Part shown: positions 1-64,000 of the stretch, piece after piece
Numbering within the stretch: position 1 is the first letter of the stretch
How the letters are laid out: every line of letters begins with the position of its first letter
NCBI RefSeq assembly: GCF_000711195.1
Contig: NZ_JOMR01000001.1
Coordinates: 1,364,001 to 1,428,000, forward strand
Direction: 5' to 3'
DNA from: Thiomicrospira pelophila DSM 1534
Lineage (GTDB): Bacteria > Pseudomonadota > Gammaproteobacteria > Thiomicrospirales > Thiomicrospiraceae
Length of the DNA: 64,000 nt
Program-made: the position numbers and the translations under genes
The notes under the pieces: model-generated
What the model was told of the DNA's origin: nothing
What the model saw: only the letters and a program-made list of their open reading frames with translations
The model's database searches: none

Positions 1-1469
1 ATCTGCTTGGAACTGTCCGAAAAGCCCAGCATACCGGGCATTCGATAAGCCTCATAAACCAACCCCCAATAACGCCCACGCTCCCCAAGCACTAGCGCTG
101 AATACTGGTCGAAACGGGTTTTAAACGCCACATTTTGTGCACTGGTTAATTGCGTAACTCCCAGCACATCTTTCACCGATAAGTTTGCCACACCGCCTAG
201 ACTTGATTGGGCCACCTTTAAGCGTAAAGAAGACTGGGGATTAAACAAACCATTAAAGTCTAAAACCGCGTTAAACATGCGAGACACTTGCTTGGTTTGC
301 CCGCCTTTTTCTTCCGCCTCGTTTTGACCATAAATAATGGCAAGTTGCTTATTACCCAACTTTCCTTGCAACCAAACATTTTTATAAAGTGAGTTGGATA
401 AGTCATAATCTGTAGATGCGTAAGTAGTAGAGTCTTGTTTTACATCTGCATTAGCCGTCCAAAATAAAGATGCAACGCCCATTCCAAGCATGAGTTCTAA
501 AGTCTTTTCTTCTTCAAAACCAGCCGTATGCGTAGGTGTTGTTTGTGTTAATTCATCTTCATTTAATGCCAATGGAAGCATAAAGTAAGCGTATTCGCTT
601 TTTGATGAATTGACAGCAGAAATCAGCAACTCATCTTTAACTTGATAAATACTGGGATCAAAACCGATATTTTCCAGCTCAGAGTTAAATAGCCAGCCAC
701 TCACTGTTTTTTCACTAGTCAAGTCGGCGCGCCCATAGACCAAACCTTTGTTGTAACTATTAACGTACTTATAAGCCGCAAAATGTAATTGATTTCCAGC
801 TGGGTAGACACTTAGCACCCCTTTACGATCACCTTTACGACTTAGCTGCTCATCCGTTGCCAGCCAGTTTTGCAAATCACTTAGATGAATAAAACCACCA
901 GTATCAACACCGACCAATGCCAGCTGACCCTCAGGGTTTGCGCCGAACTCTGCGTACTTCAAACCCGCCGGGATGGTTCGTTGTTCTATCTGACCATCTA
1001 GATACAGCCCACTCGGACTCACCGCTACCACCTGGCCTTCAAGATTCACTGTGGTAGCCAAACTCCCACTAACCTCATTATCAAGCTGGCGAGTTAGACC
1101 TTCATTATCCATAACATAATAACGAATCTGGGTTTTATCACCTGAACGGTAGGATTCGGAAAAATATAAGTACGCTCGATCTGTATAGCGGCCTTGAGCC
1201 TTCGCACTCAACGTCGAATTGCGACTAAATCTTTTAAGTACGTCACCCTCTTCATTTTGGATAATCGGCCAACATATCGCTTGTTTTGAACAGACTCGAT
1301 CAATAGAAACAATGGGAGCCGATATACTATCTAAAAATTGATTATATGAGCGGCTTCCCACATGCTTCTTTACCAATGTATATTCACCGGCTAAAAGTAA
1401 GGGGGTGTCGTTAGCTTGCGCTGTAACAAAATAAAAGGTCACCAACAAAAAATAAAAAAAAGGCTTCAT
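1..1469 (-). CDS. Exported protein of unknown function, 3' end outside window
   Basis: An uninterrupted minus-strand frame of about 489 codons opens at ATG 1469-1467 and is still open at the window edge, so the C-terminus is missing. It begins MKPFFYFLLVTFYFVTAQAND, a typical signal peptide with likely cleavage after AQA, so the product should be periplasmic or outer-membrane. The mature part is rich in short alternating polar/hydrophobic stretches (for example LEGQVVAVSPSGLYLDG and KGLVYGRADL), which suggests a beta-rich fold, possibly propeller-like. One hydrophobic stretch (TLELMLGMGVASLFW, around residue 335) could be a helix. I see no catalytic motif and do not recognise the family. The next gene upstream, a small membrane protein at 1550-1798, has the same orientation and could share its transcript. 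Confidence 0.75.
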   Translation of the reverse strand, partial: MKPFFYFLLVTFYFVTAQANDTPLLLAGEYTLVKKHVGSRSYNQFLDSISAPIVSIDRVCSKQAICWPIIQNEEGDVLKRFSRNSTLSAKAQGRYTDRAYLYFSESYRSGDKTQIRYYVMDNEGLTRQLDNEVSGSLATTVNLEGQVVAVSPSGLYLDGQIEQRTIPAGLKYAEFGANPEGQLALVGVDTGGFIHLSDLQNWLATDEQLSRKGDRKGVLSVYPAGNQLHFAAYKYVNSYNKGLVYGRADLTSEKTVSGWLFNSELENIGFDPSIYQVKDELLISAVNSSKSEYAYFMLPLALNEDELTQTTPTHTAGFEEEKTLELMLGMGVASLFWTANADVKQDSTTYASTDYDLSNSLYKNVWLQGKLGNKQLAIIYGQNEAEEKGGQTKQVSRMFNAVLDFNGLFNPQSSLRLKVAQSSLGGVANLSVKDVLGVTQLTSAQNVAFKTRFDQYSALVLGERGRYWGLVYEAYRMPGMLGFSDSSKQ

Positions 1470-1549
1470 CTATAATTCCGACGGGTGTGTATCAATACGA
1501 TAGAAATTAGTCTTTGATAAAATTAAGGATCATATGTTCAAGCCAAATT

Positions 1550-1798
1550 TTAGTCGGCCATCAAAGCTTGCACGACCTCAGCATCTGGGAAAGCAAACCC
1601 ATACATTACGGCAAATAACAATAAAAACACGGTTCGCGTGGGTCCACTAAAGCGAATCATTGGATGCGATAAAATAATAAATCCCAAGCTACTAACGACC
1701 GACCCCCAGGCAAGTAAGGTCAAAGCTAAAAACAAGCCCACTGCGCCCAAACCCATTGCATAGTAATGCCAAGTAAACGGGATACGTTCCTTCTCCAT
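1550..1798 (-). CDS. Small two-helix membrane protein, function unknown
   Basis: An 82-residue protein with two clear membrane segments, about residues 14-45 (AMGLGAVGLFLALTLLAWG and following) and 58-72 (TVFLLLFAVMYGFAF). I start it at ATG 1798 (MEKERIPF) because an AAGGAG ribosome site lies just upstream; a longer frame from a TTG codon at 1813 would include that ribosome site within the coding sequence. It is divergent from the dehydrogenase-like gene at 1861, with only about 60 bp between the two starts, and lies upstream of the exported-protein gene on the same strand. I do not recognise a family. Confidence 0.6.
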   Translation of the reverse strand: MEKERIPFTWHYYAMGLGAVGLFLALTLLAWGSVVSSLGFIILSHPMIRFSGPTRTVFLLLFAVMYGFAFPDAEVVQALMAD

Positions 1799-1860
1799 TG
1801 CGTCTCCTTCCAATCCTTATTAAACTAATCGACTATTGTAGATCATTCGGAGTTTTTCAC

Positions 1861-2631
1861 ATGAATAAAAGTGTCGTTGTCGTCGGTTTGGGCGAATTAG
1901 GAAGCGTATTTGCACGCGGTTGTTTAAAATTAGGCTACAGCGTAACCCCGGTGACACGGCATAATTCAATGGCTGAAATGGTTAATCAAGTCAACCCTGA
2001 AGCCGTGATTATGGCGGTCGGCGAAGCCGATATTCATACCCTATTAGGAGAAGTGCCAGACGCTTGGCAAGACCGGTTAGTGCTGATTCAAAACGAGCTT
2101 TTACCACGCGATTGGCAAGCACATTCGATTGAAAACCCGACTGTTATTTCTGTTTGGTTTGAGAAAAAGAAAGGCATGGACAGTAAGGTGGTGATGCCCT
2201 CACCTATTTATGGTCCAAAAGCGCGCTTGGTATTCGATGCTTTAGCCCAACTTGACTTGCCTAGCTATATCGTAGATTCAACCGATGAGCTCGAATACGA
2301 GCTGGTGCGTAAAAACCTTTATATTCTCACCACCAATATCGCTGGTTTAGAAGTCGGTGGGAATGTACAACAGCTCGAAACCCAGCATCCCGATTTGATG
2401 CAAGCGGTCGCCAATGATGTATTGGATATTCAAGACTGGCTAACCCATCAAAAACAAGACCGTAAACGTTTAATGCAAGGATTGACTGAAGCATTTGCCG
2501 GCGACCCTGAGCACAAATGTATGGGCCGTTCTGCTCCAGCGCGCTTAGCTCGAGCGTTAGGTTTTGCTAGCGAAGCTGGTATTAAAGCTGAACAATTAAA
2601 TGCCCTAGCCAAAGCCCATTTAAATGAATAG
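1861..2631 (+). CDS. NAD(P)-binding dehydrogenase-like protein (ketopantoate reductase / 6PGDH-like fold)
   Basis: A 256-residue protein starting MNKSVVVVGLGELGSVFARG. The GxGxxG dinucleotide-binding loop sits at residues 10-15 after a hydrophobic beta strand, as in the NAD(P)-binding 6-phosphogluconate dehydrogenase and ketopantoate reductase superfamilies. The middle part (VIMAVGEADIHTLL) matches the usual second half of the Rossmann domain, and the C-terminal half is helical. I chose ATG 1861 because GGAG lies just before it and the Rossmann strand then begins at residue 4, as expected; the in-frame extension to 1798 overlaps the divergent gene. The substrate is unknown. It is shorter than PanE, so calling it panE is not justified. 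A palindrome copy lies 32 bp behind the stop. Confidence 0.65.
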   Translation: MNKSVVVVGLGELGSVFARGCLKLGYSVTPVTRHNSMAEMVNQVNPEAVIMAVGEADIHTLLGEVPDAWQDRLVLIQNELLPRDWQAHSIENPTVISVWFEKKKGMDSKVVMPSPIYGPKARLVFDALAQLDLPSYIVDSTDELEYELVRKNLYILTTNIAGLEVGGNVQQLETQHPDLMQAVANDVLDIQDWLTHQKQDRKRLMQGLTEAFAGDPEHKCMGRSAPARLARALGFASEAGIKAEQLNALAKAHLNE

Positions 2632-2658
2632 ATCGTCAGTTGATTAACACTTTACGCA

Positions 2659-2678
2659 AAGCACCAGGCCTGGTGCTT
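2659..2678. repeat. Iterated palindrome, extended copy
   Basis: AAGCACCAGGCCTGGTGCTT is a perfect 20-bp palindrome containing the 12-bp core at 2663-2674. It lies 28 bp after the stop codon at 2631. It could form a strong hairpin followed by only a short T stretch (TTTA), so it may act as a weak terminator as well as being a member of the dispersed family. Confidence 0.95.
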
Positions 2679-2876
2679 TAGATATTGCCCACTCAAACTA
2701 AACTCATCTTTTATGACATGAATTCAAAACTGATTATCTATTTTATTTATCTATTAATACATTCCATAATAAAACTTATACCATTTTAATCTTATATATT
2801 GAAAATCTAATAAGCTTGAAAAGCCTAATAAATAGGAGTTAAATCATCAGCCAAATTCATAAAATGGTTAGCAATC

Positions 2877-3464
2877 ATGAAAGTCATAAAAACCATAAAA
2901 CGTTGGGTCAATCCTAATCAGCAGTCCCAGCAGTTTAATGAGCGGCTACATAGTAACTATACAAACCTATATCGTTTGGCTTATTCCTGGGCACAACAAA
3001 AACCTTTAGCACAAGATTTAGTACAAGAAACCATGCTCAAGGCCATCGAAAAAAACTATCAACTCAAACAGCTTAATGAGATGACACCCTGGTTATGCAA
3101 AATCATGCACAACCTCTATATCGATAAATTGCGCTATGACCACAAATGGTTATTTGTTGAAGAAACCGAAATCGACAATCAAATTGCCAGCCCCTCTTCT
3201 GAAGATAGTTTTATTGAAGAACAAACCCACTTCAATATTCATCAAGCCATCGGCCAGTTAAGTGCTGGACAACGCGAAATCATTACCTTAGTGGATCTGC
3301 AAGGATTGAGCTATCAACAAACTTCTGAAATACTAGACATACCTGTTGGTACGGTTATGTCGCGCCTGTCACGTGCGCGAAACCAGCTAAAGGTTTTATT
3401 AAAGCCCGAACAGAAAGACAGCTCAAAAAAAGACAATGTGGTCTACTTGGAGGCCCAAAAATGA
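2877..3464 (+). CDS. ECF-type RNA polymerase sigma factor
   Basis: A 195-residue sigma-70 family protein with only regions 2 and 4. Region 2 is about residues 22-90 (NLYRLAYSWAQQKPLAQDLVQETMLKA, with the usual D-LVQETF-like motif). Region 4 is about 120-175 (LSAGQREIITLVDLQGLSYQQTSEILDIPVGTVMSRLSRAR), a textbook helix-turn-helix. It directs RNA polymerase to a small regulon when released from its anti-sigma factor. That factor is encoded next and overlaps the stop codon in an ATGA arrangement, so the two are translationally coupled. The 245-bp leader before it is very AT-rich. I could not identify an autoregulated ECF promoter with certainty. Confidence 0.92.
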   Translation: MKVIKTIKRWVNPNQQSQQFNERLHSNYTNLYRLAYSWAQQKPLAQDLVQETMLKAIEKNYQLKQLNEMTPWLCKIMHNLYIDKLRYDHKWLFVEETEIDNQIASPSSEDSFIEEQTHFNIHQAIGQLSAGQREIITLVDLQGLSYQQTSEILDIPVGTVMSRLSRARNQLKVLLKPEQKDSSKKDNVVYLEAQK

Positions 3465-4147
3465 ACAATCCTTTTTCGCACTATAAAATTCATGCCTATA
3501 TTGATGGTGAATTATCCGCTGATGAAATGGCGACATTAGAACAACAACTCTCGACCAATCCAGCCTTAAAAGCCGAGCTATGTGAACTCACGCACAACAA
3601 ACGTAAACTGCATCAATACTACAGCCATATTACCCCACCCAAGTCTTCTATGCCTCGGTTATCGACCCTCAATCAATATGGTCGATTAGCGGCCTCGATT
3701 TTATTGGGGGCTTTTCTTGGCACGGCCTCACTCTACAGTTATCAGAACCTGAATTCAGCCGAGATGAATGTCGTGCAAACTGAATCTTCAGTTCCAGTTG
3801 AATCCAATTTTGTAGTGCACCTGGATACTAACCAACCTGATAAATTGGCGGCTACTTTAGAAAAAGCGCGTTATCTATTGGATACCAGCCCCACAACAAA
3901 AGTCGAAATCATTACAAATCATGAAGGCATACAACTATTTGATGCGTCGCAAGCCACCTCTAAACAAATTATGCAATTACTCACTCAGTACGATAATTTG
4001 CATTTAATGGCCTGTCAGCGCACGGTTGAGCGCTTAGAAAAACAAGGTGAGGCATTTGAACTTCTGCAAAAAGTTCGCGCCGACTCGCCAGCCGTGGATG
4101 AAGTGGTGGCTAAAATGAAGCAAGGCTGGACCTATATTAAAATTTAA
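3461..4147 (+). CDS. Membrane anti-sigma factor with a DsrE-like periplasmic domain
   Basis: 228 residues in three parts. Residues 1-60 form a cytoplasmic anti-sigma domain (HAYIDGELSADEMATLEQQL is the usual opening). The zinc HxxxCxxC motif of the ZAS class is absent; only Cys41 is present. Residues 76-92 form one membrane helix (LAASILLGAFLGTASLY). Residues 115-228 form a periplasmic domain. That last domain aligns by eye with the secreted DsrE-like protein encoded downstream: FVVHLD against VVYHIN, KVEIITNHEGIQLF against DAKVVMHGNGLELL, NLHLMACQRTVERL against VDFSVCANTLRGKN, GWTYIKI against GYVYIRP. Both have one cysteine at the equivalent place (Cys185 here). The arrangement implies that the outer domain senses a signal and controls release of the sigma factor; this is inference. 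Confidence 0.8.
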   Translation: MNNPFSHYKIHAYIDGELSADEMATLEQQLSTNPALKAELCELTHNKRKLHQYYSHITPPKSSMPRLSTLNQYGRLAASILLGAFLGTASLYSYQNLNSAEMNVVQTESSVPVESNFVVHLDTNQPDKLAATLEKARYLLDTSPTTKVEIITNHEGIQLFDASQATSKQIMQLLTQYDNLHLMACQRTVERLEKQGEAFELLQKVRADSPAVDEVVAKMKQGWTYIKI

Positions 4148-4193
4148 TAATATAGCTATATATTTTTAATTAATAGACTGATAAAAAACGAAG

Positions 4194-4213
4194 ATGGAAT
4201 AAAAATGGAATAA
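4194..4213 (+). promoter_or_regulatory. Tandem ATGGAATAA repeat upstream of the DsrE-like gene
   Basis: ATGGAATAA occurs at 4194-4202 and again at 4205-4213, an 11-bp spacing that places both on the same face of the helix. A perfect small inverted repeat (AGAAAC-ATTA-GTTTCT) follows at 4238-4253. Both lie in the AT-rich gap between the anti-sigma gene and the DsrE-like gene. They may be a regulator or ECF promoter site; no protein can be assigned. Confidence 0.3.
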
Positions 4214-4288
4214 TCGCGTTATTTATATGAGAAGCAAAGAAACATTAGTTTCTAAAAATAATTAAATATAAATAATGAGGTTATTCAA

Positions 4289-4738
4289 ATGAAAACATTA
4301 CAAACCATTTTCTCTATCACATTGGCTAGCTTATTGGCTTTAACATCAACCCAAACTTTAGCGGTTGACAGCAAATACAACGAACAAAAAGTGGTCTACC
4401 ATATCAATTATGATGATGTAAAAAGACAAGGCGGTTCGCTTCGAAACATCCAAAACCATATTAATAGTGTCGGCGCAGATAGAATTGATGCCAAAGTCGT
4501 CATGCACGGTAATGGGCTAGAATTATTAAGACACGCAAAAACCAATCAAGGCATGCAAGCAAGTATCGATAACTTAAAATCTCAAGGGGTAGATTTCAGT
4601 GTCTGCGCAAATACCTTGAGAGGCAAAAATATCTCTTTAGATGAGCTTTATGATGCTAAAGAAAGCGATATCGTCCCCGCTGGTGTGGCTGAAATTGCAC
4701 ATTTACAACAGCAAGGTTATGTTTACATCAGACCATAA
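4289..4738 (+). CDS. Secreted DsrE-like protein
   Basis: 149 residues with a signal peptide (MKTLQTIFSITLASLLALTS, cleavage probably after TLA at about residue 25). The mature domain has the DsrE/DsrF-like pattern: a strand KVVYHINYDD, a long helix, a strand AKVVMHGNGLELL, a helix, then DFSVCANTLRG with single Cys106, and the closing QQGYVYIRP. Members of this family bind or relay sulfur, or act in redox reactions, in sulfur oxidisers; many periplasmic ones are uncharacterised. It follows the sigma/anti-sigma pair by 141 bp on the same strand and resembles the outer domain of that anti-sigma factor. It is therefore a good candidate for a target or ligand partner of that system. A strong terminator follows. 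Confidence 0.8.
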   Translation: MKTLQTIFSITLASLLALTSTQTLAVDSKYNEQKVVYHINYDDVKRQGGSLRNIQNHINSVGADRIDAKVVMHGNGLELLRHAKTNQGMQASIDNLKSQGVDFSVCANTLRGKNISLDELYDAKESDIVPAGVAEIAHLQQQGYVYIRP

Positions 4739-4796
4739 CAGACTGATTAAATCAGCAAATCATTTATCCTTTAGATCTTTTTACAAGCAAGTTTTT

Positions 4797-4829
4797 ACCG
4801 CATGATTCAATCAATCATGCGGTTTTTTT
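4797..4829 (+). terminator. Intrinsic terminator after the DsrE-like gene
   Basis: An 11-bp perfect stem (ACCGCATGATT paired with AATCATGCGGT, 5-nt loop) is followed by a run of seven T. It closes the ECF/anti-sigma/DsrE transcript. Confidence 0.9.
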
Positions 4830-4839
4830 ATGTCTAACC

Positions 4840-4851
4840 ACCAGGCCTGGT
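4840..4851. repeat. Iterated palindrome copy
   Basis: Exact ACCAGGCCTGGT, flanked by AACC on the left. It lies between the terminator of the DsrE-like gene and the DUF3240 gene, sharing one base with that gene's stop codon. Confidence 0.95.
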
Positions 4852-5153
4852 TATATGATGCCTTGTTGTATGATGGGCACCACCTGATAATGCAAACTGG
4901 CCTTAGTCAGAGTTTTACGTAAAAACGCCAACAAAGGTTCAAGCTCAGCCTCTTCAATGACAATCATATAAAAGAGCGTATCTTGATATCCCATAACCTG
5001 TTCACTTGCACTCAACGCTTGTGTGTCTAGATGGTAATCTCGTATCAAGCTAGTGCTAAACACCAGCTCAGGTTCATAACACAATAAGGCATCAGTGAGC
5101 TCGGTTGCACGTGCTTGACGCGCATGTATTTGTAGTTGAATCCGCTTAGTCAT
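4851..5153 (-). CDS. DUF3240-family small protein of the RND efflux operon
   Basis: A 100-residue soluble protein starting MTKRIQLQIHARQ at 5153, overlapping the last codons of the pump gene (stop at 5146). It has the alternating beta-alpha pattern of a small ferredoxin-like domain (IQLQIHARQARATELTDALL, then FYMIVIEEAELEPLLAFLRK). DUF3240 proteins are commonly encoded directly after CzcA/CusA pumps and may be PII-like accessory or metal-responsive proteins; their role is not settled. The overlap means it is translationally coupled to the pump. The in-frame extension to 5183 (MHLNCCQEET) lies entirely within the pump gene and is less likely. Confidence 0.7.
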   Translation of the reverse strand: MTKRIQLQIHARQARATELTDALLCYEPELVFSTSLIRDYHLDTQALSASEQVMGYQDTLFYMIVIEEAELEPLLAFLRKTLTKASLHYQVVPIIQQGII

Positions 5154-8100
5154 GGTTTCCTCTTGGCAACAATTTAGGTGCAAAACGGTGATATAAAATC
5201 GGCAGCACCAACAAGGTTAAAAGCGTCGAAGTGAACAAGCCGCCGATGACCACAATCGCGAGCGGACGTTGTATTTCAGAACCTGGGCCAGTCGCAAACA
5301 CTAATGGTACCAAACCTAACGCAGCGATACTGGCCGTCATCATCACGGGTCTCAAACGGCGCATCGCGCCCTCAATTACCACCTCGTGAATACTCAAACC
5401 TTTTGCCCAAAGTTGATTGAAATAAGACACCATCACCACGCCATTTAACACCGCGATACCCAGCAAAGCGATAAACCCGACAGAAGCTGGAACCGATAAA
5501 TACTCACCCGTTAGCCAAAGTGCGCCTATGCCGCCAATTAAGGCTAATGGGATATTAGTTAATACCATCGCCGCCAAGCCCGTCGAGCGGAAGGTAATAA
5601 ACAGCAGTAAGAAAATAAAGCCCAGCGATATTGGCACGACCAAAGCTAAACGTTTCGCCGCGCGCTGTTGATTCTCAAACTGACCACCCCAGGAAAAATA
5701 GTAACCGGCTGGCATATCTAAATCACTAACCGCGACTTTCGCCTCTTCAACGAAACCAACCAAATCTCGACCCGTAACGTTAGCCACCACAATCGAAAAA
5801 CGTTGGCCTTGTTCACGCTGTACCGAAACCGGGCCGACGACCCACTCAACTTTAGCCAATTGGCTTAAAGGCATGGATTGTCCGTTCGGTAGCACAACTG
5901 GCTGTTGTAAAAAGACTTCAGGCGCAGACCTTATGCTTGCGTCAGCTCGTACCAGAAGCGGCATAGCCCTTGAGCCTTCATATACCACGCCAATTTTCTC
6001 ACCTTCTAGTTGCGTGCTCATCACACGAGATACCTGCTCAACACTCAGACCCAGTTGCGCTAGCATTTTTGGATCGTAGCTTATTTGTAGATATTTGGCC
6101 CCGTCATTAACTGGGGTAAACACGTCCTGCGCCCCTTCGATTTTTTCAACCTTGGTCACCACCTGTTGGGCAATCCGATTTAACGCATCTGGGTCATCCC
6201 CGAATATTTTAATCGCTAAATCGCCACGTGCGCCGGTCAACATTTCATCTACCCGCATCTGTATCGGTTGGGTAAAGTTATAGTTCACCCCAGGAAACTG
6301 CTCCACGACCTGACGTATCGCATCTTCTAGTTCCGCTTTGGTCTCCATTCGCCACTCATCACGCGGTTTAAGTACCAAGAAACTGTCTGTGTCATTCAAG
6401 TTCATGGGATCCATACCCAACTCATCTGAACCGGCACGTGCCACAATACGCTTAACTTCCGGCACCTGTTGCAAAATGGCTTTTTGAACCTGTTGATCAA
6501 TATAGAGAGAACTTTCAAGATCAATCGCTGGAATCTTTTCCAATTGCAACAAAATATCGCCTTCATCCATCGTTGGCATAAAGGTTTTACCGACTTGAGT
6601 ATAAACTACACCAGCACCAAGTAATGCCACTAAAGCCACCGCTAAAACGCCTTTGTCATGAGTTAAGGCCCAATTTAAAGTGGGGCGATACACAGCGGTG
6701 AGTTTACGCACTAACCAAGGTTCTTTATGCGACACTTCGCCCAACAAGAAAGAAGCGAGCAATGGGATAACTGTCAAAGACAATATCAATGAACTACCCA
6801 ATGCAAACACAATGGTCAAGGCCACTGGCTTAAACAACTTGCCTTCCAAACCTTCAAGCGTCAATAAAGGCACGAAAACCAGCATAATAATTAAAATCCC
6901 GGTGATCACCGGCACACTGACTTCCTGCACCGCTCGGTAAATAACGTGCAACTTAGGCAAACGTGACTGAGCATGCGCTTGACGAATAACAATATTCTCA
7001 ACTACCACCACGGCGGCATCGACCAACATACCAATGGCAATAGCCAAGCCTCCTAACGACATGAGGTTCGCCGACAAGCCATAGGTTTTCATGAGTATAA
7101 AGGTCATCAAAGCGGCTAAAGGCAACACTAACGCAACCGTCAAGGCCGCACGCAGGTTTCCTAAAAACACAACTAATAGGATCAATACCAATACCACCGC
7201 CTCAAACAAGGCTTTCGCCACGGTATTAACCGCACGTTCAACTAGATCTCCTCGATTGTAGAAAACATCCAAACTCAGACCATCCGGTAAAGCGGGCTGT
7301 AATTGTTCAATTGCGGCTTCCACCCCTTCGACTACTTTACGTGCATTCGCGCCACGTAAACTCATCACCAAGCCTTGCACCACTTCGCCTTCACCGTTTT
7401 CGGTTACGCCGCCGTAACGTGTTAAGCCTTCAAAGCGCAAATCAGCAATATCTGACATCATTACTGATCGACTTAACTCACCCTGTTCATCTAACTCAGC
7501 CCCTTTAACAACTAAATTGCCTAAGTCATCTAACGTTTGGATGCGCCCTTGCGAGCGAACCAATAAGACTTCTTCACCTTGACTCACTCGGCCAGCACCA
7601 TCATTAAGATTGTTGCGTTCCACGACTTCGAGCAAGTGTTCCAAACTCACTTGATGCGTTTTCATCGCTTGCCAATCAGGCACAATAGTATAAGCGCGCA
7701 CTTCACCGCCCAACGCATTCACATCTGCCACACCAGGTACCGCGCGCAAGGCTGGACGAATCACCCAATCCAATAACTCGCGTTTCTCAGCGTTCGTTTG
7801 GCTGTCACCACTCAAGGTGAACATAAACATATCACCCAATGGCGTGGTTAAAGGCGCTAAACCGCCGTCTATCCCGGCCGGCAAATCCGCCCAAATATTG
7901 CCTAACCGCTCCGATACCTGTTGGCGGGCCCAGTAAATATCCGTGCCCTCTTTAAAATCAATGGTGATATCGGTTATTGCGTACTTAGACATAGAGCGCA
8001 ATACTTTTTGATTGGGAATGCCCAGCATTTCCAACTCGATTCTTGAGGTAATACGAGCCTCAACCTCTTCCGGCGTCATGCCCGGTGCTTTGATAATGAT

Positions 8101-8247
8101 TTTCACCTGAGTAGTAGAAACGTCGGGAAATGCGTCAATCGGTGTAGTTTTAAATGCCATCCAGCCGCCGGCGATTAATACCACCGTCAACAGCGCCATG
8201 AGAATACGCTGAGTAAGCGCTAATTGGATCAAACGATTCAACATCAC
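5146..8247 (-). CDS. Heavy-metal RND efflux pump (CzcA/CusA family)
   Basis: 1033 residues, the usual length for the HME-RND inner-membrane proton/metal antiporter. The first helix (about residues 13-30) is followed by a large periplasmic loop beginning FKTTPIDAFPDVSTTQVKI, the hallmark opening of CzcA-type pumps. The central helix block includes GMLVDAAVVVVENIV, with the charged residues of the proton relay, and the second half repeats the layout (SVGFIALLGIAVLNGVVMVSYFNQL). It would export a metal cation from periplasm or cytoplasm through the partner adaptor and outer-membrane channel encoded upstream. The start is GTG 8247 or the adjacent ATG 8244, directly at the adaptor stop. The exact metal (Zn, Co, Cd, Cu or Ag) cannot be fixed by eye. 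Confidence 0.93.
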   Translation of the reverse strand: MMLNRLIQLALTQRILMALLTVVLIAGGWMAFKTTPIDAFPDVSTTQVKIIIKAPGMTPEEVEARITSRIELEMLGIPNQKVLRSMSKYAITDITIDFKEGTDIYWARQQVSERLGNIWADLPAGIDGGLAPLTTPLGDMFMFTLSGDSQTNAEKRELLDWVIRPALRAVPGVADVNALGGEVRAYTIVPDWQAMKTHQVSLEHLLEVVERNNLNDGAGRVSQGEEVLLVRSQGRIQTLDDLGNLVVKGAELDEQGELSRSVMMSDIADLRFEGLTRYGGVTENGEGEVVQGLVMSLRGANARKVVEGVEAAIEQLQPALPDGLSLDVFYNRGDLVERAVNTVAKALFEAVVLVLILLVVFLGNLRAALTVALVLPLAALMTFILMKTYGLSANLMSLGGLAIAIGMLVDAAVVVVENIVIRQAHAQSRLPKLHVIYRAVQEVSVPVITGILIIMLVFVPLLTLEGLEGKLFKPVALTIVFALGSSLILSLTVIPLLASFLLGEVSHKEPWLVRKLTAVYRPTLNWALTHDKGVLAVALVALLGAGVVYTQVGKTFMPTMDEGDILLQLEKIPAIDLESSLYIDQQVQKAILQQVPEVKRIVARAGSDELGMDPMNLNDTDSFLVLKPRDEWRMETKAELEDAIRQVVEQFPGVNYNFTQPIQMRVDEMLTGARGDLAIKIFGDDPDALNRIAQQVVTKVEKIEGAQDVFTPVNDGAKYLQISYDPKMLAQLGLSVEQVSRVMSTQLEGEKIGVVYEGSRAMPLLVRADASIRSAPEVFLQQPVVLPNGQSMPLSQLAKVEWVVGPVSVQREQGQRFSIVVANVTGRDLVGFVEEAKVAVSDLDMPAGYYFSWGGQFENQQRAAKRLALVVPISLGFIFLLLFITFRSTGLAAMVLTNIPLALIGGIGALWLTGEYLSVPASVGFIALLGIAVLNGVVMVSYFNQLWAKGLSIHEVVIEGAMRRLRPVMMTASIAALGLVPLVFATGPGSEIQRPLAIVVIGGLFTSTLLTLLVLPILYHRFAPKLLPRGNHD

Positions 8248-9356
8248 TACTCGCCTCCTTCCAGTATGGCTTTCAGTGCGGCGGTACCTTTACTGACGAC
8301 TTGTGTGCCCAACCACTTGTCGGCCCCTTCAATACGAACCGTAGCACGCTGATCATCACGATATAGCAAGTCTGCAGTTAAAGCTTGCAACTGCTGGTTT
8401 TGCTTAAAAAACAACCAGGCCTGCTCATCTAAGTGAATTAAAGCCTTCGCGGGCACTGACATCAAATCCTTACTCGGATAAATAAACTGCGCCTTTAAAC
8501 TTTGGCCTGGGCGTAAATTCTTCAACTTCTGCGGCAAAGCCACCACGACCTTAACACTTTGCATTAATGGCTCAACGCGACCATCAATGATTATAATTTC
8601 ACCCTGTGCATCCAAACCCTGCAACGCCACAGCCTGACCGACTGACAAGCTTTGCGCTTGGTTTAAGCTGACTTTTAAGTTTAACCAAAGTGGCGAGGTT
8701 TGCTCCCATTGTAAAATTGGCTGATTTTCAGTGACACGTTCGCCAGAGCTTGCCAAAATCTTTACCACCAGGCCTGGTGCCGATGCGCTCAAATTCAATC
8801 TTGGACTTTGCAGCTTTCGAGTCTGCTTCAAGGCTTGTAAAGCTTGAGAACTCATACCCATTAATGCCAGGTTTTGCCAAACTTCATCCAATTTACGACT
8901 GAGGTTCGCAACTTCGGCGCGCGAAGCCTGTAAACGCTTTTGTGCCACCACACCGCTGTCGGCTAACTCTTCATCACGCGCTAGGTTTTGTTTCGCCAAA
9001 TCAAGATCTGACAAGACCGCCAACGCTTCACGTTGTAAGGTCAAACTCCGAGGACTGTCGATTTGAGCTAAAACCTGACCTGGCTCAATCCGTGCACCCT
9101 CGGTTAAATTCTGCAGATGCAGCAAGCCGCCCGAACCCGCGCTCATAATATGGCTCTGCCCACTAGGTACTGATACTAATCCGTTCCAAGTTGACGATAC
9201 ATAATTCGATACAGATTTGACCTCTGAAAACTGGAGTCCGAACGCCTGCTGTTGTGATTCGGTCAAAGCCAAATCTTGTGTTTGCGCACCGACTAAACTT
9301 GACCAACTCAGGGTGGCGGTCATAAAAACTGAAACAAATAATGCGGACTTTTTCAT
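8247..9356 (-). CDS. RND efflux periplasmic adaptor (CzcB/CusB type)
   Basis: 369 residues with a signal peptide (MKKSALFVSVFMTATLSWSS, cleavage near residue 24). It has the membrane-fusion-protein order: a barrel-sandwich half (GGLLHLQNLTEGARIEPGQVLAQIDSPR), a coiled-coil hairpin at about 105-175 (LAVLSDLDLAKQNLARDEEL onward), the returning lipoyl half (SAPGLVVKILASSGERVTENQPILQWE), a beta barrel, and a membrane-proximal domain. It bridges the RND pump and the outer-membrane factor. Its start overlaps the end of the outer-membrane gene by 4 bp (ATGA) and its stop touches the pump start. One exact palindrome copy (8767-8778) encodes PGLV in the lipoyl domain. Confidence 0.9.
   Translation of the reverse strand: MKKSALFVSVFMTATLSWSSLVGAQTQDLALTESQQQAFGLQFSEVKSVSNYVSSTWNGLVSVPSGQSHIMSAGSGGLLHLQNLTEGARIEPGQVLAQIDSPRSLTLQREALAVLSDLDLAKQNLARDEELADSGVVAQKRLQASRAEVANLSRKLDEVWQNLALMGMSSQALQALKQTRKLQSPRLNLSASAPGLVVKILASSGERVTENQPILQWEQTSPLWLNLKVSLNQAQSLSVGQAVALQGLDAQGEIIIIDGRVEPLMQSVKVVVALPQKLKNLRPGQSLKAQFIYPSKDLMSVPAKALIHLDEQAWLFFKQNQQLQALTADLLYRDDQRATVRIEGADKWLGTQVVSKGTAALKAILEGGE
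8767..8778. repeat. Iterated palindrome copy inside the adaptor gene
   Basis: Exact ACCAGGCCTGGT. Read on the minus strand in the gene's frame it gives P-G-L-V within SAPGLVVKI. Confidence 0.95.
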
Positions 9357-10528
9357 TGTGGAACTACTCCTAAAGCCTGATTGAAACGGGCAATTTGATA
9401 CTGAACATCTAGGCTTGACAATACCGCCTGACGCTCATCAAAAAGGGTTTGCTGCTGAACTCGCAGCAACTCGGTTAAATTGGTCTCCCCACTCTGATAA
9501 GACTGGCGTGCCATCACTAAGGTCTGTCGACTCATTTCGACTTGTTTTTGTGCTAAACCATTTTGTTGACGTGCAAGCTTTAAATTATTATCTGCACTCA
9601 ACCAGGCCTGGTGGATTTGACGTTTAAGAGTCGCAAGCGCAACTTGTTGTTCTGTTTGGTTTTGCAAACTATCCGCTAATGCCACACGGTTCCCCTCTCC
9701 AAAAGGCATGCTAAACGCTAACACTAAAGCGCCATTCGCTTGCGTTTGATCGTCCTGTTCTTGCTTAGCTGTTAATTCGATCGAAGGTTGGCCAGACACT
9801 TCGCTCTCGGCGATACGACGTTTCGCCTGCGCTTGTTGCGCAAGATTGCGTTGCCAAATCAAGGCGGGATGATTTTGCCAATCCTCTTTAGCCTGCGGCT
9901 CAGTTAACGCCTCAATTTCACTATCCACACCCCAGCTTTGCAACAAAGCCTGCGCCTGATTAAATTTCGCTTGCGTCTGGGCTAAATTAGCCTCTGATCG
10001 CAACAAAGCCTGCTCAGCTAGTTTCTGATCTAGCTGCGGCTTTTCACCGGCTCTAACCGCTTTGCTGACACCTTCAGTCAATTGTTGCCAAACCTGATGC
10101 TCACGCTGAGCCATCTCAAGCTCCGCCTTAGATTGACGAAGGTTCCAAGCGGCCTCACGCAAAACTTCTGCCATATCAAGCTTTAATAAACTCTGTGACA
10201 ATTCCGAATTCTGCTGACTAAACTGGGCATAATCCTGTTGGGCTTGGCGCTGCCCCCAAGCCCATAATGAAAAACCAACCCCGACTTCCCAATTCTGAAT
10301 ACCCTGCGAACCTGTCATTTGATCCGTTTCATGCGCAACACGCCATTGACCGCCTTGAGGAAACCAACGTTTTGCTTGTTGTGTTTGTGCTTGCGCCCAA
10401 GCTTGCTGAGCTTCCATTCGTAAAGCTTCGGGTTGATTTTGGGCTAAACGCTCAACCCATTCACCTAAACTGGCGGCCTGCGCCGAGCTTAATAACATTA
10501 ACGTGATAAAAACAAATAGCTGTGGCAT
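9353..10528 (-). CDS. Outer-membrane efflux channel (TolC/CzcC family)
   Basis: 391 residues with a signal peptide (MPQLFVFITLMLLSSAQAAS, cleavage after AQA). The rest is rich in Gln, Ala and Leu and is dominated by long amphipathic helices in two similar halves (about 30-200 and 215-385), as in the TolC fold; the second half ends with the typical MARQSYQSGETNLTELLRVQ segment. It forms the outer-membrane exit duct of the metal efflux complex. It is the first gene of the efflux operon, 160 bp downstream of the sensor kinase gene. A likely response-regulator site is in that gap. An exact palindrome copy at 9601-9612 encodes HQAWL. Confidence 0.88.
   Translation of the reverse strand: MPQLFVFITLMLLSSAQAASLGEWVERLAQNQPEALRMEAQQAWAQAQTQQAKRWFPQGGQWRVAHETDQMTGSQGIQNWEVGVGFSLWAWGQRQAQQDYAQFSQQNSELSQSLLKLDMAEVLREAAWNLRQSKAELEMAQREHQVWQQLTEGVSKAVRAGEKPQLDQKLAEQALLRSEANLAQTQAKFNQAQALLQSWGVDSEIEALTEPQAKEDWQNHPALIWQRNLAQQAQAKRRIAESEVSGQPSIELTAKQEQDDQTQANGALVLAFSMPFGEGNRVALADSLQNQTEQQVALATLKRQIHQAWLSADNNLKLARQQNGLAQKQVEMSRQTLVMARQSYQSGETNLTELLRVQQQTLFDERQAVLSSLDVQYQIARFNQALGVVPQ
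9601..9612. repeat. Iterated palindrome copy inside the outer-membrane factor gene
   Basis: Exact ACCAGGCCTGGT; in the minus-strand frame it reads CAG-GCC-TGG, Q-A-W. Confidence 0.95.
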
Positions 10529-10573
10529 ATCGATACCCCGGTTTATTACCTAATTTGTATACTCTAAGCTATA

Positions 10574-10593
10574 AAACTGAAATGAAACTGAAA
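10574..10593 (-). promoter_or_regulatory. Probable response-regulator box upstream of the efflux operon
   Basis: AAACTGAAA at 10574-10582 is repeated exactly at 10585-10593, an 11-bp period (TTTCAGTTT direct repeats when read on the transcribed minus strand). OmpR/PhoP-family regulators typically bind such direct repeats. A TATACAAAT stretch about 20 bp further along the minus strand could be the -10 region. The site lies between the sensor kinase gene and the outer-membrane factor gene, so control by the adjacent two-component system is the natural reading. Confidence 0.55.
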
Positions 10594-10620
10594 AGGAAGC
10601 AGAAATAGCTGAGAAACACT

Positions 10621-10640
10621 AACCACCAAGCCTGGTGGTT
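10621..10640. repeat. Degenerate iterated palindrome
   Basis: AACCACCAAGCCTGGTGGTT, the extended 20-bp form with a single substitution (AAG for AGG) in the core. It lies in the gap between kinase gene and outer-membrane factor gene. It still folds as a hairpin apart from one mismatch. Confidence 0.8.
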
Positions 10641-10688
10641 AAAATTATCTTTAGATTAAGGCAATATTTTATAGCGACTCGCGCTTAT

Positions 10689-12020
10689 TTATGAGTTCTT
10701 TATCAACTGCGGTAGTTGAACCTTGACTTTCAAACCACCTAAATAGCTGGGCTCTATTTGCCATTGACCTTGATAGATCTGAACAATTTCTTCAACAATT
10801 GATAAACCAAGTCCATATCCGGGCTGAGTTTCATCCAAACGTTGACCGCGTTGTTTGAGGCGCTGTAAACCCTCATGTTCGACACCCTTCCCATCATCTT
10901 CGATCATTACCACCAAACCATTCTGTTGACTGGTTATGTGGATACTTACGTGTTGACAACACCACTTGCTGGCGTTATCAATTAAATTGCCCAAGAGTTC
11001 AAACCCATCTTCTCGATCAATCAAAAAAGGAACTTGTAGATTGATTTGCACATTGTAATGGATGTCTTTTTCTCGATATAACTTTTGAAAACCTTCTATC
11101 AAATCTTGCAGGTCTTGCTGAAAATCGAAGGTTTGCGCATGCAGTTCGCCACCGGCCAAACGTGCTTTCTTTAGCTCGCGATCTATCAGTTGATTGATTC
11201 TCTGAGCCTGTTCGCTCATGCTCTGTCTCAGTTCAGCAGGCAAGCGGCTCGACTCTAATTGTTGATAAATTAAGTTCAAAGGGGTTTTTAAACTGTGAGC
11301 CAAGTTGCCGGTACGCTGTCGCGATCGAGCCAAACGTTCATGCAACTGCGCCAAGGTCTTGTTTAGGCTGTTGACCAAAGGTTCAATTTCGGAAGGCACC
11401 TGTATATCTTTTGGAACCCCTAAATGCGGCGCGGTTTCTAGTGCTTGACGCATGGGTTGCAAACCCGAAAAGCCACGTTTCAGAATGGTTTGCTGCCAAA
11501 ACCAAATGGCCGCCAACCCAGCCAATGATAATAAGGCAAATACCCAATCCAACAAGTGCACCATATCTTCGATTTGAGCATGATCTTCGGCTAACGCTAA
11601 TTCAATGGGTTGATCGTTGATTGACCAACTCGACACGCGAACCATCACATGGTCGCTCATAGACCCCTGGGTTTCATAAACTTTCAGGCTTTCAGATCCA
11701 AGCGATTTGACATAAAACGGATGATCTTGCAAAGAGGGAGAACGAATAGGTTCGCCGCTTGGACGTTTGACAACAAAATAATGTCCGGATTCGGGATGCA
11801 GGAAAATCGGATCGACTTCCTCTAGGTTAATTTGGATACGTTGCTGTTCGTCCTGATATAGCGCTTTTTTGAGGTTCTCAGTATCGTGGTTCAGCCGCAT
11901 GACAATATATTCTTCGGCCAAGTGGTGTACGCTATAGCTCATTACACCCCAGAACAAACCAAACAATGCAATCAACCCGAAAGATAGTGAGATACTCAGT
12001 TGGCTTTGTAGGGACTTCAT
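10689..12020 (-). CDS. Sensor histidine kinase of the efflux locus
   Basis: 443 residues from ATG 12020 (MKSLQSQLSISLSFGL), chosen because a GAGGAG ribosome site precedes it and it overlaps the regulator stop by 4 bp. Membrane helices at about 9-30 and 157-178 enclose a periplasmic sensor of about 125 residues. The HisKA box is GNLAHSLKTPLNLI with phospho-acceptor His242, of the PhoQ/QseC-like AHSLKTPL type. The ATP-binding domain follows (LLGNLIDNASKW N-box, then DDGKGV and GYGLGLSIV). It should phosphorylate the OmpR-family regulator encoded just upstream in response to an envelope signal, probably the exported metal; that signal is inferred from context only. Confidence 0.9.
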   Translation of the reverse strand: MKSLQSQLSISLSFGLIALFGLFWGVMSYSVHHLAEEYIVMRLNHDTENLKKALYQDEQQRIQINLEEVDPIFLHPESGHYFVVKRPSGEPIRSPSLQDHPFYVKSLGSESLKVYETQGSMSDHVMVRVSSWSINDQPIELALAEDHAQIEDMVHLLDWVFALLSLAGLAAIWFWQQTILKRGFSGLQPMRQALETAPHLGVPKDIQVPSEIEPLVNSLNKTLAQLHERLARSRQRTGNLAHSLKTPLNLIYQQLESSRLPAELRQSMSEQAQRINQLIDRELKKARLAGGELHAQTFDFQQDLQDLIEGFQKLYREKDIHYNVQINLQVPFLIDREDGFELLGNLIDNASKWCCQHVSIHITSQQNGLVVMIEDDGKGVEHEGLQRLKQRGQRLDETQPGYGLGLSIVEEIVQIYQGQWQIEPSYLGGLKVKVQLPQLIKNS

Positions 12021-12688
12021 CGCTCCTCCTCTGAGCAAAAACGGTAACCCAAACCGCGCTGAGTTTGAATTTGTGTCTTACCCACCATCTGGCGTAAGCG
12101 CCGAATATAGACCTCAACCAGATTCCCTTCTGACTCAGAATCTTGGTTGCCCAGACGCTCTAAAATTTGCTCTTTAGAAAATATTTGACCCGGTCTTTTC
12201 ATTAACAGCCGCAATACACGAAATTCGTTAGCCGTCGGTTGAAAATGTCGACCATCGCGATGGCTCAATACTTTTGTGTCTAAATTGAGCTGCCATCCTG
12301 CTACTTGCAAGCTTTCGTCCAAAGGCTGTTGCCCACGGCGCAATGTCGCCTGAACTCTCGCCAATAACTCTTCGAAATGAAATGGTTTACCGAGATAGTC
12401 ATCTGCTCCAACCCGTAAACCTTCAACTCGTTCCTGCCATGCATTGCGTGCTGTTAGAATAATGACGGGGGTCGTCAAATGCTGTTCGCGCCAAATTCGC
12501 AATACGTCCAAGCCAGGCCGTTTTGGCAAACCCAAATCAAGAATAACCAGGTCATAGTTAAACTCCGCCATTAAATATAACGCTTCCTCACCATCAAATG
12601 CCTGGTCAACCAAGTACCCTTGGGACTTTAACTGGCTCGCAAGGTGATTTTGCAATTCAACTTCGTCTTCAACAATCAATAAACGCAT
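12017..12688 (-). CDS. OmpR/PhoP-family response regulator
   Basis: 223 residues. The receiver domain (1-115) has the acidic pair at Glu7-Asp8, phospho-acceptor Asp51 in LVILDLGLP, Thr79 in ILTA and Lys101 in LGKPF. The winged-helix output domain (about 125-220) ends VEVYIRRLRQMVGK...IQTQRGLGYRF, typical of PhoP/OmpR/QseB-like regulators. It is the first gene of the regulator-kinase pair upstream of the metal efflux operon and probably activates it through the direct repeats at 10574-10593. Its own promoter has a TATAAT at 12730-12725 directly abutting a palindrome copy. Confidence 0.93.
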   Translation of the reverse strand: MRLLIVEDEVELQNHLASQLKSQGYLVDQAFDGEEALYLMAEFNYDLVILDLGLPKRPGLDVLRIWREQHLTTPVIILTARNAWQERVEGLRVGADDYLGKPFHFEELLARVQATLRRGQQPLDESLQVAGWQLNLDTKVLSHRDGRHFQPTANEFRVLRLLMKRPGQIFSKEQILERLGNQDSESEGNLVEVYIRRLRQMVGKTQIQTQRGLGYRFCSEEER

Positions 12689-12724
12689 GTTTTATTCAAT
12701 CTTAAGTGTGTGCGGAATGTAACT

Positions 12725-12742
12725 ATTATAACCAGGCCTGGT
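12725..12742 (-). promoter_or_regulatory. -10 element of the regulator promoter abutting a palindrome copy
   Basis: Read on the minus strand, ACCAGGCCTGGT (12742-12731) runs directly into TATAAT (12730-12725), 37 bp before the response-regulator start codon. The palindrome therefore fills the spacer next to the -10 box, where a bound protein would block or bend the promoter. I see no good -35 hexamer, so the promoter may need an activator. Confidence 0.5.
12731..12742. repeat. Iterated palindrome copy in a promoter region
   Basis: Exact ACCAGGCCTGGT. It is the only intergenic copy that clearly lies before a start codon rather than behind a stop. Confidence 0.95.
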
Positions 12743-12943
12743 ATCTGCGATGGAATAAAGAAAAGTATCAAAAAGATTGCCAACTCACTTATTCATAATA
12801 AAAAAATAATAGGTCGAGATTGGTGAAACCTAAGCGACCACTAATATTAGCCTACAGAAAATGAGAAGATAACGCGTGGGGTTGTAAGGTCTAACAAGAA
12901 CAAACTTGAGTTAATAAGACAAGGCTTGTGCCGAGACTGGCTA
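12743..12943. other. Intergenic stretch with no gene seen
   Basis: This is the central part of the 324-bp gap between the response regulator and lysS, the longest gap in the window. It is AT-rich at the regulator side and mixed at the other. I see no open frame of note, no tRNA-like fold and no repeat here; the bounding hairpin and palindrome are listed separately. A small RNA is possible but unsupported. Confidence 0.5.
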
Positions 12944-12975
12944 AACAAGGTTAGATCCTAAGGGATCTAACCTTG
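12944..12975. terminator. Perfect 14-bp hairpin behind lysS
   Basis: ACAAGGTTAGATCC, a TAAG loop, then the exact complement GGATCTAACCTTGT. On the minus strand it lies about 40 bp behind the lysS stop and is followed only by TTTAG, so it would be a weak intrinsic terminator or an RNA-stabilising stem. Unrelated in sequence to the dispersed palindrome. Confidence 0.55.
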
Positions 12976-12990
12976 TAAGCTATAGCGACC

Positions 12991-13002
12991 ACCAGGCCTG
13001 GT
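12991..13002. repeat. Iterated palindrome copy behind lysS
   Basis: Exact core inside ACCACCAGGCCTGGTGGT (12988-13005), starting 8 bp after the lysS stop codon on the minus strand. Confidence 0.95.
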
Positions 13003-13012
13003 GGTTGTAGGA

Positions 13013-14524
13013 TTAAACCTGGTGACGCATATGTGGGAACAGCAACACGTCTTTGATGCTGGCTGAATCCGTAAACAGCATTACCAAACGGTCAATACCA
13101 ATACCCTGCCCGGCCGCCGGTGGCATACCGTGTTCTAATGCGGTGATAAAGTCGGCATCGTAATGCATGGCTTCATCGTCGCCTTCGTCTTTCGCGCGTA
13201 CTTGTTCCATAAAACGTTCGGCTTGGTCTTCGGCATCGTTTAATTCTGAGAAACCATTGGCGAGTTCACGCCCGCCGATAAACAACTCAAAGCGGTCCGT
13301 CACAAACGGATTGTCATCTTTACGACGCGCCAACGGTGACACTTCGGCTGGATATTCGGTAATAAAGGTTGGGTCCATTAAACGATGCTCAACCGTTTCT
13401 TCGAAAATTTCCGTTTGAATTTTGCCCAAGCCATAACCCGGACGCACATCAATTTTCAGTTTTTCTGCCAACGCAATGCAGTATTCGATATCGTCTAAAT
13501 CATCCGCCTTGACGCCTTCGTTAAACATCGCAATCGATTCTTTTAACGGAATACGCGCAAACGGTTTATCGAAATGGAATACTTGACCTTGATAAGGTAC
13601 TTCACCACTTCCTAACGCTAAATGCGCCAGTTCTTTAAACATTTCTTCGGTGTAGTCCATCATGTCGTTATAGTCGGCATACGCCTCATAAAACTCAACC
13701 ATCGTAAACTCGGGATTATGACGCGTAGACAAGCCTTCGTTGCGGAAGTTGCGGTTGATTTCAAACACCTTCTCAAACCCACCAACTAACAAACGTTTCA
13801 AATATAATTCTGGTGCGATACGCAAAAACAACGGCATATCTAGCGCATTGTGATGGGTCACGAACGGCTTAGCGGAGGCGCCCCCCGGGATGACCTGCAT
13901 CATCGGTGTTTCGACTTCCATAAAGCCTTTACGCACAAAGAATTCGCGCATTGCGTGAATAATTTTTGAGCGCATTTCAAAGGTCTTGCGGCTTTGCTCG
14001 CTCATAATCAAATCTAAGTAACGCTGGCGATAACGCACTTCTTGATCTTGTAGACCATGAAACTTATCCGGTAAAGGACGCAGGGCTTTGGTAATCAGCT
14101 CAATCGATTCAACATGGATGGATAGCTCGTCCGTGTTGGTTTTAAATAAATAACCCGACACACCCACGATATCGCCTAAGTCCCACTTTTTGAACTGCTC
14201 GTTATAAAAGCCTTCTGGCAATTCATCACGCGTGACATACACCTGAATACGCCCGCTCATGTCTTGCAAAGTAGCAAAGCTGGCTTTGCCCATAATGCGG
14301 CGCAACATCATACGGCCGGCTAATTTAACGCGTACCGGCTCCATCGCCGCCAATTCTTCTTTCGTTTTATCAGCGTATTCGTTTTGCAAATCCATCGCCA
14401 ATACATCACGACGGAAAGTGTTGGGATAAGCTTGACCGGTTTGACGCAAATTGTCTAACTTGGCGCGGCGCTCAGCGATAATTTTGTTCTCATCGACTTC
14501 TGGCGTAGGTGTTTGTTCTGACAT
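13013..14524 (-). CDS. lysS: Lysyl-tRNA synthetase, class II
   Basis: 503 residues, normal length for the bacterial class II enzyme that charges tRNA-Lys. The N-terminal OB-fold anticodon-binding domain (about 60-150, [23 protein letters not shown]) is followed by the class II catalytic core. Motif 2 is [20 protein letters not shown] and motif 3 is [14 protein letters not shown] near the C-terminus. It follows prfB on the same strand with a 50-bp gap that holds a palindrome copy. The prfB-lysS order is the common gammaproteobacterial one, so they are probably cotranscribed. Confidence 0.97.
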
Positions 14525-14560
14525 TCGATTTTTCCCTAAATTTTAATTCTGCAATCAACC

Positions 14561-14572
14561 ACCAGGCCTGGT
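14561..14572. repeat. Iterated palindrome copy at the prfB stop
   Basis: The core lies within a perfect 20-bp palindrome (14557-14576) whose edge overlaps two bases of the prfB stop codon TAA (14577-14575). Confidence 0.95.
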
Positions 14573-14574
14573 GG

Positions 14575-15670
14575 TTATAAGCCCGCTTTTAAGCTGGCTT
14601 CAATAAACTGGTCTAACTCACCGTCTAACACGGCATTCGTGTTGCCGGTTTCGACATTGGTGCGTAAGTCTTTAATACGTCCGGAGTCCAATACATAAGA
14701 ACGAATTTGACTACCCCAACCGATATCCGACTTGGAATCTTCCAAACTTTGTTTTTCTGCATTGCGGCTTTGCATCTCCAACTCATACAACTTAGCACGC
14801 AACTGTTTCATGGCTTCGGCCTTGTTCTGATGTTGCGAACGACCGTTTTGACACTGCACCACGGTATTAGTTGGGATATGCGTAATACGCACCGCCGACT
14901 CGGTTTTGTTGACGTGCTGACCACCCGCTCCACTGGCGCGATACACGTCAATTCGTAGATCAGCCGGATTAATGTCGATTTCGACATCATCATTGACTTC
15001 CGGCGAGATAAACACCGAGGCAAATGAGGTGTGACGACGGCTACCGGAGTCAAACGGTGATTTACGCACTAAACGATGCACGCCGGTTTCGGTGCGCATC
15101 CAACCATAAGCATAGTCGCCCACTACATGAATGGTCGCACCTTTAATGCCGGCTACTTCGCCATCGGATACTTCCAAGACTTCGGCTTTAAAGCCTTTCG
15201 ATTCAATCCAACGTAAATACATACGCAATAACATACTCGCCCAATCCTGTGCTTCGGTTCCGCCCGAGCCGGATTGAATTTCCAAGTAACAATTATTTGG
15301 GTCCATCTCACCTGAGAACATGCGCTGAAATTCGAGCTCATCGAGCTTTTTGGTTAAGCTGTCGAGTTCGGTTTCGACTTCTTCGACCATGCCGACATCA
15401 TCATCGGCCTCGGCCATTTCAAGCAGTTCTTTACAGGCCTCTAAGCCGCCCAACAGTTCATCCAGTGTGCCGACAATTTTTTCAAGTTGGACTTTTTCTT
15501 TGCCGAGGCTTTGCGCTTTTTCTGGGTTATCCCAGATTTTTGGGTCTTCTAATTCACGTGATACTTCAACTAAACGTTCGGATTTGGTTTCGTAGTCAAA
15601 GATACCCCCTCAGCACCTGGCTGCGGGCTTGATAATCGTCTATTCGGTTGTACAGTGGATTCAATTCCAT
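14575..15670 (-). CDS. prfB: Peptide chain release factor 2 with programmed +1 frameshift
   Basis: RF2 terminates translation at UGA and UAA. The gene is read in two frames. ATG 15670 opens a 24-codon frame ([20 protein letters not shown], then RGYL) ending at an in-frame TGA (15598-15596). The site is AGG-GGG-TAT-CTT-TGA-C: an internal AGGGGG Shine-Dalgarno-like run (15610-15605), a slippery CTT and a UGA. After a +1 shift translation continues [19 protein letters not shown] to the stop at 14575, giving about 364 residues, the same as other RF2 proteins. The GGQ loop is seen in [16 protein letters not shown]. The internal UGA makes synthesis self-regulated by RF2 level. The long downstream frame alone would start at an internal Met and lacks the N-terminus. 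Confidence 0.96.
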
Positions 15671-15793
15671 TGCGCCTTAATCCCATTAAAATTAAACCGT
15701 GAATAATACCATTATTAGCCAAATTCTAGGAGCGTTTTTGAACAAGCCTCAAGCTTTCGTTCATTGCGCCGATATAGTTAAAGCACACAAACC

Positions 15794-15805
15794 ACCAGGC
15801 CTGGT
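15794..15805. repeat. Iterated palindrome copy
   Basis: Exact core inside ACCACCAGGCCTGGTGGT (15791-15808), in the divergent gap between prfB and the DUF5610-like gene, about 88 bp before the latter's start. Confidence 0.95.
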
Positions 15806-15892
15806 GGTGAAATAACAAATTAAATAAAAAGTGCGTTAAAATAAAAATACAAGCTAAACCAGCTAACACCTTGACCAGAAAAGGATTTTACT

Positions 15893-16600
15893 ATGGCTAT
15901 TCAATCAGCTAACGGCCTTAATCAAGCTTACTCAAAAGTGTCGCAAATCGAAAATGCCACACCACAGAACAAATTACTCAACAATCAGGCTCGTCAAACT
16001 GAGAAGTTTTCGTTAGACAGTTCCAACGCAACCAGTCAAGCTTCGGGACAAGAAAAGCCGCTCACCAAAGAACAACAAAAGATCGAGCAACAAGCTAACC
16101 TAATTGAGCATTTATTTGGCAAAGGCGCACCTAAAGAAGCGAATGCCCTAAAGATTTTCTTCCAGGAAACAGTTGAAAAACTTAACGAGGTATTAGCACC
16201 GGACTTAGGGCCGAATGCCATTAGCGCAGAAAAACTAGCTGAACAGGGTGGCATGGAATATTGGTCACCGGAAAACACAGCCGGACGCATTGTACAAGGT
16301 ACTACTGGTTTTTTTGAGTCCTACAAAGCGGCAAACCCAGACTTAGAAGGCGAAGCTTTGTTGGATAAATTCTTAAGTGTGATAGGCGGTGGGATTGAAT
16401 CTGGATTTAAAGATGCCACCAATATCTTAGAAGGCTTTGGGGTATATAAAGATTCGATTAAAGACAATGCTGAAAAAACATTTGATTTAGTCCAACAAGG
16501 CTTAGCGGCCTTCCGTGAACAGCAAATGCAAGCAATGGGAATCAGTAGTCCAAAAGAATCAAATGAGGATGCACTGACTCAGACTACTGGTTCGGACTAA
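15893..16600 (+). CDS. DUF5610-like protein, function unknown
   Basis: 235 residues without signal peptide or membrane helix. The first 70 residues are polar and low-complexity (Gln, Asn and Ser rich) and probably disordered. The rest is a compact helical domain with the conserved-looking segment EYWSPENTAGRIVQGTTGFFESYKAANPDLEGEALLDKFLSVIGGGIESGF. This resembles the DUF5610 domain found in gammaproteobacteria, but I assign it by memory of the pattern only. It stands alone between divergent prfB and convergent usp. It starts at ATG 15893 after AAAAGGA, and is followed by a strong bidirectional terminator. Confidence 0.65.
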   Translation: MAIQSANGLNQAYSKVSQIENATPQNKLLNNQARQTEKFSLDSSNATSQASGQEKPLTKEQQKIEQQANLIEHLFGKGAPKEANALKIFFQETVEKLNEVLAPDLGPNAISAEKLAEQGGMEYWSPENTAGRIVQGTTGFFESYKAANPDLEGEALLDKFLSVIGGGIESGFKDATNILEGFGVYKDSIKDNAEKTFDLVQQGLAAFREQQMQAMGISSPKESNEDALTQTTGSD

Positions 16601-16651
16601 TCAACAGCTTTGGTGATTGATATTTAAACATCAGATTTTGCATGACCCAAC

Positions 16652-16682
16652 AAAAAAGCCGACAATCAATGTCGGCTTTTTT
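16652..16682. terminator. Bidirectional terminator between the DUF5610-like gene and usp
   Basis: AAAAAAGCCGAC, a 7-nt loop, GTCGGCTTTTTT. A-run on one side and T-run on the other serve both converging genes. Confidence 0.92.
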
Positions 16683-16699
16683 GTTACAAGCAGATTCGC

Positions 16700-17563
16700 T
16701 TAACGCAATAACAATACGGGTTTGCTATTGTGCTCTAGCATCTTAAGGGTAAAGCTGCCAAAAAATAAACTGCGTAACTTACCATGACTAAACGCACCCA
16801 TCACCGTCATATCCAGATTGTTTTCATCCTGATAATTTAGTAATTCAGTTTGCGCATCGCCGTTTAACAAGGCCACTTGGTAAGACAAACCGGCCTGTTT
16901 TAACTGCGTAGCAGCTTGGTCCAACAAAGTCTGCGCGTCAGGCTTATCTGACACATGTACAAGATGGATTTGCATGTCACGGTACAGCGGACTTTTACAG
17001 ACCATATCCAAGGCCTTATTCGCACCTTCAGTATCGTTATAAGCCAACATCATCGACTTAGGTTCTTTAAAGTTACCGTTGACGATAAAAATCGGTTTAT
17101 GCAAAGCGCGAATGGAGGCTTCCAACTGTGAACCAATCCCTTTTGCTTCATCGGCATGGCCCTGACCACGCAAACCTAAAACCAGCACACGTATCTCACC
17201 TTCCAAGTCAGAAAGCGTTTCAGCTAAGTTGCCATGACGTTGCTTAGCAGCCACTTCTTTAATCGAAAAGTGAGCAATGCGAGATTTGGCTTTTTCCAAC
17301 ATCACCTTGCCTTGTTCGATTAAGCGCTTGCTTTCAGACTGCTCCTGATCGGACAAATCTTGCATTAGGTTTTCACGCATATTAGGCGTTAAATTGCCCG
17401 AATGATCCGTATGTTCCAACAACATACTGTGCTCAATAGAATGAACCAACTCTAATGGCGAGTTCACTTTTTGCGCGATCCAAGCTGAATAATCGACTAC
17501 CGAATCGCTCATTTCCGAGCCATCGACGCAAGCCATAACCCATTTCTGCTCTAATGCTTGCAT
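16700..17563 (-). CDS. Tandem universal stress protein
   Basis: 287 residues with two Usp domains (about 1-162 and 163-287), an UspE-like layout. The second domain has the nucleotide-binding signature GAFSHGKLRSLFFGSFT near its end; the first has a degenerate version (GLRGQGHADEAKGIGSQLEAS). The start codon overlaps the stop of the SulP transporter by one base (TAATG), so it is translationally coupled to it. Usp proteins bind ATP and tune the activity of partners or stress responses. The coupling suggests that it regulates or senses the transporter; that is inference. Confidence 0.88.
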   Translation of the reverse strand: MQALEQKWVMACVDGSEMSDSVVDYSAWIAQKVNSPLELVHSIEHSMLLEHTDHSGNLTPNMRENLMQDLSDQEQSESKRLIEQGKVMLEKAKSRIAHFSIKEVAAKQRHGNLAETLSDLEGEIRVLVLGLRGQGHADEAKGIGSQLEASIRALHKPIFIVNGNFKEPKSMMLAYNDTEGANKALDMVCKSPLYRDMQIHLVHVSDKPDAQTLLDQAATQLKQAGLSYQVALLNGDAQTELLNYQDENNLDMTVMGAFSHGKLRSLFFGSFTLKMLEHNSKPVLLLR

Positions 17564-19071
17564 TAGTGACCTCCCATTACTTTTTCTATTTTCGCAGGAT
17601 CATTATGTACCGCGTATTTATCCATTAAGGTTTCACTGGCTTCGTTTAAACCTACCACTTCAACATCTGCGCCTTCACGACGTAGCTTTATGACTACTTT
17701 ATCCAACGCATAAACCGCGCTCACATCCCAGAAATGGGCACGATGCACATCGATCGTCACCTTATCCACGGCTTCTTTAAAATCAAAACATCTAATGAAC
17801 TTATCGGCAGAATTAAAGAACACCTGCCCTACCACCGAATAAACACGAGTTCCCGTGGCTTCATCGAAACTTTTGCTTACATACATAAATTGGTTGAGCT
17901 TAGAAGCCATAAACAAGGCCGCTAATACGACACCAGCGATCACACCAAATGCCAGGTTATGTGTCCAGACCGTAATAATCACCGTAGCCAACATAACAAT
18001 CGTGGCAGACAATGGATTCGTTCGCATTTCAGGAATCGAACTCCAGCTAAACGTACCAATTGATACCATAATCATAACTGCGACTAAAGCGGCCATCGGC
18101 ACAACCGATAGGAAGTCAGACAAAAATACCACCATAATCAACAACACCACGCCTGCCGTAAAGGTGGATAAACGTCCACGGCCACCCGATTTTACGTTAA
18201 TGACAGACTGACCAATCATCGCACAACCGGCCATACCACCAGTAAAGCTAGATGCAATATTTGCCACGCCCTGACCTTTACATTCTCGCTTTTTATCACT
18301 ATCAGTATCCGTCATTTCATCCAATACTTGCGCCGTCATTAATGACTCCAACAAACCAACTAAAGCAATCGCCACGGCATAGGGCAAAATAATCCATAAA
18401 GTCTCGAAATTAAACGGTACATCTGGCAATAAAAATACCGGTAAAGTATCTGGCAACTCACCCATGTCGCCAATCGTACGCACATCAATACCCATCGCGA
18501 CAACAATCGCGGTTAATACGATAATCACCACCAAAGGCGATGGAATGATCGAACCAATTTTGGGAACATAAGGAAATAAATAAACCAACGCTAAACCAAA
18601 TGCCGTTAAGGCATAGACGTGCCAGGTGACATTCGTTAACTCAGGCAGTTGTGACATAAAAATCAGAATCGCCAAGGCATTTAAAAAACCGACCATAACG
18701 GAACGTGAAATAAAACTGATTAGATTCTGTAGGTTTAAATAACCCGCTAGAATTTGCAGAAGACCGGCTAATATGCCAGCGGCTAATAAATACTCCAGCC
18801 CATGATCCTTCACAAGATTTATCATTAACAATGCCGTAGCCGCGGTAGCGGCAGAAATCATACCTGGACGTCCACCTACAATTGCAATAACCACCGCAAT
18901 CGTAAACGATGCATACAATCCCACTTTGGGATCAACGCCCGCAATAATCGAAAACGCTATCGCTTCCGGAATCAAGGCTAGCGCGACAACAATACCGGCC
19001 AAAATATCGCCACGTACATTGCCAAACCAGTCTTTTTTATTTTGTGATAACAACATTTTACCGCCCATCAT
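17563..19071 (-). CDS. SulP-family anion transporter with STAS domain
   Basis: 502 residues. The membrane part (about 15-390) has many helices and begins DWFGNVRGDILAGIVVALALIPEAIAFSIIAGVDPKVGLYASF, the SulP signature opening with PEAIAF. A cytoplasmic STAS domain occupies about 405-495 (VDKVTIDVHRAHFWDVSAVYALDKVVIKL). Family members move sulfate, bicarbonate or other anions, driven by sodium or protons. In autotrophic Thiomicrospira relatives some SulP proteins serve bicarbonate uptake. Here soxB lies next door, so sulfate handling is equally possible. The first Met (19071) or MLLSQNKK (19056) could be the start. It is coupled to the Usp gene downstream. Confidence 0.88.
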   Translation of the reverse strand: MMGGKMLLSQNKKDWFGNVRGDILAGIVVALALIPEAIAFSIIAGVDPKVGLYASFTIAVVIAIVGGRPGMISAATAATALLMINLVKDHGLEYLLAAGILAGLLQILAGYLNLQNLISFISRSVMVGFLNALAILIFMSQLPELTNVTWHVYALTAFGLALVYLFPYVPKIGSIIPSPLVVIIVLTAIVVAMGIDVRTIGDMGELPDTLPVFLLPDVPFNFETLWIILPYAVAIALVGLLESLMTAQVLDEMTDTDSDKKRECKGQGVANIASSFTGGMAGCAMIGQSVINVKSGGRGRLSTFTAGVVLLIMVVFLSDFLSVVPMAALVAVMIMVSIGTFSWSSIPEMRTNPLSATIVMLATVIITVWTHNLAFGVIAGVVLAALFMASKLNQFMYVSKSFDEATGTRVYSVVGQVFFNSADKFIRCFDFKEAVDKVTIDVHRAHFWDVSAVYALDKVVIKLRREGADVEVVGLNEASETLMDKYAVHNDPAKIEKVMGGH

Positions 19072-19219
19072 TTGTTTATTTTTGTATATGCATTCGAGAC
19101 CATTCTGGCCTATAAATTGAGAATCGATACTGAAACCAAGATAAAATTAAAGCAAAAGAAAGCTTTAAGGTATGTAAAAACGGATTGTATTCTAGCTGTA
19201 TAAGCCTTAAATAACAACT

Positions 19220-19231
19220 ACCAGGCCTGGT
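19220..19231. repeat. Iterated palindrome copy
   Basis: Exact ACCAGGCCTGGT between the soxB terminator and the SulP gene start, about 73 bp behind the soxB stop. Confidence 0.95.
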
Positions 19232-19251
19232 GCTGTGTTTACAACAGACAT

Positions 19252-19279
19252 AAAAAAACCCAGCCGAAGCTGGGTTTTT
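19252..19279 (-). terminator. soxB intrinsic terminator
   Basis: AACCCAGC-CGAA-GCTGGGTT stem, followed on the minus strand by a run of T, about 25 bp behind the soxB stop. Confidence 0.9.
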
Positions 19280-19303
19280 ATCTACTTACACCGTAAGCGT
19301 TGA

Positions 19304-21205
19304 TTAGATCAACTTACCTGCGTAATCCGCGATACCTGGGTTATCGCTCACACCTTTCAATGTTGGGTGGTTAACTTTGTTTAGCTTCAAGTTACCTTTG
19401 TGGTTACGTAGGTAATCTGCTGCTACGTCCCACATCAAGCGACCTTCACCAACTTGGTCAACTTGCGCCCAACCAGCTACAGTATAAGTTTTGTTCGGCT
19501 CAACTGGGGTACCATCGTCCAACGTGATGTTGGTGATACGACGACCCAAAGTTTCGTTAGGATCACAAACATAATCCAAACCACCGATACGTGCCATATC
19601 ACCACCTGATTGAAGGTAAGGATCAACCACAAATAGGTTTTCACAAATCCCTTCAAACACGTCTTTCAACTCAGCACCCGTCATTTCTGTACGATAGGTT
19701 TCACCATAGGTTAACGACGTTTCATCCATAACGCGTTCCATAGTGATCATTTCACCCTGGATAACTGAGGTACCCCAACGAACACCTGCAGACATGGCAA
19801 TTTGAGTATCATGCTCTTCACGTAACGCGTTCACCAAAATCTGGTCCCACGTACCCATGAAGTTACCACGACGGTAAAGCGTATCTTCCGCTTCGCCAAA
19901 CTCTTCGCTTAAGATTTCACCATAGGTTTTTCCTAAACGATCTTTATTGTTCTTGTACTTAGCGTTACGTGCTTCAACCACGTTTTCATCATATTTACGC
20001 TGATATAGATCAGAAATAAATTGATTAACACCTTTGTCGGCTTCTAATACATTCGAGAATACTGGCAACAAACGGTAATCGATACCTTTTAACTTGCCTT
20101 CTTGAATATCTAAATCCATTACACCAACAAACTTACCGTTAGAACCGGCGTTAGTTACATAACAAACACCGCCTTCTGGTGTTTTAACCTTAGTTGGGAT
20201 CGGCATACCATCGTGAGTGTGACCACCGAAGATTGCATCGATACCGTTTACACGGCTAGCCATCTTAATGTCAACGTCCATACCGTTATGCGAAATCATG
20301 ATAACCGCGGCTACTTTTTCGTTTGCACGAATGTGGTCAACCGTTTCTTGCAAGTCTTCTTCACGTAAGCCAAATGACCAGTTAGGGAAGTTAGCTTGTG
20401 GGTTTGCATTAGATAAACGTGGGAACGTCTGACCAACAACCGCAACACGCTCACCATTCACTTCTTTAATGGTGTAAGGCTTAAACGGACGTAGTTCATC
20501 TTCGTTATATAAACCAATACCGTATTTTTCAGTTACGTCATAATAGGCGTCACCAAATAAAGCGTCTTCACGAATACGCGTGTTTTGAGAAACATACTCA
20601 CCTTTAAACGCTTGTAGGTTTCTCAGAACTTCGTGTTCTTCATAGGTAAATTCCCAGTGACCAGTCAAAATATCCATACCTAATAGGTTAGACGCTTCAA
20701 CCATGTCCATACCACGTGTCCAAAGAGCGGTTGCTGAACCGTGCCACAAGTCACCACCATCCATGTAGATCGTATTTTGACGTCCACCAGCCTGGTCACG
20801 TAGCATGTCTAATAAAGTTTTTAGGTGGGCAAAACCACCCACTTTACCGTAACGAGCGGCCGCATCTTCGAAATCAAGGTAAGAAAAAGCATAAGACTCA
20901 GGTGTACCTTCTTTAAGACCGACGTTTTCTAGCAATGCTTTACCAACAATGTGTGGACGCTTACCATAAGCTGGGCCCACACCAAGGTTGACGTTTGGCT
21001 CACGGAAGTGAATTGGCTTTAACTGTGCGTGAGTATCGGTAGTGTGTAATAAACGAACTTTGCCTTTCATTGGCACGTTATACATGCTGGCATCACCAGA
21101 CCATTCACCTGGTTTATCACCCATTGCACGAGCACCAGCTGGCAACATACCAGCGGCAGCGGCTACAGCCATTACGTGTAGAAATTCGCGACGATTTAAA
21201 GACAT
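19304..21205 (-). CDS. soxB: Thiosulfohydrolase SoxB of the Sox thiosulfate-oxidation system
   Basis: 633 residues. The N-terminal NRREFLHVMAVAAAAGML is a twin-arginine-type signal, so the enzyme folds with its metals in the cytoplasm and is exported to the periplasm. The metallophosphatase-like domain carries the binuclear manganese ligands in TTDTHAQL, DGGDLWHGS, GHWEFTYEEHE, ISHNGMD and GGHTHDG. A 5'-nucleotidase-type C-terminal domain starts at about residue 420. GHWEFTY is diagnostic of SoxB. It hydrolyses the sulfone sulfate from the SoxYZ-bound intermediate. It is somewhat longer than well-studied SoxB proteins (about 560-575 residues). No other sox gene lies near, which fits Thiomicrospira-type genomes, where sox genes are scattered. 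Confidence 0.95.
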   Translation of the reverse strand: MSLNRREFLHVMAVAAAAGMLPAGARAMGDKPGEWSGDASMYNVPMKGKVRLLHTTDTHAQLKPIHFREPNVNLGVGPAYGKRPHIVGKALLENVGLKEGTPESYAFSYLDFEDAAARYGKVGGFAHLKTLLDMLRDQAGGRQNTIYMDGGDLWHGSATALWTRGMDMVEASNLLGMDILTGHWEFTYEEHEVLRNLQAFKGEYVSQNTRIREDALFGDAYYDVTEKYGIGLYNEDELRPFKPYTIKEVNGERVAVVGQTFPRLSNANPQANFPNWSFGLREEDLQETVDHIRANEKVAAVIMISHNGMDVDIKMASRVNGIDAIFGGHTHDGMPIPTKVKTPEGGVCYVTNAGSNGKFVGVMDLDIQEGKLKGIDYRLLPVFSNVLEADKGVNQFISDLYQRKYDENVVEARNAKYKNNKDRLGKTYGEILSEEFGEAEDTLYRRGNFMGTWDQILVNALREEHDTQIAMSAGVRWGTSVIQGEMITMERVMDETSLTYGETYRTEMTGAELKDVFEGICENLFVVDPYLQSGGDMARIGGLDYVCDPNETLGRRITNITLDDGTPVEPNKTYTVAGWAQVDQVGEGRLMWDVAADYLRNHKGNLKLNKVNHPTLKGVSDNPGIADYAGKLI

Positions 21206-21381
21206 GAGGTCTCTCCGTTCTAATTAAAATTAAGCCCTAAAGCCGTTCAAAAAAGTCCAGCTAAGTTAACTAAATTGATGATTAAAGTCAAATTCAGCGC
21301 CCTTAGCTGCACAAGAATTATCTTATAGCTAATAAAGTTTTTTTTATAACGTCATTAAAAAATGCTTCGCAATTAAACCAA

Positions 21382-24300
21382 TCAACCTACCCATTTACGC
21401 GCGTTTCTGAATAAACGCATCCAAGGCGCATCTTCAATCCAATCATCTGGACACCAGGAATGTTGCGCGGCTCGAAACACACGCTCAGGATGTGGCATCA
21501 TAATCGTAACGCGACCGTCCTGAGTGGTTAAGCCAGTAATACCCTGTTCCGATCCATTCGGATTGAACGGATAGCGCTCAGTCGCTAAACCTTGTGCATT
21601 TACATAACGCAAACCAATCAAACCTTGTGCCGCTTCAGCTGATGCGTCACCAAAATCCACGCGGCCCTCACCGTGCGCGACCGCCACTGGAATGCGGCTG
21701 CCCGCCATGCCGGCTAATAATACCGACGGTGACTCGGTCACTTCGACCAGTGAGAGGCGCGCTTCAAACTGCTCAGAGCGGTTGCGTTTAAAGGCTGGCC
21801 AATGTTGCGCACCCGGAATAATGTCTTTTAAATTCGACATCATTTGACAACCGTTACACACACCCAAACTGAAGGTATCTTGGCGATTAAAGTAAGCTTC
21901 AAATTGATCGCGTGCGCGCGGGTTAAACAAAATGGAGTTTGCCCAACCACGGCCAGCACCCAATACATCGCCATAAGAAAAGCCGCCACAAGCCACTAAG
22001 CCTTTGAACTCGTCTAATGTCACACGACCTTCTAGAATATCGCTCATGTGAACATCAATAGAGGTGAAGCCTGCGCGATCAAAAGCGGCCGCCATTTCTT
22101 GCTGACCGTTAACGCCCTGCTCACGCAAAATCGCAACCTTAGGTTTAACACCTGTTTGAATGTAGGGCGCAGAAACGTCGTCATTTATATCAAAACTCGG
22201 CTTAGCAACCAACTCCGTATGGGCAGAATCCTTAATCGCTTCAAATTCTTGTTCGGCGCAAACTTCGTTATCGCGCATCGCTTGAATGCGATAAGAGGTT
22301 TCAGACCACCAGGCCTGGTAGTGAGCGCGCGCGCCTTTTAATAGGGTTTTACCCTGAGTTTGAATCAAAATTTCATCGGTGGTATTGATGCCGCCAATCC
22401 AATGCGACATCTCAGCCAACTGGTGTTTCGCTAAAATTTGATTAACCTGTTCGATATCCTGAGTTTTGACCTGAACCACCGCACCCAGCTCTTCAGCCGC
22501 GAGTGCCGCGATTGGTTCCGCACCTAGCTCGCTCACATCAATATCAATACCACAATGACCGGCAAACGCCATTTCAAGCAAGGTCACCAACAAACCACCA
22601 TCGGCGCGATCGTGGTAAGCCTGAATTAAGTTAGCTTCGTTTAAGGCTTGAATGGCATTAAAGAAATTCACCAGATCTTGCGACTCATCCAAGTCGGCCG
22701 CCACATCACCCACTTGGTTATAAACCTGCGCTAAACAGCTGCCACCGATGCGGTTCTGCTTGCGGCCTAAATCAATAACGCATAACTGAGTATCGCCTAA
22801 TTCGGTGCGCAACTGCGGAGTTAAGGTTTTCCGCACATCTTCCACACATGAAAAAGCCGTGATATTGAGTGAAACTGGTGAAATTACCGCTTTATCTTGG
22901 CTTTGGTCCTGCCAAACAGTTTTCATCGACATGGAATCTTTACCAACCGGCACCGAAATACCTAGGGCTGGACACAGCTCCATACCCACGGTTTCAACCG
23001 CTGCAAACAAGGCGGCATCCTCACCGGGATGCCCAGCCGCGGCCATCCAGTTAGCCGACATTTTAATGTCTGAAATTTGGCCAATTTTAGCCGCCGCAAT
23101 ATTCGTAATGGCTTCAGCAATTGCCAAACGTGCTGAGGCTTTTGGGTTAATTAACGCAACCGGAGGGCGCTCACCCATCGCCATCGCTTCGCCAGTGTAA
23201 CCTTTGTAATCCGATGCGGTTACGCCCACATCCGCGACCGGAACCTGCCAAGGTCCAACCATTTGATCGCGTGTAACCATACCGGTAATACTGCGGTCGC
23301 CAATCGTAATTAGGAAAGATTTACTCGCAATAGTTGGCAGCTTTAACAAACGCTCGGTGACTTCCTCCAGTTCCAAAACGGCGGTTTCAAAACCCGGTTG
23401 CGGAATGCTTAAAGTTTTAACGTCACGTAGCATTTTAGGCGGCTTGCCTAGTAATACATTCAACGGCAAATTCACCGGTGTGCCTTCTAGCACCGTGTCA
23501 TTTACCACAAGCTCTTGTTCAGCGGTGGCTTCACCCACAATCGCATACAAACAACGTTCGCGCTGACAAATGGCTTCAAACTGTTCAATTTTGTCAGGAT
23601 AAATCGCCATCACATAACGCTCTTGCGATTCATTACACCAAATTTCCATAGGTGACATACCCGGCTCATCATTTGGCACTTTGCGTAAATCAAAGCGTCC
23701 ACCACGTCCGCTGTCATTTACAAGTTCTGGAAACGCATTCGACAACCCCCCCGCGCCCACGTCATGTATGGAGGCAATCGGCGTATCACTCCCTAAATAA
23801 GTACAGCGATCAATCACTTCTTGAACGCGACGTTCCATTTCTGGATTATCACGTTGCACTGAAGCAAAATCCAAAGCTTCCGAACCTGAGCCTGAGTCCA
23901 CACTCGATGCCGCGCTGCCGCCCAAACCAATTAACATGGCCGGACCACCTAACACCACGAGTTTTGCACCAACCGGAATGTTTTGTTTTTGTACGTGCAT
24001 GTCACGAATATTGCCCAGACCACCGGCCAACATTATCGGTTTATGATAACCACGAACTTCTTCGCCATCGTGGGTTAACAAAGGGTTTTCATAGGTACGA
24101 AAATAACCGTTAATCGCCGGACGACCAAACTCGTTGTTATATCCAGCGGCACCTAACGGACCTTCAATCATAATATCCAAAGGCGATACAATACGTGCTG
24201 GACGACCATACTCACGTTCCCAAGCCTGTTTGAAGCCGGGAATATTCAAATTCGACACAGTAAAACCAGTTAAGCCCGACTTAGGTTTCGAGCCCTGGCC

Positions 24301-25251
24301 AGTTGCACCTTCGTCACGAATTTCACCACCAGCACCTGTAGCCGCACCTGGAAAAGGCGAAATTGCAGTGGGGTGATTGTGGGTTTCAACCTTGATCTGC
24401 ACATGCACCGGTTCTGAGCTATAAGCGTATTCGGCGCTACCAGACTGCGGGAAAAAACGCACCGCATTTGGTCCTTGCATCACGGCTGCGTTATCACTAT
24501 AAGCAGACAAGACACCCGCCGGATTAGATTGAAAACTGTTGCGAATCATGCCAAATAAAGACTTGGCTTTTGGCTCGCCATCTACAACCCAATCGGCGTT
24601 AAAAATTTTATGCCGACAATGTTCTGAGTTGGCTTGGGCGAACATCATCAATTCCGCATCGGTTGGGTTACGTTTTAGCTGACCAAAGTTCTCAACCAAA
24701 TAATCAATCTCATCCTCACTCAAAGCCAAGCCTAACTCTTTATTGGCTTTAAGTAGCGCTTCACGACCGCCTTTTAACACGTCCACGCTGCGTAAATCTC
24801 GCGGTTTATGCTGCTCAAACAACGCGCTAATTTTGGTCAAATCCGCCCAAGCAACTGAAGTCATACGGTCGTATAAAGCTGGCATAAATGCGTCCAATTG
24901 ATCCGGATTAATACCTTTTAAGAAATAAGCGATGCCTTTTTCAATGCGTTTGATTTGCGGCAAACCACAGGTATGCATAATATCCGTCGCTTTGGATGAC
25001 CAAGGTGAAATCGTGCCTGGACGAGGCGTAATCAAACAAGTGGTTGATTGCGCTGGGGTTAGGTCAACACTATCTGCATTTAGCAACTGGCGTAACTGTG
25101 ACAGTTGCTCAGGCGTCAAGTCGACTTCAGCCTCGTAAAAGTAAACGTTTTGCGAGGCCACACCGGCAATTTTACCTAGCGAAGCAAGCTTGGCGTTCAG
25201 TTGGCTTAAACGATAGTCAGAATGAGCGGGAAGCCCCCAAATGATTTGCAT
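21382..25251 (-). CDS. purL: Phosphoribosylformylglycinamidine synthase (FGAM synthase, large single-chain form)
   Basis: 1289 residues, the gammaproteobacterial single-chain form with fused glutaminase. It makes FGAM from FGAR, glutamine and ATP in purine synthesis. An N-terminal PurS-like region is followed by two tandem AIR-synthase-like halves ([31 protein letters not shown] marks the active site of the first). The C-terminal glutamine amidotransferase (about 1035-1289) has the nucleophile Cys in [10 protein letters not shown] and the His-Glu pair in [10 protein letters not shown]. It stands alone, preceded by the bamC terminator. An exact palindrome copy encodes YQAWW. Confidence 0.97.
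22308..22319. repeat. Iterated palindrome copy inside purL
   Basis: Exact core; in the minus-strand frame it reads Q-A-W in YQAWWSET. Confidence 0.95.
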
Positions 25252-25304
25252 AACTCTGGTTCCTAAAATGAAGATACGGAATGAAAACTTTATTAAAACT
25301 AATA

Positions 25305-25328
25305 GAAAAAGCCCTCGTTAAGAGGGCT
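25305..25328 (-). terminator. bamC intrinsic terminator
   Basis: AGCCCTC-TTAAC-GAGGGCT followed by TTTTT, read on the minus strand, 17 bp behind the bamC stop. Confidence 0.88.
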
Positions 25329-25344
25329 AATGATATTTAATACA

Positions 25345-26415
25345 TTATTTTTCGAGCAATCCTAACGTCGTTAAGATATGGCGGCGTTGCTCTGCATTAA
25401 GAGGAGCCCCCCCCTCTTCTACATTTAAGCTCAACATAGTTTTGTCGGCATCTGATTCGGACGGTGTTAACTTTAAACGCACCAATTCAGGCAGATCACG
25501 CCCGGAAAATAGTCGACCAAAAAAACCTTTTGATGATGGCGTATTTTCAGGCGTTTTCAGCCAAATTTCGTATAAAGCTGGCCTGGTGGCGGTTACATAC
25601 CAATCAGCACGATAAACCATCGCCTGCAAATAATCCCAAGCTTGAGACCGCGGTGCCGCGAGAACGATGCCTGCCAACTCTTCACCCTCATAAATTTCCT
25701 GGTAATAAGCCACTGTCTCAACTTCGCTAATCGCTTGAAGCTGAGTTGCACCGAAGAAAACCATCGCTCGATAAAGTGCAAGTGATTCCATCATCGTATC
25801 GTATGGACGTATAAGCCAATCGGTTGTATTTTGACTCGAATCGGCTTGCATCATGTGGTGTCGAATGTAGACTTTGACTTTTTTATTAGCGGTGTCGTCA
25901 ATAACTTGCAAACTATAACGATCATAAATACCCGATACCAACTCAGGACGCCAACTGTTTAGCATTCGTGATAGTGCGCCTAACTCTTTCTCAACCGGCG
26001 CATGCTCTATTCTCGCAGCATATTGGGTTTCGATTAAACCCAAATCTAAGCGTTCTTCGGCTATGTCAAACCCTTGCTGCTGAACAAATTGGCGCAAACC
26101 CGCCCAAACCTGTTTCACATCCACCCCTTCAAACTCTATCCAGCGCTCAACTAGGTTCGATTTAACTTGAATCTGTTCAACTTGATAGCTTGGAATCGTG
26201 TCAACCTCTGACAGATCGACACTGCTAAGTGATTGGGTTAATAATGAATTTGTATCCTTAGGTTCGATAAAGTTAGGTGGCATTTCGAGTTTTTTGGCCA
26301 ACTCAGCTTCATGAATACGGTGATCATCTTCGCCATTATAGATGTTCGACAAACTTGAGCAACTTGCCAGGGTTAAATACAGGACACCAAACCCCACTAA
26401 CTTTAATAATGCCAC
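25345..26415 (-). CDS. bamC: Outer-membrane assembly lipoprotein BamC (NlpB/DapX)
   Basis: 356 residues. The lipoprotein signal ends LTLASC, with the lipidated Cys at position 19, and is followed by an unstructured linker (IYNGEDDHRIHEAELAKKLEMPPNFIEP) as in NlpB. Two helix-grip domains follow (about 85-205 and 235-350). It is a non-essential subunit of the Bam complex that inserts outer-membrane proteins. The GTG start at 26415 overlaps the dapA stop by one base (TAGTG). The dapA-bamC pairing is the classic gammaproteobacterial order and supports the assignment. Confidence 0.9.
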   Translation of the reverse strand: MALLKLVGFGVLYLTLASCSSLSNIYNGEDDHRIHEAELAKKLEMPPNFIEPKDTNSLLTQSLSSVDLSEVDTIPSYQVEQIQVKSNLVERWIEFEGVDVKQVWAGLRQFVQQQGFDIAEERLDLGLIETQYAARIEHAPVEKELGALSRMLNSWRPELVSGIYDRYSLQVIDDTANKKVKVYIRHHMMQADSSQNTTDWLIRPYDTMMESLALYRAMVFFGATQLQAISEVETVAYYQEIYEGEELAGIVLAAPRSQAWDYLQAMVYRADWYVTATRPALYEIWLKTPENTPSSKGFFGRLFSGRDLPELVRLKLTPSESDADKTMLSLNVEEGGAPLNAEQRRHILTTLGLLEK

Positions 26416-27293
26416 TATGACAACACTCCTGCGTGAATCAGCGCGCCACGCACTATGTCATGATATGGCTCAGATAACGGCGTTAAAGGCAAACGAATTG
26501 CAGGTTTAATCAATCCCATTTCCGCCATGGCCCACTTAACGGGAATCGGGTTCGCTTCAACAAACAACTTCTGGTGCAATTCCATTAAAGGCGAGTCCAA
26601 CTGGCGCGTTTTATCCGCATCGCCAGCCAACGCCGCATTATAAGCCTGAGCCACCAAGTCTGGTGCGACATTAGCCGTAACGGAAATTCCGCCATGTCCA
26701 CCTAACAATATAAACTCAACAGCCGTCGCATCATCACCCGTATATAAATCAAAATCAGCATCAACCAATTCAAGGATTTTACTCACGCGTGACAAATCTC
26801 CAGTTGCCTCTTTCACGCCCACAATATTCGCAACCTTGGCTAATCGACCAATGGTTTCTGGCTGCATATCACATGCGGTACGCCCAGGAACATTGTAGAG
26901 AATTTGAGGAATATCGACCGCTTCTGCGATCTTTTTATGGTGAAGATACAAGCCTTCTTGAGTCGGCTTATTGTAATAAGGGGTGACCAGCAAACACGCA
27001 TCAGCACCCACTTGTTTAGCACACTGGGTAAGTTGAATGGCTTCGGTGGTTGAGTTGGCACCAGTACCAGCGATCACCGGAATGCGTTTATTGACACGCT
27101 CAACTACAAAACGAATCACATCACAGTGCTCTTTCATATCAAGCGTGGCTGACTCGCCGGTCGTGCCGACCGCTACAATTGCTTGTGTACCGGATTGGAT
27201 ATGCCATTCGAGCAAACGTTCCAACGCGGCATAATCAACGCTTTCGTCCTCGTTCATTGGGGTTACCAATGCCACCATACTGCCTCTAAACAC
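26415..27293 (-). CDS. dapA: 4-hydroxy-tetrahydrodipicolinate synthase
   Basis: 292 residues from GTG 27293 (MFRGSMVALVTPMNEDESVD). I chose this start over the upstream ATG at 27341 because GGAG lies 8 nt before it and the length then equals that of E. coli DapA. The enzyme condenses pyruvate with aspartate semialdehyde in lysine and peptidoglycan-precursor synthesis. Family motifs are VGTTGES, the catalytic tyrosine in LYNVPGRT and the Schiff-base lysine in VGVKEATGD. It is divergent from bcp across about 226 bp, an arrangement shared by many gammaproteobacteria. Confidence 0.96.
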   Translation of the reverse strand: MFRGSMVALVTPMNEDESVDYAALERLLEWHIQSGTQAIVAVGTTGESATLDMKEHCDVIRFVVERVNKRIPVIAGTGANSTTEAIQLTQCAKQVGADACLLVTPYYNKPTQEGLYLHHKKIAEAVDIPQILYNVPGRTACDMQPETIGRLAKVANIVGVKEATGDLSRVSKILELVDADFDLYTGDDATAVEFILLGGHGGISVTANVAPDLVAQAYNAALAGDADKTRQLDSPLMELHQKLFVEANPIPVKWAMAEMGLIKPAIRLPLTPLSEPYHDIVRGALIHAGVLS

Positions 27294-27394
27294 GGCCCAT
27301 TCTCCACAATAATAATTTGCCGACCTGTCATCAAACCGCAACGTATCTCACGCCAAAATAATGAGCAAGCCGTAAAGGCGTAATCTTACCGTTT

Positions 27395-27404
27395 CAGGCC
27401 TGGT
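27395..27404. repeat. Partial iterated palindrome (CAGGCCTGGT)
   Basis: Ten bases of the 12-bp core, with the outer AC changed to TT, in the divergent dapA-bcp gap. Confidence 0.6.
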
Positions 27405-27519
27405 TGTTCAACTTGTTATTGCGCTTGCGATTGATTATTGCAATCCAACCCCAAAAGCGGTTGCGCACGATTAGATTTATGGTGATACTAGAACCAAAAC
27501 CAAGAAAATGGAGGCCATA

Positions 27520-27984
27520 ATGTCATCAAACTTCGCGTCACAAATCAACGATTTTGAACTCAGCGCCACGGCAGACCAAACAATTCAACTCAATGACTTA
27601 AAGGGTCATTACACGATCTTATATTTTTATCCTAAAGATAATACGCCTGGATGCGCGCAAGAAGGCCAAGATTTTCGTGACCTGTACGAGTCTTTCAAAA
27701 AACTAGATGCCGAAATTTACGGTGTATCCAAAGATAGCTTACAAAAACATCAAAACTTCAAAGAAAAATACCAATTCCCGTTTGAACTGATAAGCGACCC
27801 TGATGAAGTTTTGTGCAAAATGTTTAATGTCATCAAACTTAAAAAGAACTTTGGCAAAGAGTATATGGGCATCGAACGCAGTACCTTTTTACTCGATCCC
27901 AACCTAAATCTGATTAAAGAGTGGCGCAAAGTGAAAGTGACCGGCCACGCGCAAGATGTTTTAGACACCCTTAAAAATCATTAA
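27520..27984 (+). CDS. bcp: Thioredoxin-dependent peroxiredoxin, Bcp/PrxQ type
   Basis: 154 residues from ATG 27520 (MSSNFASQINDF), placed 5 nt after a perfect GGAGG; the in-frame ATG at 27508 lies before that ribosome site. The peroxidatic site is FYPKDNTPGCAQEGQDF, with the catalytic Cys. The second Cys of many Bcp proteins, five residues later, is Asp here, so it is a one-Cys or atypical variant; another Cys is in DEVLCKMFNV. It reduces hydrogen and alkyl peroxides. It is followed by phoH after 24 bp, so the two probably share a transcript. Confidence 0.92.
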   Translation: MSSNFASQINDFELSATADQTIQLNDLKGHYTILYFYPKDNTPGCAQEGQDFRDLYESFKKLDAEIYGVSKDSLQKHQNFKEKYQFPFELISDPDEVLCKMFNVIKLKKNFGKEYMGIERSTFLLDPNLNLIKEWRKVKVTGHAQDVLDTLKNH

Positions 27985-28008
27985 TCGAAACCACCACAAG
28001 GAACGGCT

Positions 28009-29430
28009 ATGTCAGATAATACCAAACGCCTCTTCATCTTAGACACCAACGTATTGATGCACGATCCGATGGCCTTATTTAACTTTGATGAGCATGACTT
28101 ATTTATCCCTATGACCGTATTGGAAGAACTTGATGCCGGTAAAAAAGGGGTATCAGAAGTCGCACGCAACGTGCGTGAAACCAACCGATTAATGGACAAA
28201 ATTATCGACGGTGCGGATTTTGAAACCATTCGAAAAGGTTTAGCGCTAGAAAACATTCACCCTCGTAAAAATGACGAAAACACATCTTTGCATCTTGGTA
28301 AGCTATTTTTTGAAACCGAAATCCTGAAAGCGGAGTTACCTACCAGTATTCCCAGCCATAAAGCCGACAACCAAATCCTACAAACCGGCTTAGCTCTGAA
28401 AGCTAAATTCCCTGAGCGCAATGTCACCCTAGTTACCAAAGACATTAATATGCGCATCAAGGCCTCAGCCGTTGGCTTACATTCAGAAGACTATTATAAC
28501 GACCGTGTACTCGAAGACGCTGACCTACTTTATACCGGTTACGAAATTTTGCCCGATGACTTTTTTGAAACCCACGGCAAAGACATGAAAGCCTGGCAAG
28601 TGGAGGCGCGCAGCTTTTATGAGCTAAACATTGACAGTGATCAACAGCATTACTACTACCCTAATCAATGTTTAATTAGCGCCAACGACTCAGGCTTTAG
28701 CGCGATTGTGCGCAAAGTGGAAGAGCATAAAATCACCCTCGAAACCATGCGCGATTACACTATTGGCAAACACAGCGTTTGGGGCATAAATGCACGCAAT
28801 AGTGAACAGAACATGGTGATGAACTTTTTGATGGACCCAGATATTGACTTTGTTTCCCTACTGGGTATCGCCGGCACCGGTAAAACTTTGTTAGCGCTGG
28901 CTTGTGGCCTTGAACAAACGCTGGATCAAGGTATTTATAACGAAATCATTATGACCCGCGCCACCATTCCAGTTGGTGAAGACATCGGCTTTTTGCCCGG
29001 CACTGAAGAAGAAAAAATGACGCCCTGGATGGGCGCGCTTATGGATAACTTAGAAGTGCTCACCATGTCAGATGAACACGGTGCCGATTGGGAAAAACAA
29101 TCCACCCAAGAGCTACTAAACAAACGCATAAAAATTAAATCGCTGAACTTTATGCGCGGCCGTACCTTTATGAAAAAGTACATCATTATCGACGAAGCCC
29201 AAAACCTGACCCCTAAACAAATGAAAACCTTAGTTACCCGCTCCGGCGCAGGAACAAAGGTGATTTGCCTAGGTAACATCGGCCAAATTGATACGCCTTA
29301 TTTAACCGAAACCACCACCGGCTTAACCTATGTGGTTGATCGCTTTAAAAACTGGGAACACGGTGCACACATTACACTGAAACAAGGCGAACGTTCTCGT
29401 CTTGCTGAATTTGCATCTGAAGCACTATAA
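28009..29430 (+). CDS. PhoH-family ATPase with N-terminal PIN domain
   Basis: 473 residues. The PIN-type ribonuclease domain (about 1-160) opens LFILDTNVLMHDP, with acidic residues D10, E42 and D114-region KDINMRIKA. The PhoH P-loop ATPase (about 225-470) has Walker A GIAGTGKTLLAL and Walker B IIIDEAQNLTP. PIN-PhoH (PhoH2, YlaK-like) proteins are thought to be RNA helicase/nucleases; the cellular role is unclear. It has AAGGA before the ATG and lies 24 bp behind bcp. Confidence 0.92.
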   Translation: MSDNTKRLFILDTNVLMHDPMALFNFDEHDLFIPMTVLEELDAGKKGVSEVARNVRETNRLMDKIIDGADFETIRKGLALENIHPRKNDENTSLHLGKLFFETEILKAELPTSIPSHKADNQILQTGLALKAKFPERNVTLVTKDINMRIKASAVGLHSEDYYNDRVLEDADLLYTGYEILPDDFFETHGKDMKAWQVEARSFYELNIDSDQQHYYYPNQCLISANDSGFSAIVRKVEEHKITLETMRDYTIGKHSVWGINARNSEQNMVMNFLMDPDIDFVSLLGIAGTGKTLLALACGLEQTLDQGIYNEIIMTRATIPVGEDIGFLPGTEEEKMTPWMGALMDNLEVLTMSDEHGADWEKQSTQELLNKRIKIKSLNFMRGRTFMKKYIIIDEAQNLTPKQMKTLVTRSGAGTKVICLGNIGQIDTPYLTETTTGLTYVVDRFKNWEHGAHITLKQGERSRLAEFASEAL

Positions 29431-29474
29431 TCAACTAACTTATTGTTAATTCAATAAATAACGACGAGATAACT

Positions 29475-29486
29475 ACCAGGCCTGGT
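29475..29486. repeat. Iterated palindrome copy behind phoH
   Basis: Exact core, 44 bp after the phoH stop. Confidence 0.95.
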
Positions 29487-29622
29487 GCTTAACTGGTTAA
29501 AATGGAAAAACGACTAATAAAAAATGGTTAAAAAGACAAGGTATTAGAACAATTTGTTTGATAAAATCATTTGGAACAATTTGACCTAAACGATCAATTT
29601 AGAATTTTATAAAGGATAGCTC

Positions 29623-30231
29623 ATGCAACACCAAAACAAACAAAAAGGCTTTACCCTCATCGAAATCGCCATTGTACTGGTCATTATCGGCTTGCTACTT
29701 GGCGGCGTTCTAAAAGGTCAAGAATTAATTAAAAGTGCGAAAACTAAAGCCGCTGCAAGTGATGTAAACGCTTACTCAGTGGCACTAGTTAGCTATCAAG
29801 ATCGTTTTGGTGATTTATTCAATAAAGCAAACTACACAGTACCTGTCACAGATGGAACGGAGCCTGATAGCAATGACATGCTAAAAGAGTTAGCGGATCG
29901 TGGTTTAATTTCACAAAAAAACCAACATGCTTTAGGTGGTGCAGTCGAATTGGCTAAAAATGGCGATACGACAGGTACAGTTATCGGGCTTGCTACAGCC
30001 GCTAACACTACAGTTGCCCCGCAATCATTTAGCTGGGCAGTTTGTTATAGAGATATAACAACTGAAGATAATGTCCAAGCATTAATTCGTGCAATCGATG
30101 GTGCAGGCTCTGATTTTATAACAACGCCAACAGCCTATCAAACTGGTCGCGCACGACTTGTTATTGATGACTTAACCTCTGCACCAAACGAATACGCACC
30201 TGCAAATACAACCGTGTGTTTTGAGATTTAA
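29623..30231 (+). CDS. Type IV prepilin-like / pseudopilin protein
   Basis: 202 residues with a class III signal: MQHQNKQKG-FTLIEIAIVLVIIGLLLGG, cleavage expected after Gly9, Glu at +5 of the mature protein, then one hydrophobic helix. The remainder is a soluble domain with two cysteines (SFSWAVCYRD and the C-terminal NTTVCFEI), a pair that could form a disulfide as in many pilins. No pilus or secretion genes are near, so it is an orphan; it needs a prepilin peptidase and assembly machinery encoded elsewhere. It is flanked by palindrome copies and ends in a strong terminator. Confidence 0.85.
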   Translation: MQHQNKQKGFTLIEIAIVLVIIGLLLGGVLKGQELIKSAKTKAAASDVNAYSVALVSYQDRFGDLFNKANYTVPVTDGTEPDSNDMLKELADRGLISQKNQHALGGAVELAKNGDTTGTVIGLATAANTTVAPQSFSWAVCYRDITTEDNVQALIRAIDGAGSDFITTPTAYQTGRARLVIDDLTSAPNEYAPANTTVCFEI

Positions 30232-30244
30232 CTTTGAAGCTAAT

Positions 30245-30272
30245 AAAAAAACCCGCTTTTGCGGGTTTTTTT
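30245..30272 (+). terminator. Terminator after the prepilin-like gene
   Basis: ACCCGC-TTTT-GCGGGT stem with an A-run before and a T-run after. Confidence 0.92.
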
Positions 30273-30288
30273 ATTGTCTGTAATAAGC

Positions 30289-30300
30289 ACCAGGCCTGGT
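30289..30300. repeat. Iterated palindrome copy between converging genes
   Basis: Core inside the perfect 20-bp AAGCACCAGGCCTGGTGCTT (30285-30304), the same extended form as at 2659. It lies 21 bp behind the greA stop and 15 bp behind the pilin terminator. Confidence 0.95.
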
Positions 30301-30325
30301 GCTTAATGTTTAGAGCCAGATTGCT

Positions 30326-30802
30326 CTAGACATAACTGACTTCAAGGATTTCATAGTCGATTTCGCCGCTTGGAGCTTGTACCACGACCTCTTCACCCTC
30401 TTCCTTACCAATTAACGCTCGTGCAATCGGTGAGTTAATCGAAATTTTATTCTGTTTTAAATCCGATTCTTCATTCCCGACAATGCGATAAATCACTTCA
30501 CCATCGGTATCCAAGTTCAACAGCTTCACTGTCGCACCAAATACAATTTTACCGTTGGCATTTAAGCTCGCCACATCAATAATCTGGGCATGACTTAAAA
30601 CACCTTCTAAATGTTTAATGCGTGCTTCTATAAAGCCTTGTTGCTCACGCGCCGCATGGTATTCGGCATTTTCTTTTAAATCGCCGTGTTCACGCGCATC
30701 GGCAATCGCCTGCGTAATTCTTGGGCGTTCTTCTTTTTTTAAACGTTGAAGCTCGACTTGTAATTTATCGGCTCCATCTTTTGTCATAGGATGTTTTTGC
30801 AT
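30326..30802 (-). CDS. greA: Transcription elongation factor GreA
   Basis: 158 residues, standard length. The N-terminal coiled coil (about 8-75) contains the tip motif [17 protein letters not shown], with the acidic residues that enter the RNA polymerase secondary channel and stimulate cleavage of backtracked RNA. The C-terminal FKBP-like domain contains [20 protein letters not shown]. It lies 102 bp behind carB on the same strand, with a hairpin between them that probably separates the transcripts. Confidence 0.96.
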
Positions 30803-30822
30803 AATGTCTTACTCCATAAAAG

Positions 30823-30858
30823 AAAAGAAGCCAGCACGTCAACGTACCAGCTTCTTTT
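30823..30858 (-). terminator. Hairpin between carB and greA
   Basis: AAAAGAAGC ... GCTTCTTTT, nine paired bases around an inner region that can pair partly (ACGT/ACGT). T-rich sequence follows on the minus strand. Probable carB terminator, possibly leaky into greA. Confidence 0.6.
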
Positions 30859-30904
30859 ATGCAACTAACGAATTTATATTCTAGTTACTTAAACATATCA
30901 AGGT

Positions 30905-33900
30905 TTAAGCGTTATGTAAATCTTGTAAACGATGCACTGGTTGATTATCCAAGTAGTCCATCGCGGCGACCGTAGCAAATGCACCGGCCATAGTCGTCGT
31001 ATAACAAATCTTATGCATCAAAGCTTCACGACGAATACCGGAAGAATCTTTAATACTCACTGAGCCGTCCGAGGTGTTGACGATCAAAGCAATCTCTTCA
31101 TTTTTGATTGCATCAACAATGTTCGGACGCCCTTCGGTCACCTTGTTAACCAACTCGCATTCAATGCCAGCCTCAATCAAGGACGCGGCGGTACCACGCG
31201 TAGCCACGATCGTGAACCCTTTTGCTAACAATTTCTGCGCAAGGTCGATGACTTTAACTCGGTCAGCCTTTCGCACGCTGAGGAAGGCTTTACCCTCCCG
31301 AGGCAATACCGTGCTAGCCGCTAACTGTGCATTTGCATAAGCTTGCGCAAAGTTTTCACCGACACCCATCACCTCACCGGTCGATTTCATTTCTGGGCCT
31401 AGAATTGGGTCTACTCCTAGGAACTTAATGAAAGGGAACACCGCTTCTTTTACCGAACAATGCTTCGGCATAATTTCAACTTCGTACCCCTGCTGCTTTA
31501 AGCTTTGGCCGACCATGCAACGCGCCGCAATTTTAGCCAATGGACGACCAATCGCCTTGGATACAAATGGCACGGTTCTAGATGCACGTGGATTGACCTC
31601 TAATACATAAATGTCTTCGCCCTTCACAGCGAACTGAGTATTCATCAAACCGATGACATTTAAGGCTTTAGCCATTTTAGAGACTTGGTCGCGAATCTCA
31701 TCCTGAATCTTCGCTGAAATACTGTATGGCGGCAAGGAACAGGCTGAATCACCTGAGTGAATACCGGCTTGCTCGATGTGCTCCATCAAGCCACCGATCA
31801 CCACCTGCTCACCATCACAAATCGCATCCACGTCTAGTTCCACCGCGTCATCTAAGAAGCGATCTAACAATACTGGCGAATCATTCGATACTTGCACCGC
31901 ATATTTCATATAACGGATCAAGTCTTCTTCTGAATAGACGATTTCCATCGCGCGCCCACCTAATACATAAGACGGACGTACCACTAGCGGATAGCCAATT
32001 TCTTTAGCTAAAATAATCGCCTCATCTTCACGGCGTGCGGTGCGATTTGGTGGCTGGCGTAAACCTAACTTATTCAATAGCTGTTGGAAACGCTCACGGT
32101 CTTCCGCCAAGTCAATTGAATCGGGACTGGTTCCAATAATCGGTACACCAGCCGCCTCCAAATCACGCGCTAATTTCAAAGGTGTTTGACCGCCATATTG
32201 CACAATCACCCCTTTGGGTTTTTCAACTTCAACAATTTCCAACACATCTTCAAGCGTTAACGGCTCAAAATACAGACGATCAGAGGTGTCATAGTCGGTG
32301 GAAACGGTTTCCGGATTGCAGTTAACCATAATGGTTTCATAACCATCATCACTTAACGCCATCGCCGCATGCACACAACAATAATCAAACTCAATACCTT
32401 GACCAATACGGTTTGGCCCGCCTCCAAGCACCATAATCTTGTTACGATCGGTTGGATAGGCTTCACACTCTTCTTCATAGGTTGAGTACATATAAGCAGT
32501 TGAAGTCGCAAACTCGGCCGCACAAGTATCAACACGCTTATAAACCGGACGCACGCCTAGCGTATGACGGTATTTACGCACCAACGCACTGTCGGTTTTT
32601 AACAACTTCGCGATACGGTTATCAGAGAAGCCTTTACGCTTTAACTGGCGTAAGAAGCCTTCTTCCAAAGTATCCAACCCTTTCGCCACAATTTGAGCCT
32701 CCAGTTCTACCAGCTCTTCAATTTGCGACAAGAACCAAGGATCAATTTTACATACATCAAACACTTGTTCCAATGTCCAGCCCGCACGAAACGCATCCGC
32801 CACATACCAAACACGATCGGGTCCAGGATCACGCAATTCGCGACGTAAAATATCACGCACGTCTTTTTCATCTACGCTCGACAAGTCGATCATTTCATCA
32901 AAGCCATCATGACCTGTTTCTAAGCCACGCAAAGCTTTTTGAATCGACTCTTGGAAGTTACGGCCCATCGCCATCACCTCACCCACCGACTTCATTTGGG
33001 TCGATAAACGTGGTTGAGCTTGCGGGAACTTCTCAAACGTAAAACGTGGAATTTTAGTGACCACATAGTCAATGGACGGTTCAAACGATGCTGGTGTCGC
33101 ACCATTGGTAATGTCGTTTTGCAACTCATCCAAGGTATAACCTACCGCCAACTTAGCGGCCACCTTAGCAATCGGGAAACCAGTCGCTTTAGAAGCTAAA
33201 GCTGATGAACGCGAAACACGCGGGTTCATTTCGATTACGATCATGCGACCGTTTTCTGGATTGACCGCAAACTGCACATTCGAGCCGCCAGTTTCAACGC
33301 CGATTTCACGTAACACTGCAATAGAAGCGTTACGCATAATTTGGTATTCTTTATCGGTTAGAGTTTGCGCGGGAGCCACCGTAATCGAGTCACCCGTATG
33401 CACACCCATCGGGTCAAAGTTTTCGATTGAACATACGATAATGCAGTTATCCTTGGTGTCGCGCACCACTTCCATTTCGTATTCTTTCCAACCCAAAATC
33501 GACTCTTCAATCAATAATTCGTTGGTGGGTGATAACTCCAAGCCAAACTTACAAATCTGTTCAAATTCTTCACGGTTATACGCAATGCCGCCACCTGAAC
33601 CACCTAAAGTGAAGGACGGACGAATAACGGTTGGGAAGCCAACTTGCGCTTGAATTTCCCAAGCCTCTGTCATATTGTGCGCGACGGCTGAAGTCGGCAT
33701 ATCTAAACCAATTTTGGTCATGGCTTGACGGAAACGGTCTCGGTTTTCAGCCTTATCAATCGCGTCTTGCTTAGCGCCGATCAACTCAACATTATATTTT
33801 TCCAAAATACCGTTATGCGCCAAATCTAACGCACAGTTCAATGCGGTCTGGCCGCCCATGGTTGGCAAAATGGCATCAGGACGCTCTTTTTGGATGATGC

Positions 33901-34126
33901 GCTCGACTACCTGCCAAGTAATGGGCTCGATGTAAGTCGCATCCGACAACTCTGGATCGGTCATAATCGTTGCCGGATTTGAGTTCACCAAAATAACTCG
34001 ATACCCCTCTTCCTTTAACGCTTTACAGGCTTGTGCGCCTGAGTAATCAAACTCACACGCTTGTCCGATAATAATGGGGCCAGCACCAATAATCAGGATA
34101 CTGTTAATGTCTGTTCTCTTTGGCAT
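30905..34126 (-). CDS. carB: Carbamoyl-phosphate synthase, large subunit
   Basis: 1073 residues, the usual length. It has two homologous ATP-grasp synthetase halves (about 1-550 and 551-935) followed by an allosteric MGS-like domain (about 936-1073). Family sequences include [22 protein letters not shown] at the start, the repeat [16 protein letters not shown] at about 560, and [20 protein letters not shown]. It makes carbamoyl phosphate from bicarbonate, ammonia from CarA, and two ATP, for arginine and pyrimidines. It follows carA by 25 bp on the same strand. In an autotroph it also competes for the bicarbonate pool fed by the Dab system. Confidence 0.98.
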
Positions 34127-34151
34127 AGTCTTCCCTTAATTCTGTGCGGTC

Positions 34152-35297
34152 TTAGCTGGCGTTAGCTTGTTTAAATTGTTTGATATTGTCGACAAACTGG
34201 TCGAACAAAGGCGCGACGTCATGCGGGCCAGGACTCGCTTCTGGATGTCCCTGAAAACTAAATGCCGATTTATCGGTGCGCGAAATGCCTTGTAAGGAAC
34301 CATCAAACAAAGACTTGTGCGTGGACTTCAAATTCGCTGGCATAGTAGATTCATCTACCGCAAAACCATGGTTTTGCGCCGTAATGAATACACGACCGGT
34401 TTCTGTATCTTGTACTGGATGGTTAGCACCATGATGACCAAATTTCATCTTCACGGTTTTAGCGCCACTCGCTAAAGCCAATAATTGATGACCTAAACAA
34501 ATACCGAATACTGGTGTATCCGTTTCTAAAATACCTTGGATCGCTTCAATGGCATAATCACAAGGGGCGGGGTCGCCTGGGCCATTAGATAAAAACACAC
34601 CATCTGGATTCAGAGCCAATACTTCAGCCGCCGTCGTTTTAGCCGGCACCACTGTCAAACGACAACCGCGTTCAGCCAACATACGTAAAATGTTGTTTTT
34701 AATTCCGTAATCAAAGGCCACCACGTGATAAGGCTGTTGCCCAGCAAAATCAATATGTCCTTTACCAAGCTGCCAACTGCCTTCAGTCCAGCTATAAGAT
34801 TTTTTGGTGGTCACTTCTTTGGCCAAGTCCATACCGTTTAGGCCAGCAAAACCTTTAGCGGTGTTCACGGCTTTTTCGGCATCAATATCTGAACCGGCAA
34901 CAATGACACCGTTCTGCGCGCCTTTTTCACGCAAAATACGCGTTAGTTTGCGAGTATCAATATCGGCAATCGCCACCACATTTTGATCTTTTAAGTAGTC
35001 CGGTAAACTTTGCTGAGCGCGGAAATTGCTCATCAAACGAGAACAGTCTTTGACCACTAAGCCTTGCGCCATAATACCTGATGATTCGGCATCTTCTGCG
35101 TTCACCCCAACGTTTCCGATATGCGGATAAGTTAAGGTAACTATCTGCTTGTAATAAGAAGGGTCTGTCAAAATCTCCTGGTAACCCGTAAGTGAGGTAT
35201 TAAATACCACCTCACCGACACATTCGCCTTCAGCACCAATTGAAGTTCCCCAAAAAAGCGTCCCATCTTCAAGCGCTAACAAAGCTGTGTAATTCAT
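34152..35297 (-). CDS. carA: Carbamoyl-phosphate synthase, small (glutaminase) subunit
   Basis: 381 residues. The N-terminal CarA-specific domain ([44 protein letters not shown]) is followed by a class I glutamine amidotransferase (about 190-375) with the nucleophile Cys in [17 protein letters not shown] and the His/Glu pair in [14 protein letters not shown]. It supplies ammonia to CarB. The 236-bp leader contains a hairpin with a T-run, either the dapB terminator or a carA attenuator. Confidence 0.98.
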
Positions 35298-35343
35298 TTA
35301 ATCGTCCGCCTAGATACTTAAATACTTCTTAAAATGCGCATAC

Positions 35344-35385
35344 AAAAAACGGAGCCAGCTCTCTTTTAACAAGAACTTACTCCGT
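35344..35385 (-). terminator. Hairpin with T-run upstream of carA
   Basis: Read on the minus strand, ACGGAG ... CTCCGT closes a loop that can pair further (AGTTCTT with parts of AAGAGAGCT), followed by TTTTTTG. It lies about 150 bp behind dapB and about 50 bp before the carA start. It is either the dapB terminator or a leader attenuator of carAB. Confidence 0.55.
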
Positions 35386-35533
35386 CTCTATTTTTTTGCT
35401 AAATGACTTCATGCCACCCTTAAATTTCGCATCATAAAATCAAAATTCTAAATTAGGCGGATTTTAAAGCATTTCAGACCTATTGTCTATATTATTTCAC
35501 GGTATTTACTAGCCTATCAGGACGGCTAATTGA

Positions 35534-36358
<825 letters not shown>

Positions 36359-36370
36359 TTATCCTTTGAA

Positions 36371-37516
36371 TTAAGAGTTCCAGGGCTCTTTATTATTCGA
36401 TTTGTTATCGTCATCAGAGGTGAAAAACGACTTCACCGAATCAAAAAACGAATGCGCTTTTGGACTGTGTTTGCCAGGTTTACCTTTTAAACTTTCATCA
36501 AAAGCTTTTAGCAGATCTTTCTGATCATCGGTCAATTTAACGGGCGTTTCAATATTCACCTCGCAAATTAAATCCCCTACACGAGATGAACGCACCGACT
36601 TAACCCCTTTACCACCCAATTTAAAGCGTTGACCGGACTGGGTACCCGCCGGAATTTTTAAGCGCGCCTTGCCATTTAAGGTCGGCACCTCTATCTCACC
36701 ACCTAAAGCAGCGGTTGCAAAGGATAAAGGTAACTCACAAAACAGGGTATCACCATCACGCTGAAAAATGGCATGACGCTTCACACGAATACGCACATAT
36801 AAATTGCCGCGTGGTGCACCAGCTTCGCCCATGCCACCTTCGCCTTGCAGACGGATACGATCCCCTGAGTCGACCCCGGCCGGAATTTTTACCGACAAGG
36901 TTTTGTGTACCGTGACATGACCATCGCCGTGACATTTCTTACATGGCGACTTAATGATCTTACCGCGACCATGACAAGTCGGACAAGCACGCTGCACCGC
37001 AAAGAAACCTTGTTGAATGCGTACCTGACCTTCGCCATGACAGGTCGGACAAGTATTTGCGCTCGTGCCTGGCTCAGCCCCTGAACCATCGCAGGCGTCA
37101 CAATCTTGCTGACGCGGAATGCGAATATCGACTTCGGTGCCAGAAATTGCTTCTTCCAAAGTAATATCGAGCTCATACTGCAAATCGTCACCCGGACGCG
37201 GGCCACGTCGGCCACCGCCGAAAATATCGCCGAAAATATCGCCAAACGCATCACCAAAACCGCCGCCGAATCCACCGCCGCCTTGCGAGCCATCCACACC
37301 GGCATGACCAAACTGGTCGTAAGCCGCTCGTTTTTGATCATCCGTTAAAACTTCATAAGCTTCAGTGGCTTCTTTAAACTTGTGATCCGCTTCAGGATCA
37401 TCAGGATTGCGGTCTGGATGAAATTTCATCGCCAACTTACGATAGGCTTTTTTGATTTCTGCTTCTGAGGCCGTGCGTGAAACCGACAATATTTCGTAAA
37501 AGTCTCTTTTGCTCAT
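36371..37516 (-). CDS. dnaJ: Hsp40 co-chaperone DnaJ
   Basis: 381 residues, type I DnaJ. J domain (1-70) with HPD in [11 protein letters not shown], which stimulates DnaK ATPase. Gly/Phe-rich linker (about 76-110). Zinc-finger region with the four CxxCxGxG repeats ([32 protein letters not shown]). C-terminal substrate-binding beta domains follow. It lies 157 bp behind dnaK with a terminator in between, so some dnaJ expression must come from read-through or its own promoter. Confidence 0.98.
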
Positions 37517-37613
37517 AGATCCATAACATATTTTAAAAAGTGAATTAGCTCAAACCACTAATACGACTGAATCATGTCGTCTAATAAGTTTCAGCTAAAC
37601 CACTTGCGTGATA

Positions 37614-37644
37614 GAAAAAACAACGGCTCAGAAGAGAGCCGTTG
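37614..37644 (-). terminator. Terminator between dnaK and dnaJ
   Basis: CAACGGCTC - TCTTCT - GAGCCGTTG followed by TTTTTT on the minus strand, about 30 bp behind the dnaK stop. Confidence 0.88.
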
Positions 37645-37673
37645 CATTATATAGGCTTTAAAAAATCAAAACC

Positions 37674-39587
37674 TTACTTCTTGTTGTCGTCAACTTCTTC
37701 AAACTCAGCGTCAACGATGTCATCCGCCTTCTCATTCTGAGCTTGCGGCTGAGCGTCTGCGCCTTGCTGTTGCTTGGCCATCATCTTCTCAGTCATAGAT
37801 TGACTCGCCGCGGCTAGAGCTTGTACCGCTTCATCAATACCGGCTTTGTCGTCCGACTTAATCGCTTCTTCAACCTTAGAAATCGCAGCTTCAATCGCTT
37901 CTTTTTCAGACGCATCCACATCATCACCAGCATCGGTCATGGCTTTACGTGTTGCGTGAACCATCGCATCGGCTTGGTTACGAGCTTCAACCAACTCCTT
38001 CATTTGACGATCTTCTTCCGCGTGCGCTTCGGCATCTTTTACCATACGCTCAACTTCTTCCTCAGATAAACCTGAAGATGCCTTGATCGTAATGGTTTGC
38101 TCTTTATTGGTCGCTTTATCTTTGGCTGATACGTTCAAAATACCGTTCGCATCGATATCAAAGGTTACTTCAATCTGTGGCATACCACGCTGAGCTGGTG
38201 GAATGTCTTCCAAGTTAAACTGACCTAACGACTTGTTACCTGATGAGATTTCACGCTCGCCCTGCAATACATGAATCGTTACGGCCGTCTGATTGTCTTC
38301 CGCGGTTGAGAACACCTGCGACTTACGAGTCGGGATCGTGGTGTTTTTCTCAATCAATTTGGTCATCACGCCACCCATGGTTTCAATACCCAGTGACAAA
38401 GGCGTAACGTCTAACAACAATACGTCTTTTACATCACCAGACAAAACACCACCCTGAATCGCCGCACCCATAGCTACCGCTTCATCTGGGTTTACGTCAC
38501 GACGTGGCTCTTTACCAAAGAACTCTTTAACACGTGCTTGTACCATTGGCACACGAGTTGAACCACCCACCAAGATAACGTCGTCTACTTCTGATGCTGA
38601 TAAACCGGCATCTTTCAACGCGATCTTACAAGGTTCGATTGAACGTGCAACCAAGTCTTCTACTAATGATTCGAACTTAGCACGCGTCATTTTAATGTTT
38701 AAGTGCTTAGGACCTGATGCATCCGCTGTAATGTAAGGCAGGTTGATGTCAGTTTGCTCACGCGATGACAATTCAATTTTCGCTTTCTCTGCCGCTTCAC
38801 GTAGACGCTGTAACGCCAACGGATCATTCATTAGATCCACACCTTGGTCTTTCTTAAATTCGTCAACCAAGTAGTCCATAATCTTCTTATCGAAGTCTTC
38901 ACCACCTAAGAAGGTGTCACCGTTGGTTGACAATACCTCAACCTGCTTCTCACCATCTAGATCAGCCACTTCAATAATTGAGATATCGAAGGTGCCGCCA
39001 CCTAAGTCGTAAACCGCAATTTTGCTATCGCCCTTGGCTTTATCCATACCATAAGCTAACGCCGCCGCAGTCGGCTCGTTGATGATACGTTTAACTTCTA
39101 AGCCAGCAATCTTACCCGCATCTTTAGTCGCTTGACGCTGCGCATCATTAAAGTAAGCCGGCACGGTAATAACCGCTTCGGTGACTTCGTGACCTAGATA
39201 ATCTTCAGCGGTCTTTTTCATTTTCTGTAGCGTACGTGCTGAGACTTCTTGTGGTGACATTTTTTTGTCATCCACATCTACCCATGCATCACCATTGTCC
39301 GCCGCAATAATTTTGTAAGGCACCATACCGATGTCTTTTTTCACTTCTTTGTCTTCAAAACGACGCCCGATCAAACGCTTAATTGCGAATAGTGTATTTT
39401 TTGGGTTAGTAACCGCTTGACGCTTAGCCGAATCACCGACCAACACTTCACCATCAGCCGCATAAGCGACGATTGAAGGAGTAGTACGTGCACCTTCTGC
39501 GTTAGGAATAACTTTCACTTCTTTGCCTTCCATTACGGCTACACAAGAGTTTGTTGTCCCTAAATCGATACCAATAATTTTCGCCAT
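37674..39587 (-). CDS. dnaK: Hsp70 chaperone DnaK
   Basis: 637 residues. The nucleotide-binding domain (1-385) opens [17 protein letters not shown] and contains the phosphate loops [13 protein letters not shown] and [13 protein letters not shown]. The substrate-binding domain follows the linker [16 protein letters not shown], and the tail ends in acidic [10 protein letters not shown], the usual GrpE/DnaJ-interacting end. It refolds and holds unfolded proteins, with DnaJ and GrpE encoded on either side. GGAG lies before the ATG, and a heat-shock-type promoter lies about 60 bp upstream. Confidence 0.99.
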
Positions 39588-39620
39588 GTTTGCATCTCCA
39601 ATTTTATTAATCTTGCTTGC

Positions 39621-39649
39621 TATATAAGTCCTGACAACTACATTTCAAG
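39621..39649 (-). promoter_or_regulatory. Possible sigma-32 (heat-shock) promoter of dnaK
   Basis: On the minus strand CTTGAAA (39649-39643), a perfect RpoH -35, is followed after about 14 bp by CTTATATA (39628-39621), a poor fit to the CCCCATNT -10. No CIRCE element is seen. Confidence 0.5.
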
Positions 39650-39699
39650 GACTTGCTAAAAGTTTTTTTATTAAATTCTGTTTAAAACAATCTATAACC

Positions 39700-40269
39700 T
39701 TAAGATTCTTTGCTCACAATCACGCGAGCTGGGCGAATCAAACGCTCGTTTAACGCATAACCTTTCTGAAACACTTCCATTACCGTGTTTGGTTCATGCG
39801 CAGGTGATGGCACCATCGTCATAGCTTCATGCAACTGCGGATTAAATTTTTCACCCGCCGGATCAATGCGCTCGACATTAAAGTCCGCCAACACATCTAA
39901 TAGTTGCTTAAAGGTCATATTCACGCCTTCACGAATTGAATCTAAAGAGGCCTCTGATTTATTTGCCGCTTCTAGACCCAACTCTAAACTATCAGCTACC
40001 GGCACTAGCGCATTAATCAATTTTTCAATGCCGTATTTATGTGCATTTTCGACATCAATACGTGTGCGGCGACGTAAGTTTTCCATATCGGCTTGCATAC
40101 GCAATAGCGAATCCCAATGCTCATCCGCTTGACTGCGCGCCTCAGCCAACAGTTGTTCTAAATCTTTTTCGACCGTCTGCTCAGCCTGTTCAAGCTCTTC
40201 ACTTTCAGATGCGGCATCCAAATTCCCTTGATCTTTAAGCGGATCTTGCGCTTGTTTCTGCTCGCTCAT
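39700..40269 (-). CDS. grpE: Nucleotide exchange factor GrpE
   Basis: 189 residues. An acidic disordered start is followed by a long helix (about 30-105, VEKDLEQLLAEARSQADEHWDSLLRMQADMENLRRR). The beta domain ends with the family closing sequence VFQKGYALNERLIRPARVIVSK. It dimerises and releases ADP from DnaK. GGAGAC lies before the ATG. It leads the grpE-dnaK-dnaJ group, 112 bp before dnaK. Confidence 0.97.
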   Translation of the reverse strand: MSEQKQAQDPLKDQGNLDAASESEELEQAEQTVEKDLEQLLAEARSQADEHWDSLLRMQADMENLRRRTRIDVENAHKYGIEKLINALVPVADSLELGLEAANKSEASLDSIREGVNMTFKQLLDVLADFNVERIDPAGEKFNPQLHEAMTMVPSPAHEPNTVMEVFQKGYALNERLIRPARVIVSKES

Positions 40270-40404
40270 ACTGTCTCCAACATACGTCTAATTAAATGGG
40301 TTTAGCTAAACATAGTGACCCGGTTTTTATTTTCAACCCTTGACTAGGATATTTCATACAAATAATTCCGACCGCTGGGCTAATCGGCTACAAAAGTTTT
40401 CAGG

Positions 40405-40410
40405 TATAAT
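40405..40410 (+). promoter_or_regulatory. Probable -10 box of nadK
   Basis: TATAAT 31 bp before the nadK start, in the divergent grpE-nadK gap. No clear -35 at the right distance. Confidence 0.4.
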
Positions 40411-40440
40411 CCAAGAATACTCCGTTAAAAAGGCAGGCAA

Positions 40441-41316
40441 ATGTTTAAACGAATTGGTATTTTCGGCAAATATAGCGGTTTTCAATCATGGAAAAGCATT
40501 GACAAGCTGATTACATTTTTTCTAGATAAACACCTAACTGTTTACCTAGATGAAACCTCATGCAAAGATTTCCCGATCGAGCGCTATGGCGTCAGCTTAA
40601 TGAACCGCGAAAGTATGCAAGGCGAAATTGACATTGCGATTGTCGTCGGCGGAGATGGTACATTTTTAGATGTCGCACGCTATGTGGTGGACCAACAAAT
40701 TCCAATCCTAGGTGTCAACTTAGGGCGGCTTGGTTTCTTAGCGGATGTTTCGCCTCAAACCATGCTGGCTACTATGGAAGACGTGTTAAACGGCACGTAT
40801 GACTGCGAAGAACGCAACCTTTTGCATGTGGAAATCTACGAACATGATCACTTAGTGTTTAAACACCTCGCCTTTAATGACGTGGTGATTCACAAGCCAG
40901 ACACCCCGAAAATGATCGAATTTGAGACCTTTATCAACGGTCGGTTTTTAAAGAGTCAGCGATCTGACGGTATGATTATCGCCACCCCAACCGGCTCCAC
41001 CGCTTACGCTCTATCCGCTGGTGGTCCAATTGTAGATCCGAGCCTGAATGTCATCAGTCTAGTATCAATTAACCCGCACACGATGAGCAACCGCCCCTTT
41101 GTGGTCGATGGCGACAGCGAAATTGAATTACGCGCTCACGAAAACTGCAACGGCGTCGCGCGCATTACTTGTGATGGTCAAATCACCTTTGAGATCAACG
41201 CAAAACATCGCACACGCGTGATTCGACACCCACACTTTATTAAACTGATTCACCCTTGTGGTCACGACTACTTTCAATTGTTACGCGCCAAACTCCACTG
41301 GGGCGAAAAACTTTAA
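40441..41316 (+). CDS. nadK: NAD kinase
   Basis: 291 residues. The GGDGT motif is VVGGDGTFLDVAR with the catalytic Asp, and the second signature is GVNLGRLGFLADV. The C-terminal beta domain has TPTGSTAYALSAGGPIVDP. It phosphorylates NAD to NADP. It is divergent from grpE and followed by recN after about 23 bp, the usual grpE/nadK/recN order of gammaproteobacteria. Confidence 0.97.
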   Translation: MFKRIGIFGKYSGFQSWKSIDKLITFFLDKHLTVYLDETSCKDFPIERYGVSLMNRESMQGEIDIAIVVGGDGTFLDVARYVVDQQIPILGVNLGRLGFLADVSPQTMLATMEDVLNGTYDCEERNLLHVEIYEHDHLVFKHLAFNDVVIHKPDTPKMIEFETFINGRFLKSQRSDGMIIATPTGSTAYALSAGGPIVDPSLNVISLVSINPHTMSNRPFVVDGDSEIELRAHENCNGVARITCDGQITFEINAKHRTRVIRHPHFIKLIHPCGHDYFQLLRAKLHWGEKL

Positions 41317-41339
41317 ACACGGATACCACTGAATTTATT

Positions 41340-43010
41340 ATGCTACAAGAAATCCATATTCAAAACCTCGCTTTAATTGAACGTTTACAACTCAATCTTA
41401 CTCAAGGCTTTACCAGTCTGACCGGTGAAACTGGTGCGGGTAAATCTATCTTATTAGATGGTTTAGGTTTGGTATTGGGCGAACGCGCTGATTCCAGCCT
41501 AGTACGTCATGGCGAAGAACGTGCCGAAGTCAGCGCACAGTTTGATATTGAGTTATTGCCACAAGTGCAGGCCTGGTTACAAGAACAAGCCTTGGATGAC
41601 GAGGATCTGTGTTTATTGCGCCGCATTGTGAATGCCGATGGCCGCTCTAAGGCCTACATAAACGGGCGCCCGGTACCCGCCAGCAGCTTAAAATCACTCG
41701 GTGACCTATTGGTTGACATTCACGGTCAACATGAACACCAATCACTCCTAACCAACAGTAATCAACAGAACTTAGTAGATACCTATGGCCATCACCAAAG
41801 CCAGCTCGAACAAGTTAAACAAGCCTTTAAACACTGGCAAAAACTTAAGCATCGCTATGATGATCTACAAGCCAACCAAGCCGAACACCAAAGCAAACTT
41901 GAATTGATTGAATTTCAACTTAATGAATTCAACAAACTCAGCCCTCAAACCGGTGAATTTGAAGCCCTGTCTGATGAACAAAGCACGCTAGCGCATGCGA
42001 GTGAAATAAAACGTAACGGACTTTTAAGCTACGAAGCCTTAGACGGAGAAGTGGGTGCCACCCATTTGGTAAGCGAAGCGATGGCGCAATTGGAACAACT
42101 AAGTGAATATACTCCAGCTTTAAACGCACAACTGTCACAACTGCAAAGCACACTAATTGATCTGCAAGAAGCCGCCAACGACATTCACCACTTTGCCGAA
42201 TCGGTCGAACTGGACCCAGAACGTTTAAACTCACTGGATGAACGCCTAAGTTCACTCTATGCACTCGCGAAAAAATACCATCTGAGCCCGGAAGATCTAA
42301 CCAACAAACACCAACAGCTGCAACAAGAATTTGAAAACCTAAATATGGATGGTGGCTCATTAGATGAGTTAAAACTTCAAATCGACCAGGCCTGGTTAGA
42401 CTATGAAAAAGCCGCGCAAGCTCTAAGCAAACAACGTAAAACCAGCGCCAAAAAACTTAGCCAAACCGTGAGCAGCAGCATGCAAACATTGGGTATGGAA
42501 AAAGGTGAATTCAAAATAGATCTTACGCCACTCGACAAACCTAGTGCGCAAGGACTAGATAAAATTGAATTTTTAGTCAGCGCGAACCCAGGCCAACCCG
42601 CCAAACCTCTAGCTAAAGTGGCCTCCGGTGGCGAGCTGTCGCGTATTAGTTTAGCAATTCAAGTCGCGAGTGCAGAGGTCGCGCAAATTCCGACCTTGAT
42701 CTTTGACGAAGTCGATGTGGGGATTGGCGGTGGCATTGCCGAAGTAGTCGGACAAAAAATGCAACAATTAGGCCAGCACCGTCAGGTCTTATCCATCACG
42801 CATTTAGGCCAGGTAGCCGCTTATGGCAACCAACATTTAAATGTCAGCAAACAAACCACCAAAGGCAAAACCCTAACGCAAGTGACACCGCTTGACCCAC
42901 AAGCCCGGGTTGAAGAAATCGCACGCATGGTGGGCGGTTTGGAAATCACTGAGCAAACCCTCAAGCATGCCCAAGAAATGCTCGAACGTGCACAATCGAA
43001 ACGTACTTAA
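41340..43010 (+). CDS. recN: DNA repair protein RecN
   Basis: 556 residues from ATG 41340 (MLQEIHIQNLALIERL); the longer frame from 41256 overlaps nadK and adds no family sequence. SMC-like ATPase with Walker A TGETGAGKSILLDGL, coiled-coil arms (about 160-370), the ABC signature KVASGGELSRISLAIQ and Walker B PTLIFDEVDVGIGG. It acts early in recombinational repair of double-strand breaks. It contains two palindrome-related sites reading VQAWL and DQAWL, the second exact. Confidence 0.97.
   Translation: MLQEIHIQNLALIERLQLNLTQGFTSLTGETGAGKSILLDGLGLVLGERADSSLVRHGEERAEVSAQFDIELLPQVQAWLQEQALDDEDLCLLRRIVNADGRSKAYINGRPVPASSLKSLGDLLVDIHGQHEHQSLLTNSNQQNLVDTYGHHQSQLEQVKQAFKHWQKLKHRYDDLQANQAEHQSKLELIEFQLNEFNKLSPQTGEFEALSDEQSTLAHASEIKRNGLLSYEALDGEVGATHLVSEAMAQLEQLSEYTPALNAQLSQLQSTLIDLQEAANDIHHFAESVELDPERLNSLDERLSSLYALAKKYHLSPEDLTNKHQQLQQEFENLNMDGGSLDELKLQIDQAWLDYEKAAQALSKQRKTSAKKLSQTVSSSMQTLGMEKGEFKIDLTPLDKPSAQGLDKIEFLVSANPGQPAKPLAKVASGGELSRISLAIQVASAEVAQIPTLIFDEVDVGIGGGIAEVVGQKMQQLGQHRQVLSITHLGQVAAYGNQHLNVSKQTTKGKTLTQVTPLDPQARVEEIARMVGGLEITEQTLKHAQEMLERAQSKRT
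41567..41577. repeat. Variant palindrome GCAGGCCTGGT inside recN
   Basis: Eleven bases matching the reverse complement of the recurring ACCAGGCCTGC variant; reads VQAWL in recN. Confidence 0.7.
42385..42396. repeat. Iterated palindrome copy inside recN
   Basis: Exact core; plus-strand frame gives Q-A-W in DQAWLDYE. Confidence 0.95.
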
Positions 43011-43037
43011 CGCGCGCACGATATTAAAACAAACAAA

Positions 43038-43072
43038 AAAGGCGTGAGATAAATCATTTATCTCACGCCTTT
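43038..43072. terminator. Bidirectional terminator between recN and fur
   Basis: AGGCGTGAGATAAA - TCA - TTTATCTCACGCCT, a perfect 14-bp stem with A-run before and TTT after, shared by converging genes. Confidence 0.92.
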
Positions 43073-43100
43073 CTAATAAGCCTTTAAAAAAGCTGCTACC

Positions 43101-43511
43101 TTACTCTTCTTTTTTCAACGTACCGTAGATCACCAAGTTGTGACCAGACAAGTTATAACCATTTTCTCTAGCGATTTCACGAATACGCTCTTCAATCACC
43201 GGGTCAACAAATTCTTTAACATGGCCTGTTTTTAAACAAACCAAATGATCGTGGTTATCACCGGTATCTAGCTCAAAAATAGAAATATTGTTTTCAAAGT
43301 TTAAACGGCGCACAATTCCAGCTTGCTCGAACTGCGTCAAAACGCGATAAACCGTGGCTAACCCAACTTCTTCACCCTGCTCTAGCAAGACTTTATAGAC
43401 ATCTTCGGCTGTTAAGTGATGCTGGTCGCCCGCTTTTTCTAAAATTTCTAAAATCTTCAATCGTGGCAAGGTTACTTTCAAACCGACTTTTTTCAACTCC
43501 ACGCCGCTCAT
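43101..43511 (-). CDS. fur: Ferric uptake regulator Fur
   Basis: 136 residues. The winged-helix DNA-binding half (1-80) includes GLKVTLPRLKILEIL, HHLTAEDVYKVLLEQGEEVGLATVYRVLTQFEQAG. The dimerisation half has the metal-binding DNHDHLVCLKTGHVKEF. The usual structural CxxC pair is reduced to one Cys (CLKT), as in Pseudomonas-type Fur. It represses iron-uptake genes when loaded with Fe(II). It is divergent from bamE, a common gammaproteobacterial neighbourhood. Confidence 0.96.
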   Translation of the reverse strand: MSGVELKKVGLKVTLPRLKILEILEKAGDQHHLTAEDVYKVLLEQGEEVGLATVYRVLTQFEQAGIVRRLNFENNISIFELDTGDNHDHLVCLKTGHVKEFVDPVIEERIREIARENGYNLSGHNLVIYGTLKKEE

Positions 43512-43547
43512 AAAAACTCCATTTCATTATTCTTCTTATACAATCCA

Positions 43548-43576
43548 TTACACTCGTGTGCTTTGCTCGTTATAAT
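43548..43576 (+). promoter_or_regulatory. Probable sigma-70 promoter of bamE
   Basis: TTACAC (43548-43553), 17-bp spacer, TATAAT (43571-43576), about 107 bp before the bamE start. Confidence 0.5.
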
Positions 43577-43682
43577 AAACGAAAATCTGGCCGCTGCGCG
43601 ACCAAAAGTTACACGCGAACCGTTTATTTCATTAGAAATGGCCCAAAGCGCTTTCACTCACAAATAATTTAGACATAAAACT

Positions 43683-44012
43683 ATGACCTTATCCTTTGCT
43701 AAACACACCATTCTTGTTCTAATCAGCAGCTTGCTACTGTTAGGCTGTGGCGGCGTCAAACCTTATAAAGCGCCGGTAACCCAAGGCGTAGTCATAACCG
43801 AACAAATGCTAGAAGACTTGCAACCAGGCCTGCATAAAGACCAAGTTCGCCAGCTGCTCGGCCCTAACTATGGTGCCAACCCATTTAAAGCCAATCATTG
43901 GGAATACATTTACAATAGTACAGACGACCAACTTCATGCTCATGCGGTTAAGCATATTGTCATTACGTTTGATCAAGACGGTTATCTAACCGAGTGGAAA
44001 CAACTTAACTAA
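43683..44012 (+). CDS. bamE: Outer-membrane assembly lipoprotein BamE (SmpA/OmlA)
   Basis: 109 residues. Lipoprotein signal ending LLLLGC with lipidated Cys22. The SmpA/OmlA domain follows: ITEQMLEDLQPGLHKDQVRQLLG, then WEYIYN. It is a small subunit of the Bam complex. It is divergent from fur and convergent with rnfH. A palindrome variant (ACCAGGCCTGC, 43823-43833) falls in the QPGL codons. Confidence 0.94.
   Translation: MTLSFAKHTILVLISSLLLLGCGGVKPYKAPVTQGVVITEQMLEDLQPGLHKDQVRQLLGPNYGANPFKANHWEYIYNSTDDQLHAHAVKHIVITFDQDGYLTEWKQLN
43823..43833. repeat. Variant palindrome ACCAGGCCTGC inside bamE
   Basis: Eleven-base variant, last GT replaced by C; reads PGL in the bamE frame. Confidence 0.7.
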
Positions 44013-44023
44013 GAATAACGTTC

Positions 44024-44320
44024 CTAGTTTGATCGTGCACGTTGCGTTTCCACCTCTTTACGACGTCGTTCGCGCGGGTCCGCTTTTAACGGGCGATAAA
44101 CCTCAACTCGATCCCCTTCTCGTAATAGCGTGTCTTTCGGCACAGGCCGACTGAAAATGCCAACCTGCTCTATCACCACATCCGGTTGCTCTTTTAACAA
44201 AGGCGACAAATCAATCGCTTGTTCCGCCGTGGTACCTTTTGGTACTTGCAAAGCAAATAAATATTGCTGGGTCGGCAAGGCATAAGCCACTTCAACATTA
44301 ATTAATTCTGCATCACTCAT
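44024..44320 (-). CDS. rnfH: RnfH-family ubiquitin-like protein
   Basis: 98 residues, a beta-grasp (MoaD/ubiquitin-like) protein: INVEVAYALPTQQYLFALQVPKGTTAEQAIDLS, then IFSRPVPKDTLLREGDRVEVYRPLKADPRERRRK, the RnfH signature. The biochemical role is unknown; it is regularly encoded with ratA. Its start overlaps the ratA stop by 4 bp (ATGA), so it is translationally coupled. Confidence 0.93.
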   Translation of the reverse strand: MSDAELINVEVAYALPTQQYLFALQVPKGTTAEQAIDLSPLLKEQPDVVIEQVGIFSRPVPKDTLLREGDRVEVYRPLKADPRERRRKEVETQRARSN

Positions 44321-44757
44321 GTTTGTTCACCGTATAACTGATTCGCCCGACTAATAAAACTATCCACCATCGTATTAGCGATTTGCTCAAAGAGTTTACC
44401 CAGTGCCAAATTTACCAGACCACTGCTAACCTCAAACTCAATGTCAAACACCACCTTGCAAGCCGATTCATCCAACGCCTTAAATTCCCACTCACCTTCT
44501 AAGTGTGAAAACGGCCCGTCCTTTAAACGCATCTCAATGCGCTGACCCGGCTCCATATGATTGTGTGTACTAAAAGCTTTGCGAACGCCCAGTTTTTCGA
44601 TCAAGATACTGGCTTCTAAATCGTGCTCCGACTGGCTCAAAACCTGCACACCGCCACACCAAGGCAAAAACTCAGGGTACGCCGACACATTATTCACTAC
44701 ATCATACATCTGACGTGCTGAATAATTTAACAAAGCCGTGCGGCTAATTTTTTTCAT
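44317..44757 (-). CDS. ratA: RatA-type START-fold protein (ubiquinone-binding / ribosome association)
   Basis: 146 residues of the polyketide-cyclase/START fold: SARQMYDVVNNVSAYPEFLPWCGGVQVLSQ at the start and LGKLFEQIANTMVDSFISRANQLYG at the end, as in RatA/YfjG and the mitochondrial Coq10 proteins. RatA is the 50S-binding partner in the ratAB (ratA-rnfH) unit. It is divergent from smpB, the same neighbourhood as in E. coli. Confidence 0.93.
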   Translation of the reverse strand: MKKISRTALLNYSARQMYDVVNNVSAYPEFLPWCGGVQVLSQSEHDLEASILIEKLGVRKAFSTHNHMEPGQRIEMRLKDGPFSHLEGEWEFKALDESACKVVFDIEFEVSSGLVNLALGKLFEQIANTMVDSFISRANQLYGEQT

Positions 44758-44821
44758 GTTAAAGAGTTCCCTTTAATTAATCGAGTTGCCCAAGTGCATT
44801 CCGTTATGCCACTCATTCCGT

Positions 44822-44827
44822 TATAAT
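44822..44827 (+). promoter_or_regulatory. -10 box very close to the smpB start
   Basis: TATAAT ends 10 bp before ATG 44838, so a transcript from it would carry only about four untranslated bases. No strong -35 is seen. Confidence 0.4.
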
Positions 44828-44837
44828 GCGCGACATT

Positions 44838-45317
44838 ATGGCAAAAAAACCCAAAAAACAAAACCACAGCAACCGTATCGCCGATAACCGCAAAGCGAAC
44901 TTCGACTATTTTATTGAACAAACAATCGAAGCAGGCCTGGCACTTGAAGGCTGGGAAATTAAAAGCCTGCGCGCTGGTAAAGGTCGTATCAATGAAAGCT
45001 ATGTTTTACTCAAAGACAACGAAGCTTGGCTATTTGGCGCGCATATTCAGCCTTTAGTCACAGCCTCTACCCACGACCAACACGATCCCATGCGCACCCG
45101 TAAGTTACTATTACATCGCCGAGAAATTGATCGTTTAATGGGCCAAGTCGATCAAAAAGGTTACACCGTAGTGGTGCTAAACCTGCATTGGAGCAAAGGC
45201 AAAGTCAAAGCCGAAATTGGTTTAGCTAAGGGTAAAAAATTGCACGATAAACGCGCGACCCAAAAAGAACGCGATTGGAACCGCGATAAACATCGCATTC
45301 TAAAAACCAATCGTTAG
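44838..45317 (+). CDS. smpB: SsrA-binding protein SmpB
   Basis: 159 residues from ATG 44838 ([20 protein letters not shown]). The upstream in-frame ATG at 44826 lies inside the TATAAT -10 box and adds only MRDI. It has the SmpB core ([26 protein letters not shown]) and the basic tail that becomes helical in the ribosome ([24 protein letters not shown]). It carries tmRNA to stalled ribosomes. The tmRNA gene itself follows 273 bp downstream. Residues AGLAL are encoded by another palindrome relative (44932-44940). Confidence 0.97.
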
Positions 45318-45345
45318 TTCCACACGGTCACCCTAAACCCTATCC

Positions 45346-45424
45346 TGTCATCCTGAGCATAGCGAAGGATCTCCTACCGACTGTGCAAAACCTCAAGAGA
45401 TCCTTCGCTTTGCTCAGGATGACA
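45346..45424. repeat. Inverted pair of a CATCCTGAGC..GCGAAGGATCTC repeat
   Basis: A 28-bp arm at 45346-45373 is matched by its complement at 45397-45424 with a single mismatch and a 23-bp loop, so RNA from either strand would form a long hairpin. A third, diverged copy is at 45474-45501. This motif is a known type of short intergenic repeat in many bacteria. Confidence 0.85.
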
Positions 45425-45473
45425 CGGGTGTATTGCAATCCTAAACCCTGTTTCTCAACCCATCCCGCTCTTC

Positions 45474-45501
45474 TGTCATCTTGAGCGTAGCGAAAGATCT
45501 C
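45474..45501. repeat. Third, diverged copy of the 28-bp repeat
   Basis: Same orientation as the first arm, with four differences (TTGAGCGTAGCGAAAGATCTC). Confidence 0.8.
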
Positions 45502-45542
45502 CCAACCAGAATACAACTTTAAAAATTAAATCCCGCTTCCCC

Positions 45543-45570
45543 TTTAAAATAAAAACTTTATCTCTATAAT
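45543..45570 (+). promoter_or_regulatory. Probable ssrA promoter
   Basis: TTTAAA (45543-45548), 16-bp spacer, TATAAT (45565-45570), about 20 bp before the mature tmRNA 5' end. Confidence 0.5.
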
Positions 45571-45590
45571 AGACAAACTCACCGAATATC

Positions 45591-45947
45591 GGGGCTGCAT
45601 TGGTTTCGACGGGGAGATCGAAGTTTAAGATGCATGTCGTGCCTGAATGATGCACGTAAATCTTAGTTCAAATTGTTATAGTTGCAAACGACGATAACTA
45701 CGCTCTAGCGGCTTAATCCCGCTGGTGCGGCTCAGGGCAGTTGTTCGTGGCGCCTGACGCCGTATCGACTTACACGGAATCGTATTTACCGCGTGTTTGG
45801 GTAGGTAAATACTAAACAGGACAAACTCGTCTTGCGTGCTCCCTGACAGTCGGGAAACGTTAAGATTAAATTAATAGACTGAATAAGCATGTAGACTCTT
45901 GGATGGAGGCTTTCCGGACGGCGGTTCGACCCCGCCCAGCTCCACCA
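45591..45947 (+). ncRNA. ssrA: Transfer-messenger RNA
   Basis: It begins GGGGCTGCATTGGTTTCGAC and ends with the T-arm GGCGGTTCGACCCCGCC, acceptor complement AGCTCCA and encoded CCA; GGGGCTG pairs with the AGCTCC end (one G-U wobble allowed). The tag reading frame (45684-45716) is GCA-AAC-GAC-GAT-AAC-TAC-GCT-CTA-GCG-GCT-TAA, giving ANDDNYALAA, with the Ala-Leu-Ala-Ala end recognised by ClpXP. Length 357 nt is normal for one-piece tmRNA. It rescues stalled ribosomes with SmpB, encoded just upstream. Confidence 0.97.
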
Positions 45948-45954
45948 AACCAAT

Positions 45955-45982
45955 AAAAAAACCGCTAACAAGCGGTTTTTTT
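45955..45982 (+). terminator. ssrA terminator
   Basis: AAAAAACCGCT - AACA - AGCGGTTTTTTT, eight bases behind the tmRNA CCA end. May also serve the converging dabA. Confidence 0.92.
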
Positions 45983-46077
45983 ATATCTAAACATCGGTTC
46001 AATATGACTCAATAGCCAACTAAAACTTGTTTAGTGACTATTAAGCAAAACTGAAACTGGTGTCAAATCAATCGCGG

Positions 46078-48528
46078 TTATTCACCACCACTCGCTTTGA
46101 CCCATTGATTATTAGAGTAACGCTCAATATCGCCATTTCGATCCCACCGGAAGCAATATAACCATTGATTATCAATCAGTTGACGCACCACTTCATGTTG
46201 CTGTGACACCTGTTCAATCGCTTCTCGCGGCGCATCAATAAATACACTCAAACGCAAGGGTTCATGCATCCATTGATTGCCATTATGTAAAGACTGCATG
46301 GGCAAACCAATCCGCAAATCGCCGCCGTTGCCTTCAAACACACCGATGCACCCATCCACCACATTGTGAAGAACTTTATTGCCACTGCCATAGATATAGT
46401 TATCACATACCGAGGCATAATATTGCAGGTTAATCCAATTGGTTACGACCATAGGCGCGGTCATAATCAAAGTTAGCAAGGAACGATCTTCATCTTCTTG
46501 CCAATCATAATCATGCAAAAAGGCTCGCCCATTAAGGTCCAAACCTTTTGTACGATAACGTGGCGCGACAATAAAAGACGCGTTATTGGACAAGCCCCAT
46601 TCTGGACGAACTTGAGACCAGTCTTTAGCACGACGTTTGATTGTTTGATGCATTAAACGTTTATCCGCACTATCCACACCTAAACGTACAGCACGCTCCT
46701 GACGCGCTAATTCACCCGCACGTGACAACCAGTGTTGAATCGTGTTTTCCGCATCCACCAACCCCCAACAAGTAAACTCATCCGTTGTCGTATTATGCAT
46801 AGCCGCGACAAACTGCGTGTTATCAGGGATTCGAATACCTTTATCCACCAGGCCTGCTCGAACTTCTGGCTGATTTAACAAGTAAGACAGTACGCGCACA
46901 TTTATTTCACCGGTTTGGCCACCACAAGCACCACAATCCAATCCGGCCGCGTGTGGGTTATTACAACTACTACTGCCATGCCCAACTAGCAAAACGGTTT
47001 GTGCTAGATTTTTATCCAGCCCCATCGCATGCAAAATGCCGGCGGCTAAATTCACCTTCTGCTCGAGTGTTAAGGCCTCGCCTGACTCGGTCATCTCATA
47101 AGCATCCGTCGCAGGTAAATTATTCACCGGATGCTGATGATCAGCTGGAAACAGCGAGTTTCGTAACATTTTAAAAGCATAAAGCAAGCCGGTTGATTCC
47201 ACCATGCTGAAAGCCGCGGGTGGCGCATAACTCCATTCACTCCAACGCGCTTTAAAATTAAGCTTATCTTGGATCGATTTAACCTTCAGGTCATCAACCA
47301 TTGGGCGAACTTTAATCGACGCTTTAAGCAGGCCTGGTAGTTGAGGACGACTCAAGTCTGCACCCACTGGGTGATACTCAATCGGCAACCCAAAAAAACC
47401 GGCAAAGCCAAAGGTTTCGATATCTGAACTTTGGGCTTCAAGCGCACGACGCATTACTTCTGAACGCACATCAATGCAAAACGCCGCTTGTAAACGAGGT
47501 TGATCAGCCGAACGCTGCGCTTGTTCTACACTGGCTAACTGTTGAAACAAACTTTCTTGATAAGCCATTTCAGCCGCTCTTTGCCAAAGCCAGGCTTTGG
47601 CTTGTGCGGCCTGATGGGTTTCAATCAATCTGGGTAAGATATTCATTTGATGCGCCCACAGCACTTTGAGCTCATTAAACACACCGCGATCATTATCTTT
47701 TTGATGACGCCATAACACCCATTCCCAAGCCACACGAATCGCTAAGAAATCCAACATTAAACGATTTTCTTTGCCATCAAGCCCGTCTTGCCAATTTAAA
47801 TACGCCACCCATGAAGCCCAACCGTTCACATCCAACAATAAAGCATGAGCGTAATCGGCTAAGTTGGACTCCTTTACATGCAACTCGCTAAAAGCTTGAG
47901 CTAACAAAGCTTCGCTGGTTTCGGGCAAGTCTAAAAACTTTTCGGTTAACCCGTCCTCCACCATTAAAATCTCAATGCCTTTATCCTGGCGCGTGGTCGC
48001 CAACCATTCGCTATACAAACCGCTATAAGTATTAGCATAGGAATCTTTGTAATCTTTATGGCGGAAAAAGTCCGCACAAAACTGACTGATTTGATGGGTA
48101 ATTTCGTCGCGCCATGCCATTTTGTACTTGCGATTTGGCCCACTATCGACAAAGTCACTCACATTGTGCCAATGTGTATATTCATCGTCTTCAAGCAAGT
48201 ATTTCACTAATAACTCAACCGAACAGTCCTGTCCACTTTCGGCAATCGCTCGCTCTAAATGCTCAGGCTTCAGGCTTTCCATCCAAACTTCTTGAAAGTA
48301 TGATTTTGGCATCACACAATGCACCTGGCTCAGCGCGCTCAACTTTGCTGAAACCGCCTCAATAGGCTGGTCACGCATTTCCCACCAAGGGTTAACCGCA
48401 ATCAACTCATCTAACGGCCAGGTCGGGGCAATACGCCCACAAGCATCACGTAAGGCTTCTTGTTGCGCGGAAGTTAAAGCCAAAACCGAATCCGTTGAGT
48501 TCTGATTTGGAGAAAATTGGGTGGTCAT
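46078..48528 (-). CDS. dabA: Inorganic carbon transporter, DabA subunit (DUF2309)
   Basis: 816 residues. DabA is a beta-carbonic-anhydrase-like zinc protein which, with membrane partner DabB, hydrates CO2 and traps it as bicarbonate. The expected zinc/active-site residues are all present: Cys351 and Asp353 in AAFCIDVRSEV, His517 in LLVGHGSSSC, and Cys532 in GLDCGACGGQTG. Cys351 and Asp353 have the same numbers as in the Halothiobacillus protein and the His-Cys spacing of 15 matches. Further family sequences are AVNPWWEMRDQP at the N-terminus and VDGCIGVFEGNGGDLRIGLP near the end. Its start overlaps the dabB stop by 4 bp. It lies convergent with ssrA. No carboxysome or RubisCO gene is in the window. 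Confidence 0.96.
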   Translation of the reverse strand: MTTQFSPNQNSTDSVLALTSAQQEALRDACGRIAPTWPLDELIAVNPWWEMRDQPIEAVSAKLSALSQVHCVMPKSYFQEVWMESLKPEHLERAIAESGQDCSVELLVKYLLEDDEYTHWHNVSDFVDSGPNRKYKMAWRDEITHQISQFCADFFRHKDYKDSYANTYSGLYSEWLATTRQDKGIEILMVEDGLTEKFLDLPETSEALLAQAFSELHVKESNLADYAHALLLDVNGWASWVAYLNWQDGLDGKENRLMLDFLAIRVAWEWVLWRHQKDNDRGVFNELKVLWAHQMNILPRLIETHQAAQAKAWLWQRAAEMAYQESLFQQLASVEQAQRSADQPRLQAAFCIDVRSEVMRRALEAQSSDIETFGFAGFFGLPIEYHPVGADLSRPQLPGLLKASIKVRPMVDDLKVKSIQDKLNFKARWSEWSYAPPAAFSMVESTGLLYAFKMLRNSLFPADHQHPVNNLPATDAYEMTESGEALTLEQKVNLAAGILHAMGLDKNLAQTVLLVGHGSSSCNNPHAAGLDCGACGGQTGEINVRVLSYLLNQPEVRAGLVDKGIRIPDNTQFVAAMHNTTTDEFTCWGLVDAENTIQHWLSRAGELARQERAVRLGVDSADKRLMHQTIKRRAKDWSQVRPEWGLSNNASFIVAPRYRTKGLDLNGRAFLHDYDWQEDEDRSLLTLIMTAPMVVTNWINLQYYASVCDNYIYGSGNKVLHNVVDGCIGVFEGNGGDLRIGLPMQSLHNGNQWMHEPLRLSVFIDAPREAIEQVSQQHEVVRQLIDNQWLYCFRWDRNGDIERYSNNQWVKASGGE
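46847..46857. repeat. Variant palindrome ACCAGGCCTGC inside dabA
   Basis: Eleven-base variant, again reading through A-G-L in dabA (RAGLVDKG). Confidence 0.65.
47328..47338. repeat. Variant palindrome GCAGGCCTGGT inside dabA
   Basis: Reverse complement of the ACCAGGCCTGC variant; reads PGL in LPGLLKAS. Confidence 0.65.
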
Positions 48529-50081
48529 TGTAAAAACTCCTCTTTCGCGACTTGAAGTTTTTTAGGCTTCTGGCGAACCGGTAAACGTGTCGGATAAATA
48601 CGCAGATTTAAACGTGTAACCAGTTCATCTAAATAAAACCCGGCATAGAAAGCACGGCGAATCTTTTGTAAAGCCGGGCGTTCTGTGTGATAACGCAACA
48701 AAATATAAACCAGCATAAACAGGCCAAACAACAAAGCGATCCAAGCATCTCCCAGCCAACCTACGCTGGCTGGCATGCCAGGCACAATAAAACCCGCTCC
48801 GGCCTTTTGTAACGTATAAACCGCTAGCAATACCGCACCTAATCCCACCATGGATAACAAGGAGCTCGCGCTTAAACGCCCATGACGTTCAGCGATCAAC
48901 AGAATCAGCGCCAGCGCAAACAACAACCACGGACTATAAGGCCCTTCGATATCCGCCAACCAAACTAACCCGAACACCAAGCCGGCTGAAAACACGGTGG
49001 CCAATGTCCAATCAATAAGCGTTGGAGATTTCGAAGGCGCCATACGACGTTTCATGCTTGTTTCAACCTCAGACCCTGAGTTTAAAAACGCGTATGCTTT
49101 GTAGAAAGAGTGAGCCACAAGATGCAATAAAGCCAATTCAAATAATCCGAGAGCGCACTCCACCATCATTAAACCCATTTGCGACATGGTTGACCACGCC
49201 AACCGAACTTTAACCGTCGCACGCGTCATCATCACTAAGGCCGCCAATACGGTTGTGAGACCACCAACCACCAGCAACAACCACTGCGCGGCATCCGACA
49301 ACATAATGAGTGGCGCAAAAGCAATCAGCAAATAACCGCCTAAATTGATAATACCGGCGTGCAACAAAGCCGAAACCGGTGTCGGGGCTTCAACCACCTG
49401 AATCAACCAGCCATGCAAAGGCAACTGCGCACATTTAATTAAGGCCGCCAACGCAATAAAGACCGCGGCTACCTGATCTAGTGTGCTGAGCTCATTGGCT
49501 TGGGATATGTTTTGATAAATTTCACTGATAAACCAAGTGTCGTGCTGTAGAAACAGCAACAACATGGCGGCAAATAAGAATACTTCCGCCGCGCGCGCAA
49601 AAATCGCTTTTTTATAAGCCGCTAGCACGGCACGTTGGCGATGTGGAAAAAACAACAACAGACGATGCAAACTTAAACTAATCGCAACCCACGCCAGCAT
49701 AAAAATAATCATGTGATTACTAATCACAACGGTCGCAACACTGCCAAGTGTAATCAATAACCAGCGCAGATAACGTTTCTCTTCCTCAACATTACCCGCC
49801 ATATAAGCACTGGAAAAACGAATATTGATAAAGGCAATTAAACTGACTAAGCCCAACATCACCAAGCTGGCGAGCGACGTACCAATCCAATGGTGATACT
49901 CGCTAATACTAAACCAACCCGATACCACGCCAATGCTTAACACTACCGCAACCAGCAGGCCCATTAAACTCAAACGCTCAGCCAGTTTCCAGCGTGCTTG
50001 TTTTTCATTGGCTAAAGCCGCCAAGAAAAAACTCACCGGAACCAAGCTCGCCATGAGTACAGCAATCGTCTGTACGCTCAT
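48525..50081 (-). CDS. dabB: Inorganic carbon transporter, DabB membrane subunit (NuoL/MrpA-like)
   Basis: 518 residues, almost entirely membrane helices (about 13-14), of the proton-pumping antiporter-like family. The conserved channel region is AALIKCAQLPLHGWLIQVVEAPTPVSALLHAGIINLGGYLLI, with the Lys and His residues used for proton conduction in complex I subunits. In the Dab complex it couples a cation gradient to CO2 hydration by DabA. Its stop overlaps the dabA start (ATGA). In many relatives a LysR-type regulator gene sits next to this operon; none is here. Confidence 0.93.
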   Translation of the reverse strand: MSVQTIAVLMASLVPVSFFLAALANEKQARWKLAERLSLMGLLVAVVLSIGVVSGWFSISEYHHWIGTSLASLVMLGLVSLIAFINIRFSSAYMAGNVEEEKRYLRWLLITLGSVATVVISNHMIIFMLAWVAISLSLHRLLLFFPHRQRAVLAAYKKAIFARAAEVFLFAAMLLLFLQHDTWFISEIYQNISQANELSTLDQVAAVFIALAALIKCAQLPLHGWLIQVVEAPTPVSALLHAGIINLGGYLLIAFAPLIMLSDAAQWLLLVVGGLTTVLAALVMMTRATVKVRLAWSTMSQMGLMMVECALGLFELALLHLVAHSFYKAYAFLNSGSEVETSMKRRMAPSKSPTLIDWTLATVFSAGLVFGLVWLADIEGPYSPWLLFALALILLIAERHGRLSASSLLSMVGLGAVLLAVYTLQKAGAGFIVPGMPASVGWLGDAWIALLFGLFMLVYILLRYHTERPALQKIRRAFYAGFYLDELVTRLNLRIYPTRLPVRQKPKKLQVAKEEFLQ

Positions 50082-50324
50082 ACTTTTCTCCTAAGTCAAT
50101 CTGTCGGAAGACAATAAATGCTGGCACACAAATCCACCAAACAAATCCCGACTAGAATACTAGGGCATGTGTCTAGGCATGTAAAATTGAAAAATGGGAT
50201 AGATTCCATAGACTCTAGTGAATACATAGAAGACTCATAACTCACCCAAGCTAATAGTTTTAAATCTAAAAGAAGGCTCTTTGGGCAATTTAGATCACTC
50301 ACTACCCTGTTAAAAGATCTATAA
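50082..50324. other. dabBA upstream region, no gene supported
   Basis: AT-rich gap between dgt and dabB, both on the minus strand. It must hold the dab promoter, since a terminator closes dgt. A 68-codon minus-strand frame (50096-50302) has no family features and starts without a ribosome site, so I do not call it. No obvious inverted repeat of LysR type was found. Confidence 0.45.
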
Positions 50325-50350
50325 AAAAGCCCGAAACAAATCGGGCTTTT
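50325..50350 (-). terminator. dgt terminator
   Basis: AAAGCCCGA - TTTGTT - TCGGGCTTT followed by TTTTAT on the minus strand, 28 bp behind the dgt stop. Confidence 0.88.
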
Positions 50351-50377
50351 AACGGAAAGGCCGTTCAGGCAAATCTA

Positions 50378-51730
50378 TCACAAACGATCAAAAATAGAAC
50401 CACTCATCGGCATAAAGAACTTCTCATACATGCGCGACGCATAAGTGTTGGTCATGCCAGAAATATAATCGGAAATCACACGCTTACGTTCACGTTCTGT
50501 TTTAGCTTCATTGACCTTGCGTACCGTATTACTTGGCAATAAGCGGTCCCCATTGGCTTCTAACGCTTTAAACAAATCCATCACAATCAATTGACCTTTG
50601 TATTCCATGCCTTTCACTTCTGGGATGGTAATGACGTTTTTAAATACAAAACGTTTTAACAGATCCAATACACGAGCCTGAGCTTCCGGCAAGCAGGCCT
50701 GGTAGCGCAATAAAGGATGCTCAAACTCGTCTTGTTCAGCAATATACACATGTTCCACCATAATCCCGACCATCTTACTGACGGCATGCTTACGCGACTT
50801 TGAGCTGCCACTGAATAAACGTTCGGTCATCACATCATCCCACAACGCATTTTCGGTAAAGGCTGGGTTTTCCATGACCTCAGCTTGCCAAAGTTCACGC
50901 GATACCATTTTCATCGCCACCGCATCTTCCAAATCATGAATGCCATAAGCAATGTCATCCGCCAGCTCCATAATCGTGGTATCTAAGGATTTATATTGTG
51001 TTCTCGCATGCCCAGTCTCGCTTGGAGTCAACTGAGTGAAACGCTGACGATCGGCCAAACTGAACGGGCTTAACACCCAATTAAACACCGCTTCTTCTTC
51101 CTGATATAAGCTTTTTGGCGGATGCCAAGCACGCATATTCCACGTCTTAAAATCAGTCACTTCCGGCTCAGATAAAAGCTGCTGATAAGCCGCATTAACA
51201 CTCACCACATCCTCATAAATCGCCGGATACTTCAATACACCCAAGGTCGCGCGACGCGATAAATCTACCCCATTCGCGGGCGTATATTCACCCAACTTCG
51301 CTAAGATACGCAAGGTTTGCGCATTGCCCTCGAAGCCACCGTGATGACGCATCATATAATTCAACGCCACTTCTCCACCATGTCCAAACGGCGGATGACC
51401 TAAATCATGCGCCAAACAAATCGCTTCAATCAAATAAAACGACGGCAACCAATCCATATACGCCTGACCTTCACCATCGGTAATTAACTGCTCGACAATA
51501 CCCGAACCAATTTGCGCCACTTCCATCGAATGAGTCAAACGCGTGCGATAAAAATCCGACTCATGTAACCCGAAAATCTGGGTTTTAGACTGCAAACGGC
51601 GGAATGACGCCGAGTGAATCACCCGCGCCCGATCTCGCTGATACACAATCCGCGCTGGGCGAGCAGGCGAATCATTTAAAAACTCCGTGTACTTCTGTGT
51701 CCAAATCGGTTCTTGCTGTTGCGCGCTCAT
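50378..51730 (-). CDS. dgt: Deoxyguanosine triphosphate triphosphohydrolase-like protein
   Basis: 450 residues from ATG 51730 (MSAQQQEPIWTQKYT). HD-domain phosphohydrolase: DRARVIHSASFRRLQSKTQIFGL, the metal His in RLTHSMEVAQIGSG, and the HD pair in CLAHDLGHPPFGHGGE. A third ligand is the Asp in MELADDIAYGIHDLEDA. It splits dGTP (or other dNTPs) to nucleoside and triphosphate. It starts only about 28 bp behind rfbD on the same strand, so it is probably the last gene of the polysaccharide transcript. A functional link is not obvious. GCAGGCCTGGT variant at 50693-50703. Confidence 0.93.
   Translation of the reverse strand: MSAQQQEPIWTQKYTEFLNDSPARPARIVYQRDRARVIHSASFRRLQSKTQIFGLHESDFYRTRLTHSMEVAQIGSGIVEQLITDGEGQAYMDWLPSFYLIEAICLAHDLGHPPFGHGGEVALNYMMRHHGGFEGNAQTLRILAKLGEYTPANGVDLSRRATLGVLKYPAIYEDVVSVNAAYQQLLSEPEVTDFKTWNMRAWHPPKSLYQEEEAVFNWVLSPFSLADRQRFTQLTPSETGHARTQYKSLDTTIMELADDIAYGIHDLEDAVAMKMVSRELWQAEVMENPAFTENALWDDVMTERLFSGSSKSRKHAVSKMVGIMVEHVYIAEQDEFEHPLLRYQACLPEAQARVLDLLKRFVFKNVITIPEVKGMEYKGQLIVMDLFKALEANGDRLLPSNTVRKVNEAKTERERKRVISDYISGMTNTYASRMYEKFFMPMSGSIFDRL
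50693..50703. repeat. Variant palindrome GCAGGCCTGGT inside dgt
   Basis: Reverse complement of the ACCAGGCCTGC variant; encodes YQACL in dgt. Confidence 0.65.
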
Positions 51731-51758
51731 AACATTATCCAATTGAAATTTTTATCTA

Positions 51759-52667
51759 TCATAACCGAATTGAAGACACTCCTGCAGACGACGCTCCTAC
51801 GGAATCCACCAAAGCTTCCCTCCAAGGTCGAATTGGTGCAGGCAACCAGGCCTGGATTTGTGTGGCATCCAAAACCGAATACGCAGGGCGCAATGCTTTC
51901 GCGCCATAGTCAGCACTTGAAACCGGAAGTACTTCACAATCCAACCCACTTAACCTCATAATCTCCGTCGCCAATTCCGCCCAACTGGCTTGGCCTTGGT
52001 TGGCAAAGTGGCGAATTTGTGTCGACCACCAGGCCTGGTTGTTTGAGTTTTTATCTAGTGCTGTTTGGCGAAACTGCAGAATTTCAAATACCGCTTGGGC
52101 TAAATCTAATGCCGAAGTCGGTGAGCCGATTTGATCGTTTACGACTTGTATAGACGAGCGCATGGCACCGAGCTGGCGCATGCGAGTTAAAAAGTTGGAG
52201 CCATAAGGCGAAAATAACCAAGATGTTCTAATCACCAGGCCTGGTGGATTAACGGCAAACAACGCTTGCTCACCCGCTAATTTAGTTTGTCCATAAACAT
52301 TTAGAGGGAAAGTTAGATCAGTTTCAATATAAGGCCGCGGGTTCAAACCATTGAACACATAATCGCTCGAAAAATGCACCAGAAACCCGCCCTGTTGCTT
52401 TACTAGTTTAGCTAAGAGTTCAACCGCTATATGGTTAACGGCTTCTGCTTTATCCGCCTCGACTTCGGCTAAATCCACCTGATTACAAGCCGCACAATTA
52501 ATCACGACATCATACGACGAAGCGAGCAACACTTCCGCCACCAGGCCTGGTTGTGTAATATCCAGTTCTCGGCCAAAAGCTTGAATCTCGAATTCAGGAA
52601 AACCAACCGACACCTGCTTAAAACATTGCCCCAGCTGGCCATTCGCTCCTAAAATCAAGATTTTCAT
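51759..52667 (-). CDS. rfbD: dTDP-4-dehydrorhamnose reductase
   Basis: 302 residues, an extended short-chain dehydrogenase: ILILGANGQLGQCF nucleotide loop, INCAACNQVDLAEVE, and the catalytic Tyr/Lys in VYGQTKLAGEQALF. It makes dTDP-L-rhamnose in the last step. It follows rfbC with a 4-bp overlap. rfbA and rfbB are not in the window. The gene contains three exact palindrome copies and one near copy in about 900 bp, the densest place in the window; they encode QAW or PGLV. Confidence 0.95.
   Translation of the reverse strand: MKILILGANGQLGQCFKQVSVGFPEFEIQAFGRELDITQPGLVAEVLLASSYDVVINCAACNQVDLAEVEADKAEAVNHIAVELLAKLVKQQGGFLVHFSSDYVFNGLNPRPYIETDLTFPLNVYGQTKLAGEQALFAVNPPGLVIRTSWLFSPYGSNFLTRMRQLGAMRSSIQVVNDQIGSPTSALDLAQAVFEILQFRQTALDKNSNNQAWWSTQIRHFANQGQASWAELATEIMRLSGLDCEVLPVSSADYGAKALRPAYSVLDATQIQAWLPAPIRPWREALVDSVGASSAGVSSIRL
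51845..51855. repeat. Near-exact palindrome (11 of 12) inside rfbD
   Basis: ACCAGGCCTGG followed by A instead of T; reads IQAWLP in rfbD. Confidence 0.8.
52028..52039. repeat. Iterated palindrome copy inside rfbD
   Basis: Exact core; reads NQAWWST in rfbD. Confidence 0.95.
52234..52245. repeat. Iterated palindrome copy inside rfbD
   Basis: Exact core; reads PPGLVIR in rfbD, about 200 bp from the previous copy. Confidence 0.95.
52540..52551. repeat. Iterated palindrome copy inside rfbD
   Basis: Exact core; reads QPGLVAEV in rfbD. Confidence 0.95.
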
Positions 52668-53215
52668 TCAGACCGATCCAAGTCTGATAAAACGGGAAAG
52701 TCTAAATCTCGCTTGGACACAATCAGTTGCTCCACTGGTAAACGCCAATCAATTGACAAATCGGGGTCATCAAAGCGCACGCCTGCTTCACGTTCTGGCG
52801 CATAATAAGCATCCACTTTATAACTCACCCGCGCAAACTCACTTAACACCACAAAGCCATGTGCAAAACCCTTCGGTATAAACATCTGCTCACCGGCCTC
52901 GGCTGTCAATTCAATCGCTAAATGTTGCCCAAACGTTTTACCACCCTGGCGCAAATCCACCGCCACATCTAAAACTCGACCTTGCAACACCCGAATCAGC
53001 TTCGCCTGCGCAAACGCGCCTTGCTGATAGTGCAAACCCCGCAACACACCAAAATCGGACCCCGATTCGTTTTCCTGCACAAAATGCACGTCATAACCCA
53101 AGGCCTTATTCAGGGCCTCTTCCCGAAACGTTTCCATAAAAAAACCGCGCTCGTCTTTAAACAAGCGCGGCTTAATCAAAAAAAGGCCTTTTATGGCTTG
53201 CTCAACAAACTGCAT
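52664..53215 (-). CDS. rfbC: dTDP-4-dehydrorhamnose 3,5-epimerase
   Basis: 183 residues, the standard RmlC cupin: DERGFFMETFREEALNKALG, FVQENESGSDFGVLRGLHYQ with the catalytic His region, and FIPKGFAHGFVVLSE. It epimerises C3 and C5 of the 4-keto sugar before RfbD reduction. It overlaps rfbD by 4 bp and follows the PglF/WbpM-like gene by about 23 bp. Confidence 0.95.
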   Translation of the reverse strand: MQFVEQAIKGLFLIKPRLFKDERGFFMETFREEALNKALGYDVHFVQENESGSDFGVLRGLHYQQGAFAQAKLIRVLQGRVLDVAVDLRQGGKTFGQHLAIELTAEAGEQMFIPKGFAHGFVVLSEFARVSYKVDAYYAPEREAGVRFDDPDLSIDWRLPVEQLIVSKRDLDFPVLSDLDRSE

Positions 53216-53238
53216 AAAACCTCGTCCTGAACTCGTTT

Positions 53239-55158
53239 TTATTTAACCAGCTTTATTAAAGATTCAGTGCCAGATTTTTCTTGTGCATACAAGTAATCTA
53301 CAATACCCGATGTATGGTTAAAGCCGTGTACTAGCTGTTTTAACAACACTAACACCGCATCATAATCATAGCTTTCCAATTTGGCTTCCAGCTCAATATA
53401 GGCTTCGGTTAATTGCGTATAAGGGATAAAGTCGTCGTGGGCTTTCATAATGCGTGGATGGTCGGTGCCATCGACGTTTTCACCAATTAGCAATTCTTCA
53501 TACAATTTTTCGCCTGGGCGCAGGCCGGTATATTGAATCTCAATATCGCCGTTACCCTGCTCATCTATTACGTCCAAACCAGACAACTTAATCACGCGGC
53601 GTGCTAACTGGTCGATTTTAACTGGATCACCCATATCCAACACAAACACATCACCACCTACGCCCATAGAGCCCGCCTGAATCACCAAAGATGCCGCCTC
53701 GGGGATCGTCATAAAATAACGAGTTATATCTTTATGGGTAACAGTTACTGGCCCCCCTTCAGCAATCTGCTTTCTGAACAAGGGAATCACCGACCCAGAA
53801 GAGCCCAACACATTGCCAAACCGCACCATTAAAAAACGGGTTTTAGCATATTCAACCTGTAAAGCTTGCAACGCCAGCTCCGCTAAACGCTTGCTTGCGC
53901 CCATAAAATTAGTCGGGCGTACGGCCTTATCAGTCGAAATCAACACAAAATTACGCACCCCATTTTCCGCCGCGGCTTTCGCGCAAACATGGGTACCAAA
54001 CGCATTGTTATAAATGCCTTCTTGAATATTGTGCTCCACAATCGGCACATGCTTATAAGCCGCGGCGTGATACACCGTATCGACCCCACGCGTCACAAAC
54101 ACTCGCGTCAACTTACGTTCATCCAACACACTGCCTAAAATCGGTGTTAGATAACTATCTCGCCACTCAGGATAACAACGTAATTCATGTTCAATGTTAT
54201 AAAGCGCAATTTCGCTGACCTCAAACAAGATCAACTCTTTCGGCTGTTGCTTTAAAATCTGACGACATAACTCCGAGCCAATCGAACCGCCCGCACCCGT
54301 CACCATCACCACTTGGTCTTTAATACAACGATCTAACAAGGCTTGAACCGGCTGCACACAATCGCGCCCCAACAAATCTTCAATTTCAACTTCGCGAATA
54401 TCCGAAAAACTGACCTTGCCTGCGACTATCTCGTCCATGCCTGGCAAGGTAGACACCTTCACCGCATACGGTTCCAACCATTCCAAAATGGCCTTACGAC
54501 GTGAAGCACGTAAAGACGGAATCGCCAAAAACACTTCCGACACATCATAGTCATTAATCAAACGCTGCAAATCCGCGCGGCCATAAACCTTAACCGAGCC
54601 AATAACATGTTTTTTTAAGGCCTTATCATCATCGATAAAACCTATCACCTTTAAACCCGGAATGCGCACAATCGCGTTTAACAACTGTTGGCCAGACGAG
54701 CCCGCACCAAAAATCACCACTCGTTTGCGACCAAACGAGCTTTTTACACCCTGGGTTAACAGCCAGCGCATACTCATCCGCGTCACCGCAATAAACAACA
54801 AGGCCAACAACCAGCTAATCACAATCGACGAACGTGGATATTTAAGATCCAACATAAAGATCGCCGCCGCCCAAACCGCAAACACGACTGAAACCGACAC
54901 AAACACCGTAAAAGCAAATCGCGACCCAATATAACGAATCACGGCACGGTACAAACCTTGATTAATAAATACCGGCACGGCAAGCAATGGCAGCAATAAA
55001 ATAGCTGGCGCGTAAGTCGTTAACGGAAAAACCGTATCACCCAACCGCAACCAAATCGCCAACACCGCGACAAATAAAAGCCCCACGACATCCAACGAAA
55101 CAGAAACCGTGCGCTTAGCCCAACGCGGCAAATCAACCAATTGACGAACAATCCTCAT
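53239..55158 (-). CDS. Membrane nucleotide-sugar 4,6-dehydratase (WbpM/PglF family)
   Basis: 639 residues. Four or five membrane helices occupy about 1-135. A CoA-binding-like Rossmann domain (about 140-260, VVIFGAGSSGQQLLNAIVR) and the catalytic SDR domain (about 285-600, VMVTGAGGSIGSELCRQILK) follow. The active site is STDKAVRPTNFMGASKRLAE, with Met in place of the usual Tyr of YxxxK, as in WbpM and PglF. It converts UDP-GlcNAc to the 4-keto-6-deoxy sugar, the entry step to bacillosamine-type or QuiNAc sugars. The aminotransferase, acyltransferase and sugar transferase genes upstream complete a bacillosamine-like module. Confidence 0.92.
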   Translation of the reverse strand: MRIVRQLVDLPRWAKRTVSVSLDVVGLLFVAVLAIWLRLGDTVFPLTTYAPAILLLPLLAVPVFINQGLYRAVIRYIGSRFAFTVFVSVSVVFAVWAAAIFMLDLKYPRSSIVISWLLALLFIAVTRMSMRWLLTQGVKSSFGRKRVVIFGAGSSGQQLLNAIVRIPGLKVIGFIDDDKALKKHVIGSVKVYGRADLQRLINDYDVSEVFLAIPSLRASRRKAILEWLEPYAVKVSTLPGMDEIVAGKVSFSDIREVEIEDLLGRDCVQPVQALLDRCIKDQVVMVTGAGGSIGSELCRQILKQQPKELILFEVSEIALYNIEHELRCYPEWRDSYLTPILGSVLDERKLTRVFVTRGVDTVYHAAAYKHVPIVEHNIQEGIYNNAFGTHVCAKAAAENGVRNFVLISTDKAVRPTNFMGASKRLAELALQALQVEYAKTRFLMVRFGNVLGSSGSVIPLFRKQIAEGGPVTVTHKDITRYFMTIPEAASLVIQAGSMGVGGDVFVLDMGDPVKIDQLARRVIKLSGLDVIDEQGNGDIEIQYTGLRPGEKLYEELLIGENVDGTDHPRIMKAHDDFIPYTQLTEAYIELEAKLESYDYDAVLVLLKQLVHGFNHTSGIVDYLYAQEKSGTESLIKLVK

Positions 55159-55213
55159 AAATTCTTTTCTCTAATGCTTCTTGTATTCAAAATGAATCGC
55201 AAGCAATTATACC

Positions 55214-55225
55214 ACCAGGCCTGGT
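55214..55225. repeat. Iterated palindrome copy behind the aminotransferase gene
   Basis: Exact core, one base after the stop codon of the aminotransferase gene (stop ends at 55227 on the minus strand), in the only sizeable gap of that part of the operon. Confidence 0.95.
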
Positions 55226-55226
55226 G

Positions 55227-56402
55227 CTAAATCTGAGCCTTTGCCATTACTTGTTCTATCACCTTACAAGTCAAATCGATCTCTGCTTCGGTCAAAGTCG
55301 GATGCACTAAAAACATCAACGATGTTTCACCCAACTCTTTTGCCACGGTTAAACGCTCAGCAGGCCTAAAACCTGTATCGTCAAATGCCTTTTCCAAATA
55401 CACCTCAGAACAAGAACCCGAAAAACACGGCACGCCTAACGCATTAATTTCCGCCATAATCCGATCACGATCCCAGCCAGACTTAAGCTTTGCTGGCTCA
55501 ACAAACACATAACACTTATAGGCCGCGTGGTCGATATAGTCTGGCACATCCGGTACACGCAGGCTTGGATGTTGGCGACACACATCCCAAATCCGCTGCG
55601 CATTCGCCACGCGCTTGGCCGTCCAATCCGCCATGCGTTTTAACTGAATGTGGCCAATTAACGCCTGCATTTCCATCATGCGCCAATTCGTACCAAACGA
55701 ATCATGCAGCCAACGAAACCCCGGCGGATGCTCGCGCTCATACACTGCTTCCCAAGACTTACCATGATCCTTATACGACCACATTTTCGACCACAACTCA
55801 CGGTCATTGGTCGTCACCATCCCGCCTTCACCACCAGTGGTCATAATCTTATCTTGGCAAAAGCTCCACGCACCAATATGCCCAATCGAACCCACCGGCT
55901 TGCCCTTATACTTCGCACCATGCGCCTGCGCACAATCCTCAATTACATAAAGCCCAAACTCATCTGCCAGCGCCATCATGCCGTCCATCTCACAAGGCCA
56001 ACCCGCCAAATGAACACACAGTATCGCCTTAGTCCTCGGCGACAACACCGCCCGCACCGATTCCGGTGTAATATTCTGCGAATCACTCGACACATCCGCA
56101 AACACCGGCGTCGCGCCCGCGTTCACAATACTCGATACAGACGCCAGAAAGGTGCGCGAAGTCACAATCACCTCATCGCCGACGCCGATCCCCAAGGCTT
56201 TTAACGCAACATCCAATGCCAAGGTACCATTCGCCAACGCCACCGCATACTCGGAGCCGCACCAACCCGCAAACTCTTTCTCAAATTTACGGCATTCTTG
56301 CCCCGTCCAATAATTCACTCTATTCGACAACAGCACATCTCGCACCGCATCCGCTTCCTCAACAGTAAACGACGGCCAAGGCGAAAACTTAGTATTCAAC
56401 AT
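55227..56402 (-). CDS. DegT/DnrJ/EryC1-type sugar aminotransferase
   Basis: 391 residues, PLP-dependent fold type I. It has ALANGTLALDVALKALGIGVGDEVIVTSRTFLAS, the cofactor aspartate in YVIEDCAQAHGA, and the PLP lysine in SFCQDKIMTTGGEGGM. It transfers an amino group to a 4-keto sugar nucleotide, here most likely the product of the PglF/WbpM-like dehydratase. The exact sugar (bacillosamine precursor or another 4-amino-4,6-dideoxy sugar) is inferred from context. It is followed by an unremarkable 130-bp gap on its upstream side that contains a palindrome variant. Confidence 0.9.
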   Translation of the reverse strand: MLNTKFSPWPSFTVEEADAVRDVLLSNRVNYWTGQECRKFEKEFAGWCGSEYAVALANGTLALDVALKALGIGVGDEVIVTSRTFLASVSSIVNAGATPVFADVSSDSQNITPESVRAVLSPRTKAILCVHLAGWPCEMDGMMALADEFGLYVIEDCAQAHGAKYKGKPVGSIGHIGAWSFCQDKIMTTGGEGGMVTTNDRELWSKMWSYKDHGKSWEAVYEREHPPGFRWLHDSFGTNWRMMEMQALIGHIQLKRMADWTAKRVANAQRIWDVCRQHPSLRVPDVPDYIDHAAYKCYVFVEPAKLKSGWDRDRIMAEINALGVPCFSGSCSEVYLEKAFDDTGFRPAERLTVAKELGETSLMFLVHPTLTEAEIDLTCKVIEQVMAKAQI

Positions 56403-56442
56403 CTAAAACCCCAAATTCAAAATTCATTGCTCATTCTGTACA

Positions 56443-56453
56443 ACCAGGCCTGC
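56443..56453. repeat. Variant palindrome ACCAGGCCTGC, intergenic
   Basis: Eleven-base variant in the 133-bp gap between the MaoC-like gene and the aminotransferase gene; nothing else is evident in that gap. Confidence 0.7.
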
Positions 56454-56535
56454 TGCCCAAACACCGCCAGCAATTACGAAGACGCAGCGGCAAATTCCGC
56501 CACAATTAGTTTGAGTTAGGTCGCACCTGACTTTA

Positions 56536-56967
56536 TTAACCCTTTGGAGGTATATACATTTCAGCTTCACCATCAATAACAACTTTGTTCTTTACCTTAC
56601 AGGTCGTGCTAAAAAAGACTCTACGTTTTACAACATCAATTCCTACAACTTCAATAGTCGCAATTACTTCGTCACCTATATAAACAGGGCGTTTAAAATT
56701 TAAGTTTTGACTAACATACACGCAACCGCGCCCAGGTAATTTAGTACCAAATAAAGCAGAAAAATATGACGCCGACATCAAACCATGAGCAATTCTTTTT
56801 TTAAAACGAGTAGAAGCCGCAAATTCCTCATCAAGATGGGCAGGATTTTTATCACCTGATATCTCAGCATAGGCAACAACATCATTATCCGTAATAGTAT
56901 GAGATGAAGACTCTTTCATGCCCACTTCAATTTCATGTATATCAAACTCTTTAAAATTGTCAGTCAT
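56536..56967 (-). CDS. MaoC-like hot-dog hydratase inside the polysaccharide operon
   Basis: 143 residues with the (R)-specific enoyl-CoA hydratase signature YAEISGDKNPAHLDEEFA (catalytic Asp and His) and the following IAHGLMSASYFSALFG; the C-terminal strand block is CVYVSQNLNFKRPVYIGDEV. Relatives interconvert crotonyl-CoA and (R)-3-hydroxybutyryl-CoA. Its start overlaps the stop of the acyltransferase gene by 4 bp (ATGA), so the two are translationally coupled. The likely job is to supply a 3-hydroxyacyl-CoA for N-acylation of an amino sugar; that is inference. It is more AT-rich than the neighbouring rfb genes. Confidence 0.85.
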   Translation of the reverse strand: MTDNFKEFDIHEIEVGMKESSSHTITDNDVVAYAEISGDKNPAHLDEEFAASTRFKKRIAHGLMSASYFSALFGTKLPGRGCVYVSQNLNFKRPVYIGDEVIATIEVVGIDVVKRRVFFSTTCKVKNKVVIDGEAEMYIPPKG

Positions 56968-57635
56968 CGCATTTTTCTCATGTTTTCTTTAGTTAAAGGT
57001 ACAGCTGGATTCCCGAATACTGTAATACCCGCAGAAATATTTTTAGTAACAACAGCACCGGCTGCAACAATAGCCCCTTCACCTATAACTAAAGGCTTAT
57101 TAGGCTTACCCTGCTTAATAATTGCACCTGTACCGATGTAAGCATGACTCCGAATATGAACATTACCATTACACTTCACACCAGGTCCAAAAGTAACGAA
57201 ATCGCCAATAACGCAATCATGTGCTACGTAACTATAAATGTTGGCGTGAAATGCCTTACCGATTTGAACATTAGACGTTAATGTTGTAAATGATGTAAGG
57301 ATTAAATTTTCACCAGTATCAACCTCATCTAAAACTACCGCATTCTTAGCAATTATTGAAAGATGGTTGATTCTATTTTTTTCTAACTTCTCAAACAACA
57401 CCTCTCTGGTTTTGCTGTTAGCAATAGCGAGCGTTGCATATTTTGCATCCGCCTCAAGCTTCAAAAAAGCATCGAACGTACAAACCTTTACACCATTTAC
57501 AAATTCGTCAGTCACACCATCGTCAATAAAAACAAATTCTGCCGCTAGTCCATTAGAAAATGTTTCACGCACTAAGGGCATAACCTCACGCCCAAAACCA
57601 CTTGCACCATAAACCGCATAAATACTTTTACTCAT
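56964..57635 (-). CDS. PglD/NeuD-family sugar O/N-acyltransferase
   Basis: 223 residues. An N-terminal Rossmann-like subdomain (IYAVYGASGFGREVMPLVRE) is followed by a left-handed beta helix of hexapeptide repeats (about 95-210), with the likely catalytic His in YSYVAHDCVIGDFVTFGPG. Members acylate 4-amino sugar nucleotides using acetyl-CoA. Coupling to a MaoC-like hydratase hints that the donor here may be 3-hydroxybutyryl-CoA or similar. It overlaps the sugar transferase gene by 4 bp. Confidence 0.9.
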   Translation of the reverse strand: MSKSIYAVYGASGFGREVMPLVRETFSNGLAAEFVFIDDGVTDEFVNGVKVCTFDAFLKLEADAKYATLAIANSKTREVLFEKLEKNRINHLSIIAKNAVVLDEVDTGENLILTSFTTLTSNVQIGKAFHANIYSYVAHDCVIGDFVTFGPGVKCNGNVHIRSHAYIGTGAIIKQGKPNKPLVIGEGAIVAAGAVVTKNISAGITVFGNPAVPLTKENMRKMR

Positions 57636-58225
57636 TTTTGAGTCCCCCTAAATGCTGGCATTGTTGCTTCGCCTTGTGCAGAAATCCCATCGCGAACAAA
57701 CACTTTTTTTAGCGTTAAAAAGATAATCTTGATATCCAACCACAGCGATTGATTATCGACATACCAGACATCATATTCAAACTTTTGTTCCCAGCTAATC
57801 GCATTGCGACCATTTACCTGCGCCCAGCCGGTAATACCAGGCTTGGTTTCATGGCGGCGGGCTTGTTCGGCAGAATATAACGGCAAATAATCCATCAACA
57901 ACGGACGCGGCCCCACCAAACTCATATCGCCTTTTAACACACTCCACAGCCCTGGCAATTCATCCAAACTGGTCGAGCGCAAAAACCGCCCAAACTTGGT
58001 CAATCGAACCGCATCCGGTAACAAAATACCCTGCGCATCGCGCGCATCCGTCATCGAACGAAACTTCATCAAAGTAAACGGCTTAGCCGCCAGGCCTGGT
58101 CGCACCTGCTTAAACAACACCGGCGAACCCAGCTTAACCCGCACCAACAACCCCACCACCACCAAAACCGGCAGTAACACCGGCAGGCTTAATAAAATCA
58201 AAGACACATCAAATACACGTTTCAT
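57632..58225 (-). CDS. Initiating phospho-sugar transferase (PglC / WcaJ family)
   Basis: 197 residues, the minimal PglC-type length. One N-terminal membrane segment (KRVFDVSLILLSLPVLLPVLVVVGL) is followed by the catalytic core: LMKFRSMTD, TKFGRFLRSTSLDELPGLWSVLKGDMSLVGPRPLL with the Asp-Glu catalytic dyad in LDELPG, and KPGITGWAQVNGRN. It moves a sugar-1-phosphate from UDP-sugar to undecaprenyl phosphate at the inner membrane and so starts each repeat unit. Context points to a bacillosamine-type sugar. A near-exact palindrome (CCAGGCCTGGT, 58090-58100) encodes RPGLAAK. Confidence 0.93.
   Translation of the reverse strand: MKRVFDVSLILLSLPVLLPVLVVVGLLVRVKLGSPVLFKQVRPGLAAKPFTLMKFRSMTDARDAQGILLPDAVRLTKFGRFLRSTSLDELPGLWSVLKGDMSLVGPRPLLMDYLPLYSAEQARRHETKPGITGWAQVNGRNAISWEQKFEYDVWYVDNQSLWLDIKIIFLTLKKVFVRDGISAQGEATMPAFRGTQK
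58090..58100. repeat. Near-exact palindrome (11 of 12) in the sugar transferase gene
   Basis: CCAGGCCTGGT preceded by G instead of A; reads PGL in the gene frame. Confidence 0.75.
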
Positions 58226-58231
58226 TTTTCT

Positions 58232-59386
58232 CTACTTCTCAAAAACTATGCGGTTTAACGATTCAACAAAGCTATCAATACTGAGCTTTTGTATTAATTC
58301 TGTGTTGTCAAACTTGGCTGGCTCAATTTCTCTTCCTTCTATGGCAAATAACGCCTTCACTAACTCAGTCGGATTTGGGGCAACATTAAAGCCATAGCCG
58401 TTTTCTTTAACCCATTTCCCGACACTGGTATCGCTTGAGCATATAGACAAAATACTTACCCCTGAAGTCAAATAGGCCGAAGTCTTACTTGGAAAGGCAA
58501 ATTTTGTCACCTCATCATTAATTGGCAATAAAGCCCATTCATAACACGAATTTAACGCTTGAGCCTCATTGGGAGAGATAACACCCAAATAACTAACCTG
58601 CTCAAACTCGTCCGACAGTTTGGCGATTTCACCACTAAACACGCCGCCGCCTGCAAACACAAACGGTAAACTTCCGCCTTGCTGATAATAAGCCCTAATT
58701 GAATCCAACAATAACGGAATACGTTGCAATCTGCCCGCATTACCCGTAAATACCAGGCCTGGTTGTTTCTCAATCGAATCATTGGAACCTTCACCAAACG
58801 TCGCTGGATTATCAACTAGATAAATCGGTGCGTTGGTTTTAGAGCGTTCGATAATCACCTCACGCATAATATAGGTCAGTGTCACTATAGCTTCAGCATT
58901 GCGCATCACCATCGCATCCATCCTTCGCAAAACCTTATAGACCCACTTATTTAAAGGGATAATAATATTGGCGGCTTCAGGGTGAATGTCCTGTAAATGA
59001 TAAACATAACTTGCACGGAACAACTTGGCATAAACAAACACGATAAACGGCACTAAAACAGGTGGGTCTGTCGAAATATAAACTTTTTTGGGACGAGTTA
59101 AAACCAACGACCAAAACGTCCACAACATAAAAATTAATGCATCCACTATGCGCCAAACTAAATGAGTAGCTGAATTTGAACGGGCTTTACACGCTCTAAG
59201 CACCACGCACTCACCGCGCCCAGCATTAGCCAGCTCTGCCTTCAAATCCACATCCGACTGGGTAATTACAGAAACCTTGTGATTTTCAGCTGACTTTTCA
59301 GCCAACTGCAATAATGCTTCACCAATAATTTTGCTCTTTGGCCAAAAACTACGGTTAATAATGGCGAAATCGCAACGTTTAGTCAT
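58232..59386 (-). CDS. Glycosyltransferase, GT4 family (WbuB-like)
   Basis: 384 residues from ATG 59386, which overlaps the stop of the epimerase gene (ATGA). GT-B fold: the N-terminal half contains VYISTDPPVLVPFIVFVYAKLF and YHLQDIHPEA; the nucleotide-binding half starts PGLVFTGNAGRLQRIPLLLDSI. Similar proteins (WbuB) transfer L-FucNAc, and the genes for UDP-L-FucNAc lie directly upstream, so that sugar is the best guess. An exact palindrome copy encodes the PGLV of that nucleotide-binding half. Confidence 0.88.
   Translation of the reverse strand: MTKRCDFAIINRSFWPKSKIIGEALLQLAEKSAENHKVSVITQSDVDLKAELANAGRGECVVLRACKARSNSATHLVWRIVDALIFMLWTFWSLVLTRPKKVYISTDPPVLVPFIVFVYAKLFRASYVYHLQDIHPEAANIIIPLNKWVYKVLRRMDAMVMRNAEAIVTLTYIMREVIIERSKTNAPIYLVDNPATFGEGSNDSIEKQPGLVFTGNAGRLQRIPLLLDSIRAYYQQGGSLPFVFAGGGVFSGEIAKLSDEFEQVSYLGVISPNEAQALNSCYEWALLPINDEVTKFAFPSKTSAYLTSGVSILSICSSDTSVGKWVKENGYGFNVAPNPTELVKALFAIEGREIEPAKFDNTELIQKLSIDSFVESLNRIVFEK
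58752..58763. repeat. Iterated palindrome copy inside the GT4 gene
   Basis: Exact core; minus-strand frame P-G-L-V in KQPGLVFTG. Confidence 0.95.
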
Positions 59387-60516
59387 CAATACTTTTTCCA
59401 AACCACACGATTAACATAATCGGTATAACTATGAATAATGCGCACCATTTTGTCAGACACGTTAGGCATGGAGTAATCATAAACTTGACGAATCAAACGT
59501 TTATCATCGCGTGGTTGACTGTCAATAATCGCCAAGCTTTGCATAATACGATCTTTTTGCAAACCGGTCATAATCACCGCCGCTTCTTCCATGCCTTCAG
59601 GGCGTTCGTGGGCTTCGCGCAAGTTTAATGCCGGGAAATTCATAATCGAGGATTCTTCGTTAATCGTGCCGCTATCAGATAGTACGGCCTTGGCACACAA
59701 CTGTAGCTTGTTGTAATCTTTAAAACCCAGCGGTTTTAATAACTGTACCAAAGGATTAAACTTAATCCCCATCGCATCGACTCGCTTTTGCGTTCTCGGA
59801 TGCGTTGAGACAATTACGGGCATGTGATAGGTTTCCGCAATCGTATTTAAAGACTCTGCCAGATTTAAAAAGTTTTTATCCGAATCGACATTTTCTTCAC
59901 GGTGCGCACTAACTACAAAAAACTGATGCCTTTTCAGCTTCAGACACTCTAAAACATCAGACGCCTCAATGCCTTCACGATACGTATTCAATACCTCAAA
60001 CATCGGGCTGCCGGTTTTAATCACCATATCCGCTGGTAAACCTTCGCGTAACAAATAATCACGTGCAATTGTGCTATAGGTTAAGTTTATATCCGCCATG
60101 TGATCCACTATTCGGCGGTTAATTTCTTCTGGCACACGCTGATCAAAACAACGATTGCCCGCTTCCATGTGGAAAGTCGGAATCTTTCTGCGCTTGGCTG
60201 GTAGCACCGACATACAGCTATTAGTATCGCCCAAGACCAATAAAGCTTCTGGCTGAACTTCGGCTAAAACCTTATCGACAGCAATAATGACATTACCAAT
60301 GGTTTCAGCACCCGAAGCACCCGCCGCGCCTAAAAAATAATCCGGTTTACGAATACCTAGATCATTAAAAAAAATCTCATTGAGTTCATAGTCATAGTTT
60401 TGGCCGGTATGCACCAGAATATGCTCACAATGCGCATCCAGTTTTTTCATCACGCAAGACAAACGGATTATTTCTGGACGCGTGCCAACAACCGTAACCA
60501 CTTTTAATTTTTTCAT
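59386..60516 (-). CDS. wbjD: UDP-GlcNAc 2-epimerase-type enzyme, UDP-L-FucNAc pathway (WbjD/Cap5G/FnlC)
   Basis: 376 residues. KVVTVVGTRPEIIRLSCVMKKL is the family opening, then HTGQNYDYELNEIFF, VLGDTNSCMSV, MEAGNRCFDQRVPEEINRR and SDSGTINEESS. It performs the last epimerisation giving UDP-N-acetyl-L-fucosamine. It comes directly after the WbjC-like reductase gene (13-bp gap), so the three enzymes of the pathway are encoded in biochemical order. Confidence 0.93.
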   Translation of the reverse strand: MKKLKVVTVVGTRPEIIRLSCVMKKLDAHCEHILVHTGQNYDYELNEIFFNDLGIRKPDYFLGAAGASGAETIGNVIIAVDKVLAEVQPEALLVLGDTNSCMSVLPAKRRKIPTFHMEAGNRCFDQRVPEEINRRIVDHMADINLTYSTIARDYLLREGLPADMVIKTGSPMFEVLNTYREGIEASDVLECLKLKRHQFFVVSAHREENVDSDKNFLNLAESLNTIAETYHMPVIVSTHPRTQKRVDAMGIKFNPLVQLLKPLGFKDYNKLQLCAKAVLSDSGTINEESSIMNFPALNLREAHERPEGMEEAAVIMTGLQKDRIMQSLAIIDSQPRDDKRLIRQVYDYSMPNVSDKMVRIIHSYTDYVNRVVWKKY

Positions 60517-60528
60517 TTAAAACATCTC

Positions 60529-61635
60529 TTAAACTTTATAAGCAACCGTATCAGGTTTAGCCGGGTTAAAATTTTCATTCGCCCACAACATCACCACCAT
60601 TTCATCATCACCCACATTAGTAATGTCGTGTGACCAACCAGGCACAGTTTCAACGATTTCAGGCTGCTCACCGGTGGTATAAATTTCAACGGTTTCATCA
60701 GTCACGATATGCCGAAAACCAAAACGTGCTTTACCCTTAATAACCAAAAACTTCTCAGTTTTCACGTGATGATAATGCCCGCCACGAGTAATCCCTGGGT
60801 GCGCGGTAAAAAACGAAAACTGACCGGAGTTTTTGGTTTTAAGCATTTCAACAAACACGCCGCGCGGATCTTCATTCTTTTTCAACGGATAATTAAACTG
60901 ATTAGGCGAAATATAGCTGATATAAGTGGCATAAAGTACACGCATAAAGCCATCACCAACTGCCTCAGTGATCAAAGTTTCGCGGCTCTCTTTAAACTGA
61001 ATCAACTGATCCGCCAACTCACCTACTGTGGTTTGATAAACAGGTTCTACATCAATGTGCAAAGTCTCTTTGGGTAGTTCCGTCATCACGTGCATAAAAG
61101 AGGACACTACATCGCCAATATGTACCAAATTTAGCGGTGCATCTGGGTCGTTAATTTGAATGGGCAAACCATGGCTAATGTTATGGCAAAATGTCGCTAC
61201 CGCTGAATTGTAGTTAGGCTTACACCACTTACCAAACACATTTGGCAAACGGTAGATATAAACTGGGTTTTCAGTTTCAATATACAAATTCAACAAATGC
61301 ATTTCGGCCTGCAACTTACTGCGTCCGTAGGGATTCATGCGTTCGGCTTGAATTGAAGACGATAAAATGACCGGTATTTTTTTGCCACTAGCGCGAATCG
61401 CATCACATAGCAATTTAGTTAAATCTGCATTGCCTTCAAAAAACTCTTTTTCTTCTTTTGGCCGATTAACCCCCGCCAAATGAAAAACAAAATCGACCCC
61501 AACCACCAGGCCTGGTAAGTCGGCAGGATTCGATTCTCGTGTAAATTTAACAATCTCAATGTCAGCACGGCGCTGCAAAGTAACGCATAAGTTCTTACCA
61601 ATAAAGCCATCCGCACCGGTCACTAAAACTTTCAT
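60529..61635 (-). CDS. wbjC: Bifunctional epimerase/reductase of the UDP-L-FucNAc pathway (WbjC/CapF/FnlB)
   Basis: 368 residues, the CapF layout. An SDR domain (1-245: VLVTGADGFIGKNLCVTLQ, catalytic YGRSKLQAE) is joined to a C-terminal cupin (about 250-368: GGHYHHVKTEKFLVIKGKARFGFRHI). The cupin epimerises and the SDR domain reduces the 4-keto intermediate. It starts 2 bp behind the WbjB-like gene. An exact palindrome copy encodes LPGLVVGVD near the N-terminus. Confidence 0.94.
   Translation of the reverse strand: MKVLVTGADGFIGKNLCVTLQRRADIEIVKFTRESNPADLPGLVVGVDFVFHLAGVNRPKEEKEFFEGNADLTKLLCDAIRASGKKIPVILSSSIQAERMNPYGRSKLQAEMHLLNLYIETENPVYIYRLPNVFGKWCKPNYNSAVATFCHNISHGLPIQINDPDAPLNLVHIGDVVSSFMHVMTELPKETLHIDVEPVYQTTVGELADQLIQFKESRETLITEAVGDGFMRVLYATYISYISPNQFNYPLKKNEDPRGVFVEMLKTKNSGQFSFFTAHPGITRGGHYHHVKTEKFLVIKGKARFGFRHIVTDETVEIYTTGEQPEIVETVPGWSHDITNVGDDEMVVMLWANENFNPAKPDTVAYKV
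61505..61516. repeat. Iterated palindrome copy inside wbjC
   Basis: Exact core; minus-strand frame P-G-L-V in DLPGLVVG. Confidence 0.95.
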
Positions 61636-61637
61636 TA

Positions 61638-62672
61638 TTACTCCTCCGGTGTGGCGTGTTCACCGTTTGCAATTTTTTGCATAAATTCAAGTTTAAGCAA
61701 TAGCTGCTTCATGCCTTCCACATCCAAACGTTGTGTATTGTGCGAATTGTAATCTTCCAATTCCGAGACTTTTTTATCGCCCTCTTCCACAAATTTAGCA
61801 TAATTCAAATCACGCAAATCTGGTGGCACACGATAATAATCGCCCATATCCACGGCACAAGCCATTTCTTCACGACTTAACAAGGCTTCAAACAATTTCT
61901 CACCGTGACGTGTCCCAATAATATTAATCGGATGATCTGGCAAACCAATCATTTCGCGCAAGGCGATTGCCAAGGTTTCAACTGTGGCGGCGGGAGCTTT
62001 CTGCACAAAAATATCGCCATTGTTACCATGCTCAAATGCATACAACACCAAATCCACTGCATCTGCCAAGGTCATCATAAAGCGTGTCATATTCGGATCA
62101 GTAATCGACAAAGGCGTACCTGCTCGCATCTGTTCAATAAACAACGGAATTACCGAACCACGCGATGCCATTACATTGCCATATCTTGTACCACAAATAA
62201 CGGTTTTTTCATCATCCACATTGCGTGACTTGGCGACCATCACCTTTTCCATCATTGCCTTAGAAATACCCATGGCATTAATTGGGTAAACCGCTTTATC
62301 GGTACTCAAGCAAACAACACGCTTCACTTCATTTTGGATCGCCGCCTCAAGAACATTTTCCGTACCCAAAACATTCGTATTCACCGCCTCCATCGGGTGA
62401 AACTCACACGAAGGCACTTGCTTTAAAGCAGCCGCATGGAAAATAAAATCCACCCCACGCGTCGCATTCAACACAGAACGGAAATCCCGCACATCACCAA
62501 TATAAAACTTCAATTTTGGATGCGCATACTTCTTGCGGATATCATCCTGCTTTTTCTCATCACGCGAGAAAATACGAATTTCTTTCAAATCCGATTCCAA
62601 AAACCGCTTTAACACCACGTTACCAAACGAACCTGTGCCGCCGGTGATCATTAATACTTTATTTTTAAACAT
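61638..62672 (-). CDS. wbjB: UDP-GlcNAc 4,6-dehydratase/5-epimerase (WbjB/CapE/FnlA)
   Basis: 344 residues. MITGGTGSFGNVVLKRF nucleotide loop; active site STDKAVYPINAMGISKAMMEK, again with Met in place of Tyr as usual for this family; RYGNVMASRGSVIPLF follows. It starts UDP-L-FucNAc synthesis from UDP-GlcNAc and lacks membrane helices, unlike the PglF/WbpM-like paralogue at 53239-55158. It lies 2 bp after the upstream glycosyltransferase gene. Confidence 0.94.
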   Translation of the reverse strand: MFKNKVLMITGGTGSFGNVVLKRFLESDLKEIRIFSRDEKKQDDIRKKYAHPKLKFYIGDVRDFRSVLNATRGVDFIFHAAALKQVPSCEFHPMEAVNTNVLGTENVLEAAIQNEVKRVVCLSTDKAVYPINAMGISKAMMEKVMVAKSRNVDDEKTVICGTRYGNVMASRGSVIPLFIEQMRAGTPLSITDPNMTRFMMTLADAVDLVLYAFEHGNNGDIFVQKAPAATVETLAIALREMIGLPDHPINIIGTRHGEKLFEALLSREEMACAVDMGDYYRVPPDLRDLNYAKFVEEGDKKVSELEDYNSHNTQRLDVEGMKQLLLKLEFMQKIANGEHATPEE

Positions 62673-62674
62673 AC

Positions 62675-63844
62675 TTAAACCTTATCTAGGTTAAATCGTT
62701 CGACTGCAAACTCAAACAATCTTCTATTAGCCTCTAAATCAGCATTAGAATTGACACGCTTTAATCCATTTTCAAAAATTATCTGACGACTAGACGCTCT
62801 TTCTTCTGAACTTAAATTTGCAAAAATCTCAATTTTTTTTACAAACTCTTTCATTGAATTAAGAGGTAAATCCCAACCAATATTATCATCTGCAAGATCT
62901 CGCCAAGGAGTTTGATTGCTAATTAAAACTGGTGTACCAACGGATAAGGACTCAGCAATTACATGGCCATAGTTTTCACCACGCGTTGGAAAAAAGAATA
63001 AATCATATCTTGAAAAAATCTCAGCGACTTGATCAGATTTAACGGAACCATAATAATTAACCGTAATATTAGTTGGCAATGCCTCAATTAGTTTTAAACA
63101 AATTTTCCAGTAAGCTTCATCTTCTTTTGGACCATAAATATCAAACACAGCTTCATTTGTAACAAATGCCAAGCATTTTAGTGCGTAATCTAAGTTTTTC
63201 TTTGGTGAAAGACGTGAAAGAAAAACAATCTTAAAAACCTTAGACGGTCGATAGTTAAATTTAAGGTCAGAGTTCGTTAACCTAGAAGACAAGTTTTTAG
63301 CTACAAGAACGCTATCTGGCTTAACAGATAAAGCATCAATAATATCTTGACGCTCAAACTCGCTAGAAGCCTGCCATAAAACACCCTGATATAAACCGAT
63401 CCAGGAAGAAACCCTTATAAATAATCTTTTTTTAAAAGGTTTTATTTCCATAGCGCCTTTAGAAAATTCACCGCGTGGCGCTAAGACTACTGGACACGGC
63501 TTGACCTTCCCAATTCTCATTGCCAACAAGGGTTTTATTGAAAAAATTGAGTCAAAAAAACTATTTAAATAGAGAACATCAAAAGAGGTTTCATTTATGA
63601 GCTTTGCTATTGCATTGAAAGAAAGTTGCTTTGGCGACAAGTACATAACACTAGCACCCCCATAATTTTGCCAAGAACCCGGAATTACGTGTTCAAAAGG
63701 TAAAACATCAGCTAAATCACGATCACTCGTAACAACATTGAACTTAAAATCTTCTAAATTCTCAACTAGATTACTTATGCTTTTTACTGGACCACCAGCC
63801 TTGTATGCAGGCTTATAGTATCCAGTAATGACTAATATCTTCAT
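62675..63844 (-). CDS. Glycosyltransferase, GT4 family
   Basis: 389 residues, GT-B fold. The acceptor half starts ILVITGYYKPAYKAGGPVKSISNLVENL, with the PAYKAGGP glycine-rich loop common in GT4 enzymes. The donor half has KIVFLSRLSPKKNLDYALKCL and PTRGENYGHVIAESLSVGTPVLIS with the E-x7-E motif. The sugar it transfers cannot be told. Base composition is more AT-rich than the wbj genes, as often seen in variable parts of polysaccharide loci. It begins 16 bp behind the partial gene at the window edge. Confidence 0.9.
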   Translation of the reverse strand: MKILVITGYYKPAYKAGGPVKSISNLVENLEDFKFNVVTSDRDLADVLPFEHVIPGSWQNYGGASVMYLSPKQLSFNAIAKLINETSFDVLYLNSFFDSIFSIKPLLAMRIGKVKPCPVVLAPRGEFSKGAMEIKPFKKRLFIRVSSWIGLYQGVLWQASSEFERQDIIDALSVKPDSVLVAKNLSSRLTNSDLKFNYRPSKVFKIVFLSRLSPKKNLDYALKCLAFVTNEAVFDIYGPKEDEAYWKICLKLIEALPTNITVNYYGSVKSDQVAEIFSRYDLFFFPTRGENYGHVIAESLSVGTPVLISNQTPWRDLADDNIGWDLPLNSMKEFVKKIEIFANLSSEERASSRQIIFENGLKRVNSNADLEANRRLFEFAVERFNLDKV

Positions 63845-63860
63845 CGTTTAAACCCTTTCT

Positions 63861-64000
63861 TCAAAACACACCCAAAAAAACATTTGAATATGGTAAATAC
63901 TGTTCAGATGTAATGTTTCTATAAAAAAGCATAGAACCATAGAGTAGTAAAAAAGCATATAAAAAAAATTTTTCATAGGCAGATAAATAAAAAACAACTA
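63861..64000 (-). CDS. C-terminal end of a hydrophobic membrane protein (possible polymerase, Wzy)
   Basis: An open minus-strand frame enters from the window edge and stops at TGA 63863-63861. The visible 45 residues include YEKFFLYAFLLLYGSMLF, one membrane helix, then a short polar tail ending VFLGVF. Its position in the middle of a surface-polysaccharide operon, strong hydrophobicity and AT-richness fit an O-antigen/repeat-unit polymerase or flippase, but too little is seen to decide. Confidence 0.5.
   Translation of the reverse strand, partial: VVFYLSAYEKFFLYAFLLLYGSMLFYRNITSEQYLPYSNVFLGVF

Follow-up and report, generated by a model that had tools for sequence, protein, structure and literature searches.

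To our knowledge, how sulfur oxidizers sense extracellular sulfur compounds is poorly known. Anti-sigma factors that take their signal from a periplasmic partner or through thiol chemistry are exemplified by RseA/RseB and RsrA/ChrR; RseA is not known to have a DsrE fold, and RsrA/ChrR works through a cytoplasmic zinc-cysteine site. A small gene cluster of Thiomicrospira pelophila DSM 1534 raises the question of whether an anti-sigma factor could instead sense sulfur through a periplasmic domain resembling DsrE. A preliminary description of this DNA, made from the sequence, proposed that sulfur species or a secreted partner modify a cysteine of such a domain and thereby release the sigma factor.

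The locus and its genes

The window (the whole stretch of DNA analyzed, 64,000 nt) lies in a 2.1-Mb genome assembled as one contig with a completeness of 100. Gene calls and Pfam searches bore out the trio that had been described at 2877–4738 (ECF sigma factor, anti-sigma factor and secreted DsrE-like protein), and its features are as follows:

2877..3464, + strand: ECF sigma factor P0001, 195 aa (Pfam Sigma70_r2, Sigma70_r4_2)
3461..4147, + strand: predicted membrane anti-sigma factor with DsrE-like outer domain, P0002, 228 aa (gene order, sub-threshold anti-sigma matches, model helices)
3800..4144, + strand: DsrE-like outer domain, P0002 residues 114–228 (VIA, hhalign)
4013..4015, + strand: codon of Cys185, the lone cysteine of the P0002 outer domain (C in 63/63)
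4196..4220, + strand: predicted ECF promoter of dsrE, GGAATAA-N14-CGTT (motif conservation)
4289..4738, + strand: secreted DsrE-like protein P0003, 149 aa (PF02635, VIA)
4604..4606, + strand: codon of Cys106, the lone cysteine of P0003 (C in 52/52)

P0001 is short and consists of sigma-70 regions 2 and 4 only (PF04542, Sigma70_r2, 1.5e-9, 37.9 bits, cut-off 24; PF08281, Sigma70_r4_2, 1.2e-17, 63.7 bits, cut-off 25.7), as the criteria for ECF sigma factors specify. The anti-sigma gene overlaps the sigma gene by 4 nt. Its product, P0002, gave a sub-threshold zf-HC2 match in Pfam (residues 9–31, 9.4e-4, 19.7 bits, cut-off 22.2) alongside two weaker, unrelated ones, and scored 24.0 and 23.0 bits against NCBIfam anti-sigma models with cut-offs of 225 and 100. 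The full-length structural model is middling (pLDDT 73.9): helices span residues 7–55, a further helix at 75–95 is modeled at low confidence, and the linker and membrane part (residues 64–112) falls below 50; the most hydrophobic stretch begins at residue 76. We infer that P0002 binds P0001.

The preliminary description had also drawn attention to a missing zinc motif. The absence itself stands, since no CxxC occurs in the columns of residues 1–70 among 64 aligned anti-sigma sequences, nor was the Hx3Cx2C of the ZAS criterion found. Its significance does not: according to the available text of PMC7406223, a zinc motif is missing from about half of the class I anti-sigma factors that are membrane-bound, so that its absence carries no weight, and loss of the zinc finger was dismissed as a mark of novelty. 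The cytoplasmic zinc-cysteine site of the RsrA/ChrR type is likewise absent from the P0002 family. Residue 41 of P0002 is a cytoplasmic cysteine within the anti-sigma domain that many, though not all, close relatives share, and it could be a second redox input.

A DsrE-like fold inside and outside the anti-sigma factor

P0003 matches the DsrE family directly (PF02635, 37.7 bits, cut-off 22.7, 2.6e-9), and its model (pLDDT 89.8) has an N-terminal helix at residues 2–19 and a hydrophobic stretch from residue 7. For the outer part of P0002 the sequence evidence is divided: Pfam returned no DsrE match to PF02635 at E-values up to 10, whereas phmmer aligned residues 114–227 with MTH1491 (1l1s; E = 1.6e-4) and hhalign joined 30 anti-sigma outer domains to 12 secreted partners (probability 97.75, E = 1.3e-12, 114 columns). 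This last alignment sets Cys185 opposite Cys106, in agreement with the correspondence between the two proteins noted earlier by eye.

Structure prediction, which had been suggested as a check, led both proteins to the same fold. From residue 111 onward the P0002 model has a confidence of 74–91 per ten-residue block, and Foldseek returned 1l1s as the first match of both AlphaFold models (TM on target 0.90 for P0002 and 0.88 for P0003). By VIA, the P0002 outer domain superposes on 1l1s with Z 17.9 (rmsd 1.9 over 110 residues) and on the DsrE of DsrEFH (2hy5_A) with Z 13.0 (rmsd 2.5 over 109), and P0003 superposes on 1l1s with Z 17.1 (rmsd 1.7 over 111; Z 17.1 is also given against 2pd2). Three solved structures (MTH1491, ST0148 and a designed protein of that family) are shared as matches by both models, at Z 16.6–17.9. 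Compared in this way through their shared match 1l1s, the models and alignments confirm the predicted DsrE-like fold of the P0002 outer part and bear out the proposal of a DsrE-like periplasmic domain on an anti-sigma factor. MTH1491 and ST0148 share fold and length with it, and MTH1491 the aligned cysteine, but they are single-domain PF02635 proteins, whereas in P0002 a membrane helix stands between the domain and the anti-sigma domain to which it is fused.

A quick tree of 83 domains, built on few columns and with many open forks elsewhere, places the 45 anti-sigma outer domains on one side of a branch (SH-aLRT 99). The simplest, if unproven, reading is therefore that a DsrE-fold domain was captured once by an anti-sigma factor. 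The genome of the window encodes a second secreted DsrE protein (L002 1414–1863; G000:C1:335063), which is 51% identical to P0003 over the match and sits beside a divergent ArsR-like regulator (named by eye); the exact ECF promoter pattern has no match there. Three further DsrE-like paralogues (L003 1492–1974, L004 1492–1965 and L005 1165–1857) are far diverged from P0003.

A lone and invariant cysteine

From residue 96 onward, the 64 anti-sigma sequences compared (window included, one truncated) have no cysteine other than Cys185, whose column holds C in all 63 that reach it. Cys106 is likewise the only cysteine in the mature part of 53 secreted partners (one truncated) and is present in 52 of the 52 reaching its column. 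The cysteine is thus kept throughout these relatives, where its loss would have counted against the preliminary model. Because each outer domain has a lone cysteine, a disulfide within the outer domain is excluded as the switch.

Other positions of the anti-sigma outer domain are also kept, i.e., His120 and Asn153 (each 63/64), Gly156 (62/64), Gly222 (60/63) and Trp223 (63/63). The secreted family has N-T after its cysteine, which is absent after Cys185, so the chemistry of the outer domain may differ. A cysteine that could carry sulfane sulfur, as in sulfurtransferases of the DsrE type, is present. In Metallosphaera, DsrE3A and tetrathionate yield Cys-S-thiosulfonate (PMC4175335, available text).

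Distribution and gene order

Matches to P0002 occur in 35 of 74 close-relative genomes (E ≤ 0.01; 4 of 9 within the genus), in 38 of 62 genomes of the order (E ≤ 1e-6, a few being fragments) and, in some form, in 103 of 369 genomes of the class sample (E ≤ 1e-6). Hand-counted among the matches listed, 65 class genomes carry a full-length version, defined as reaching from profile position ≤10 to ≥219. Farther out the protein thins: the phylum sample gave 4 of 398 genomes at E ≤ 1e-15 (three full-length, one being the window genome), the 289 genomes sampled from the class of G576 yielded no full-length match, and none of eight matches in plasmid records covered more than 80% of its length. The nearest named relative is a Thiomicrospira assembly with 87% identity in the outer domain, and the other eight loci of that search belong to Thiomicrorhabdus (five), Thiomicrospira (one), Hydrogenovibrio (one) and an unassigned gammaproteobacterial assembly (one).

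The three-gene order described for the window was recovered in part. The sigma gene lies directly upstream of the anti-sigma gene in 30/30 close loci (29 from the window's family and one from a different family), and at least one secreted dsrE gene lies within the stretch fetched in 28 of them; the exceptions are L014, whose stretch includes 130 nt ahead of the sigma gene, and L035, where a porin occupies the usual place of dsrE. However, the arrangement is patchy, as the genus count illustrates, and dsrE is usually divergent. Specifically, the usual order places one or two dsrE genes and a porin divergent from sigma and anti-sigma genes, and the window differs: among the 30 loci, dsrE follows the anti-sigma gene on the same strand only in L006, L007, L009 and L010 (the window and three genus relatives).

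At class level (27 loci, L045–L071, with L045 repeating the genome of L033), dsrE adjoins the pair in 20. Two of the seven others (L046 and L064) are cut by a contig edge; the remaining five (L052, L055, L056, L065 and L071) are not, and have no dsrE within ~1.5 kb on either side. The genome of L071 (G168) carries a DsrE gene elsewhere, and G270 (L060, L107) has two such sigma/anti-sigma pairs in tandem with dsrE on either side. Apart from sigma, anti-sigma/DsrE and porin, protein clusters recur in at most 4 of the 27 wider loci.

Promoter and likely targets

A GGAATAA-N14/15-CGT motif lies upstream of the sigma-nearest dsrE in 29 of 32 close-relative loci, versus 0.36 expected from shuffles (counted with the pattern GGAAT-N15-18-CGT, window included, kinship uncorrected). 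The misses are L019, L021 and L033, the first two of which have a site if a shorter gene start is taken. In the window the predicted promoter begins 93 nt before the dsrE ATG and is the only match to a looser pattern in all 64 kb, where chance alone would give 0.53. At class level this motif, counted in the same way, lies ahead of sigma in 10/27 loci and of dsrE in 5/20 (0.35 and 0.2 expected); with a looser pattern, and a set that takes in four close loci, the counts are 11/31 and 9/23 (2.9 and 2.2 expected). This conservation supports the view that the sigma factor transcribes from such promoters, and by the same sequence evidence the secreted dsrE looks foremost like a target of the sigma factor, not its activator.

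No promoter match lies upstream of the window's own sigma gene, and autoregulation was rejected for its neighborhood, with 1 of 35 close-relative sigma genes carrying a promoter versus 0.43 expected. The exact pattern occurs at two sites in the window genome (the second at 976732) versus 4 and 4 for the reversed control. A wider regulon was rejected as well: nine other genomes gave 36 sites versus 32 control sites in all, although two exceeded their controls (G033, 5 versus 1; G016, 7 versus 2).

A porin-like gene, which the preliminary description had not mentioned, is present in 20 of the 27 wider loci and follows dsrE in relatives. Of three such genes scanned, one scores above the Porin_O_P cut-off and the other two have no match, so the name rests on cluster likeness for the rest. 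Only two of the 20 have a promoter directly upstream of the porin (L103 and L104, both without dsrE, at 139 and 171 nt), and none of the 18 loci with dsrE before the porin does (for L097 and L100, dsrE was counted from the overlapping loci L048 and L051). L035 lacks dsrE as well; its divergent gene is such a porin, with GGAATAG-N15-CGT ~97 nt before its ATG. As the porin carries the promoter itself in these three dsrE-less loci, it is likely a target, and we consider it likely from these sequences that the porin belongs to the sigma regulon in relatives. In the window's genus the porin is absent from the sigma locus; tblastn with one porin query, a search that shows little, found no homologue in the window genome.

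These patterns bear on an alternative in which the outer domain senses the secreted DsrE paralogue instead of sulfur, with a hetero-oligomer or a Cys185–Cys106 disulfide locking or opening it. Some DsrE-fold proteins do form heterohexamers (e.g., TusBCD), and the action of RseB on RseA offers a model. The shared fold, the matching lone cysteines (one on each side, which leaves an intermolecular disulfide possible) and the frequency of dsrE as a neighbor at both close and class level all speak for it. Yet the five class-level loci without dsrE, the porin in its place in L035, and the promoter at the porin in three dsrE-less loci speak against it, although such genomes may carry a DsrE gene elsewhere, as G168 does, and we regard it as unlikely. 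Since relatives exist without an adjoining dsrE, the secreted partner is not indispensable for giving the signal; with the promoter suggesting dsrE as a target, the part of the preliminary model that made the partner the signal is weakened.

Link to sulfur oxidation and ECF26

The expected tie to sulfur oxidizers was found: among the matches listed, soxB is present in 64 of 65 full-length carriers (the exception being G099) versus 85 of 304 other sampled class genomes (Fisher p = 1e-28, kinship uncorrected). Here soxB was counted if above the family cut-off, plus one copy cut by a contig end, and the 369-genome draw was taken as the same for both searches (handles and number agree). The 85 genomes with soxB lack the full protein, which is thus not needed for Sox. 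Among the matches listed, soxB and the module are no more than 5 kb apart in G200, G310 and G211; in G211 (L109 3848–6064) soxB with a further dsrE directly behind it lies ~2 kb from the module. The window's soxB (TIGR04486, a 633-aa ORF at 19304–21205 on the − strand) is ~15 kb from the sigma/anti-sigma/dsrE module.

The promoter motif, too, points to a sulfur-linked family. The available text of PMC6180224 gives the ECF26 consensus as GGAATA (−35) and GT (−10), which the locus motif contains (29/32 loci), with the spacing of the Sinorhizobium meliloti rpoE4 promoter. RpoE1 and RpoE4 of S. meliloti are active on thiosulfate and taurine, a signal their authors read as sulfite (PMC6180224, PMC3511301, available text), while activation of the S. 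meliloti ECF26 sigmas is called hypothetical and a divergent S8 protease a common ECF26 neighbor (PMC6180224, available text). Such a divergent protease is present at two of four inspected plasmid hits (H14 and H16).

ECF systems often control outer-membrane proteins, and the module could be an ordinary envelope-stress or porin-homeostasis system in which the DsrE-like domain is a mere fold, the cysteine structural, and the sulfur link a product of descent and habitat. That the soxB statistic is uncorrected for kinship, and that P0002 resembles the half of its class's membrane anti-sigma factors without zinc (PMC7406223, available text), fit this account. However, it sits poorly with a single cysteine that stays invariant through many families of genomes, with targets that include the receiver's own fold, and with the near-universal soxB of carriers among the matches listed; we think it improbable, somewhat more so than sensing of the paralogue.

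A further alternative is a redox or thiol-toxicant sensor, with Cys185 answering oxidants, arsenite or metals and not sulfur species. Besides the lone cysteine itself, DsrE/F-like genes of Thioalkalivibrio change under arsenite (PMC6620896, available text), and downstream in the window a heavy-metal RND pump-like gene is found; genes resembling a large RND pump and adaptor (named by eye) adjoin the module at 5146–9356 on the − strand. The pump is on the other strand, though, and belongs to no cluster shared by more than the few wider loci given above; together with the soxB association and an ECF26-type promoter whose relatives respond to sulfite, this makes the toxicant account very improbable.

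A proposed periplasmic sulfur receiver

Our best reading, which we hold to be probable by a modest degree, is a periplasmic sulfur-responsive anti-sigma factor that controls DsrE carriers and a porin. As the family suggests, the N-terminal helices of P0002 would hold the sigma factor at the inner membrane, and the DsrE-fold outer domain would have turned receiver, with Cys185 persulfidated, thiosulfonated or otherwise reacting with reduced sulfur species of the Sox/thiosulfate pathway, or with sulfite. The modified domain would then change so that the sigma factor is released, perhaps through proteolysis, and the freed sigma factor would transcribe the secreted dsrE gene(s) from GGAATAA-N14/15-CGT promoters and, in relatives, the porin behind. 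The secreted DsrE proteins would be periplasmic sulfur carriers; because they share fold and cysteine with the receiver, they could take sulfur off it and reset it, i.e., provide negative feedback. We put forward only tentatively the more specific form, in which sulfane sulfur or thiosulfonate on Cys185 of the captured domain is the direct signal, free DsrE removes the sulfur and the porin admits the compound, giving sulfur-oxidizing Gammaproteobacteria a self-resetting gate.

The closest known systems are RpoE1-EcfR1 and RpoE4-EcfR4 of S. meliloti (ECF26), which likewise combine an ECF sigma with a membrane anti-sigma factor, a GGAATAA...CGT promoter, a sulfur-linked signal and a small regulon (PMC6180224, PMC3511301, available text). 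They differ in that the outer part of EcfR is described as somewhat similar to RsiW, whereas that of P0002 is DsrE-like, and in that the targets of RpoE1/RpoE4 are the SorT sulfite dehydrogenase and others, whereas here they would be DsrE and a porin. The available text of PMC3445524 ties ECF systems to sulfur oxidation and mentions no DsrE-type sensor domain; the word DsrE is also absent from the main text of PMC7406223. The claim that no anti-sigma factor sensing through a DsrE-type domain has been described agrees with our search, which found no anti-sigma factor with a DsrE domain in the literature covered (most subscription journals lay outside it).

While pairs of ECF sigma and anti-sigma factors, ECF systems that respond to sulfur, and DsrE proteins are already known, the proposed DsrE-fold receiver on an anti-sigma factor has no counterpart in the literature covered and looks like an undescribed way of sensing extracellular sulfur. 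It offers a receiver open to testing, made of a single domain with a single cysteine, and a ready reporter in the dsrE promoter; it also points to a likely role for secreted DsrE proteins and for a porin in sulfur oxidizers.
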